Shown one piece after another: positions 1-49,364 of a stretch of DNA of 49,364 nt (its first letter is position 1; every line of letters starts with the position of its first letter). The stretch is taken from contig JAMOPL010000066.1 of assembly GCA_027064515.1 (NCBI GenBank), positions 1 through 49,364 on the forward strand, given 5' to 3'. Below the pieces are notes generated by a model that worked only from the letters and a program-made list of their open reading frames with translations, ran no database searches and had not been told where the DNA came from. The stretch is from Sulfurimonas sp. (lineage in GTDB: Bacteria > Campylobacterota > Campylobacteria > Campylobacterales > Sulfurimonadaceae). The position numbers and the translations under genes are program-made.

Positions 1-2
1 CA

Positions 3-3000
3 TTTGAGATGAACTTATCTAACTTAAGTGATAATGTAGATGAGGATAACTCAGATTTACAAGGTATAGGTACAATTCAAGATGAAGCAGATGCTGATAA
101 AGATGATGCAGATACAGTATTCGCAGTTATTACAGGACCAGAAGAAGTAGATGAGGGTGATACAACTACAACTTATACTGTACAACTTTTAGATATAGAT
201 GGTAATGAGGTTAAAGTATCTGCTGATACAAATGTTACAGTTGTTTATAATAATACAACGACAGAAGATGATGATACTAATCACAGTGATAATGATAATA
301 TTGTAATAACAATAGCATCAGGTGCTTCATCTGCGACATTTACAATAGATACAAATGATGATGACGATTGGGAAGAGGGCGATGAAGATTATAAACTTAC
401 TATATCTGATGTAGATACAGATGAGTTTGAAAAAGTAGATATAGATGGATTTACAGATAACAATGGTGTGGAGCATAAAGGTGATGTTACAACAACTATT
501 ATAGATACTACACCACATTTAGAAGATGATAGTGGTGAAGTTTATGAATCTGCTATGGATGATATAGGTACTAATCCAAATAGTGATGAAGAGACAAAAA
601 CAGGAAATCTGTTTGGTAATGATACTCTTCCTGATAATGCTTCATTAGAAGATGTAAGTATAGATGGTGGTACAACTTATAAAGATACAGATGCTAAAAC
701 TATAACGGTAACAACAGCAGAAGGTAATAAGTTAGTAGTAAATGCAGATAGTGATTCTGAAGATTTTGGAGCATATACTTATAGTTTAGAAAATGCAATT
801 AGTCATAAAATAGAACATATACATGAAGATTTTAAAGATGATGTTGATGGTTGGAGTGATGCTTCACATCAAGATAAAGGTATGCTTATATCTCAAGACC
901 ATAATGCTTCTCAACTTATCTCATTTGGTAAAGAGAATGCTGGAGATACAGTTACACTTAAAATCACATTTGATACAGTTGGTGGCTGGGATGGTGATGA
1001 TAGTAGAGATGTGTTTAATATCTCTTGTAATGGTGAATTAGTTAGTAATAACGAGTATGAAGATGGTACAGATAATACGGTTGAAGTAGATATTACACTT
1101 GATGATAATGGTGATGCATTTATAGAGCTGAATCCAAATACAAATAGTAGTTCTCACTATGAATCAATAGAATTTACAAAATTTGAGATAGAAGATGCTG
1201 ATGGAGCTACAACTTCTTATATGGAAAATTGGGATGATGCTGTTGGTGGAACAAGTATGTTGATTGCAAAACAAGATACTGCTAGTAAAACTTTTGATTT
1301 TGGTTCAGAAAATGCAGATAAAACTTATACAGTAGATTTTGATTTGGCTACAAATATTAAATGGGATGAGGGTGTGGATAACGACCATTATGAGATACTT
1401 GTAGATGGTAATACTATATCTACAAAAACAGACTTTGGAAATCAAACAAATCATATCTCTTTTGATGTAGTTCTTGATGATGATGGGAAAGTTGATATAG
1501 GAATTTATGCAAATACAGATAGTAGTAATGAGGAATTAACTGTTGATAATTTCATTATCTCAGAAGGTACAGATTTTTCTATGGATAGCTTTACTTATGA
1601 AGTTAAAGGTGATGATTTTGATGATACTGCTAAATTAGATATAACTATACATGATGATGCTCCTCTTATAGGGGCAATAGATGAAGAGATAAATATAGGT
1701 GGTTCAGCAGATAGTAATATTTTACTTGTTCTTGATAGATCAAGTAGTATGGATAATGAAGATGATGGTGTGAAATATTTTGAGTATATGATGGAAGCAG
1801 TTACTAGCGTTACTCAAAAATATGATGATCTTGGAAAAGTAAGAATTAAAATTATGGGATTCTTTAAAGAGCAAGATGTTGAAAGTAATGAGTATGACCA
1901 TAGTGAAGGATATAGTTATACAAATTGGGTAACAGCAGAAGAAGCGATAGAATATTTTAAATATGATCCAGATAAGAATAAAGATGAAAACTCAGATGAT
2001 GGACATCTTTTCTTCTATTCAGGGACACCTTATGAAAATGGTGTAAATGCAGCTAAAGATTTTTATAACAAAGATACTGATGGTAATTATGAAGCAACAC
2101 CAGAAGCTGACCAAAGTATAGCTTACTTTATAAGTGATGGACAACCAAATGGTAATGGTGATTATGTAGATACATGGCAGGATTTTCTTGAAGATCAAGA
2201 GATAGATAAATCTGTATCTGTTATGTTTGGTAGTGATGCAGGTAGTGCAAGTGATGATGATATAGAGATTATGAATGAGCTGGCTTATCCTGTTCCTGAA
2301 GCACTTATACTTGAAGACCCTAAAGATTTAAATGCTGAATTAGTAGCAACTGTACTTGAATCAGTTGGTTTCTTTGGAGATGAGGGTCAAGGAAGTGTTA
2401 GTTTTAGTGCTGATGGTGGTCATATCTTTGAAGTTGATTATAAAGGAACAGTATATACTTATGATAAAAATCATGAGGTTCAAACTATTGAATTAACTTA
2501 TGATGATGATGGTGATGAAGATACAGCAGAAGTAACCCTTGGTTACTTACATTTAGATTTTTCAAATGGTCAATATGTTTATAAACCTGAAGTATTAGAA
2601 GATTCTAATGAAACATTTGAGTATATTATAAGAGATTGTGATGGTGATGTAGCATCTGATACAGCAACACTTCACATAGGTATATCTGAAACAATAGAAT
2701 ATAATGGAGATGATGATATAGATGGTGCGGCTGGAATAGATACTATGGTTTTAACTGATGATTTAGATATTGATTTTAGTGATGCTAATCTTAAAGATAT
2801 AGAAAATATAGAAATTATAGATTTAGGTGTAAATATGGATGGTGAAGCTAATGGAGCAAATGTTCTTAGTAACTTAACACTTGATGATATTTTAGATATG
2901 ACAGATGAGGATAATGAACTTACTATAGAAGGTGTATCTGATGATGGTGATGATGTAACAGAAGTTGATACAACAGACTGGACAAAAGATAGTGAAACTG

Positions 3001-3095
3001 ATAATGATGATGACACAACAACTTATGAGTACTCAAAAGATGGAGAAACTGTTTATTTGACAATCGAGGATCAGATAGACCATACAGGTATGTAA
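3..3095 (+). CDS. Large acidic repeat/VWA-domain surface protein, C-terminal part of an RTX/T1SS-type adhesin; 5' end lies outside the window
   Basis: Frame is open to the window edge. Very Asp/Glu-rich; Calx-beta/VCBS-like segments, VWA MIDAS-type motif DRSSSM (LLVLDRSSSMD), C-terminal GDDDIDGAAGIDTMVL... module and TIEDQI-like terminus typical of T1SS substrates. Confidence 0.8.
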   Translation, partial: FEMNLSNLSDNVDEDNSDLQGIGTIQDEADADKDDADTVFAVITGPEEVDEGDTTTTYTVQLLDIDGNEVKVSADTNVTVVYNNTTTEDDDTNHSDNDNIVITIASGASSATFTIDTNDDDDWEEGDEDYKLTISDVDTDEFEKVDIDGFTDNNGVEHKGDVTTTIIDTTPHLEDDSGEVYESAMDDIGTNPNSDEETKTGNLFGNDTLPDNASLEDVSIDGGTTYKDTDAKTITVTTAEGNKLVVNADSDSEDFGAYTYSLENAISHKIEHIHEDFKDDVDGWSDASHQDKGMLISQDHNASQLISFGKENAGDTVTLKITFDTVGGWDGDDSRDVFNISCNGELVSNNEYEDGTDNTVEVDITLDDNGDAFIELNPNTNSSSHYESIEFTKFEIEDADGATTSYMENWDDAVGGTSMLIAKQDTASKTFDFGSENADKTYTVDFDLATNIKWDEGVDNDHYEILVDGNTISTKTDFGNQTNHISFDVVLDDDGKVDIGIYANTDSSNEELTVDNFIISEGTDFSMDSFTYEVKGDDFDDTAKLDITIHDDAPLIGAIDEEINIGGSADSNILLVLDRSSSMDNEDDGVKYFEYMMEAVTSVTQKYDDLGKVRIKIMGFFKEQDVESNEYDHSEGYSYTNWVTAEEAIEYFKYDPDKNKDENSDDGHLFFYSGTPYENGVNAAKDFYNKDTDGNYEATPEADQSIAYFISDGQPNGNGDYVDTWQDFLEDQEIDKSVSVMFGSDAGSASDDDIEIMNELAYPVPEALILEDPKDLNAELVATVLESVGFFGDEGQGSVSFSADGGHIFEVDYKGTVYTYDKNHEVQTIELTYDDDGDEDTAEVTLGYLHLDFSNGQYVYKPEVLEDSNETFEYIIRDCDGDVASDTATLHIGISETIEYNGDDDIDGAAGIDTMVLTDDLDIDFSDANLKDIENIEIIDLGVNMDGEANGANVLSNLTLDDILDMTDEDNELTIEGVSDDGDDVTEVDTTDWTKDSETDNDDDTTTYEYSKDGETVYLTIEDQIDHTGM

Positions 3096-3135
3096 TATAT
3101 GTATGAGATTTTATAACAAAATGTCATATATTTTT
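3094..3135 (+). terminator. Possible AU-rich intrinsic terminator after the surface-protein gene
   Basis: AATATATG (3094-3101) / CATATATT (3125-3132) arms followed by T-rich tract. Confidence 0.35.
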
Positions 3136-3189
3136 ATCTTCCTTTAGTTTAAAGCTATAATCAAAATAGCTTAGATTTTAGGAAGAGAG

Positions 3190-3405
3190 ATGCACGATTT
3201 TAAGGCTATTATATTTATAGTAAAAGAGTATTTGGCAGATGGCAAAAAAGTGAAAATTTTAGATAAAGATGTTGCAGATACTCTTGAAATTTCTCAGACA
3301 AATTTTGCGACGATAAAACGACGAAACTCTATCCCTTATGAAAATATTTTAAGATTTTGTAAAAGGGAAGGGTTTAGTTACTCTAAGATTTTTTTTAAAA
3401 ATTAG
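3190..3405 (+). CDS. Small phage-repressor-like helix-turn-helix protein
   Basis: 71 aa; DVADTLEISQTNFATIKRRNSIPYENILRFCKREGFS resembles a CI-type HTH; preceded by GGAAGAGAG. Confidence 0.6.
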   Translation: MHDFKAIIFIVKEYLADGKKVKILDKDVADTLEISQTNFATIKRRNSIPYENILRFCKREGFSYSKIFFKN

Positions 3406-5075
3406 ATTTTTGATTGCACAGTTCTTTTTGTAGCTTCAAAAAGTTCTGTTGCTTTTACAACCATTGGCTCGTCAAGTATAGTAGTGCTATCAACCTCTTT
3501 TATAGGATTGGCAGTTTGACAGTTAGTTATACATGAGGCACTTCCACCAATCTCGACATCTTCAACCATTGAAGGTACTTGGAAATTTTCTTGAGGAATT
3601 ATTATCTCTTGATTTTGAATAACTTTATTAGTTATATTTTCCTCTTTAGGTCTAGAACAAGGCTGATGTTTTATTTTTGTATTAAATCCAAAAATCTCTC
3701 TTACTAATTGCTTTATAGCAGAATAGCCATGAGTTAAAACTTTTTTGTCATTATCATTGGCACAACTCTCCCAAGTAAGATTATTATTTTCATAAGATAT
3801 AAAAGATATACTTCTATCAAAAGCATCACCCAGTGGATAGTTTCTATCTCTTATTTTTATAGCTAATTCATCAAAAAGAGTAGATTTAGCTTTTGCTGGT
3901 TCAACTATTATCTCTTTTGGAATTTCTATTGTTTTAGGAGGTTCTACTTTTTGTATCTCTTTTGTTTTTAGCACAGGATTATGAGGAATTTCTATCTCAA
4001 TTTTTGGTATCTCTCTTTGAAGAGATTCTATCATCTGGTCTATCTCTTTTATGCGAAGAGCCTCAACCATCTTAAAGAAAATCATAGATAAAACAAATGA
4101 ACCATCAGCATTTATAGTAAAAAGATATTTAGAATCACTTAGTATTCTAAAAAACCTATCAATAACAAGGGTAGAAAAAAGAGCATCTTGGTTATACATC
4201 TTCTCTTTTATATATGCTATAAGTTCATCTACTACCATCTCAGCTTCATAATCTTCTAGAATCTTTGTAAACTCAATTAATTTTGCATAATCCTTTGCAA
4301 ATACAGCTTCAAAAAGTTTATCGATAAATTCTGGATCTACTAATCCTAACATATCTGTAACAGTATGAACATCTACATGATTCTTAGAGTAGATAATTGC
4401 TTGGTCAAGAAGTGTAAGGGTATCTCTAAGTGAGCCATTTCCACTACGAGCTAGAATCTCTAAGGCATCATTTTCATACTCAATATTTTCTAAGTGAAGT
4501 ATATGAGCTAAATGATTTACAATTTTGTTAGTAGCAATTCTTTTAAATCTAAAATGTTGAGTACGACTTAGAATTGTAGCGGGAAGTTTTAGTGGATCTG
4601 TGGTAGCTAAGATAAATTTTACATAATGTGGAGGCTCTTCAAGAGTTTTTAGCAAAGCATTAAAAGCCTCTTTAGTTAGCATATGGACTTCATCAATTAT
4701 AAAAATTTTGAATCTTGCTATGGCTGGTTTGTATTTTGTTTGTTCTATTAGGTCACGAATATCATCTATCTTTCTAGAGGATGCACCATCCATCTCAATT
4801 ATATCCATATGACGATTTTCTGATGCCATAATACAGTTTTGACAAACACCACAAGGGTTATGACTAAGACCTTTTTCACATAAAAGAGCTTTTGCAAAGA
4901 TTCTAGCAGTAGATGTTTTTCCACTTCCACGAAGTCCTGAAAAAAGGTAAGCGTGTGATAGTCTATTTGAATCAAGTGCTAATGAAAGAGTTTGACTAAT
5001 AGTCTCTTGACCAATTAATTCATCAAAATTTGATGGACGGTACTTTCTAGCTAATACTTCAGATGCTTCTTTCAT
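3402..5075 (-). CDS. dnaX: DNA polymerase III subunit gamma/tau
   Basis: LARKYRPSNFDELIGQE, GLRGSGKTSTARIFAKAL Walker A, zinc-binding CGVCQNC, DEVHMLTKEAFNALLKTLEEPP. Confidence 0.96.
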   Translation of the reverse strand: MKEASEVLARKYRPSNFDELIGQETISQTLSLALDSNRLSHAYLFSGLRGSGKTSTARIFAKALLCEKGLSHNPCGVCQNCIMASENRHMDIIEMDGASSRKIDDIRDLIEQTKYKPAIARFKIFIIDEVHMLTKEAFNALLKTLEEPPHYVKFILATTDPLKLPATILSRTQHFRFKRIATNKIVNHLAHILHLENIEYENDALEILARSGNGSLRDTLTLLDQAIIYSKNHVDVHTVTDMLGLVDPEFIDKLFEAVFAKDYAKLIEFTKILEDYEAEMVVDELIAYIKEKMYNQDALFSTLVIDRFFRILSDSKYLFTINADGSFVLSMIFFKMVEALRIKEIDQMIESLQREIPKIEIEIPHNPVLKTKEIQKVEPPKTIEIPKEIIVEPAKAKSTLFDELAIKIRDRNYPLGDAFDRSISFISYENNNLTWESCANDNDKKVLTHGYSAIKQLVREIFGFNTKIKHQPCSRPKEENITNKVIQNQEIIIPQENFQVPSMVEDVEIGGSASCITNCQTANPIKEVDSTTILDEPMVVKATELFEATKRTVQSKI

Positions 5076-5089
5076 AATAGTAACTCCGT

Positions 5090-5842
5090 TTATAGTTGTT
5101 TAATATTTAGCCATTTAGATGCGATGCTTCTAAGAGATTCAGGATTCTCTGATGCAAAAAATTTTAGTTTTGGTGAAGTGTATTGATGTGTAAATGTAAA
5201 TTTTTTCTCTAATTGTTCCACTATTGCATCTCCAGAGTGAATTAAAATAGTATCTTCACCAAAATAATCTCCAATGGCATTAGAGATAAGTGGAAAATGT
5301 GTACATCCTAAAATCACAGCATTTGGTTTATTTATGTTTTTAAAATAGTGGTTAAAAGTTTCTTGAAGAATCTTACCACTATAAATCTCCTCTTCAACTA
5401 GAGGAACAAAAAGACCAGTTGCTTGTGATTCTATATTTGTAAATCCAAAATTATTAAGAGCTAAATTGTAAGCATTAGAGTTTACGGTAGCCTTAGTTCC
5501 TAGAATTAGAATCTGAGAATCTTTAGAATTAAGAGCATTTATAGTTGCTAAAACTCCAGCTTCAACCACTCCAATAATAGGGCAATATGTGTTTTCTCTC
5601 ATCTCATCAAGGGCATAGGCACTAACAGTATTACAAGCTACTATGATAAGGTCGAGTTCAAAGTTTTTGAAAAACTCTACGGCTTCTAAACCGTAACGGA
5701 TGATAGTGTTTTTATCTTTGATACCATAAGGAACACGAGCAGTATCGCCATAGTAGATAATCTCTTCAAATAGTTGATGTTGCAATAGTGATTTAACAAC
5801 GGTTAAACCACCAATCCCACTATCAAATACACCAACTTTCAT
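5090..5842 (-). CDS. murI: Glutamate racemase
   Basis: VGVFDSGIGGLTVV, YYGDTARVPYG, VACNTVSA, VILGCTHFPL. Confidence 0.96.
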   Translation of the reverse strand: MKVGVFDSGIGGLTVVKSLLQHQLFEEIIYYGDTARVPYGIKDKNTIIRYGLEAVEFFKNFELDLIIVACNTVSAYALDEMRENTYCPIIGVVEAGVLATINALNSKDSQILILGTKATVNSNAYNLALNNFGFTNIESQATGLFVPLVEEEIYSGKILQETFNHYFKNINKPNAVILGCTHFPLISNAIGDYFGEDTILIHSGDAIVEQLEKKFTFTHQYTSPKLKFFASENPESLRSIASKWLNIKQL

Positions 5843-5844
5843 AA

Positions 5845-7197
5845 TTATGAGTTAGTATTCATACTTTCTAAAAATTCTTCATTTATAGCTTTTTTACCCA
5901 TCATAGTATAGATGAATTTAAGAGCTTCAACCTCATTGTCTTGTTTATGTAACATTTGACGAAGGATAAATACTTTTTGTAGTGTGTCTTTGCAAAGAAG
6001 TAACTCATCTTTACGAGTTCCAGATTTAAGAATATCGATAGCTGGGAAAATTCTTCTCTCAGCAATTTTTCTGTCAAGAACAACTTCCATATTACCAGTA
6101 CCTTTGAACTCTTCAAAGATAACTTCATCCATACGGCTTCCAGTATCAACAAGTGCAGTAGCGATAATAGTTAAACTTCCACCATTTTCAATATTTCTAG
6201 CAGCACCAAAAAATCTTTTTGGTTTATGAAGAGCATTTGCATCTACACCACCAGATAGAACCTTACCACTTGATGGTGTTACCGTATTGTAAGCACGAGC
6301 AAGACGAGTGATAGAATCTAGTAGAATAACTACATCACGACCTAACTCAACTCTTCTTTTTGCTTTTTCGATAACCATTTCAGCAACTTTAACATGGTTT
6401 TTAGCAGGCATATCAAAAGTTGAACTATAAACTTCACCCTTAACACTTCTCTCCATATCAGTAACCTCTTCAGGTCTCTCATCAACAAGTAAAACCATTA
6501 AATCAACTTCTGCATGGTTGTGCGTGATTCCGTGAGCAATCTCTTTTAGAAGTTCTGTTTTACCACTTCTTGGAGGTGCTACAATCAGACCACGCTGACC
6601 CTTACCAATAGGTGAGAAGAAATCCATCATACGACCTGTTAAGCCTTTTTCACGATACTCTAATTTTAATTGATCTTGAGGATAAAGAGGTGTAAGATTC
6701 TCAAATAGAGGTCTTTTTTTACTCTCTTCTGGTGGAAGTGAATTTACTGCTTCTATCTTAATTAGAGCATAATATCTCTCTTGATCTTTAGGTGGGCGAA
6801 CTTGACCAGTTACAACATCACCATTTCTTAGTGCAAATCTTTTAATCTGAGTGTTTGATACATAAGCATCATTGATAGATTCGTTGAAGCTTTTATCAAT
6901 AGAACGGATAAATCCATAACCATCTTGCATAATCTCTAAGATTCCACTAAATAAAATAAAACCACCTTGAGCAGTTTGTGCCTTTAAAATTTCAAAGATA
7001 ATATCTTGTCTTTTTAATTCATTAGGGTGTTCAACTTTTAACTCTGTTGCCATAGCAACTAAAACTTCAATGTTTTGAGTACGAAGCTCATCGATTGTAG
7101 CACCTTTTACTGGTGTATGTGAACGAGATTTATTATTTTGTTTGTGTGGTTTAGAATTTGTGTTTTTGCGAGGTTGTTGTGAATTGTTTTCACTCAT
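5845..7197 (-). CDS. rho: Transcription termination factor Rho
   Basis: [50 protein letters not shown]-terminal basic extension. Confidence 0.97.
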
Positions 7198-7368
7198 AAA
7201 GTAAGTACCTTAATTTTAGATTTTGGGATTTTATTGCAGGAAAGGGTTTTAATTATTTTAATGTTGTAATTTTACACTATTAAAGTGTCTTATGTCAAGT
7301 TTTATTATCCTTTGCTACAATTACATTTAATAATATGAGTCTAAAAGATTTTAAAAAAGTGAAAACAG

Positions 7369-7980
7369 ATGATAGCAATAGTTGATTATAATATGGGAAA
7401 TTTGGCGAGTGTTCAAAATGCATTTGCCAAATTGGGTGAAGAGACAGTTGTGGAGAGTGATCCAGCAAAATTTAAAGAGTATGATAAATTAATTTTACCA
7501 GGTGTTGGTGCATTTGGTGATGCTATGGAACATTTAAAAGATAGAGGTATGATAGAGCCACTTAGAGAGTATGCAAAAAGTGGGAAATATATGCTTGGAA
7601 TCTGTCTTGGGATGCAACTTCTTTTTGAGAGTAGTGAGGAGTTTGGAAAAAATGAGGGGCTGGGAATCATTAAAGGGAAAGTTACACATTTTGATTCTTC
7701 AAAATTTGAGGAGAAACTAAAGATTCCACATATGGGTTGGAATCGTATGTTTACTAAGAAACATCCACTATTTGAGAATCTTGATGATGAGCATTATCTT
7801 TACTTTGTGCATACTTATCATGTTAATTGTGCAAATGAAAAGGATATTATAGGTCGTACTTTTTATGGTTATGAGTTTACATCAGCAGTAGCTCATGGAA
7901 ATGTGTTTGGGATTCAACCACATCCAGAAAAAAGTCATGAGAATGGACTTAAGATTTTAGAGAACTTTATTTCACTATAA
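7369..7980 (+). CDS. hisH: Imidazole glycerol phosphate synthase subunit HisH
   Basis: IVDYNMGNLASVQNA, LPGVGAFGDAM, GICLGMQLLFESSEE, GIQPHPEKS glutaminase motifs. Confidence 0.96.
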   Translation: MIAIVDYNMGNLASVQNAFAKLGEETVVESDPAKFKEYDKLILPGVGAFGDAMEHLKDRGMIEPLREYAKSGKYMLGICLGMQLLFESSEEFGKNEGLGIIKGKVTHFDSSKFEEKLKIPHMGWNRMFTKKHPLFENLDDEHYLYFVHTYHVNCANEKDIIGRTFYGYEFTSAVAHGNVFGIQPHPEKSHENGLKILENFISL

Positions 7981-8008
7981 TTCAAATATAAATACAAAAG
8001 GAAAAATA

Positions 8009-8287
8009 ATGGCATGGGCAACAGCAAAACATATACTAGTAGATAGTGAAGCAAAATGTAATGAGTTAAAAACAGAGATAGAAAATGGGACATCATTTGA
8101 TGATATGGCGAAAGCACACTCAAACTGTCCATCAGGTGCAAAGGGTGGAGATTTAGGTAAATTTGGTCCTGGGCAAATGGTTCCCGAGTTTGACAAGGCT
8201 ATCTTTAGTGGAGATGTTGGAGTAGTTTATGGTCCAGTTCAAACACAATTTGGCTATCATCTTATAGAGATTACTGGTAGAGGTTAG
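8009..8287 (+). CDS. Parvulin-type peptidylprolyl isomerase
   Basis: AKHILVDSEAKC...FDDMAKAHSNCPSGAKGGDLGKFGPGQMVPEFDKA...GPVQTQFGYHLIEI. Confidence 0.93.
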   Translation: MAWATAKHILVDSEAKCNELKTEIENGTSFDDMAKAHSNCPSGAKGGDLGKFGPGQMVPEFDKAIFSGDVGVVYGPVQTQFGYHLIEITGRG

Positions 8288-8293
8288 TAAATA

Positions 8294-9139
8294 GTGGTAA
8301 AAGTATCAGCAATTCAGATGGGTATGGATGAGAACAAAGAATCTAATATAGCTAATGCTGAAAGATTGGTTCGAGATTCTGCTCAAAATGGTGCTGAAAT
8401 TATACTTTTACCAGAACTTTTTAGTGGATTGTATTTTTGTAAAGATATGGATAAAAAATATTTTGCATGGGCATCTCCACTTAAAAATAACGAACTAATA
8501 AAACAGTTTTCAAATTTAGCTAAAGAGTTAAATGTGGTTATATTAGTTAGTTATTTTGAAAAAAGTGGGAGTGATTATTTTAACTCCCTTGTTGTTGTAG
8601 ATTCTGATGGAACTATAATGGATAATTACCGTAAAACTCATATACCAGATGGTGCAGGATATGAGGAGAAGTTTTATTTTAAAGAGGGTGATTCTGGTTT
8701 TAAGGTTTACGATACTGCTTATGGAAAAATAGGTGTTGGAATCTGCTGGGATCAGTGGTTTTGTGAAACTGCAAGAGCTTTGGCACTTATGGGTGCAGAG
8801 ATTATTTTTTATCCGACAGCGATAGGGAGTGAACCTGAGATTCATTTAGATTCTATGGAGCATTGGCAAAGGGTACAGATGGGACACTCAGCTACAAATA
8901 CAGTTCCCGTAGTAGTTGCAAATCGTATAGGTTTAGAGGTGGGTGAGAGTTGTGAACTTACATTTTATGGTTCATCTTTCATAACAGACTATACAGGTAA
9001 AAAGATAGCTGAAGCTTCTCGTGATAAAGAGGAGATAATTTATGCTGAATATGATTTAGAAGAGAATAAAAAACAAAGAGAGTATTGGGGACTTCTTCGA
9101 GATAGAAGAGCCTCTTGTTACTCTAAGTTAGTTGAATAG
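8294..9139 (+). CDS. aguB: Carbon-nitrogen hydrolase, probable N-carbamoylputrescine amidase
   Basis: Nitrilase fold E-K-C residues: LPELFSG, YRKTHIPDG, GVGICWDQWFCE; GTG start. Confidence 0.8.
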   Translation: MVKVSAIQMGMDENKESNIANAERLVRDSAQNGAEIILLPELFSGLYFCKDMDKKYFAWASPLKNNELIKQFSNLAKELNVVILVSYFEKSGSDYFNSLVVVDSDGTIMDNYRKTHIPDGAGYEEKFYFKEGDSGFKVYDTAYGKIGVGICWDQWFCETARALALMGAEIIFYPTAIGSEPEIHLDSMEHWQRVQMGHSATNTVPVVVANRIGLEVGESCELTFYGSSFITDYTGKKIAEASRDKEEIIYAEYDLEENKKQREYWGLLRDRRASCYSKLVE

Positions 9140-10034
9140 AGTTTAAAATAATCTTTTCTAAATCCTCAAGAGGTGCAGAGATGATTTTTTTAAATTGTGT
9201 ACGGTTAAAAGTTTGTTGTCTTTTTGCTAGTTGTGCTGTATGGGTTGAGATATTTTGAATCATCTCCTCTTTTGTAACTTTTCCATCGAGATATTCTAAT
9301 ACTTCCACTATCCCTATCGCACCCATAGAATTTGGCAGTCTTGTATATTTTTGTTCAAGATAGCAAATTTCATTTATTAGTCCTGACTCTAACATTTTAT
9401 TACTTCTTTTTGAGATTCTCTCTCTTAAAATATCTCTACTTACAGAGATATTAAAAATATCAAGATTCTCTATAATTGGTTTTGGTGGATTTTGTTTAAA
9501 CCATTCACTTGGTGTAAGTTTACTCGCTTCATAAATTAGTAATGCCTTTTCTATTCTATAAGAATCGTTTGGTGTTATATTTTTCATATATATTGGGTCT
9601 TTTAGAGTTAAAAATTTGTAACACTCTTCTAAATTTGTAAGTTTATTTTTTACTATATTTTTTATATTTTCATCTATTTTTGGAATCTCAGATAAACCAT
9701 CTATTAATGATTTTAGATAAAAAGATGTTCCACCAACTATAACTAGATTCTTTTTCTCTTTTTGACACTCTAAAATAACTTTTTTATACAGATCTATAAA
9801 TATATCAACACTAAAATGTTGATTAGGATTTATCTCATCTATTCCAAAATGTTTAACTATTTTTAACTCTTCTTTTGATGGTTTTGCAGATACAACATCT
9901 ATCTCTTTATAGATACTTAGAGAATCTATACTTAGTATAAAAGCATCAATTTTTAAAGCAATTTTTATTGCTAAATCACTTTTTCCTGATGCTGTTGCTC
10001 CGATGATTGCAAGTTGTTTTATTTTAAAATTCAT
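9123..10034 (-). CDS. miaA: tRNA dimethylallyltransferase
   Basis: IGATASGKSDLAI, SIDSLSIYKEIDVVSAKPS, VGGTSFYLKSLIDGL. Confidence 0.93.
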   Translation of the reverse strand: MNFKIKQLAIIGATASGKSDLAIKIALKIDAFILSIDSLSIYKEIDVVSAKPSKEELKIVKHFGIDEINPNQHFSVDIFIDLYKKVILECQKEKKNLVIVGGTSFYLKSLIDGLSEIPKIDENIKNIVKNKLTNLEECYKFLTLKDPIYMKNITPNDSYRIEKALLIYEASKLTPSEWFKQNPPKPIIENLDIFNISVSRDILRERISKRSNKMLESGLINEICYLEQKYTRLPNSMGAIGIVEVLEYLDGKVTKEEMIQNISTHTAQLAKRQQTFNRTQFKKIISAPLEDLEKIILNSIQLT

Positions 10035-10122
10035 TTTGAAACTATATCTAAATATTTGGTTTTAACATATATTTAGATAAAATCTATCTCAATATTGAAT
10101 TATTATTATAAGAGGTAAAAAG

Positions 10123-10980
10123 TTGCAAAAATATATAAAAAAGTTAAAAGATTTTAATGAATTAGTGATGTTTGAACACTCTATTTTTTCCCTCCCATTT
10201 ATTTTTATAGGGATGATAGTAGCAGCTGATGGGTGGTTTGGTTTTTGGTTACTTCTAATGGGTATTTTGGCTGCTCTAAGTGCTAGAAATTTTGCGATGG
10301 GATTAAATAGATATGCAGATATAGATATAGATTCTCAAAACCCTAGAACAAAAAATAGACCAAATGTTGATGGGCGATTAAATGGAACTTCTATTTTACT
10401 TTTTTCTATTGTAAACGGTTTAGTTTTTATAGCTGTGGCTTATATGATTAATCCTCTTGCTTTTTATATGAGTTTTCCTATCTTAGTGATTCTTGGTGGC
10501 TATTCATATTTTAAGAGATTCTCATCGTTAGCTCATATAGTTCTTGGAATCTCTCTTGGTTTAGCACCTATTGCAGGTGTTGTAGCTGTTAGTGCTACTA
10601 TCCCTGCTTGGTCAGTTATGCTTAGTTTAGGTGTAATTTTTTGGGTAGCAGGGTTTGACCTTTTATACTCTCTACAAGATATGGAGTTTGATAAACAAAA
10701 TAATCTTCACTCTATCCCATCACAGTATGGAGCAGAAGCGACTCTTTTTATATCTTCACTATTTCATATGCTAAGTGTAATTTTTTGGGCTTTATTTGTT
10801 TGGGTTGCTGGGCTTGGTGAGTTTGCATTTATTGCAGTTATACTTAGTGCAATTATGCTTTCATATGAACACTATTTAGTTAGAAAAGATTTTACTAAAA
10901 TAGATAGAGTATTTTTTACAGTTAATGGTTATCTTGGAGTTGCATTTTTTATTTTTATTGTTTTAGATAAGGCTATTTAA
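10123..10980 (+). CDS. mqnP: UbiA-family prenyltransferase, probably MqnP (menaquinone biosynthesis)
   Basis: Two Asp-rich motifs NRYADIDID and YSLQDMEFD, multiple TM segments; TTG start. Confidence 0.8.
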   Translation: MQKYIKKLKDFNELVMFEHSIFSLPFIFIGMIVAADGWFGFWLLLMGILAALSARNFAMGLNRYADIDIDSQNPRTKNRPNVDGRLNGTSILLFSIVNGLVFIAVAYMINPLAFYMSFPILVILGGYSYFKRFSSLAHIVLGISLGLAPIAGVVAVSATIPAWSVMLSLGVIFWVAGFDLLYSLQDMEFDKQNNLHSIPSQYGAEATLFISSLFHMLSVIFWALFVWVAGLGEFAFIAVILSAIMLSYEHYLVRKDFTKIDRVFFTVNGYLGVAFFIFIVLDKAI

Positions 10981-11498
10981 TGTCGCCTAGACTAGTTCCT
11001 GCACCAATAAGTTTGGTTTTTTCTCAAGAGAATGTAGATGCAGAATCTTATAATAGAGAGTTTCAACAACTAAATGAAGCTGATGATAATCCAATAAATC
11101 AATGGTTGAAACTAGCAAAGGCTAGAGGTGAAACAGCTGAAACAGATCCTGTTTTATTAAACTTGATAGTAGAATTGCATAATAAAATAGATAATTTAGA
11201 GAGATTTTTAAAAGATGAAGAACCTATTAGAGTATCACTGAGTAGCGAAGCACATATTGAATCGATAGGTTTTGAACATTTTAATTTAAAAGAGAAACTT
11301 TTAGAAAAAGATATGAAATATTATGGACGAGTAGAGATGCCAGTTCACCCAAAAAGAGATGTCGGTATATTTTTTATAGCCCAAAGTGAAAGTTTGGCAA
11401 AAATAGTAAAAATACATGAGAGAGATGAGAGAGAATGGGGTGCTTATATGACAGCAAGAGAGAGAGTACTAATTAGAGAAGCGAGAGCGAGTAGATGA
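10980..11498 (+). CDS. Conserved hypothetical protein with possible PilZ-like domain
   Basis: Overlaps mqnP stop by 1 nt (TAATG); C-terminal pattern ...YYGRVEMPVHPKRDVGIFFIAQSESLAKIVKIHERDEREWGAYMTARERVLIREAR resembles atypical PilZ proteins. Confidence 0.5.
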   Translation: MSPRLVPAPISLVFSQENVDAESYNREFQQLNEADDNPINQWLKLAKARGETAETDPVLLNLIVELHNKIDNLERFLKDEEPIRVSLSSEAHIESIGFEHFNLKEKLLEKDMKYYGRVEMPVHPKRDVGIFFIAQSESLAKIVKIHERDEREWGAYMTARERVLIREARASR

Positions 11499-12013
11499 AT
11501 TTTGAGGTTTTTCAAATAGAGTATATTGTTGTTCTTATGGCTGGAGTTATACTTTATCTTCTTTACTATGTTTATACTAAAGATGCAGATTATAATAAAA
11601 ATATTCACTCAATTGCTAGTGTTGTAGAGGATTTGAATCGTGAGATATTTTACTTAAAAAAGAATATCCAAGATACTCAAAAAATTATTCAAGAGAACAC
11701 TGAAGGGATGAGTGATGATGAGATTTATCAAGAGATAGAGAGAAGTGTTTATGATATGGTTAGACCAATCTCCTTGGGATTAAAACAAGTACAAGATAAT
11801 ATAAATGCTATTGATGCAAAGATAGAATCAAGAGTATCATCAATAGAAACAGGTGTAAAACAGTTTTCTATCCCATCATCTATAAACTCAAATGATGATG
11901 AAAAAATCATCTCTCTTTATAAGCAAGGTGTCTCTTTAGAAACTATTGCAAGAGAGTTATATCTTTCTCAAGCAGAAGTTGAATTTGTACTAAAAATCAA
12001 TAAAATTAAGTAG
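11495..12013 (+). CDS. Membrane-anchored coiled-coil protein with C-terminal HTH-like segment
   Basis: N-terminal TM, long coiled-coil-like region, SLYKQGVSLETIARELYLSQAEVEFVLKI; ATGA overlap with upstream gene. Confidence 0.6.
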   Translation: MNFEVFQIEYIVVLMAGVILYLLYYVYTKDADYNKNIHSIASVVEDLNREIFYLKKNIQDTQKIIQENTEGMSDDEIYQEIERSVYDMVRPISLGLKQVQDNINAIDAKIESRVSSIETGVKQFSIPSSINSNDDEKIISLYKQGVSLETIARELYLSQAEVEFVLKINKIK

Positions 12014-12020
12014 GCTTATT

Positions 12021-13193
12021 GTGGCAGATAGAAAACTATTTATTTTGGTAGCAATAATGATAGTTACTGGAATTATACTAACTTATACTCTATCTGCATA
12101 TGTAACATTACTATTTAAAGTAAATGAGTTCCATTTTGCAATAAGACAAGCTGCTTTTGGTTTTTTAAGTCTTACTATTATTTGGATTTTAGCACAATTA
12201 AATCCCGATAAATGGCTAAAGATTATAGGTTTTACCCTTTTTATAGGGTCAACAATTTTAATGATAGCTATGCCATTTTTACCAGAAACTTTTGTAACAG
12301 CAGTTGGTGGGGCAAAAAGATGGATAAAACTATTTGGTTTCTCATTAGCTCCTGTTGAGTTTTTTAAAGTTGGATTTATCTATTTTCTGGCTTGGAGTTT
12401 CTCACGAAAACTAGGGCATCATGGTGGTATGAGCTTAGAAAAAGAGTTTAAGAGATTTTTCCCATATGCAATAATTTTTATAGGAGCAGTATTTATTATT
12501 GCTTTTGTACAAAATGATTTAGGGCAGGTTGTTGTTTTATCTTTTACATTATTAACTATGCTTTTATTATCAGGAAGTAGTTTTAAATTTTTTAGTGTTT
12601 TAATTATGATGGCAATGGGAGTATTTGCTTTTGCTATATTTTCAAAAGAGCATAGAATAGATCGTATTTTATCATGGTGGTCTTTAGCACAAAATAGTGT
12701 TTTGGAGATATGCCCAGAGTTTATAGCAGAAAAATTAAGGATACCTGTTGAAGCAGAACCATATCAGATAGGACACTCCTTAAATGCAATACACAATGGT
12801 GGTTTTTTAGGAGTTGGATTGGCAAATGGAACATTCAAATTAGGGTTTTTAAGTGAGGTTCATACAGATTTTGTTTTAGCTGGGTTGGCTGAAGAGTTTG
12901 GATTTATGGGTGTATTATTTGTTGTAGTTATTTTTTTATCTTTGCTTCTTAGAATATTTAAAATAGCAAATAGATCAAAAGATGAAACATCATTTCTTTT
13001 TAGTGTAGGTGCTGGTCTTATGCTCTCTTTTGCTTTTTTAGTAAATGCTTATGGGATAAGTGGTCTTGTACCTATTAAAGGTATATCAGTTCCATTTTTA
13101 AGTTATGGTGGTTCAGCAACATTAGCTGCTTCAATAGCGATAGGGATGATTTTAATGGCATCCAAAAAAGTAAATATGGAAAATAAAATATGA
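12021..13193 (+). CDS. ftsW: SEDS-family cell division protein FtsW
   Basis: Polytopic SEDS protein; GGAKRWIKLFGFSLAPVEFFKVGFI, ISGLVPIKGISVPFLSYGGSATLA; next to murG; GTG start. Confidence 0.88.
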   Translation: MADRKLFILVAIMIVTGIILTYTLSAYVTLLFKVNEFHFAIRQAAFGFLSLTIIWILAQLNPDKWLKIIGFTLFIGSTILMIAMPFLPETFVTAVGGAKRWIKLFGFSLAPVEFFKVGFIYFLAWSFSRKLGHHGGMSLEKEFKRFFPYAIIFIGAVFIIAFVQNDLGQVVVLSFTLLTMLLLSGSSFKFFSVLIMMAMGVFAFAIFSKEHRIDRILSWWSLAQNSVLEICPEFIAEKLRIPVEAEPYQIGHSLNAIHNGGFLGVGLANGTFKLGFLSEVHTDFVLAGLAEEFGFMGVLFVVVIFLSLLLRIFKIANRSKDETSFLFSVGAGLMLSFAFLVNAYGISGLVPIKGISVPFLSYGGSATLAASIAIGMILMASKKVNMENKI

Positions 13194-14224
13194 AAATATG
13201 TATAACTGGTGGTGGAACTGGTGGGCATCTTATGATTGCTCAAGCATTACTTGAAGCAGTGGTTGAAAATGGTGACGAAGCTATTTTTATTGGCTCTACA
13301 AATGGGCAAGATCAAAAATACTTTAAAGTGAATAGTCTATTTTCAAAAGTTTATTTTTTAGAAACAACTGGGGTTGTAAATCAAAAAGGTTTAGGAAAAC
13401 TAAAAGCACTTTTTAAAGTATTTAAAGCATTTTTAAGTGCAAGAGATATTTTAAAAAAAGAAAAAATTGATGCTACATATAGTGTAGGTGGTTATTCATC
13501 TGCTCCAGCATCATTTGCAACTTTGAGTAAATCTATACCACTTTTTATACATGAACAAAATGCAGTTGAGGGTAGATTAAATTCACTTTTAAAACCTTAT
13601 GCAAAAAGATTTATATCTGCTTACAGAGAAGATTCTATAATCAAAGGTTACCCTGTAAAAAAAAGTTTTTATGATAATGCAAGAGTTAGAAGTGAACTAA
13701 AAACTATTATATTTTTAGGTGGTTCACATGGTGCAAAAGCTATAAATGATTTGGCATTGAATGTTTGTATTGAACTAAAAAAGAGAGGTATTAAAATTAT
13801 CCATCAAGCTGGTGAGAATGATTTTGATAGAGTTAAAAAAGAGTATGAGAATCTTAAAATAGATGTAGAGCTATATGGTTTTACAAAAGAGATAGAAAGA
13901 TTAATCTCTGAATCTGATTTAGCAGTAAGTAGAGCAGGTGCTAGTACACTTTGGGAACTTACAACAAATGGAGTACCAAGTTTTTATATCCCATACCCTT
14001 ATGCAGCTGGAGATCATCAATATTATAATGCAAAATTTATAGTAGATAATGATTTGGGTTGGTGTGAAAGAGAGGGTGATGAGTTGGCAGATAAATTTTT
14101 AGAGATTTTAGATGAGCCATTAGAGAAAAAAAGTAAGGCATTGATGGAGTATGTTAGTTCTGATGTAGCAAAGCAGATGATAGAAGATGTGAAAGATTAT
14201 ATAAATAAAAAGGATTCTAAATGA
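13190..14224 (+). CDS. murG: UDP-GlcNAc transferase MurG
   Basis: ITGGGTGGHLMIAQALLE, HEQNAVEGRLN, SRAGASTLWELTTNGVPSFYIPYPYAAGDHQYYNA. Confidence 0.95.
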   Translation: MKICITGGGTGGHLMIAQALLEAVVENGDEAIFIGSTNGQDQKYFKVNSLFSKVYFLETTGVVNQKGLGKLKALFKVFKAFLSARDILKKEKIDATYSVGGYSSAPASFATLSKSIPLFIHEQNAVEGRLNSLLKPYAKRFISAYREDSIIKGYPVKKSFYDNARVRSELKTIIFLGGSHGAKAINDLALNVCIELKKRGIKIIHQAGENDFDRVKKEYENLKIDVELYGFTKEIERLISESDLAVSRAGASTLWELTTNGVPSFYIPYPYAAGDHQYYNAKFIVDNDLGWCEREGDELADKFLEILDEPLEKKSKALMEYVSSDVAKQMIEDVKDYINKKDSK

Positions 14225-14832
14225 TAAAAGAGTTAGCACAAGATTTAGTAGATTTGATTTTTGACTGGGGGTATTTGGGGATATTTTTACTTATGTGTGT
14301 AGAGAGTTCTTTTATACCATTTCCTAGTGAGATAGTTTTAGTTCCAGCTGGTTATTTAGCATCTCAAGGGCAGATGAATATTTTGTTTATTATGACTAGT
14401 GCTATTAGTGGTTCATTGGTTGGTGCATTTATAAACTACTACCTTGCACTTCTTCTAGGGAGAAAAATTTTAATTAAATTTGGAAAATACTTCTTTATAA
14501 AAGAGAGTACATTAGATAAGCTGGACAACTATTTTGCAAAACATGGGGCAATTTCGACTTTTATAGGGAGACTGATTCCAGGAATCAGACAGCTTATCTC
14601 TATCCCTGCTGGAATTACTCGTATGAATTTAGCATTATTTTCAGCTTATACAGCCCTTGGTGCTGGAATCTGGGCATTGATACTTACAATGTTAGGATAT
14701 TTTATAGGTGAAAATCAAGAGCTACTTCATGATTACTTAAAACAGATAACTATATTAATTATGTTTCTTTTAGTTTTACTAGGTTCTTGGTATGCTTACA
14801 GATATAAAAAATTAAGTAAAAAAGAGAGTTAG
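14221..14832 (+). CDS. DedA-family membrane protein
   Basis: ESSFIPFPSEIVLVPAGYLASQG, GRLIPGIRQLISIPAGITRM. Confidence 0.92.
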   Translation: MIKELAQDLVDLIFDWGYLGIFLLMCVESSFIPFPSEIVLVPAGYLASQGQMNILFIMTSAISGSLVGAFINYYLALLLGRKILIKFGKYFFIKESTLDKLDNYFAKHGAISTFIGRLIPGIRQLISIPAGITRMNLALFSAYTALGAGIWALILTMLGYFIGENQELLHDYLKQITILIMFLLVLLGSWYAYRYKKLSKKES

Positions 14833-14833
14833 A

Positions 14834-15289
14834 ATGGATTATATGTTTCATACAGGTTTTTTAGGAACAAGAGCTCCTATATTTATGGATATAGTGACAA
14901 TTATTGTTGCATTATTACCATTGCTTTTAATTGGAGCTATCTTTTTAGCTCGTGCAAAAAAATATAAGGCTCATGCTATTGCTCAAAGAACTATATTCTT
15001 AGTTTCAGTTGTAATTTTAACTTACTTTGAATTTGGTGTTAGGCTTAGTGGTGGTTTTGAGAGTTTTATGCACGGCAGTGGTGTTGAACATAATTATGCT
15101 TTTATTGTTTTAGTATTTCATATTGCTATATCAGTTATCACTATTATTATATGGGCGACTACACTATTGATGGCTAAAAAACAGCTTCAATTAAAAAAGC
15201 ATAAACAAGCAGGACAGGTGACATTTTTGGCAGTTGTGGCAACTTCATTAACAGGCATATGGGTTTATATGCTTATGTTTGTATATTAA
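14834..15289 (+). CDS. DUF420-like membrane protein
   Basis: Four-TM protein with HGSGVEHNYAF...HIAISVITIIIW, AHAIAQRTIF. Confidence 0.65.
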   Translation: MDYMFHTGFLGTRAPIFMDIVTIIVALLPLLLIGAIFLARAKKYKAHAIAQRTIFLVSVVILTYFEFGVRLSGGFESFMHGSGVEHNYAFIVLVFHIAISVITIIIWATTLLMAKKQLQLKKHKQAGQVTFLAVVATSLTGIWVYMLMFVY

Positions 15290-15305
15290 AAATAAAGGAA
15301 AAAAG

Positions 15306-15773
15306 ATGTTAAAAATAGATGATAAAGCGATAGATTTTTGTTTACCAAATCAAGATGATGTAGAGATATGTCTTAGAGATCTAAAGGGTAAGTGGATAGT
15401 TTTATATTTTTATCCAAGAGATAATACAGCTGGATGTACAACAGAAGCTTGTGATTTTACAGATGCAGTTGTTGATTTTAGTGATTTGGATGCGATAGTT
15501 TTAGGTGTTAGTGCTGATAGTACAAAAAAACATAGAAACTTTATAGAAAAAAAAGATTTGGGAATTACACTTTTAAGTGATGAATCTACTGATATGTTGC
15601 AAGAATATGGTGTGTGGCAATTAAAGAAAAATTATGGAAAAGAATATATGGGAATCGTTAGAACAACTCTAATTATAAATCCAGAGGGTATAGTAAAAGC
15701 TGTATGGGAAAAGGTAAGAGTAAAAGAGCATGTAGCTAAAATAAAAGAGGAATTAATAAAACTACAAGCCTAG
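15306..15773 (+). CDS. bcp: Thioredoxin-dependent peroxiredoxin (Bcp type)
   Basis: YFYPRDNTAGCTTEACDF; start placed at ATG 15306 with AAAGGAAAA upstream, rather than the ORF-track start 15279 inside the preceding gene. Confidence 0.92.
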   Translation: MLKIDDKAIDFCLPNQDDVEICLRDLKGKWIVLYFYPRDNTAGCTTEACDFTDAVVDFSDLDAIVLGVSADSTKKHRNFIEKKDLGITLLSDESTDMLQEYGVWQLKKNYGKEYMGIVRTTLIINPEGIVKAVWEKVRVKEHVAKIKEELIKLQA

Positions 15774-15777
15774 AATC

Positions 15778-15789
15778 TGCTATAATCAT
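15778..15789 (+). promoter_or_regulatory. Extended -10-like element (TGCTATAAT) upstream of greA
   Basis: tctgcTATAATcat about 30 nt upstream of the greA start. Confidence 0.5.
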
Positions 15790-15815
15790 AAAAACAAATA
15801 TTAAAAGAGATAATT

Positions 15816-16313
15816 ATGGACAGAATAGAACCAATGACACTATTTGGATATGAAAAATTACAAGTAGAACTAAAGAATTTAAAAGAGATTAAAAGACCTC
15901 AAACAGTTAAAGATATAGAAGAAGCACTAGAGCATGGAGATTTAAAAGAGAATGCAGAGTACCATGCTGCAAAAGAGCAACAAAGATTAATTGATGGTCG
16001 TCTTATAGAGTTGGCTGAACTTTTAGGTTGTGCTAAAATTATTGACCCTTCAGAATTAGAACACACTAGAATTAGTTTTGGTTCCACAATTGTTTTATGT
16101 GATTTAGATACAGATGAAGAGCTTACATATACTATTGTTGGTGGCTGTGAATCTAATCCTAATATGGGTTTAATATCTTTTAATTCACCTTTAGCAAAAC
16201 AGCTTATTGGAAAAGAGGAGGATGATGAGGTGAAAATCATTCTTCCAAATGCTGTAAAAGAGTATGAGGTTCAAGAGGTTAAATATCAGGAGATAGTTTT
16301 TGAATGTCACTAA
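15816..16313 (+). CDS. greA: Transcription elongation factor GreA
   Basis: MTLFGYEKLQVELKNLK...RPQTVKDIEEALEHGDLKENAEYHAAKEQQ. Confidence 0.95.
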   Translation: MDRIEPMTLFGYEKLQVELKNLKEIKRPQTVKDIEEALEHGDLKENAEYHAAKEQQRLIDGRLIELAELLGCAKIIDPSELEHTRISFGSTIVLCDLDTDEELTYTIVGGCESNPNMGLISFNSPLAKQLIGKEEDDEVKIILPNAVKEYEVQEVKYQEIVFECH

Positions 16314-17304
16314 TGTTGGAGTAATTGGAGCAAGTGGATATACAGGTTTAGAACTTGTTAAAATCTTAATTAATCATCCAAATTTTAATCTTCTATATGT
16401 AGCAAACTCTAGTGGGAATACAACTCTTGGAGAACTTCACCCATCATTAAACGGTGTGGTAGATATGGAGGTTTTAAAAGCTGATATATCTGAAGCATCT
16501 TCATTATGTGAACTTATTTTCTTAGCACTTCCTCATAAAACTGCTATGGCTTATGTAAAGCCACTTATAGAATCTGGAATAAAGGTTGTTGATCTTTCTG
16601 CTGATTATAGACTTCCACAAGATATATATGAGGAGTTTTATACTTCACATACTGATTCTAAGAATTTAGAGCATGTTGTATATGGACTTCCTGAAATGTT
16701 TAGAGAGCAACTAAAATCTGCAACATTAGTTGCAAATCCTGGGTGTTTTCCAACATCAGCGATTCTAGGACTTTTACCGTTTATGGAAAAAAGAGTTGCA
16801 AACACACCAATTATTGTAGATGCAAAAACTGGAGTTAGTGGAGCTGGAAAAAAACTTAGTGAAGTTACTCATTTTGTAAATGTAAATGATAATCTTTTTG
16901 CTTACAACCCACTAATGCATAGACATGCACCTGAGATTGCTCAAAAAATAGGTGTAGATTTTGATGAAGTGAATTTTGTTCCACATCTAGTTCCTGTAAC
17001 TCGTGGGATGTTGTCATCTATATATATACAAACAAATGGTGAGTTTGATGCTTTTGAGATTCTTAAGCATTTTTATAAAGATTCCCCTTTTGTTAGAATC
17101 TCTAAAAATCCAGTAGATATGAAAAATGTAGCTGGAACTAACTTTTGTGATATTTATGTTAAACAAAAGGGCAATATACTTTTTATCTCTAGTGCAATAG
17201 ATAATCTTATGAGGGGTGCATCTTCTCAAGCAGTTGTTAATGCTAATCTTATGATGGGGCTTAATGAGAGTACAGGGATTCCAAATATAGCTTATGTACC
17301 ATAG
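16300..17304 (+). CDS. argC: N-acetyl-gamma-glutamyl-phosphate reductase
   Basis: VGVIGASGYTGLELVKIL, VANPGCFPTSAILGL, NLMRGASSQAVVNANLMMG. Confidence 0.95.
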   Translation: MNVTNVGVIGASGYTGLELVKILINHPNFNLLYVANSSGNTTLGELHPSLNGVVDMEVLKADISEASSLCELIFLALPHKTAMAYVKPLIESGIKVVDLSADYRLPQDIYEEFYTSHTDSKNLEHVVYGLPEMFREQLKSATLVANPGCFPTSAILGLLPFMEKRVANTPIIVDAKTGVSGAGKKLSEVTHFVNVNDNLFAYNPLMHRHAPEIAQKIGVDFDEVNFVPHLVPVTRGMLSSIYIQTNGEFDAFEILKHFYKDSPFVRISKNPVDMKNVAGTNFCDIYVKQKGNILFISSAIDNLMRGASSQAVVNANLMMGLNESTGIPNIAYVP

Positions 17305-18031
17305 TGATATAGAACTAAAGAATGGTGCATTTGTAGTAGCAGATGCACATTTTTCACTTCAACGACCACAACTTCAAAATTTTATAAAAGATATACACTC
17401 CAATAAACTTCAACCAACGCAACTTATCCTTATGGGAGATATTTTTGATGCTTTATTTGGTGAAATTAAACTTAGTATAGAAATAAATAAGGAGATAATC
17501 TCTTTAATCAATGATATATCTAACAAAATAGAGGTTATCTATTTAGAGGGGAATCACGATTTTAATTTAAAAACTATTTTTCCAAATGTTAAAGTATTTA
17601 GAATTTTTGAGCAACCAATTATATGTAAGTATAATGATAAAAAAATAGCTTTAGCTCATGGTGATTTTGATGGTGTCTTAAGTTATAAAATATATACTAA
17701 AATTGTAAGAAATAGATTTGTACTTAAATTTTTAAAACTGTTTGATAAAGCTCTTTTAAATAAATTAGATAATTATTTGGATAAAAAGAATGATTGTAAA
17801 GATTTTATAGGTTTTAAAGATTTTATATCAAAAAGATGTTTATATAAATATAACTGTGATTACTTTATAGAGGGTCATTATCATCAAAATAAAACAATAA
17901 ATTATGATAAATTTACCTATATAAATATTGGTGCTTTTGCTTGCAATCAAAGATATTTTATTGTAAACTCTTCAAAAGATAAAGAATTGTTAAGAGAAAA
18001 ATTATTCTATAAGGGTAGTGAAGATGGATGA
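17294..18031 (+). CDS. Calcineurin-like phosphoesterase, UDP-2,3-diacylglucosamine pyrophosphatase (LpxH)-like
   Basis: VADAHF, LMGDIFD, LEGNHDFN, LAHGDFDG, EGHYHQNKT metallophosphoesterase motifs. Confidence 0.75.
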   Translation: MYHSDIELKNGAFVVADAHFSLQRPQLQNFIKDIHSNKLQPTQLILMGDIFDALFGEIKLSIEINKEIISLINDISNKIEVIYLEGNHDFNLKTIFPNVKVFRIFEQPIICKYNDKKIALAHGDFDGVLSYKIYTKIVRNRFVLKFLKLFDKALLNKLDNYLDKKNDCKDFIGFKDFISKRCLYKYNCDYFIEGHYHQNKTINYDKFTYINIGAFACNQRYFIVNSSKDKELLREKLFYKGSEDG

Positions 18032-18971
18032 TAGCTCACTAAAAGTTGGCTCTAATGAGATGGAGCTTGTTGATTTTCGTATATTCAAGCAAGAAGCTAA
18101 TAGGGTATATGAGGGTATATATGGTCTAAATGTTTCAAAGGTTCGTGAAATTATTCGTCTACCAAGGTTAACTGCACTGCCAGGTACACCTGACTATATA
18201 GAGGGAATTTTCGATTTAAGAGGTATAGTTATCCCAGTTGTTAATTTAGCTAATTGGATGGGTATTGCTGAACCAGAAGGGGTTGAAAAAAACCGAAGAG
18301 TTATAATTACAGAGTTTAATAATGTTGTTATTGGTTTTATCGTTCATGAAGCAAAAAGGATTAGAAGAATTAATTGGAATGACATAGAACCATCAACTTT
18401 TGTTAGTGGCTCAGGTTCATTAGATGGTTCTAAGATAACAGGTGTGACTAAAATAGAGAATGATAGTGTTCTTTTAATTCTTGACTTAGAGAGTGTAGTT
18501 GAAGAGTTAGGGTTATATGAACCAGAATTAGATGAGATTGGTGATCATATCGAAACTTTTACAGGTATTGCACTTGCAGTTGATGACAGCTCTACTGCTA
18601 GAAAGATAGTAAAAGAAGCATTACATAAGATGGGATTTAAAGTTGTTGAAGCGACGGATGGTCAAGATGCATTAGAAAAGCTAGAAAACCTTTATGAAAC
18701 TTACCAGAGTGATTTATCATCCCATTTAAGGGTAATTATTTCTGATGTAGAGATGCCAAGAATGGATGGTTTTCATTTTGCTGATAAAGTTAAAAAAGAT
18801 GATAGATTTAAAAATATTCCTATTGTATTTAATTCATCTATAAGTGATCATTTTAGTGAAGGTAGAGGGAAAGAAGCAGGGGCTGATGGATATTTAGTTA
18901 AATTTGATGGAAGTTTATTTTATGAAGAGATATCAAGAATCGTAAGTGAAAATAGTAAGCAGGGAGTGTAA
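18018..18971 (+). CDS. cheV: Chemotaxis protein CheV (CheW domain plus receiver)
   Basis: CheW-like GIYGLNVSKVREIIRLP...GIFDLRGIVIPVVNLANW fused to receiver AVDDSSTARKIVKEAL...ISDVEMPRMDGF. Confidence 0.93.
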   Translation: MKMDDSSLKVGSNEMELVDFRIFKQEANRVYEGIYGLNVSKVREIIRLPRLTALPGTPDYIEGIFDLRGIVIPVVNLANWMGIAEPEGVEKNRRVIITEFNNVVIGFIVHEAKRIRRINWNDIEPSTFVSGSGSLDGSKITGVTKIENDSVLLILDLESVVEELGLYEPELDEIGDHIETFTGIALAVDDSSTARKIVKEALHKMGFKVVEATDGQDALEKLENLYETYQSDLSSHLRVIISDVEMPRMDGFHFADKVKKDDRFKNIPIVFNSSISDHFSEGRGKEAGADGYLVKFDGSLFYEEISRIVSENSKQGV

Positions 18972-18973
18972 AA

Positions 18974-21394
18974 ATGGATGAATTTCAAGAAATATTACAA
19001 GATTTTTTAATTGAATCTTTTGAACTTATAGAGCAATTGGATCATGATTTAGTTGAGTTGGAATCTACACCTGAAGATTTAGAGTTATTAAATGGAATTT
19101 TCCGTGTTGCACATACTGTTAAGGGTGCTTCATCATTTTTAAATTTTGATGTTTTAACACACTTGACACATCATATGGAAGATGTGCTAAATAAAGCTAG
19201 GCATGGTGATTTGCTTATTACACCTGATGTTATGGATGTTATTTTAGAATCTGTTGATTTAATGAAAGCACTTTTAGAAACTATTCGTGATACTAGTGCA
19301 GATTCTGGAATTGATGTAGCTGATTGTGTAGCAAAATTAGATAAGTGTAGTGGTGGAGATGGTAAAGTTGATACTCCTGTCGTAGTTGAGACTCCAGTTG
19401 TTAAAGAGGTATCAGAGGTTGTAGAAGTTGAAGCAGAAGATGAAGATGAGTTAGATTATGATAGTATGGATGCTGATGAGATTGAAGCAGAGATAGAGAG
19501 ACTATTAAATACTCGTCAAGAGGAAGATAAGGCAAAAAGAGCAGCTAAAATAGCATCTGGTGAAGCTGTTCCAAGTGCTCCATCAGTGATAGATGAAACA
19601 CCAAAAGAGGAATCAAAGCCACAAGAAACACCAAAAGAGGAGCCAAAACCAACTCCTACTCAAGCTCCTGTACCAGTTAAGCCAACTTCAGCACCAAGCA
19701 AAGATACAAAAGATGATGCGAAAGCTGCAGCACCTGTAAAAAAAGCTCCAGCACCAGTTGAGCAAACAATTCGTGTTGATGTAAAAAGACTGGATCATTT
19801 AATGAATCTTATTGGTGAGCTTGTTCTTGCTAAAAATAGACTTATTAAAATAAATGATGATGTTGAAGAGAGATATGAGGGTGAAGAGTTTTTAGAGGAG
19901 CTAAATCAAGTAGTTTCTATTGTTTCTCTTGTTACAACTGATCTTCAAATCGCTGTAATGAAAACAAGAATGTTACCAATTGGAAAAGTTTTCAATAAAT
20001 TTCCTAGAATGATTCGTGATTTAACTCGTGAACTAAATAAGCAGATAGAACTAGAAATTTCTGGTGAAGACACAGAGCTTGATAAATCGATAGTTGAAGT
20101 TATTGGTGATCCTTTAGTTCATATTATCCGTAACTCTTGTGATCATGGTATTGAGATGCCAGCTGATCGTGTTGCTGCTGGTAAAGAGGAGATGGGAACT
20201 ATTAAGCTAAAAGCGTATAATGAAGGAAATGCTATTGTTATTCAGATTGATGATGATGGTAAGGGTCTTGATGCTGATATGCTTAAAAATAAATCATTAG
20301 AAAAAGGGATTATAACAGAAAAAGAAGCCGATTCTATGAGCGATAAAGAGGCTTTTACTCTTATCTTTAAACCAGGTTTTTCAACAGCTGCACAGGTAAC
20401 AAATGTATCTGGTCGTGGTGTTGGTATGGATGTTGTAAAAACAAATATTGAAAAATTAAATGGTATTATTGATATTGAGAGTGAAATTGGTGTTGGAACT
20501 TCATTAAAATTAAAGATTCCATTAACACTTGCAATTATTCAAGCACTTCTTGTTGGGGTTCAAGAGGAACATTATGCTATCCCATTAGCTTCTGTTCTAG
20601 AGACAGTTAGAATCTCTCAAGATGAGATATATACAGTTGAGAATCGTTCTGTTATGAGACTTAGAGATGAAGTTTTATCTTTAGTTCATATAGGTGATAT
20701 TTTTGAAGTTGAAAGAATCTTAGATTCTAGTGAACATGCTTATGTAGTTGTTTTAGGATTAGGTTCAAGTAAACTTGGTTTAATAGTAGATACTCTTATT
20801 GGTCAAGAGGAGATTGTAATTAAATCCCTTGGTGAATATTTAAAAGGTATAGAGGGAATTGCTGGGGCTACTATTAGAGGTGATGGTGGTGTTACATTAA
20901 TTGTTGATGTGGCAGCTCTTATGCAGATGGCAAGAGGTGTAAAAGCTTCAGTTGTAAATGAAGTAAATAATAGTGCAAAGCTTACTAATGAAAAATCAAA
21001 AGCTAGTGATTACAAAGTGATGATAGTTGATGATTCTAAAACAGATAGAATGATAATGAGAAAAGCATTAGAGCCATTAGGTATAACACTTGTAGAAGCA
21101 AATGATGGGCAAGAAGCACTAAATACTCTAAAATCTGGTGAACATAATTTTGATGCGATGCTTATAGATATTGAGATGCCAAGAATGGATGGTTATTCAC
21201 TTGCTGGTGAGATTAAAAAATATAATAAATATAAAAATCTTCCACTAATTGCTGTTACATCTCGTACTGGTAAGGCTGATAGAATGAGAGGTGTTGAATC
21301 TGGAATGGTTGAATACATAACTAAGCCATATTCTGCTGACTACCTATCTAGTGTAGTTCAGAGAAATGTTAATTTTAAATCGGAGTTTTTATAA
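18974..21394 (+). CDS. cheA: Chemotaxis histidine kinase CheA with C-terminal receiver domain
   Basis: HPt VAHTVKGASSFLNF, LMNLIGELVLAKNRL, HIIRNSCDHGIEMP, FSTAAQVTNVSGRGVGMDVV, receiver IVDDSKTDRMIMRKAL...LIDIEMPRMDG. Confidence 0.97.
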   Translation: MDEFQEILQDFLIESFELIEQLDHDLVELESTPEDLELLNGIFRVAHTVKGASSFLNFDVLTHLTHHMEDVLNKARHGDLLITPDVMDVILESVDLMKALLETIRDTSADSGIDVADCVAKLDKCSGGDGKVDTPVVVETPVVKEVSEVVEVEAEDEDELDYDSMDADEIEAEIERLLNTRQEEDKAKRAAKIASGEAVPSAPSVIDETPKEESKPQETPKEEPKPTPTQAPVPVKPTSAPSKDTKDDAKAAAPVKKAPAPVEQTIRVDVKRLDHLMNLIGELVLAKNRLIKINDDVEERYEGEEFLEELNQVVSIVSLVTTDLQIAVMKTRMLPIGKVFNKFPRMIRDLTRELNKQIELEISGEDTELDKSIVEVIGDPLVHIIRNSCDHGIEMPADRVAAGKEEMGTIKLKAYNEGNAIVIQIDDDGKGLDADMLKNKSLEKGIITEKEADSMSDKEAFTLIFKPGFSTAAQVTNVSGRGVGMDVVKTNIEKLNGIIDIESEIGVGTSLKLKIPLTLAIIQALLVGVQEEHYAIPLASVLETVRISQDEIYTVENRSVMRLRDEVLSLVHIGDIFEVERILDSSEHAYVVVLGLGSSKLGLIVDTLIGQEEIVIKSLGEYLKGIEGIAGATIRGDGGVTLIVDVAALMQMARGVKASVVNEVNNSAKLTNEKSKASDYKVMIVDDSKTDRMIMRKALEPLGITLVEANDGQEALNTLKSGEHNFDAMLIDIEMPRMDGYSLAGEIKKYNKYKNLPLIAVTSRTGKADRMRGVESGMVEYITKPYSADYLSSVVQRNVNFKSEFL

Positions 21395-21888
21395 TGAGTG
21401 ATAAATTAAAACAGATTATTAATAAACAAAATCAGAAAGCTACTGAAGAGGTTGATCACTCTGATGAAATTGTTCAATTAGTTGGATTTATTATTGGAGA
21501 GGAGGAGTATGCTGTTCCAATTTTAAGTATTCAAGAGATTATTAAACCTATTGGTTGGACAAGAGTTCCTCAAACTCCACAATATATACTTGGTGTATTT
21601 AACCTTCGTGGATCAGTAATACCTCTTATAGATCTTCGTGTTAAATTTGGTTTAAGTGCTAAGAATCATAATGAAGAGACAAGATTTTTTGTACTTAAAC
21701 AGGGTGATGAAGTTGCTGGTTTTGTTATAGATAGATTAACAATGGCGATTAGAATTAACAAGGGTGATATAGGTCCAGCACCTGATACAATAGATTCAGA
21801 TGATAGTATGATAGAGGGTGTTGGCAAGCAAGAGGGAAGAATCCTAACTATACTAAAAGTGAATAAACTTTTAGAAAGAGATTTTTAG
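21394..21888 (+). CDS. cheW: Chemotaxis adaptor CheW
   Basis: LVGFIIGEEEYAVPILSIQEIIKP...VPQTPQYILGVFNLRGSVIPLIDLR. Confidence 0.95.
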   Translation: MSDKLKQIINKQNQKATEEVDHSDEIVQLVGFIIGEEEYAVPILSIQEIIKPIGWTRVPQTPQYILGVFNLRGSVIPLIDLRVKFGLSAKNHNEETRFFVLKQGDEVAGFVIDRLTMAIRINKGDIGPAPDTIDSDDSMIEGVGKQEGRILTILKVNKLLERDF

Positions 21889-21895
21889 ATTTTAG

Positions 21896-23014
21896 ATGCC
21901 TAAAGAGATACTATCTATAAAAAAAGAAGATTCTAACATCTATCTTGAGTTTGTTGGAGAATTAAATCTATATAAAATTACAATATGTGAGAATCAGTTA
22001 AATAAAACTGATTTTTCACAGATAAAAAAAATATATATAGATTTGGGAAAATTATCTTTTATAGATACTGCTGGTGCATTGTTTATAAACTCTTTGCAAA
22101 AAGATTTTAGTTCGCTTGAGGTGATACTAAATTATAGTAATTTAACCAAAGATATTCTTGACACACTACAATTAGTAAAATTAAAAAAAGAAGATTCTGA
22201 GGTTTTAAAACAAAAATCTAATGGGATATTTGTCTCAACTGGTAAGTCAGTTTATTTATCATTTCTTGATTTTTTATCTTTTATTTTATTTTTAAAAGAG
22301 GTTGGATTAGCAAAACTAAACTATCTCAAATCATTTAAAAATATTAGAATTAAAGAGATTATGTTTGAGATAAATGAGAGTGGAATAAAAGCTCTTGGAA
22401 TCATATCTGTAACAAGTTTTTTAATAGGGCTAGTAGTAGCTTACCAATCAGCATTTCAACTAAAGATATATGGTGCAAATATATTTGTAGTGGATATGCT
22501 TGGAATCTCTATGCTTCGTGAATTAGCTCCTTTAATCACTGCTATTGTAATAGCTGGTAGGAGTGGATCTGCTTTTACAGCACAAATAGGTGCGATGAAA
22601 ATAACAGAAGAGTTGGATGCTATGAGAACTATGGGATTTGACCCATATGCTTTTTTAGTTTTACCTCGTATTATCGCTTTAATGTTGGTGATGCCTATTT
22701 TAATATTTGTATCAGATATGATGGGAATTATTGGTGGTATGATAGTCGCAAATATGGACTTGGATATATCAGCAACACTTTTTTTAGATAGATTTAGCAC
22801 AGCAGTAGATATTAAACATTTTTATATTGGTATATTTAAGGGTCCATTTTTTGCTTTTTTAATTTCTACTATCGGCATATATAGAGGATTAAAAGTAAAA
22901 AATGATACGCAGAGTATAGGTTTTAATACAACTAAAAGTGTGGTTGAAGCAATTTTTGCAGTTATAGTTTGTGATGCGATTTTCTCTATAATTTTTACAC
23001 ATATGGGGATATAA
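21896..23014 (+). CDS. mlaE: STAS-MlaE fusion, lipid-transport ABC permease
   Basis: N-terminal STAS-like region (KIYIDLGKLSFIDTAGALFINSL) followed by MlaE permease (GLVVAYQSAFQLKIYGANIFVVDMLGISMLRELAPLITAIVIAGRSGSAFTAQIGAMK). Confidence 0.9.
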   Translation: MPKEILSIKKEDSNIYLEFVGELNLYKITICENQLNKTDFSQIKKIYIDLGKLSFIDTAGALFINSLQKDFSSLEVILNYSNLTKDILDTLQLVKLKKEDSEVLKQKSNGIFVSTGKSVYLSFLDFLSFILFLKEVGLAKLNYLKSFKNIRIKEIMFEINESGIKALGIISVTSFLIGLVVAYQSAFQLKIYGANIFVVDMLGISMLRELAPLITAIVIAGRSGSAFTAQIGAMKITEELDAMRTMGFDPYAFLVLPRIIALMLVMPILIFVSDMMGIIGGMIVANMDLDISATLFLDRFSTAVDIKHFYIGIFKGPFFAFLISTIGIYRGLKVKNDTQSIGFNTTKSVVEAIFAVIVCDAIFSIIFTHMGI

Positions 23015-23754
23015 TGAAACCTATAATAACAGTAAGGGATGTAAAAACTATTTTTGATGAGAGAGTAGTTCATGATGGTTTAAATCTTACAATTAATCAG
23101 GGTGAAATTTATGGTTTACTTGGTCCAAGTGGATGTGGTAAAACTACTTTACTTCGTGAGATGGTTATGCTTCAAGAGTATCATGGTGGAGATATAGAGA
23201 TTTTAGGAAATAATTTAAGTAATATATCTTATGAAAATTCACAAAAATTAAAAAGAGAGTGGGGTGTTTTATTTCAAGCTGGAGCATTATTTTCATCTTT
23301 AACAATCGCTCAAAATATAGCACTTCCACTTATAGAGTATAGTGACTTATCTGAAAAAATGATAGATGAAATTGTAGAGTTTAAAATAAATCTCGTAGGT
23401 TTAAAATCTGGTGATGCAGATCTTTATCCATCACAACTAAGTGGTGGTATGAAAAAGAAATCAGCACTTGCTCGTTCTTTAGCTATGGATCCAAAACTAC
23501 TTTTTTTAGATGAACCAACTAGTGGACTTGATCCAATCTCTGCAAGAGATTTTGATACGCTTATATTAAAACTTCGTTCACTTTTAAACTTAACAATAGT
23601 TATGGTTTCACACGATTTAAAATCGATTTATGATACTTTAGATAGAGTTGCTATTATTGATCATAAGGTTATAGCATATGAGGGAAGTGTAGATAATATT
23701 AACTCTATAAAGAGTGATTTTAAACATATATTTATTAAGGCTGAGAATGAATAA
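23014..23754 (+). CDS. mlaF: ABC transporter ATPase of the Mla/MCE type
   Basis: GLLGPSGCGKTTLLREM, SQLSGGMKKKSALARSLAMDPKLLFLDEPTSGLDPISA. Confidence 0.93.
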   Translation: MKPIITVRDVKTIFDERVVHDGLNLTINQGEIYGLLGPSGCGKTTLLREMVMLQEYHGGDIEILGNNLSNISYENSQKLKREWGVLFQAGALFSSLTIAQNIALPLIEYSDLSEKMIDEIVEFKINLVGLKSGDADLYPSQLSGGMKKKSALARSLAMDPKLLFLDEPTSGLDPISARDFDTLILKLRSLLNLTIVMVSHDLKSIYDTLDRVAIIDHKVIAYEGSVDNINSIKSDFKHIFIKAENE

Positions 23755-24706
23755 TAGAGTAAATTATGGTTTAGTTGGATTTATAGTTTTTGTAGGTATT
23801 GCAATGATGATAGCTTTTGTATACTGGCTACTAAAACCAACATCAAATCAAGAGATAAAAATATATAGTATATGTTTTGATGAATCTGTTCTCGGATTAA
23901 ATGTCGATGCACCTGTTAAGTACAGGGGTTTAAGTGTAGGGAAAGTACATAAGATTCGTATTAATCCAAATAATGAAGAGCAGGTAGAGGTATTAATAAC
24001 TATTTTAAAAACAACACCAGTTAAAGATAATACTGTTGCAAAATTAACAGCACAAGGTATTACTGGGCTAAGTTATATAAATCTTAGTGTAATTAAAGCT
24101 GATAAAATTAAACCATTTGTTTATGAGAGTAAAGAGTATCCATCTATACATACAGAGCCATCATTTTTAGAAAACATAGAATCATCTATTGGCAGTGTGT
24201 CAACAGGTTTGAATAATACACTTGAGATGACACAAAAATTATTAAATGATGAAAATCAAGAACAGGTAAAATTATTACTACAAAGAACAGCTAGTGTTAT
24301 GGGTAAGATAGAAAAAATGTTAGATGATAAAACTGTAAATCATTTTCAAGCAAGTGCAGAAAATATTGATAATTTTACTGATAAGCTTAATAAATTAACA
24401 CCTAATGTAGATAAATTTATAAATAAAAGTGTAGAGTGGGAAGATAAAATTTCTACATCTTTTGAATCTATAATGAATAGTTATTTAGGGATTAGAGGTT
24501 CAATGGATGAGATAAAAAGAGCTATATCTAGTGGTGAATTTAATATAAAAGATATATCTAGTAATGTTATACCTACTATAAATACTACTCTTATTCAGAT
24601 GCAAGAGTTGATGATAAAAGTAGATGCTACATTAGAACATCATAATAGAAGTCCAAGTGATATTTTATTTAAACAAGAAGAGATTAAAAAAGGTCCGGGG
24701 GAATAG
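23747..24706 (+). CDS. mlaD: MlaD/MCE-domain substrate-binding protein
   Basis: N-terminal TM then MCE domain (VLGLNVDAPVKYRGLSVGKVHKIRI...AKLTAQGITGLSYINL). Start placed at ATG 23747, not the track start 23714. Confidence 0.9.
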   Translation: MNNRVNYGLVGFIVFVGIAMMIAFVYWLLKPTSNQEIKIYSICFDESVLGLNVDAPVKYRGLSVGKVHKIRINPNNEEQVEVLITILKTTPVKDNTVAKLTAQGITGLSYINLSVIKADKIKPFVYESKEYPSIHTEPSFLENIESSIGSVSTGLNNTLEMTQKLLNDENQEQVKLLLQRTASVMGKIEKMLDDKTVNHFQASAENIDNFTDKLNKLTPNVDKFINKSVEWEDKISTSFESIMNSYLGIRGSMDEIKRAISSGEFNIKDISSNVIPTINTTLIQMQELMIKVDATLEHHNRSPSDILFKQEEIKKGPGE

Positions 24707-24708
24707 TG

Positions 24709-25308
24709 ATGATAAAGATAATATTTTTTGCTTTAGTGCTTTTTATATTTGCAGGGTGTAGTTTAAAATATCCATTTGTTACAGAGTATAGAGTTCATTC
24801 AGATATGAAGCATATAAAGGGGATAAATGGATCATGTAAAGATAAGTCTATTAAAATATCTCATGCTTTTAGTTCAAATGCCTTGATGTCAAATGATATG
24901 AGATATGTTTTAGATAAAACTAAAGAGTTTTCATATACAGAATCTCAATGGTCAATCTCACCAAGTAATGCAATAAGCTATGAACTTCTAAGAATATTAA
25001 GAGATTCTAAGATATTTAAAAATGCTTTAATATCTAAATCTAGAAGTAATAGTGATTTGATATTAGAAACAAATATTGAAGAATTTGTTCAACATTTTAT
25101 TGATAAAGAAACTAAATCTTATGCAGATGTAGTGATAAGTTTAACTCTAATAGATGCTAAAAATAATAAGGTTATCTCAACAAATACTTTTAGTTCACAA
25201 ATAGATGCAAAAACATTAGATGCAAATGGTGGTGTAGAAGCTTTAAATAATGCTCTAAGTGAAGTATTATTACAATCAAGCATATGGATTAAAAAGGTGT
25301 GTAATTGA
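24709..25308 (+). CDS. ABC-type transport auxiliary lipoprotein (PqiC-like)
   Basis: Lipobox-like ALVLFIFAGCSLKYPF; directly follows mlaD; Y-E-L-L-R-I-L-R region typical of ABC auxiliary lipoproteins. Confidence 0.72.
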   Translation: MIKIIFFALVLFIFAGCSLKYPFVTEYRVHSDMKHIKGINGSCKDKSIKISHAFSSNALMSNDMRYVLDKTKEFSYTESQWSISPSNAISYELLRILRDSKIFKNALISKSRSNSDLILETNIEEFVQHFIDKETKSYADVVISLTLIDAKNNKVISTNTFSSQIDAKTLDANGGVEALNNALSEVLLQSSIWIKKVCN

Positions 25309-26582
25309 TACTAGAGAGTGAATATAAACAAAGAAGAGAGATTTTAGCAAGTAAGTTATCTAAAAATAGTGTAGCAGTTATATATAGTGCAGAGTATAAG
25401 ATTCGCTCAAATGATACAGAATTTCCATATAGACAAAATAGTAATTTTTATTATCTAACTGGTTTTAAAGAGGATAACTCTTGTTTAGTTATTATTAAAA
25501 AGAGGAAAAAAACTAAAACTATTTTATTTATTCAAAAAAAAGACCCTAAACTTGAGTTATGGAATGGGGCTAGATTAGGTAAAGTTGAAGCAAAAAAAAG
25601 ATTTTTGGTTGATAAAATTTGTTTTATAGAAACTTTTTCTAAAAAAATAGAGGAGTTGTTGGAATCTTCATTAAATTTATATTTTGATTTTAAATTAGAT
25701 TATTCAAAAATAAAAATAATTAAAAAATACTCTAAAAAAATTGCTACATATAAAAATATAGCCTTAGATATAGAGATGATGAGATTAATAAAATCAGATT
25801 CTGAGATAGATTTAATTGAAAAAGCTATAAGCATAACAAAAAAAGCACATCATTTAGTGATGAAATCAAAAAAGATAGATAAAAACGAGTATCAATTACA
25901 AGCAGAAATAGAGTATATTTTTAAAAAGAATGGAGCATATAGTGATGCTTATACATCTATTGTAGCTAGTGGTAACTCTGCCAATACTTTACATTATATA
26001 GATAATGATAAAGAGTTTAAAGACGATGATTTGATACTTATTGATGCTGGTTGTGAGTATAATTATTATGCTAGTGATATAACTAGAACAATACCAGTTA
26101 ATGGTAAGTTCAGTGATGCTCAAAAAGAGCTTTATAATATGGTTTTAGATGTTCAATTAAAGATTATAAATATGATTAAGCCTAATATTAAACGGAGTGA
26201 TTTGCAAACTAAATCAGAAGAATTATTATGTAAGGGGATGATAGATTTAGGTATTTTAAAAGGTGAATGTAAACAGCTTTTAAAAGATAAAAAACATAAA
26301 AAATATTATCCACATGGGATAGGGCATTGGATGGGCATAGATGTTCATGATGAGAATCCTTATAAGTATAAAAATGGAGATGAGATTCCTCTTCAAAAAG
26401 GGATGGTTTTAACAATAGAACCTGGAATATATTGTAATAAAAATGATAAAACTATACCTAAAAAATATCGTGGAATTGGGATTAGAATTGAAGATGATAT
26501 ATTGATAAATGAAGATTCTTATATAAATTTATCTAAGGGGATAGTCAAAAGTGTTAAAGAGATAGAAAAACTATCTCTTTAA
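25305..26582 (+). CDS. pepP: Xaa-Pro aminopeptidase
   Basis: M24 metallopeptidase motifs: GCEYNYYASDITRTIPVNG, HGIGHWMGIDVHD, GMVLTIEPGIY, GIGIRIEDD. TTG start overlapping upstream TGA. Confidence 0.92.
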   Translation: MILESEYKQRREILASKLSKNSVAVIYSAEYKIRSNDTEFPYRQNSNFYYLTGFKEDNSCLVIIKKRKKTKTILFIQKKDPKLELWNGARLGKVEAKKRFLVDKICFIETFSKKIEELLESSLNLYFDFKLDYSKIKIIKKYSKKIATYKNIALDIEMMRLIKSDSEIDLIEKAISITKKAHHLVMKSKKIDKNEYQLQAEIEYIFKKNGAYSDAYTSIVASGNSANTLHYIDNDKEFKDDDLILIDAGCEYNYYASDITRTIPVNGKFSDAQKELYNMVLDVQLKIINMIKPNIKRSDLQTKSEELLCKGMIDLGILKGECKQLLKDKKHKKYYPHGIGHWMGIDVHDENPYKYKNGDEIPLQKGMVLTIEPGIYCNKNDKTIPKKYRGIGIRIEDDILINEDSYINLSKGIVKSVKEIEKLSL

Positions 26583-26584
26583 CA
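26552..26584. terminator. Strong hairpin shared by convergent pepP and the nap operon
   Basis: TGTTAAAGAGATAG-AAAAA-CTATCTCTTTAACA, a 14-bp perfect stem (26552-26565 / 26571-26584) covering the pepP 3' codons and stop. Confidence 0.75.
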
Positions 26585-26588
26585 TAAA

Positions 26589-27020
26589 CTAGTTGTAGCT
26601 ATAACTCCAGCCAGTTAGTTTTTCATTTTTTGCTTCAAAAAAGTTTTCAGAATCTGCTAAAAAATCCATAACATGCATCACAGCATAAGGGATACTTTTT
26701 TGGTCTTCTGGTTTTACAAGAAGTAAAGGCATAGGAGTATCTTGCTGACTCATAGAAAATCCAACAGGCATTAGCTGACTCATAACTTCGATAGGGTTAG
26801 TAATCTTATTTTCATCAAGAAATTTATCTAAAATAGCATCTTTAATATCTTGAGAAAATTTATCTTCAGTATTTAAAAAGATAGTAAAGTGGATAGGATT
26901 ATTTTTAAAATGTGATGGAGCTGGTGCAGCTAATATTATATATTCCACATTTGCCAGATGTTTTTTTATCTCATCTGGCTCAAAATACTTATCTGTTACA
27001 ATAGCATTGGCTACTTTCAT
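26589..27020 (-). CDS. Uncharacterised protein at the distal end of the nap operon
   Basis: 143 aa ORF immediately following the upstream ORF; no family recognised by eye. Confidence 0.7.
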   Translation of the reverse strand: MKVANAIVTDKYFEPDEIKKHLANVEYIILAAPAPSHFKNNPIHFTIFLNTEDKFSQDIKDAILDKFLDENKITNPIEVMSQLMPVGFSMSQQDTPMPLLLVKPEDQKSIPYAVMHVMDFLADSENFFEAKNEKLTGWSYSYN

Positions 27021-27320
27021 TTATACTTTATCTTCTTCTACAATAGGAGTTACTTTTTGACCAGTTTCCTCTTCTATCTCAGTTCTATGCTCAGCCATTT
27101 TTACACGAATCTCATCCATAGCTTGTTCTGGTACATCACCATCTTTTAGCCATTTGACTTCATCAATATTTCCACCGTAATCATCACCAAACTCTTGAAC
27201 TTTTTTAGAAAATTCTTCTAAATCTTTACAGTTTGTTAATCTTCCATCAGTCATATCTTGAAGTTCTATATACCACATCAAATCATCCATCTTGATTCTT
27301 GCTTCAAATACTACTGCCAT
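27021..27320 (-). CDS. Uncharacterised small acidic protein in the nap operon
   Basis: 99 aa ORF 3 nt downstream of napD; no family recognised by eye. Confidence 0.7.
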   Translation of the reverse strand: MAVVFEARIKMDDLMWYIELQDMTDGRLTNCKDLEEFSKKVQEFGDDYGGNIDEVKWLKDGDVPEQAMDEIRVKMAEHRTEIEEETGQKVTPIVEEDKV

Positions 27321-27323
27321 CTT

Positions 27324-27728
27324 TTACTCTTCTCTCTGTTTTGCTGAATCAAACTCTTTTGTAAAGGCAAGTAAATCTTCTCTTTTTTTCAAGTCACCAT
27401 TGTAGCCAACTCTATCAATATTTACTTTTTGAGCATCAGCTTGTAGTATTTTAGGTACAGCATCACGATTGTTAATCACTTCCATATGCTCATCTAATTC
27501 ATCTTCACTGTAAGCCATTTGCATATCAGCAGATATAACATGAGGGATAGCTTCAACAACTCTAAGTTTCTCTAACTCTTCACCAACACCTTTACCTTCA
27601 ATTGTGATAATAACTCTACCTTTCTCATCATGTAGATGATAATCACATACTTCACAATCTTTTAAGCTTTGTGCAACTTCTTCAACATATTTTGGTAAAC
27701 ATTGAACTACTATACTTGATACATTCAT
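27324..27728 (-). CDS. napD: NapD-like nitrate reductase chaperone
   Basis: NVSSIVVQCLPKYVEEVAQSLKDCEVCDYHLHDEKGRVIITIEGKG... matches NapD pattern; nap operon context. Confidence 0.82.
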   Translation of the reverse strand: MNVSSIVVQCLPKYVEEVAQSLKDCEVCDYHLHDEKGRVIITIEGKGVGEELEKLRVVEAIPHVISADMQMAYSEDELDEHMEVINNRDAVPKILQADAQKVNIDRVGYNGDLKKREDLLAFTKEFDSAKQREE

Positions 27729-27740
27729 AAAATTTTCCTT

Positions 27741-28184
27741 TTATTCGTAAATTACTTTTCTTATATTTTCGTTACTTTTTTCTCTCATTTGATCATATAA
27801 TTTTTGAGATTCTAGTTTGTCTTCGTAAGAGATAGGTGTTCTTAGTGATTTATACTCAACTAACTCACCATCTTTATAAACACCAGATATTATGGCATAA
27901 ACCCAGTAAAAACCCTTATCTTTTCTTAGATTTTTAACAAAACCTTTCCACTGTTTTTCATTTTTTAGGGTTTCCCATAAATCGCTAAAGGCAACCTTTG
28001 GCATATCTGGATGCCTAACAATATTATGTGATTTTCCTATTAATTCATCTTCACTATATCCACTAATCTCACAAAATGTTTCATTTGCATATGTTATTAA
28101 ACCTTGTAAGTTCGTTCTTGATATAATTAACTCATTCTCTGGAACTTCAGTTTCTATAAAAAATTCACTCTCTTTATAAACCAT
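27741..28184 (-). CDS. Stand-alone Aer/CetB-type PAS domain protein
   Basis: ANETFCEISGYSEDELIGKSHNIVRHPDMPKVAFSDLWETLKNEKQWKGFVKNLRKDKGFYWVYA...EYKSLRTP, closely resembling the E. coli Aer PAS domain; no TM, HAMP or signalling domain. Confidence 0.88.
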   Translation of the reverse strand: MVYKESEFFIETEVPENELIISRTNLQGLITYANETFCEISGYSEDELIGKSHNIVRHPDMPKVAFSDLWETLKNEKQWKGFVKNLRKDKGFYWVYAIISGVYKDGELVEYKSLRTPISYEDKLESQKLYDQMREKSNENIRKVIYE

Positions 28185-28193
28185 TTTAAACCT

Positions 28194-29138
28194 TTATTTA
28201 ATTTTATAATAGTTGATTGTTTTTTCATCAGATGAAACAAAAAACTCATTCTCATTTTTAAACAGTATATTTGTGAGTGTAATTTTATTACCACCAAATA
28301 CACCTATTGTTGATTTAGTATTTGTTTTAAACAGTGTTACATCATTATTCTCATTACTTGCATAACCTACTATTTTACCACTTGGAGATAAACCGACAGC
28401 ATATATCATAAATGATGAAATTTTGTAGTAAGCAGAATTGGCATCATATACCACAACTCTTCTATCCTGTCCAGCAGTAGCAATGATACCGTTTTTTGTA
28501 TCTACTCTAAAAACATTATCAAGATTCTCACCTGAGAGAGTTTTTAGATGTTTACCATCTCTTGTATTTATTATCTGAAGATCTCCACTCTCATCAGCTA
28601 CTATAACTTTATCTTTTTTTTCAGTAAGTACGAAATCTGAAAATTTTGATAGTGAAGCTTGCACACTCCAATTCTCTTTTTTTGTTCTAATATTATAAGA
28701 TACAATATCATTACTCAAGAGACCTAAAATAACATTATCTTTATCTAAAAATTTTGCTTTAGCAATATAGAGATGTTTAGAAGTAGGTATAACTAAATTT
28801 AGTTTTTTATTTTTATATATATGGATTCTTCTAGCACCACCTTTACCTAGAGATAAAACTAGAATCTCATCTTTTAATTTATCAACAGAGTAAATCTTAG
28901 AATCTATCTCATCACCCATAAAATCTTTGATTTTAGTTACAGATATTTTTTCTATAATTTTTTTGCTTTTTATATCAAAAATATCTATACAACTAGCAGA
29001 TGTTGCAGCATAAAGTTTGTCTTCATCTATTATCATATCGATAACAGCTCCATCAGCTATATATTGATCGGTTGGCTTTTGAATAGTAGTTGCAAATAAT
29101 GTTATATTAAACAGGATTATTGCTAGTAATAATTTCAT
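28194..29138 (-). CDS. napL: NapL-like periplasmic beta-propeller protein
   Basis: Signal peptide, WD/PQQ-like repeats, nap operon position between napF and napD. Confidence 0.8.
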   Translation of the reverse strand: MKLLLAIILFNITLFATTIQKPTDQYIADGAVIDMIIDEDKLYAATSASCIDIFDIKSKKIIEKISVTKIKDFMGDEIDSKIYSVDKLKDEILVLSLGKGGARRIHIYKNKKLNLVIPTSKHLYIAKAKFLDKDNVILGLLSNDIVSYNIRTKKENWSVQASLSKFSDFVLTEKKDKVIVADESGDLQIINTRDGKHLKTLSGENLDNVFRVDTKNGIIATAGQDRRVVVYDANSAYYKISSFMIYAVGLSPSGKIVGYASNENNDVTLFKTNTKSTIGVFGGNKITLTNILFKNENEFFVSSDEKTINYYKIK

Positions 29139-29640
29139 CTTTTTCCTTTTCTTTTGTTTTTATTTCTATCGCAAGAGTAGGACATCTACTAATGCAAAAC
29201 CCACATGAAGTACATTTTTCCATATTTATAGTTGGCATAAACATAGCTTTAAACTCTATGGCATCCTCAAAACATGGGTCTTTACAGGAGAAGCACATAA
29301 TACCTTTCCAACTCATACAGTTTGATTTATTTATAATGATATCTAAACCAAGTAACTGTTTATCTTCTATATTGAGAACATCTGACTTACAAGCAATTGC
29401 ACAATCATCGCAATATGTACATCCACTCGAATTTAAGTCAATTTTAGGGGTTTTATCTTCAGATATAATAATTATATGCTCTTGACAAGAAGTGGCACAT
29501 AAACCGTCACAGTTTTGACACTCTCTACCAAAGGCATCTATATCATTATAATAAGGTGGTCTTGTTATAGGTAAAGTTTTTTCTCTCTTTTCACCCTTGA
29601 TGGATGAAGAGAGAAAGCTAAAAAGCTCTCTTCTCTGCAT
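29107..29640 (-). CDS. napF: NapF-like ferredoxin
   Basis: MQRRELFSFL start; clusters of Cys in several [4Fe-4S]-type motifs (CTYCDDCAIAC, CTSCGFCISRCP). Confidence 0.85.
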   Translation of the reverse strand: MQRRELFSFLSSSIKGEKREKTLPITRPPYYNDIDAFGRECQNCDGLCATSCQEHIIIISEDKTPKIDLNSSGCTYCDDCAIACKSDVLNIEDKQLLGLDIIINKSNCMSWKGIMCFSCKDPCFEDAIEFKAMFMPTINMEKCTSCGFCISRCPTLAIEIKTKEKEKDEIITSNNPV

Positions 29641-29643
29641 ATA

Positions 29644-30297
29644 CTACTTACTACTTTCGAAAGTATTGATACCTTCCATTAGTTTAGTACCATTCCAACT
29701 TGATTGTGAAGCACCATTCTTTTTAGTATAATCTGCTTCAAAGTTATTTTCAACATTCAATGCACCCTTAGTTTGAGGAGCATGACATTGAGAACAGTTG
29801 AATCTAGCACCAACAAGTTTATCTTGTTTTTGAATAGATACATGTGCTAACTTTTCACTTGAAGTATTTTCACCTTTAATAGCATAAGAGCTAGTTGGTC
29901 TAAAGTTTGTGAAGTGTGATGATGGAATTGGAGTTGCACCTATACCACCCTCAGCAGCAGCCTTTGGCATATGACAGCTTAAACATTGATTATCACCAAT
30001 TTTAATAGGTAATAAGCCAGTTGTGTCATGTGGTATCATTGGTGGAGCATCTTGGAATGCTCTTTTTATTTTGAAACCACTTCCTGTATAACCATCATTA
30101 TAGTTAGTTTTAACTGGAACTAAATTTTCATCATATAATGTTTTCTTTCTTAAACCTAAAGAATTTTCATTAATTGTAGGTTTAATCACCTGCTTTTTTA
30201 CTGGAGCAGTAGCTTCAGATTTTGCACTTTCACTACATCCAACAAATAGTAGTGTAGCAGTAGCTAAACCAATTGTTATTTTACTAATTATTTTCAT
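29644..30297 (-). CDS. napB: Periplasmic nitrate reductase cytochrome subunit NapB
   Basis: Two haem motifs CLSCH and CSQCH; signal sequence with LLFVGCSES; nap context. Confidence 0.9.
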   Translation of the reverse strand: MKIISKITIGLATATLLFVGCSESAKSEATAPVKKQVIKPTINENSLGLRKKTLYDENLVPVKTNYNDGYTGSGFKIKRAFQDAPPMIPHDTTGLLPIKIGDNQCLSCHMPKAAAEGGIGATPIPSSHFTNFRPTSSYAIKGENTSSEKLAHVSIQKQDKLVGARFNCSQCHAPQTKGALNVENNFEADYTKKNGASQSSWNGTKLMEGINTFESSK

Positions 30298-30298
30298 T

Positions 30299-31129
30299 TC
30301 ACTCTCCCGTTTTCTTTTTCTTTGCCATATTTCTTATAGAAAATTCTAAGGCATCATCATCACATACTTCGATACATCTAGCACAGTTTGTACATTCACC
30401 AGAAAGTACAGGTAGGCTCTCTTTACCTATCATATGTAATACTTGATTCTCAGGGCAAACATTTTTACATTTCATACATAAAGTACAGTTTTCTTCATTA
30501 TGCTGTACTCTAATAAGACTAAATTTTCCTAAAAGTGAATAAAATCCACCTAGTGGGCAGATATGTCCACACCATCCATTTTTTAGTACAAATAGGTCAA
30601 AAAGAAAAATTATAACCATTACTGACCAACCAAATCCTAAACCAAACACAATTCCTCTATGAACCATAGATATAGGAGATACAAACTCAAATGCAGCTAC
30701 ACCTAGCAAATATGATAAAATTAAACTAAGTGCTAAAACCCAGTATCGTATATTACGAGAGGCTGGTTGTTTAACACCTTTGATTTTATCCATACCTATT
30801 TTTCTTCTTGTAAAATTAGCTAAATCTGTAACCATATTGATGGGACAAACCCAACTACAAAAGGCACGACCACCAATCAAAAGATAGAAAACAGTTGCAA
30901 CTGCTACACCAATAAGAAGGTCGGTAGCCATAGCTGCACCAGCAAATAACATTTGCAAAGCAGCATAAGGATCACTCATTGGGATAACATTGAAAATTTT
31001 AGATGAACTAAGATTGCCCATAAGCATAGTCCATCCCCAAGCATTAGCACCAAAATAAAGAACTAAAATACTAATTTGAGTGAATCTTCTTAAAATAAGA
31101 TATCTGTAATTATTCCATAGCTTTGCCAT
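30299..31129 (-). CDS. napH: Quinol dehydrogenase membrane component NapH
   Basis: Polytopic; CSWVCPINMVTDL, CGHICPLGGFYSLLG, C-terminal ferredoxin clusters CTLCMKCKNVCP and CTNCARCIEVC. Confidence 0.94.
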   Translation of the reverse strand: MAKLWNNYRYLILRRFTQISILVLYFGANAWGWTMLMGNLSSSKIFNVIPMSDPYAALQMLFAGAAMATDLLIGVAVATVFYLLIGGRAFCSWVCPINMVTDLANFTRRKIGMDKIKGVKQPASRNIRYWVLALSLILSYLLGVAAFEFVSPISMVHRGIVFGLGFGWSVMVIIFLFDLFVLKNGWCGHICPLGGFYSLLGKFSLIRVQHNEENCTLCMKCKNVCPENQVLHMIGKESLPVLSGECTNCARCIEVCDDDALEFSIRNMAKKKKTGE

Positions 31130-31947
31130 TAGTATAAATCCTCCAGATTATTATTTAAAGAGTCAATTGCACTCTCTTTACTTAATTCAGTGGTTGTTTT
31201 AATCTCTTTAGCATTTTCTAAACGCTTTTCATCATTTTTATCCCAACCCTTAATATAGTAATCACCAGCTTTACCAGTTGCCGTTTCACGAGGAAGGACA
31301 AATATAGCAGGTTTTTCAGTTACACAAGCATGTTCACATAAACCACATCCAGTACAAGCATCAGCATGTATAACGGGTCTTAGAAAAGCATGTTTACCAG
31401 TTCTTTCATTTTTTATATACTCAACTGTTATAGCACTTCCAAGAATTGGACAAGCTCTATAACAAGCATCACATTGGATACCCCAAAATGCGATACAACT
31501 TTCTTTATCAATTATAGCCAATCCCATATCAGCGATGTTTATATCTAATTTATCGTCAGTTGTTACACTAGACTCATCTAATGCACCAGTAGGACATACT
31601 GGTACACAAGGTATATCTGGACACATATAACAAGGAACTTCTCTAGGAACAAAATAAGGTGTTCCTAGAGGTTTGTGATCACCAGGTTTAGCAAGTAGAA
31701 GTGTATCGTAAGGACAAGCTTCAACACATAGCCCACATTTGATACAAGTTTTTAAAAAATCATCCTCTTTTATAGCCCCAGGTGGTCTCAGAAGTAATTG
31801 TGAAGCCGTAGCCTCATCAATATATGCACTCCATATAAAACCACTTATGGTAGCAAGACCTACGCCTCTAGCCATATTTAAAATAAATTTTCTTCTGTCA
31901 CTTAACGGTTGTTTATTTTTCATTTTTTTAGGTCTGTTTTCGCTCAA
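31129..31947 (-). CDS. napG: Ferredoxin-type protein NapG
   Basis: Tat-type SDRRKFILNMARGVG; four Fe-S Cys clusters (CIKCGLCVEACP, CYMCPDIPCVPVCP, CDACYRACP, CTGCGLCEHAC). Confidence 0.94.
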   Translation of the reverse strand: MSENRPKKMKNKQPLSDRRKFILNMARGVGLATISGFIWSAYIDEATASQLLLRPPGAIKEDDFLKTCIKCGLCVEACPYDTLLLAKPGDHKPLGTPYFVPREVPCYMCPDIPCVPVCPTGALDESSVTTDDKLDINIADMGLAIIDKESCIAFWGIQCDACYRACPILGSAITVEYIKNERTGKHAFLRPVIHADACTGCGLCEHACVTEKPAIFVLPRETATGKAGDYYIKGWDKNDEKRLENAKEIKTTTELSKESAIDSLNNNLEDLY

Positions 31948-31976
31948 AACGATACTTCCCTTACCTTTAATTTAAA

Positions 31977-34811
31977 TTATGCTTTGTAAATTCTTACAGC
32001 ACATTTTTTGTAGTCAGTCTGTTTTGACTGAGGACAAGTTGCATCTAAACATACTTTATTGATGAATACTTTTTCATCAAACCATGGAACAAATACAAGT
32101 GAACGAGGTGGTCTATTTCTACCACGAGTTTCAACATGTGCTTTTACTCTACCACGACGAGATTCAACCCAACAAAGTTCACCTTGTTTAAGCCCTTTAT
32201 CTTTCGCTGTTTGTGGATGCATATAACATAATGCTTCTGGTACTGCACGGAAAAGTTCAGGTACACGCATAGTCATAGTTCCAGAGTGCCAGTGTTCAAG
32301 TACACGACCTGTACATAACCAAGTATCATAATCTTTATCTGGTACTTCTGGTGGCTCCATATAAGGTCTAGCAAAGATTTTTGCTTTATTTTTAAGAGAT
32401 TTTTTCTTTTTATCTGTGATTCCCATTAAATTACCTTGAGTTAAGGCTTTTGCAAGAGGACCATAGAATGCATGAGTTGAACCATTACCAGATTTAGCTA
32501 CTGCTTTAGCTGCATAAGGATCATATTTAGCATTAAATCTCCATTGAGTTTCTTTACCATCAACAACTGGCCATTTAAGTCCACGAACTTTATGATAAGT
32601 AGTAAAGTCAGCTAAATCGTGACCATGACCACGACCAAATGAAGCATACTCTTCCCATAGGTATTCATGAACCATAAATCCACAACCTTTAACAACTTTA
32701 CCATCACCACCAGTTACATTTCTACTATCACCATTACAGTCAGAGTTATCATAACCTTTTTGAGGGAATGAGTTTAAGTCAATTTTATATTGCTTAGCTC
32801 TTTCATTTGCATAAAGAATCTCGTACATAGTAGTGTCATCAGTGTAGCCCATTTTGTGTGCAGCATCACGAACATCAGCAAGTTTTTTACCATTTCTTAG
32901 TGTGTATGGACCCCATACATCTTTTACAGTAAAGCGTTTTGAAAGTTCCATCCATTGCCATGTGTCACTCATTGCATCACCAACTGGTAAAACTTGTTGT
33001 CTCCAGTGTTGAGAACGACGCTCAGCATTACCGTAAGCACCCCATTTTTCATAAATCATTGCAGATGGAAGAACAAGGTCAGATACCATAGCAGAGATAC
33101 CAGGATAACCATCAGATGTTACAATAAAGTTATCCATCTCTCTTGCAGCTTTAATCCAGTGAGTAGCAGATGCTGAATCTTGGTAAGCATTACAAACATT
33201 TACCCATGCAAATTTTACAATACCATCTTCAATATCACGGTGAATTTTCATGATATGTTGGTTACCAACAGGATTTAGAGTTCCGTGTGGAATTTTCCAT
33301 CCATCTTCAGTATGTTTTCTATGCTTAGGATTCTTAACCATCATATCAGCTGGTAAACGGTGACAGAATGTACCAACTTCACGAGCAGTACCACATGCTG
33401 AAGGTTGACCAGTTAGTGAGAATGCTCCAGAACCTGGAAGTGCTTGTTTATTTAACATAAAGTGAACATTGTAAGAAAGTGTATTTACCCATGTACCACG
33501 AGTATGTTGATTCATCCCCATTGTCCAGAAAGATACTACTTTTCTACCTTTTTCAATATATAAATCAGCTAAAGTTTGAAGTTTCTTTTTGAACTCTTCA
33601 ATATCTTCATCTGGATCACCCTTAGATACTTTTGCTACATAATCAAGAGTATATGGATCTAGGAATTTTTTATACTCTTCAAAAGAGATTTCCCAGTGTT
33701 TTAAACCAGCAGGTTTATTCACCATTTTATCACCAGCTTTGTAACCATAAGGTTTTAATGCAGGTGCTTCATTTTCAGATACAACATGTACCATCTCATG
33801 ATTAATAGTTTCCATCTCTGCTGCACTATATTTACCAGCAGAACCATCAGCTCTTACAGGCATAAGAGATTTCTCTCCAGCTCTTCTTAAACCATAACCC
33901 ATATTTACAGGACTTGCTGCAAAAATGATATTTTTCTTTAAAAAGTCCCAATCAATAGCATCAGGATTATTATAAACGATTTCACGAGCGATGTAGTTCC
34001 ACATTGCAAGGTCAGAGTTTGGTGTAAAGATGATTTCAATATCAGCTAAATCTGAAGTTCTATGTCTATAAGTTGACATATTGATAACTTTTACACGATC
34101 TGGATCAGAAAGTTTTCTATCAGTTACACGAGACCAAAGGATCGGGTGCATCTCTGCCATATTTGAACCCCAAGATACAACAGTATCAGTAAGTTCGATA
34201 TCATCATAACAACCAGAAGGTTCATCAATACCAAAAGTTTGGTAGAAACCAACAACTGCAGAAGCCATACAATGACGAGCATTAGGATCAATAGCATTTG
34301 AACGGAATCCACCTTTCATCATCTTTTGAGCTGCATAACCTTCCATAATTGTATATTGTCCAGATGCAAATACTGCTACACCCTCAGGACCTTTTTCTTT
34401 TAATGCTTTACGGATATTAAGTTCCATCTCATCAAAAGCTCTTTCCCAAGTTACAGGAGCAAATTTACCTTTCTTGTCAAAGTTACCATTTGAATCTTGA
34501 CGAAGTAAAGGTGTAGTAAGTCTATCTGCACCATACATAATCTTAGCATTAAAATAACCTTTAATACAGTTTAGACCACGATTTACTGGGTGAGCTGGAT
34601 CTCCCTTAACGGCAACAATTTTACCATTTTTTGTAGCCATCATGATACCACAACCAGTACCACAGAAACGACAAGCTGCCTTATCCCATCTCCAACTACC
34701 TTCAGCTTCAGTTGCTGCTGCTTCTAACTCTGCTGGTACACTCATACCAACAGCTGCTGCTGCAGATGCTGCTGCTGAACTTTTTAGAAATTCTCTTCTT
34801 GAAAGTGACAT
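31977..34811 (-). CDS. napA: Periplasmic nitrate reductase catalytic subunit NapA
   Basis: Tat signal [53 protein letters not shown]; 944 aa molybdoenzyme; RBS AGGAG. Confidence 0.97.
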
Positions 34812-34836
34812 ATTTTCTCCTATTTAATAATGTTTA

Positions 34837-34874
34837 TTGAGAATAGCTAACCATAAGTAAGTTGTTATTCTCAA
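34837..34874. promoter_or_regulatory. Inverted repeat/hairpin upstream of napA
   Basis: TTGAGAATAGC (34837-34847) and GTTATTCTCAA (34864-34874), 11-bp stem with one G-T pair, 16-nt loop, 25 nt upstream of the napA start. Confidence 0.6.
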
Positions 34875-35023
34875 CTTTGTTTAGGTGTCCATTAACAATA
34901 TTGATAATAACAATTTATTACTTAATACTTATTATAACTATTAAGTATATTAATTAAGAATTGTTTAAATTGTGTATATAGGTAACAAAAATTTAGATAG
35001 ATTTATTAATAGATTTTTTTAAT

Positions 35024-35058
35024 GATTAACTGATTAACTGATTAATTAGATGTTAATC
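35024..35058. repeat. Short tandem repeat with inverted copy in the napA/AsmA-like intergenic region
   Basis: GATTAACT GATTAACT GATTAATT (35024-35047) followed by inverted GTTAATC (35052-35058). Confidence 0.7.
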
Positions 35059-35097
35059 TAGCAAATAATATACTTAAAATAAAATTTAGAGGTATAA

Positions 35098-37623
35098 ATG
35101 AAAATATTTGTGTGGTTTATTGGAATAATAGTGACAATATTAATTTGTATATATGGGTTTTTATTCACATCATTTGGTAATTCAATAGTTCAGCCTATAA
35201 TTGAAGAGAAGATTCAAGAAGAAATAATGTTAGATACTAAGCTTAAACTATTCGCATTAGATATGAGTAAATTTGAATTAATTTTAGAGATTAGTTCTAA
35301 TAATACCATACACATAAAAGGAAACTATTCATTAATTAATCAAGCTTTTGATATAGCGTATAGAATTAAATTAAAAAAATTAGAAACTTTTGAATCACTT
35401 ATAAATACTAAGTTAAAAGGTTCTTTGAATACAGATGGCTCAGTAAGAGGTAATTTAGCATTAATGAGTATTAATGGGAAAAGTGATTTTGCTAATAGTG
35501 ATACTAAATATAAAATAGTGTTAAAAGATTTTAATCCAATTTCAATTATTGCAGATATAAAAAAAGCAGATTTAAAAACACTTTTATATATGGCTGAACA
35601 AAAAAAATATCTAAATGGGAAGATAGATGTAAAGATAAATTTTAAAAATATAATTCTACATAAATTGGATGGAAATTTAATTTTTCAAACTAAGAATGGA
35701 AAAATTGATACTGCTTTAATGCAAAAAGATTTTAATATTACTTTACCAAATACAAATTTTAATATGAATCTAAAAGCAGAATTTAAAAATGATAATATAA
35801 TTTATAACTATATTTTAAATTCAAACCTAGCAAAAATAAACTCTTTAGGTAAGGTTGTAGTAAATCCATTAAAAATATATGTAAAATATGGTATTGATGT
35901 AAAAGAGTTAGCACTCTTAAAACCAATCACAAATAGCTCTCTTCGTGGAGTATTTTCTACTGATGGTTTTGTTAAAGGTTCTAGAAATCTTATGTTGATT
36001 GATGGTAAATCAGATATAGCACAAAGTAAAACTAATTATAAAATAGAGCTAGTTGACTTTAAGCCTAGAAGTGCAATAGTAAGTATAAAAAAAGCTAAGT
36101 TGGAAAAACTTTTATATATGTTAGAGAAACCAAGTTATGCTTCATCTGATTTAGATATTGAACTTAATTTTACATCACTTGAGCCTAAAAATTTAGCAGG
36201 TATAGCTGATATAAAATTATCAAATGGTTTGATAAATTTAGAGATTATGAAAAATATTTATGATGTTAAAATTCCTAAAACAAAATTTAATTCTAATACA
36301 CATATTGATTTAAAAGGTGAAAGTATAGACTATATATCACATTTTGATTCTAATTTTGCAAGTTTAAGTTCCAAGGGTAAAATTATTCCTGAGAGTATGG
36401 CAATAGATGCGATTTATGGAGTAGATGTAAAGGAGTTGGCAGTGTTGAAGCCAATAACTGGTGCAGATGTTCGAGGTTCTTTTAAATTAGATGGAAAAGT
36501 AAAAGGTGATAAAAGTAATTTAGTTGTTGATGGAAAAAGTGATATAGCAGATTCTGATACTATATTTATTTTGAATTTAAAAGAGTTTGAACCTATCTCA
36601 TTAAAAGCAAGTATGAAAAATTTAAAACTTGCAAAAGTATTATATATGGCTAAACAAGCAAATTTTGCAGATGGAATCTTCTCTTTAAATGTAGATATGA
36701 GTGATTTAAGAGAATCTAAATTAAAGGGTGTGGTGATTTCAAGTATTGAAAATGGTTTAGTTGATTCTAGGTATATAACAAAGGCTTATAAGTTTAAAAC
36801 TAATATGCCAATAACAACTTTTAAATTAAATACAAAAACAAAAATAGATGGTGATATAGCTGATACAAAATTAAATTTAAAATCAACACTTGCAAATTTT
36901 GATATAAATAGAGCTAGAATAAACTTGAAAGATAGTTCTATTGATAGTGATTATATAGCAATAGTACCAAACTTAGATAAGCTATTTTTTATAAGTGATA
37001 GGCATCTCAAAGGCTCAATGATAGCTAATGGAAAGTTTAATAAAGCAAAAGATTTAGATTTAACAATGCACTCAAAAATAGCAGGTGGAAAGATAAATTT
37101 AAAAGTACATAATGATGATTTACATGCTGATTTATACTCTATAAAAACTCTAAATATATCCAAAATTTTAATCTATCCTGAACTATTTAACTCATACTTA
37201 AATGGTAATTTAGATTATAATTTAGCAAAAGAGAATGGTATATTTAATGGAACACTAAAAGATGGAAAATTTATAAAAAATCATATTTTAACTTTAGTGC
37301 AAAATTATGCAAGGATTGATTTGTATAGAGAAAATTTTAAGGGTAGAGTTAATGCTAAAATTAACAAAGAGAAGATTCTATCTTCATTATATTTAAAATC
37401 AAATAGTTCTTCAATAACCACTAAAAATACTAAACTAAATACTAAAACTAAAAAGATAAAATCTAAAATAGATATCAATGCTAATAATAATCATTTAACT
37501 CTTAAATTAACTGGTGATATAGAAGAACCAAAGATAGAGATTGATGCTCAAAAACTCATAGAAGATGAGATAAAAAAAGAGGTAAATAAAAAACTTGGAA
37601 ATTTTTTAAAGGGGCTTTTTTAG
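35098..37623 (+). CDS. AsmA-like / intermembrane repeat protein
   Basis: N-terminal TM anchor, long beta-rich repeats, C-terminal LTGDIEEPKIEIDAQKLIEDEIKKEVNKKL typical of AsmA/TamB-like proteins; three internal repeats with 176-aa period. Confidence 0.72.
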   Translation: MKIFVWFIGIIVTILICIYGFLFTSFGNSIVQPIIEEKIQEEIMLDTKLKLFALDMSKFELILEISSNNTIHIKGNYSLINQAFDIAYRIKLKKLETFESLINTKLKGSLNTDGSVRGNLALMSINGKSDFANSDTKYKIVLKDFNPISIIADIKKADLKTLLYMAEQKKYLNGKIDVKINFKNIILHKLDGNLIFQTKNGKIDTALMQKDFNITLPNTNFNMNLKAEFKNDNIIYNYILNSNLAKINSLGKVVVNPLKIYVKYGIDVKELALLKPITNSSLRGVFSTDGFVKGSRNLMLIDGKSDIAQSKTNYKIELVDFKPRSAIVSIKKAKLEKLLYMLEKPSYASSDLDIELNFTSLEPKNLAGIADIKLSNGLINLEIMKNIYDVKIPKTKFNSNTHIDLKGESIDYISHFDSNFASLSSKGKIIPESMAIDAIYGVDVKELAVLKPITGADVRGSFKLDGKVKGDKSNLVVDGKSDIADSDTIFILNLKEFEPISLKASMKNLKLAKVLYMAKQANFADGIFSLNVDMSDLRESKLKGVVISSIENGLVDSRYITKAYKFKTNMPITTFKLNTKTKIDGDIADTKLNLKSTLANFDINRARINLKDSSIDSDYIAIVPNLDKLFFISDRHLKGSMIANGKFNKAKDLDLTMHSKIAGGKINLKVHNDDLHADLYSIKTLNISKILIYPELFNSYLNGNLDYNLAKENGIFNGTLKDGKFIKNHILTLVQNYARIDLYRENFKGRVNAKINKEKILSSLYLKSNSSSITTKNTKLNTKTKKIKSKIDINANNNHLTLKLTGDIEEPKIEIDAQKLIEDEIKKEVNKKLGNFLKGLF

Positions 37624-37626
37624 AGT

Positions 37627-38202
37627 TTATTCAAAACTGACATCACTCAGAGTTAAACAAAAAATGACTTTTTTATTACTTGATTCTAGTATTTGAATAG
37701 CTTGTGAAAGAGTTGAACCAGTTGTAATAATATCATCAACTAAAATTATATGATTATTATCAAACTCATTTAGTTTAAAATCTCTAGGGTTTAGAATTCT
37801 AAATTCCTTAGTTTTCCCAGCATAAGAGATTCTATTTTTTGCTCTTAATTTATTATAAAGTGGTTTTATATTTTTACTTTTTAATGAGTTGTTTAAAATT
37901 GCTGTATGAGAATATCCATTTTCTATATGGTCATCGATACCAATGGATACAATCTTTTCATCTATATCAAACTCTTTTGCAAATTTAGTAAAACTTAGTT
38001 TTGCTAGAATCTTATATATGTAGAATCCTAAATCGGTATGTTTAGTATGAAGTAACTCTTTTATCTCATTATATTTGTAAAATGAGATAACTTCAATATT
38101 ATTTAGAATCTTTCGTTTATATATTTTAGGGGTTAAATAGAGTTCTTGACAAGTGGGGCAGATGTGTAAGAGTGAAAAACTCTCACACAATAAACATTTC
38201 AT
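37627..38202 (-). CDS. ComF-family phosphoribosyltransferase
   Basis: N-terminal CLLC/CPTC zinc finger, PRPP motif HIILVDDIITTGSTL. Confidence 0.85.
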   Translation of the reverse strand: MKCLLCESFSLLHICPTCQELYLTPKIYKRKILNNIEVISFYKYNEIKELLHTKHTDLGFYIYKILAKLSFTKFAKEFDIDEKIVSIGIDDHIENGYSHTAILNNSLKSKNIKPLYNKLRAKNRISYAGKTKEFRILNPRDFKLNEFDNNHIILVDDIITTGSTLSQAIQILESSNKKVIFCLTLSDVSFE

Positions 38203-38215
38203 AATAGAATCTTTG

Positions 38216-40006
38216 TTAGTCCATTTTAAGAACTGACATAAATGCCTCTTGAGGAAGTTGTACTTTCCCGATAGACTTCATTCTTTTCTTACCAGCTTTT
38301 TGTTTCTCTAGTAGTTTTCTTTTACGAGTAATATCACCACCATAACATTTAGCAGTAACATTTTTACCCATAGATTTAACAGTTTCTCTTGCGATAATCT
38401 GAGAACCTAAAGATGCTTGAACAGCTACCTCAAAAAGTTGTCTAGGGATTAACTCTTTCATATTTTTCACAAGAACTCTACCACGAGGAAGTGCTTGATT
38501 ACGAGGAACAACGATACTTAGTGCATCAACTGCCTCACCAGCTACCTTAATATCAAGTTTAACTAAGTCACCCACTTTAAAATCGATAGGCTCATAATCA
38601 AATGAAGCATAACCTTTTGAGATAGATTTTAGAGTGTCATAAAAATCCATAACAATCTCATTCATTGGAATTTCATACTCAAGCATAACTCTATCTTCAT
38701 TAAGATATGTCATTTTTGTTTGAGTTCCTCTTTTGCTTATTAAAAGAGTGATAATATTTCCAAGATATTCAGCAGGAGTAATAACAGTTGCTCTTACATA
38801 AGGCTCTTCGATTCTCTCTATCTTTTGAACAGGTGGAAGTTGAGAAGGATTCTGAACCTCTACCATATCACCATTTGTAAGATATACATTATAAACAACA
38901 GATGGAGCTGAAGCGATAAGGTCAAGATTAAATTCTCTCTCTAGTCTCTCTTTGATAACTTCCATATGAAGCATACCAAGAAAACCAACACGGAATCCAA
39001 ATCCTAATGCAACTGATGTTTCAGGTTCATAAGAGAGTGAAGAATCGTTTAAACGAAGTTTATCAAGTGCATCTCTTAAATCTTCAAACTTATCTGTATC
39101 TATTGGATAGATTCCAGCAAATACAAATGGTTTTGCAGGTTCGTAAGTTCCAACAGGCTTGGCAGTTGGATTTTTTACATCAGTGATAGTATCACCAACA
39201 TTGATAACAGCAACCTCTTTAAGACCTAAAACAACGATTCCAATCTCACCACACTCAATAGTTTTAGTTTTGATTTTTTTCATTGGGTGAGGGTACATAA
39301 GGTCAAGAATCTGATGCTCTTCACCATTACTCATAAGCTTAATATTTTGACCTTTTTTCACTTGACCATCAAATACACGAACAAGAGCTAATGCACCTAA
39401 GTATTGGTCAAACCAAGAATCATAGATGATAGCTTTTGTAGTAGCCTCAGGGTCACCAACAGGTGCAGGAACTCTATCCACGATAGAATCGATTAATTCT
39501 CTGATTCCCACACCAGTTTTTGCAGATACTAAACAAGCATCAGTAGCATCGATTCCGATAGATGTTTCTATCTCTTCAGCAACTCTTTCAGGTTCAGCAG
39601 CAGGAAGGTCGATTTTGTTGATAACAGGGATAAGTTCAAGGTCATTATCAAGTGCTAAATAAACATTTGCAATAGTTTGAGCCTCAACACCTTGTGCTGC
39701 ATCAACAATAAGTAAAGCACCATCAGATGAAGCAAGAGATTTACTCACCTCATAAGAGAAATCAACATGACCCGGAGTGTCAATAAGGTTTAAAATATAA
39801 TGTTCACCATCTTTTACATAGTCAAGTCTAACAGATTGTGCTTTAATCGTGATTCCACGCTCTTGCTCGATCTCCATAGTATCCATCATCTGAGTACCCA
39901 TCTCACGCTCAGTTACAGAACCACACTCTTGGATGATTCTATCAGCTAAAGTACTTTTACCGTGATCGATATGTGCTATGATAGAGAAGTTTCTAATATT
40001 TTTCAA
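38216..40006 (-). CDS. lepA: Elongation factor 4
   Basis: [65 protein letters not shown]. Confidence 0.97.
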
Positions 40007-40015
40007 ATAAATGCC

Positions 40016-40942
40016 CTATGTAAAAAGTGAATTAACACTCTCATTATGATAAACACGACGAATCACTTCTGCGAAAAGAGGAGCAACTGTTAATACTTTA
40101 ATTTTTTTATGTTCTTTTGTTTCTAGTGTGTTTGTAATAATAAGCTCATCAAGCTCACCATTTTCTAGATTTTCATAAGCTTTTCCACTTAGTACTCCAT
40201 GTGTAGCACATGCCATAACAGAAGTAGCACCTCTATTTTTAAGTGCAGTAGCAGCTTTAACCATAGTTCCAGCAGTATCTACCATATCATCTATCATAAT
40301 AACATCGTAACCTTCAACATCACCGATGATTCCCATCACTTCAGCTTCATTTGCTTTTTCACGACGCTTATCAACGATAACCATATCAAGCCCCATTCTT
40401 TTTGCAAAATATCTAGCTCTTGCAACACCACCAATATCTGGACTAGCTATAATAGGATTTTTAAGATTTTTACTTTTTATATAGTGTTCAAAAGTTACAG
40501 AACCATAAAGATTATCAACAGGTATGTCAAAAAAACCTTGAATTTGACCAGCATGTAAGTCGATAGTGATTACTCTATCGATACCAGCAGTTTCATAAAG
40601 GTTAGCTACAAGTTTAGCTGTAATAGGCACACGAGGAGCAGCTTTTCTATCTTGTCTTGCATAACCATAATAAGGAACAACAGCAGTAATACTTTGAGCA
40701 GATGAACGCTTGAGAGCATCTGTCATAATTAAAAGTTCCATTAAATTATCATTAGATGGAGCACCAGTTGATTGAACGATAAATACATCACGACCACGAA
40801 CAGATTCAGCAATTTGTACTGAAATTTCACCATCACTAAACTTTTTAGTATCAGCATTAGCCAATGGTACATCTAAAATTTGACAAATCTCTTTTGCAAA
40901 CTCAACACTAGCAGAACCAGCAAAAACTTTATAACCACGCAT
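40016..40942 (-). CDS. prs: Ribose-phosphate pyrophosphokinase
   Basis: FSDGEISVQI, VPYYGYARQDRK, DLHAGQIQGFFDIPVDNLYG, VIMIDDMVDTAGTM. Confidence 0.97.
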   Translation of the reverse strand: MRGYKVFAGSASVEFAKEICQILDVPLANADTKKFSDGEISVQIAESVRGRDVFIVQSTGAPSNDNLMELLIMTDALKRSSAQSITAVVPYYGYARQDRKAAPRVPITAKLVANLYETAGIDRVITIDLHAGQIQGFFDIPVDNLYGSVTFEHYIKSKNLKNPIIASPDIGGVARARYFAKRMGLDMVIVDKRREKANEAEVMGIIGDVEGYDVIMIDDMVDTAGTMVKAATALKNRGATSVMACATHGVLSGKAYENLENGELDELIITNTLETKEHKKIKVLTVAPLFAEVIRRVYHNESVNSLFT

Positions 40943-41001
40943 GGGATTCCTTTTTGGAAAAATTGATATGTAATATTACAAAAATAGTGCTGTTGGAGTT
41001 A

Positions 41002-41913
41002 TTAAACCAAAATATCTTTAGCAACTTGAAATTGATTTGCTGTCATAAGATGAATTTTAGGATGGAACTCTTTTAGTTCATCAAAAAGATTTTTACTAAG
41101 TTCAAAGCCAACTTTATACTCTTCATCAGCACCTTTTCCATTTGCAATTCTTAGCTCTTCAATCCATTTTTGGGGTACATTTATACCTGGAACATGAGCA
41201 GATAAAAATTGTGCAGTTCTAAGTTTTGTAATTGGGAAGATTCCAAAGATAAGTTCTGCTTCATTATGCTCACTTGAACACTCTTTATTTGCATTTTCTT
41301 TTAATTCTAACAGTTGTTTTGCATTTTCTAAATCATAAACTGGTTGAGTGATGATTCCACATGCTCCATGTTTTATCTTTTTTTGCATCTTTTTTTGAAG
41401 TGTTTTAGGATTTTTTGCAAAAGAGTTTACAACAGCAAATGGATGTATAGTTTTAGGTTTAGCACCAAGAGGCTTACCACTATAATCTATTCCAGAATTA
41501 AAACAAGAGATAATATCAAGTAATAAAGAGCTATCAGATTCAAAAACACCTTTTGCATGTGGTTGGTCAGATATAGTTGCAGGATCTCCTGTTAGGGCTA
41601 AGATAGCTCTTATATCGACCTCGTTAGCACCTAGTAAATCAGATTGTAATGCTATTTTATTTCTATCTCTCATACTCATTGTCGCAATTACGGGCTTGTT
41701 AAATCTATCTTGAAGCATTTTTGCTCCAAATAGAGAGTTATATTTTAGTTTAGCGAGAGGGTTATCTGTTGTTGAGAATCCATCTACAAGTTTGTCTAAA
41801 CCTAACTCCTCTATTTTATTTATAATAGGTGTAAACTGTGGAGAGTGGCTAGGTGTTGTTTCTAATGTAATATATGTTTCGTTATGAAGTTTATTTATGA
41901 GAGTGTCAAACAA
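41002..41913 (-). CDS. Methylenetetrahydrofolate reductase-like protein
   Basis: ILALTGDPATISDQPHAKGVFESDS, GACGIITQPVYD, IFGIFPITKLRTAQFLS. Confidence 0.78.
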   Translation of the reverse strand: MFDTLINKLHNETYITLETTPSHSPQFTPIINKIEELGLDKLVDGFSTTDNPLAKLKYNSLFGAKMLQDRFNKPVIATMSMRDRNKIALQSDLLGANEVDIRAILALTGDPATISDQPHAKGVFESDSSLLLDIISCFNSGIDYSGKPLGAKPKTIHPFAVVNSFAKNPKTLQKKMQKKIKHGACGIITQPVYDLENAKQLLELKENANKECSSEHNEAELIFGIFPITKLRTAQFLSAHVPGINVPQKWIEELRIANGKGADEEYKVGFELSKNLFDELKEFHPKIHLMTANQFQVAKDILV

Positions 41914-41969
41914 GAAAAATCCTAATAAGTGGGTATAATTTCGTAATTATATCAAAAGGTAAAAAATTT

Positions 41970-42593
41970 ATGTTGAAATTAGCAGTATTTGATTTTGATT
42001 CTACATTGATGGATGGGGAAACAATCGATTTTTTTGCAGATGAATTGGGAATCGGTGAAGAGGTAGCGAGAATAACAGAAGAGGCTATGAGTGGAAGACT
42101 TGATTTTTTTGAGTCTTTACAACAAAGAGTAGGGTTGTTAGAAGGTCTTGATTTTAGTGTTGTTGAAAAAATAAGTCAGAAATTACCATATATGAATGGT
42201 GCTAAAGAGACAATAGCTGAACTTAAAAGCAGAGGTATTAAAGTTATCTGCTTTAGTGGTGGTTTTAGAAGTGCTACTGGTTATGCAAAAGATATATTGG
42301 GTTATGATGCAGATTTTTCAAATGTTTTACATGAAAAAGATGGAAAATTAACTGGTTTAGTGGGTGGAGATATGATGTTCTCACACTCAAAAGGTGATAT
42401 GTTAGTTAGACTTCAAAATATTTTAGGAATCACAGAAGCTGAAACATTGGTATGTGGTGATGGTGCGAATGATTTAAGTATGTTTGCACATGCTGGAACA
42501 AGAGTAGCTTTTTGTGCTAGAGAGATTCTAAGAAAAGAAGCAAATATAATCATAGATACAAAAGATTTAACAAAAATCTTAGAAAAAATATAA
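41970..42593 (+). CDS. serB: Phosphoserine phosphatase
   Basis: AVFDFDSTLMDGETID, GLVGGD, VCGDGANDLSMFAHAGTRVAFCA HAD motifs. Confidence 0.93.
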   Translation: MLKLAVFDFDSTLMDGETIDFFADELGIGEEVARITEEAMSGRLDFFESLQQRVGLLEGLDFSVVEKISQKLPYMNGAKETIAELKSRGIKVICFSGGFRSATGYAKDILGYDADFSNVLHEKDGKLTGLVGGDMMFSHSKGDMLVRLQNILGITEAETLVCGDGANDLSMFAHAGTRVAFCAREILRKEANIIIDTKDLTKILEKI

Positions 42594-42602
42594 AGGAATA
42601 TA

Positions 42603-42914
42603 ATGTTAGAAAATAGTGTTTGGAGACAATACAATGATGAGAATAATTTTAGAGAAAAATTAAGTAAATTTTGTGTGATGGATATAGAAGATATAGCTGA
42701 TAATGAAAAAGAGTTATATGGTGTACTAAAATCTAAACTTACTAAAAAAGAGTTAAAATTATTTGCAATGGATAGTGCAGGAATCTCTGATGAAGAGTTG
42801 TCTAGTGCTTTAGATTTAAATTCGGAAGAGCTTGAAAAGGCAAAGTTTAAACTATATAAAAAGTTTAAACAAGATAAAATTCGTTTATGTTTTAGAGCTT
42901 CAAATTTTAATTAG
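42603..42914 (+). CDS. Small hypothetical protein with HTH/sigma-region-4-like segment
   Basis: LTKKELKLFAMDSAGISDEELSSALDLNSEELEKAKFKLYKKFKQDKIR; immediately downstream of serB. Confidence 0.55.
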   Translation: MLENSVWRQYNDENNFREKLSKFCVMDIEDIADNEKELYGVLKSKLTKKELKLFAMDSAGISDEELSSALDLNSEELEKAKFKLYKKFKQDKIRLCFRASNFN

Positions 42915-42925
42915 TTAATTTTAAA

Positions 42926-42948
42926 GTTTCCATAATTTTTATGGAAAC
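42926..42948. terminator. Hairpin between convergent genes, likely bidirectional terminator
   Basis: GTTTCCATAA-TTT-TTATGGAAAC, 10-bp perfect stem in the 36-nt convergent gap. Confidence 0.6.
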
Positions 42949-42950
42949 AA

Positions 42951-44657
42951 CTACTGTTTCATAATAATTTTAAAAGATACTCTTCTTGATTTATCAAGAT
43001 TTTCATCTTCTCCGTTTTTAATATTTTTAGAGTAACTGAACCCACTACCCCTAATAATCTTACTTAGTATCTTTTGTGTTTTAGAATCTTGATTTCTAAA
43101 TATATAGCTTAATGTTGAGTATGAACGATTCATAGAGAGTTTTGAATTTTTAAGGTAACTATTTTGAAAATCTAAATTACCCCATTCACTAGATGTGTGG
43201 CCATTTATCTCTAAAGTATCAATTTTATTGTTATATTTGATTAAAATAGGGATGAGTTTTTTAGAAAAACTGTCTAAAAACTCTTTTTGTTTTTTTGTAA
43301 GTTTATAATCACCAACATTAAAATACAAAGATTTATCTATAAATTCTAAGTCTAAATCATCTTTTATAAATAGTTTATTATTTTGAATCTCTTTTTTAAA
43401 ACTATTTTGAATCTCTAAATTTATATCTGATTTTTGTTTCGGTAGTTGTGAGATTGAGGCATCACTATTTAATTTAACTATCCACATATTTGATTCTTGA
43501 GAATCTTCACTTGTGTTAATTCCAACTGCAACTGCTTTTGAATTATGAGTTATAGTAACCCCATTAAATTCATCAAAGTTTTTACCACCATAGTGTGCTT
43601 GTTTTACAAGATTTAATGAATTATTTAGAATCATTACGAGTGCATCAGTATTTTGTGTATCATTTATAAATCCAGTACCAATAATATTTCCATTGCTAAA
43701 CTCTTTTATATCTTTTAGTCCACTTGAATAATTTGTAAATATCTCTTTATCAATTAAAATATTTTTATACAGATCAAATTTTATCAATCTTATTTGTTCT
43801 TTATTTGTGTCATCTTTTTGTGTAAATGATAGTAGAAAATTGTTATCTTTTAATTTTATCACTTTATATGGTGTAACTTTATTTATATCTTTATAGTGTT
43901 TTAACCATAACTTATCTCCATTTTCTGTTAGTCTTGTTAGTGTTAAATCTTTATTATTTTCATTTGTTGTTGTACTAACAATAATAATAGAACCATCAGA
44001 AGCTTCAACACCACTTATACCTTGGTCATCATATTGAGTGCCATATTTTCTACTCCATAACTTTTGACCATTCTTGGAGAATCTTGTTACATAAATATCA
44101 TTTAACCCTAGTCCAGTTTCAAAAATGTTATCGTATGAATATCTAGATGTGATAGATGAGCCTATTGTTAACACACCACCATCTCTAAGAGAGATTAAAT
44201 CATTTAATCTATCATAATTTTTTGTTCCAATTGTTCTCGTAAAAATAGTTTGAGCTTCTGAATCTAGTTTAATAATAAGGATAGATCCATCATTCGTATC
44301 TCCACCAATAAAGTATCCATTTGATGGTGTTTTTACAACTGAAATTGCTTCACCAAATTGTGAAATATTTATAATTTTATTTAAAGATGTTTTTCCAAAC
44401 TTATCAATTTTAGTAAGATACATTAATGAACCATGATTAGAAGAGACACTTTTTAAATATGAAAAAGCATCAGTATAAGTTTTTGAATTATTACTCTTGT
44501 TGTCATAGTTTCTTGTAAATCCGACAGCACTAATTTTTCTATCATAATCTTCTGTAACATCAAACAAAACATCATTAAATGGTTTTTCTATAATAATAGA
44601 AAAATCTTTACTAAAAAGTATAGTAGTAAGTATAAGTAATTGTAAAATATATTTCAT
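42951..44657 (-). CDS. Beta-propeller-like protein with C-terminal OmpA peptidoglycan-binding domain
   Basis: Signal peptide, repeated G-DGSIIIV...L---G--LW type repeats, C-terminal TLEINGHTSSEWG...NRSYSTLSYI...ENLDKSRRVSFKI OmpA-like domain. Confidence 0.8.
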   Translation of the reverse strand: MKYILQLLILTTILFSKDFSIIIEKPFNDVLFDVTEDYDRKISAVGFTRNYDNKSNNSKTYTDAFSYLKSVSSNHGSLMYLTKIDKFGKTSLNKIINISQFGEAISVVKTPSNGYFIGGDTNDGSILIIKLDSEAQTIFTRTIGTKNYDRLNDLISLRDGGVLTIGSSITSRYSYDNIFETGLGLNDIYVTRFSKNGQKLWSRKYGTQYDDQGISGVEASDGSIIIVSTTTNENNKDLTLTRLTENGDKLWLKHYKDINKVTPYKVIKLKDNNFLLSFTQKDDTNKEQIRLIKFDLYKNILIDKEIFTNYSSGLKDIKEFSNGNIIGTGFINDTQNTDALVMILNNSLNLVKQAHYGGKNFDEFNGVTITHNSKAVAVGINTSEDSQESNMWIVKLNSDASISQLPKQKSDINLEIQNSFKKEIQNNKLFIKDDLDLEFIDKSLYFNVGDYKLTKKQKEFLDSFSKKLIPILIKYNNKIDTLEINGHTSSEWGNLDFQNSYLKNSKLSMNRSYSTLSYIFRNQDSKTQKILSKIIRGSGFSYSKNIKNGEDENLDKSRRVSFKIIMKQ

Positions 44658-44668
44658 TATTTTCTCTT

Positions 44669-45892
44669 TTAAGCTTGTTTAATATTTGATGTTATAACAT
44701 ATTTATCCCTACCATTATCTTTAGCTTCATAAAGCATATCATCAGCAAGGGTAAGTAGTATTTTATCATCATATAAATTTCTAGCATTACAGCACACAAC
44801 ACCAATAGATATAGTAAGAAAATTATTCACTTTTGAATTTTTATGCTCTATCTTTTTAGATTTTATTGCATTACAAATATTAAGAGCTATTTTTGCACTA
44901 TTAAATTCGTCTGTTTTAGTGAGTATGATACCAAACTCTTCACCACCTAATCTAAAAACAAAATCACTTGGTCTATGGAGCGTTTCTTTAAGAGTATTCG
45001 CTACAATTTTTAGTGCTTCATCCCCTTGCAAATGCCCATAAGTATCGTTGTATTGTTTAAAATAGTCTATATCTAGCATCATAAATGTGATAAAACTATT
45101 ATCTCTTTTTGCTCTTTTTAACTCTATTGAGTAGATATTATTAAAATAGCGTCTATTGTATAGATTTGTTAAAGAATCTGTATAAGATGCTCTTTCTAAA
45201 TCTTTATTGGCTTGAGTTAACTTTTCACTTGTATCTTCTAAATCAGTTTGATTTTTATGAATAGTATTAAAAATAGAATAGGAGATAAATAAAACAGTAG
45301 ATATTATAAAAGATAAACCAATAATAATAGTAAATAATAAGTTATCATAAATATTTAAAAAATGTATTCTTTCATATCTTGCCATTTCTATCTCATAATG
45401 TAAAAGTTTTTGTATAACTGAGTTGATGTTAAAAATCTTTTTTTTAAGTTCTTCTAGTGATATATTATTTAATGGAATTTTATTATAATTATTATGTATG
45501 GTTTTAATATATTTATTCATATCTTTTATCTCTGTTGAAACATATTCAACATATTCTAATTCATAGTCTCTTTTAAAATGATGTTCATATTTGTACCAAA
45601 TCGCATCTATATCCTTTAATGAATTATCTATACTATTAGTTGCTTGAAACTTGTTAATTTGTGAGCTTTTAACCTTATATACAGTACTAGTTAAATCATT
45701 GCTATATATTTGTAATATCTTATTTAATTCTGTTACAGGGACTAAAGAGCCAAAATATAAAGAATCTAATTTTTTCTTCATATTTGATATATTTATAGTA
45801 GTAATAATACTTACTGTAATAAAAGCAGTAGTGATTAATATAAAAAGAAAATATAGTTTATTTTTAAGACTTAGTTCTTCTAAAAATTTCAT
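44669..45892 (-). CDS. Membrane diguanylate cyclase (GGDEF domain)
   Basis: Two TMs flanking a helical periplasmic region; DSLTNLYNRRYF, DIDYFKQYNDTYGHLQGDEAL, RPSDFVFRLGGEEFGIIL (intact GGEEF and RxxD I-site). Confidence 0.93.
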   Translation of the reverse strand: MKFLEELSLKNKLYFLFILITTAFITVSIITTINISNMKKKLDSLYFGSLVPVTELNKILQIYSNDLTSTVYKVKSSQINKFQATNSIDNSLKDIDAIWYKYEHHFKRDYELEYVEYVSTEIKDMNKYIKTIHNNYNKIPLNNISLEELKKKIFNINSVIQKLLHYEIEMARYERIHFLNIYDNLLFTIIIGLSFIISTVLFISYSIFNTIHKNQTDLEDTSEKLTQANKDLERASYTDSLTNLYNRRYFNNIYSIELKRAKRDNSFITFMMLDIDYFKQYNDTYGHLQGDEALKIVANTLKETLHRPSDFVFRLGGEEFGIILTKTDEFNSAKIALNICNAIKSKKIEHKNSKVNNFLTISIGVVCCNARNLYDDKILLTLADDMLYEAKDNGRDKYVITSNIKQA

Positions 45893-46015
45893 TAAATAAC
45901 CTCTGAATTTTTAATAGCATTTTATGTACCATTTGGTAAATTCAACCATTTTAAACTTAAACAAACTTAATTTTGATATAATTTCGTTCTTAATTTTATA
46001 TTTACAGGAGATTTG

Positions 46016-46429
46016 ATGGAAAGAACACTATCAATAATCAAACCAGATGCAGTAGCTAAAGGTGTTATCGGAAAAATTTTAGACAGATTCGAAAGTAATG
46101 GTCTTAAAATAGCAGCAACAAGAAAGATTCAACTATCTCGTATGGATGCAGAAGCATTTTATGCAGTACATGCTGAAAGACCTTTCTTCAATGACTTAGT
46201 TGATTTTATGATTAGTGGTCCAGTTGTTGTAACAGTTTTAGAGGGTGAAAATGCTATGCAAATTAACCGTGATTTAATGGGTGCAACTAATCCTAAAGAA
46301 GCTGAAGCTGGTACAATCCGTGCAGATTTCGCTGAAAATATAGATGCAAATGCAGTTCACGGAAGTGATTCTGTTGAAAATGCAGCTATTGAAATTGCAT
46401 TTTTCTTTTCAGAGAGAGAAATCTCTTAA
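46016..46429 (+). CDS. ndk: Nucleoside diphosphate kinase
   Basis: [49 protein letters not shown] 46016 preferred, with AGGAG at 46006. Confidence 0.96.
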
Positions 46430-46438
46430 GTATTACTT

Positions 46439-46801
46439 GTGAAAGTTGTACTTAGAAAGATAAACAAAACACCATTGGATTTTGATATAAAATCTAATGA
46501 AATAATTTTTAAAGGTTATTTACAGTATCATTCGGGCAAATTAATCTTGTTAAAAGCAGATTTAAATGGCTCGACTATTACTAATTGTGATAGATGTGGC
46601 GAAGAATTTGAGCTACTTGTGGATGAAAAAGTTGAATTTTTTATCTCAGATGGTCTTTATGATGATGAAAATAATCTAGATATAGATGTTGTTGAATCAT
46701 TTAATTCTTTGGCAGATTTGAATGAACTTTTAAATTCTGAAATGGAACTTATAAAAAGCGATTATCATAGTTGCCAAAAATGTGAAAATTCAGAAGATTA
46801 A
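46439..46801 (+). CDS. DUF177/YceD family protein
   Basis: GSTITNCDRCGEEFELLVDEKVEFF...CQKCE; located before rpmF-plsX-fabH. Confidence 0.85.
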   Translation: MKVVLRKINKTPLDFDIKSNEIIFKGYLQYHSGKLILLKADLNGSTITNCDRCGEEFELLVDEKVEFFISDGLYDDENNLDIDVVESFNSLADLNELLNSEMELIKSDYHSCQKCENSED

Positions 46802-46832
46802 AAATAAATAAATAAAAACAAAGGAACAAATT

Positions 46833-46982
46833 ATGGCAGTACCTAAAAGAAGAGTCTCTCACTCTCGTTCAGCGAAAAGAAGAACTCACTATAAAATTAC
46901 TTTAGCTAAACCAGTTAAAGATGCAGATGGAACTTATAGATTACCACACCACATCAACCCAACTACTGGTGAGTATAAATAG
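46833..46982 (+). CDS. rpmF: 50S ribosomal protein L32 (missing from the ORF track)
   Basis: Translates to [59 protein letters not shown] upstream; conserved order yceD-rpmF-plsX-fabH. Confidence 0.96.
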
Positions 46983-46985
46983 TCA

Positions 46986-47984
46986 ATGGTAAAAATTGCT
47001 ATTGACGCAATGGGTGGGGACTTCGGTCCCGAGCCAATTGTTAAGGGTTGTATTGCCGCACTTAAAAATAAATCATTTGAGCCTATTTTGGTAGGAAAAA
47101 AATCAGAAATTTTACCTATGTTACCTAAGCGTTATAGAGATAAGATTTCTATCGTAGAAGCTGATGATGTAATATCTATGAGTGATGCTGCTACTGATGC
47201 TGTGAAAAGAAAAGAGAGTACAATTTATAAAGCAGTAGATTTAGTAAAAAATGGTGAAGCTGACGGTGTAGTATCGGCTGGACATAGTGGTGCTACCATG
47301 ACTCTTGCTACTTTAAGGCTAGGTAGGTTAAAAGGGATTTCTCGTCCTGCTCTTATCACTTTTATGCCAACCCTCAAAGGTCGTCGCTCAATTATTTTAG
47401 ATGTTGGTGCTAATGTTGATTGTAAGCCTGAACATTTAGTACAGTTTGCTTTGATGGGTGGATGTTATGCCGAGTCTGTTATGGGTATCCAAAACCCTAG
47501 AATTGGTCTTTTGGCGAATGGTGAAGAAGATTCCAAAGGTAATGAAGTAACAAAAGCAGCACATAAGCTACTAAAAGATTCTGATGGCTTTATCGGTAAT
47601 GTTGAGGGTGGAGATATCTTTAATGGGTCTTGCGATGTTATTACATGTGATGGTTTTATAGGAAACTTAGTTCTTAAAACTACCGAGGGTGTTGCCTCAA
47701 CTATTAGTGCATTAATTAAAGATTATATTCGTAAATCACCAATTGCGATTACTGGTGCACTTTTAATGAGAAAAGTTTTTAAACTTCTTAAAAAAGAGAT
47801 AGATTATGCTGAAGTTGGTGGAGCTCCACTTATTGGTATAAAAGGTTGTGCTATTGTTAGTCATGGTAAAAGTAATGCAAAAGCGATGGAAAATGCAATC
47901 TATCAAGCTATCGCTTATGTTGATACTGGTGTAAATGAACATATATTAAAAAAACTACAAAAGTATAATTTAAAGGAAAATTAA
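46986..47984 (+). CDS. plsX: Phosphate acyltransferase PlsX
   Basis: [59 protein letters not shown]. Confidence 0.97.
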
Positions 47985-48985
47985 TGGCTTATGCTGCATT
48001 TCGCTCAATTGGTGCTTACGCTCCAAGTAAAATATTAAGTAATGAAGATCTTTCAAAAATGGTTGATACAACTGACGAATGGATTACAAAAAGAACTGGT
48101 ATAAAAGAGCGTCATATTGCAGCTGAAAATGAAACAACAAGTGATATGGGTGTTGAAGCAGCAAAATTAGCGATAGAGAGAAGTGGAATACCTGCAAGTG
48201 AAATTGATATGGTTGTATGTGCTACTATCTCACCTGATTATTTCTGTATGCCATCTACGGCAACAATTATCTCCAATAAACTTGGACTTGGTAATGTAAC
48301 TGCATTTGATATATCTGCTGCTTGTACAGGTTTTGTATATATACTTTCTATTGCAAAAGCATTTATAGAATCTGGAATGAAAAAGAATATACTTATAATT
48401 GGTTCTGAAAAACTTTCAGCTATTACTGATTATACAGATAGAGGTACTTGTATATTGTTTGGTGATGGTGCTGGTGCTGCTGTTATTAGTGCTACTAATA
48501 ACAAAGATGAAGCTATAATTGATGTTAGTACTGGTGCTGATGGGACTTATGCTGACCTATTAATGACACCTAATGGTGGAACTGGCTCTCCTCATGATTC
48601 TTTAGAACTTGAAGCTAGTTCTTGTTTTATGCAAATGAAGGGGAATGAAACTTTCAAAGTTGCTGTTCGAACTTTAACTAAAGATGTTGTGGAAATTTTA
48701 GAAGTTAATAATATTGAAAGCTCTGCTATAAAACATTTTGTGCCACATCAAGCAAATTATAGAATAATAAAAGCTGTTGGCGATGCACTTAAAATGACAA
48801 AAGAACAAGTTGTAGTTACTGTCGCTAAGTATGGTAATACATCTGGAGCTTCTATCCCAATGGCAATAAATGACATTTATGAAAATGGTTCATTAAAAGC
48901 TGGGGAGTTGATGTTGTTAGATGCTTTTGGTGGTGGATTAACTTGGGGTTCTGCTTTAGTACCTTTTTCTCCATTAAAAAAATAG
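47984..48985 (+). CDS. fabH: Beta-ketoacyl-ACP synthase III
   Basis: [57 protein letters not shown]. Confidence 0.97.
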
Positions 48986-49011
48986 AGTAATTTTAAACTA
49001 CAACTCTATTT
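48980..49011. terminator. Hairpin at the fabH/HIT convergent junction
   Basis: AAATAGAGT (48980-48988) / ACTCTATTT (49003-49011), 9-bp stem, 14-nt loop, spanning both stop codons. Confidence 0.45.
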
Positions 49012-49364
49012 CTATCTAAAAATTTATTTGTTAATTCTATAAATAATTTTTTATGAAATTTTTCTTCATTTGGTAATCTTAATTTAGAATCTCTAAGTTT
49101 TTCTCCCCACATTGGGTTTGGAAAATAACTATCCTCTTCAAATCTAGCCATTACATGTATATGTACTCTCGGTAAAATATTTGCAAACGAAGCCATATTT
49201 ATTTTTTTTGGATTATAATAGTATTTCATCTCATACTCAATTAAATCATATGCTTCCCAAAGTTTAGTTTTTAATTCTATTGGTATATCACCAAGTTCTC
49301 TATATGGCTCTTTTGTAAATATTTTTAACCAAGGAATCTCACTTTCTTCTTTTTCAATGCATAA
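48993..49364 (-). CDS. HIT-family protein, 5' end beyond the window
   Basis: Frame is open to the window end (CIEKEESEIPWLKIFTKEPYRELGDIPIELKTKLWEAYDLIEYEMKYYY...); FANILPRVHIHVMARFEEDSYFPNPMWG. Confidence 0.8.
   Translation of the reverse strand, partial: LCIEKEESEIPWLKIFTKEPYRELGDIPIELKTKLWEAYDLIEYEMKYYYNPKKINMASFANILPRVHIHVMARFEEDSYFPNPMWGEKLRDSKLRLPNEEKFHKKLFIELTNKFLDRNRVVV

Follow-up and report, generated by a model that had tools for sequence, protein, structure and literature searches.

The stretch of DNA analysed here (the window; 49,364 nucleotides of a Sulfurimonas sp. contig) carries a nap operon, encoded wholly on the minus strand, with the gene order napA-napG-napH-napB-napF-napL-PAS-napD-orf99-orf143. 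The PAS gene (27741..28184, ATG start; hereafter nap-PAS) encodes a 147-aa Aer-type PAS protein. A preliminary description of this DNA had noted such a reading frame between napL and napD without giving its strand; we confirmed it and placed it on the minus strand. Upstream of nap-PAS lies napL (28194..29138), a beta-propeller protein gene recognized by matches to beta-propeller families, position and synteny, and downstream lies napD (27324..27728), encoding the NapA-specific chaperone (Pfam NapD, E = 3.6e-21). The catalytic subunit gene napA (31977..34811), napG (31129..31947), napH (30299..31129) and napB (29644..30297) were assigned by order and homology among nap loci, and napF (29107..29640), for a ferredoxin-type protein, by synteny and a match to TIGR00402 (E = 4.7e-19) that is below the cut-off of that family. 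The operon continues with two conserved unannotated genes: orf99 (27021..27320), a member in this clade without a significant family match, and orf143 (26589..27020), the last gene of the operon. A terminator-like hairpin with a 14-pair stem, a consensus match only, directly follows orf143 (26552..26584, minus strand).

Gaps of 9 nt (napL to nap-PAS) and 12 nt (nap-PAS to napD) separate the three genes, Shine-Dalgarno-like sequences precede nap-PAS (AAAGG) and napD (AAGGAA), and a consensus scan of the minus strand saw no terminator-like site between napL and napD. We noted that orf99 and orf143 come after napD in most Sulfurimonas-type nap operons, and that orf99 also occurs in Sulfurovum-type operons with a short nap-PAS and is absent from operons of the ribbon-helix-helix (RHH) type described below. 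A pair of chemotaxis genes, cheA (with a receiver domain) and cheW, is found at 18974–21888, approximately 5 kb past the end of the nap operon; che and nap clusters also lie near each other in several related genomes, with or without nap-PAS. A Sulfurimonas review and a 2026 review of Nap both describe the operon as napAGHBFLD, and a term search of their text found no PAS gene.

An Aer-type PAS domain and its putative flavin pocket

nap-PAS consists of a PAS core (approximately residues 20–117), a helix (residues 120–136) and a C-terminal strand motif, R-K-V-I-Y, and its AlphaFold model has a mean pLDDT of 90.3. The preliminary description had likened the protein to the FAD-binding PAS domain of E. 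coli Aer and proposed a profile and structure comparison. That comparison bore the likeness out: nap-PAS matched Pfam PAS_3 (E = 1.1e-16), and its best match among solved structures was the Aer PAS domain (8dik, E = 1.3e-31). When the predicted fold of a longer ortholog was searched with Foldseek, 8dik was again the best match (TM 0.91 over the target); the matches listed cover the PAS part only, with Aer, NifL and MmoS at the top in that order.

In the Aer crystal structure, H53, R57, W70, N85 and R115 contact FAD, and the substitution S28G helps to stabilize the domain (PMC9668731). nap-PAS of the window has all five contact residues at identical numbers and a native glycine at position 28, hence the likeness extends to residue numbering. 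All orthologs of the tree set have H53, R57, H58, D60, W70, N85 and R115. Since the five contact residues are conserved, nap-PAS is predicted to be a likely FAD-binding protein.

Occurrence in nap operons and descent

We compared 80 nap loci fetched from the same family and 40 from other families, in which Nap genes were recognized by homology to the proteins of the window. The nap operon contains nap-PAS at 45 of the 81 family loci, counting the window, and at 10 of 39 from other families. Three other families have a nap-linked nap-PAS (f7, f8 and f10), and none was found among the compared nap loci of f2, f3, f4, f5, f9 and f11. Of the two recurrent arrangements, napL-PAS-napD prevails in the window's genus and is shared by some near genera; the remaining loci have napL-napD-PAS. 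Within the genus, and with NapD as a proxy for the presence of Nap, nap-PAS is in the operon in 30 of 50 Nap-positive genomes and anywhere in 0 of 8 Nap-negative genomes (one-sided Fisher p = 0.0016, not corrected for phylogeny). One NapD-negative genome, from a different genus (G061), also gave a match, which a contig end truncates. When named species were scanned, the operon with nap-PAS turned up in MAGs labelled Nitratiruptor, Sulfurospirillaceae, Sulfurovum, Sulfurimonas, Persephonella, Hydrogenothermaceae and Aquificota. nap-PAS thus behaves as a gene of the nap operon, with a recurrent place there and absence where Nap is absent, and its recurrence in nap operons is far beyond chance. 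The occurrence sporadic and unlinked to nap that would have spoken against the preliminary description was not what the survey of nap loci returned, because nap-PAS is nap-linked in several families. It is nonetheless dispensable for Nap, since 20 of the 50 Nap-positive congeners have no nap-PAS in the operon.

Eleven Aer-type PAS stretches are encoded in the window's genome, and the paralog nearest to nap-PAS shares 52% identity with it. Matches in 59 genomes separated cleanly into orthologs (at least 58% identity, at least 183 bits) and paralogs (at most 54%, at most 157 bits). A FastTree phylogeny of the PAS core groups the orthologs in a single long-stemmed clade (support 0.81) that excludes both the CetB-like proteins found in other Campylobacterota and the paralogs fused to MCPs in the window's genome. 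Across nap-linked loci, nap-PAS is 57–79% identical to that of the window, and NapL approximately 27–63%. nap-PAS is under purifying selection (dN/dS 0.06–0.20), also in the genomes without CheW and MCP described below, where dN/dS is 0.08 for G020 versus G096 and 0.20 for the g10 pair (few changes); chemotactic pairs gave 0.06–0.13, and the pair G066-G106 (g7) was saturated.

Some orthologs do not adjoin nap, including both long, RHH-bearing ones (f11) and short ones of a Sulfurovum type. The latter subfamily (L222, L225, L229, L230, L251 and others) has a different short tail and lies outside nap in varying neighbourhoods. Among the non-nap orthologs we found no common neighbour other than a small ack/gap-type neighbourhood in one clade, and the remainder are scattered.

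Chemotaxis genes and the C-terminal domain of long orthologs

The preliminary description had proposed that nap-PAS couples Nap to energy taxis, perhaps through a receptor encoded elsewhere. Such a CetB-type sensor would dock on a CetA-like MCP and pass a Nap-linked redox signal to swimming. nap-PAS does share its domain family with Aer and CetB and is a stand-alone PAS protein with a C-terminal helix, as are known partners of MCPs, namely CetB of C. jejuni (PMC3558505) and CetB2 of Magnetospirillum (PMC12442639). The window's genome would also offer a chemotaxis pathway to signal into, having 14 MCP matches, FlhA and the cheA-cheW cluster inside the window. However, five genomes from three lineages (G020, G066, G106, G101 and G069) keep nap-PAS and have no match to a CheW domain, a search that would also reveal CheA, or to an MCP signalling domain. 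All five are 99–100% complete, and G101 and G069 are single-contig; CheW and MCP were both present in the 43 other genomes searched. FlhA is absent from four of the five and kept in G020, and the FAD residues of nap-PAS are all intact in these chemotaxis-free genomes. Moreover, the window's nap operon has no gene for a CetA-like HAMP-MCP partner, and the neighbours in related loci are nap genes.

Because nap-PAS is kept in genomes without CheW or MCP, MCP signalling cannot be its conserved function, and energy taxis as a conserved role is not supported; the separation of the nap-PAS clade, on its long stem, from CetB-like paralogs also weighs against it, as does the C-terminal end of the long forms described below. 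MCP signalling could be an added function in motile species such as that of the window. Overall, we regard a taxis sensor as an unlikely account of nap-PAS. We also noted that G020 (locus L196) is a 1.3-Mb, 99% complete genome of the window's genus that has flhA but is without a CheW domain or MCP. Separately, G101 and G069 keep several other stand-alone Aer/CetB-like PAS proteins in the absence of chemotaxis genes, which suggests non-taxis partners for these proteins too.

Long orthologs, found in f8, f10, f11, some genera of f1 and MAGs of Aquificota, are approximately 172–190 aa in length (up to 208 aa with uncertain starts). After the PAS domain and the linker helix, they carry an R-x-V-x-Y motif followed by two helices with a turn between them. 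When 25 C-terminal ends were compared with Pfam, the recurrent matches were RHH_1 (six members), RHH_5 (six) and RHH_3 (five), with best scores of 9.6e-6 for RHH_3 and 5.4e-5 for RHH_1. A profile search of the PDB with C-terminal ends gave HP0222 (0.0017), AvtR (0.0078) and ORF56 (0.079) among the best matches; those ranked above them were designed repeat proteins, none with any one stretch that reached significance. Scanned as full-length single sequences, the long orthologs score modestly against RHH families, under the Pfam cut-offs, and the C-terminal pieces alone score better. The AlphaFold model of a long form comprises the PAS domain, a helix at 119–136 and helices at 148–160 and 165–175, with a strand-helix-helix end and pLDDT values of approximately 90–97 in the C-terminal helices. 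Consistent with an association with nap, 28 of 34 RHH-bearing loci in the named-species scan are nap-linked.

The long orthologs have a strand-helix-helix domain and the window protein does not. The window form and its clade end right after the strand, and AlphaFold models the tail after the linker helix as coil with lower confidence. Intermediate forms (L175, L268 and L276) retain the strand and the beginning of the first helix, and all forms share the R and Y of the strand motif with little or no variation. We set aside the idea that the short form is a sequencing or frameshift artefact, as a length of 147–150 aa recurs in tens of species, usually approximately 10–30 nt from napD. Judging from its sequence, direct DNA binding by the window's short protein is unlikely because it is without the RHH helices.

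The graded truncation, from a full RHH domain through the partial forms to the strand only, might instead be read together with the frequent absence of nap-PAS as the decay of a former PAS-RHH regulator that no longer has an output and is being lost. We consider this very improbable given the low dN/dS, the invariant FAD residues and conserved C-terminal strand, the tight place in the operon and a length kept across tens of species.

A proposed nap-dedicated redox sensor and its relation to known systems

The recurrence of nap-PAS in nap operons, its retention without chemotaxis and the putative DNA-binding domain in deeper lineages together indicate that nap-PAS probably regulates nitrate respiration rather than swimming. 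Operon regulation, which the preliminary description had offered as the alternative to taxis, is thus the part of its proposal that the RHH-bearing orthologs favour, as judged from sequences and models. We are fairly confident that nap-PAS is a sensor dedicated to nap and that MCP taxis is not its conserved role. It would be a cytoplasmic flavin redox sensor, given its predicted FAD binding. We lean slightly towards an ancestor that was a PAS-RHH regulator with predicted DNA binding, composed of an FAD-binding Aer-type PAS domain, a helical linker and a C-terminal RHH domain. Its output would have been an RHH dimer on DNA, with the gene lying within the nap operon that it probably controlled. 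The lineage of the window (Sulfurimonas and near genera) would have lost both RHH helices while keeping the PAS domain, linker helix and R-x-V-x-Y strand. As these parts are kept without the RHH helices, the short form would most likely report redox by contact with a nap-specific protein partner; that the contacted protein is a nap regulator is a tentative proposal, which we hold with less than even confidence. The combined reading, a nap-dedicated flavin redox sensor derived from a PAS-RHH one-component regulator and working without chemotaxis, we would give an even chance. A dyad search of the DNA upstream of napA, which included few regions from PAS-positive Sulfurimonadaceae, brought out FNR-like dyads only and no RHH operator. 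Dyads of this kind (TTGAC-N4-GTCAA and TTGAT-N4-ATCAA) recur upstream of napA in related operons (L142, L254, L238, L200 and others).

Alternatively, nap-PAS might act on Nap post-translationally, the flavin PAS binding NapD, NapH or NapF so that redox gates the maturation, export or quinol oxidation of NapA. Nap-linked nap-PAS adjoins napD, lying either directly behind it or between it and napL, its short form is without DNA-binding helices, and the neighbouring NapL, NapD and NapF have been assigned to maturation in a review (PMC13223375). Yet many species have the same operon without nap-PAS, the RHH domain of the long forms points to DNA, and orthologs exist away from nap. We therefore hold such a Nap factor to be rather unlikely, if marginally less so than a taxis sensor.

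In vent and redoxcline Campylobacterota, nitrate enters respiration mainly through Nap of the napAGHBFLD type, and how this Nap is tuned to redox is, to our knowledge, poorly known. If the proposal of a dedicated flavin sensor is true, redox control of nap becomes testable. The retention of nap-PAS in chemotaxis-free genomes is also a warning that a stand-alone 'aerotaxis' PAS need not concern taxis. More speculatively, one-component regulators in which an Aer-type FAD-PAS is joined to an RHH domain may form a new class of flavin redox sensors that control the periplasmic respiration of nitrate in both Campylobacterota and Aquificota. A derived branch in Sulfurimonas would have dropped the DNA-binding helices and would signal via a nap-specific partner, and Aer/CetB-type PAS proteins would thus have a use outside chemotaxis; we find this broader claim plausible but somewhat short of even. 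Searches of the open-access literature for a PAS-RHH redox regulator, for PAS with the nap operon and for napL with PAS found nothing relevant. Novelty is provisional, since these searches covered open-access and not subscription papers.

nap-PAS resembles the E. coli Aer PAS domain (8dik) in fold and in having H53, R57, W70, N85 and R115 at identical positions, and its native G28 corresponds to the substitution that stabilized Aer. Unlike Aer, it has no HAMP domain, membrane anchor or signalling domain, is linked to nap, and bears an RHH domain in its long forms. As a stand-alone cytoplasmic Aer-type PAS protein with a C-terminal helix, it is similar to CetB and CetC of Campylobacter and to CetB2 of Magnetospirillum. 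Whereas CetB is encoded alongside a CetA receptor, no receptor gene adjoins nap-PAS, which falls in a clade of its own and is retained in genomes that have neither MCP nor CheW. In reading redox through a flavin PAS to control a metabolic operon, as we infer for nap-PAS, it would be comparable to NifL and MmoS, the next-best fold matches after Aer for the long form; these are large multidomain proteins, whereas nap-PAS is PAS only or PAS-RHH. Lastly, the long orthologs end in a strand and two helices that can be aligned with the RHH proteins HP0222, AvtR, ORF56 and CopG, but in these orthologs the RHH domain is joined to a flavin PAS, and the window's form is without the helices.
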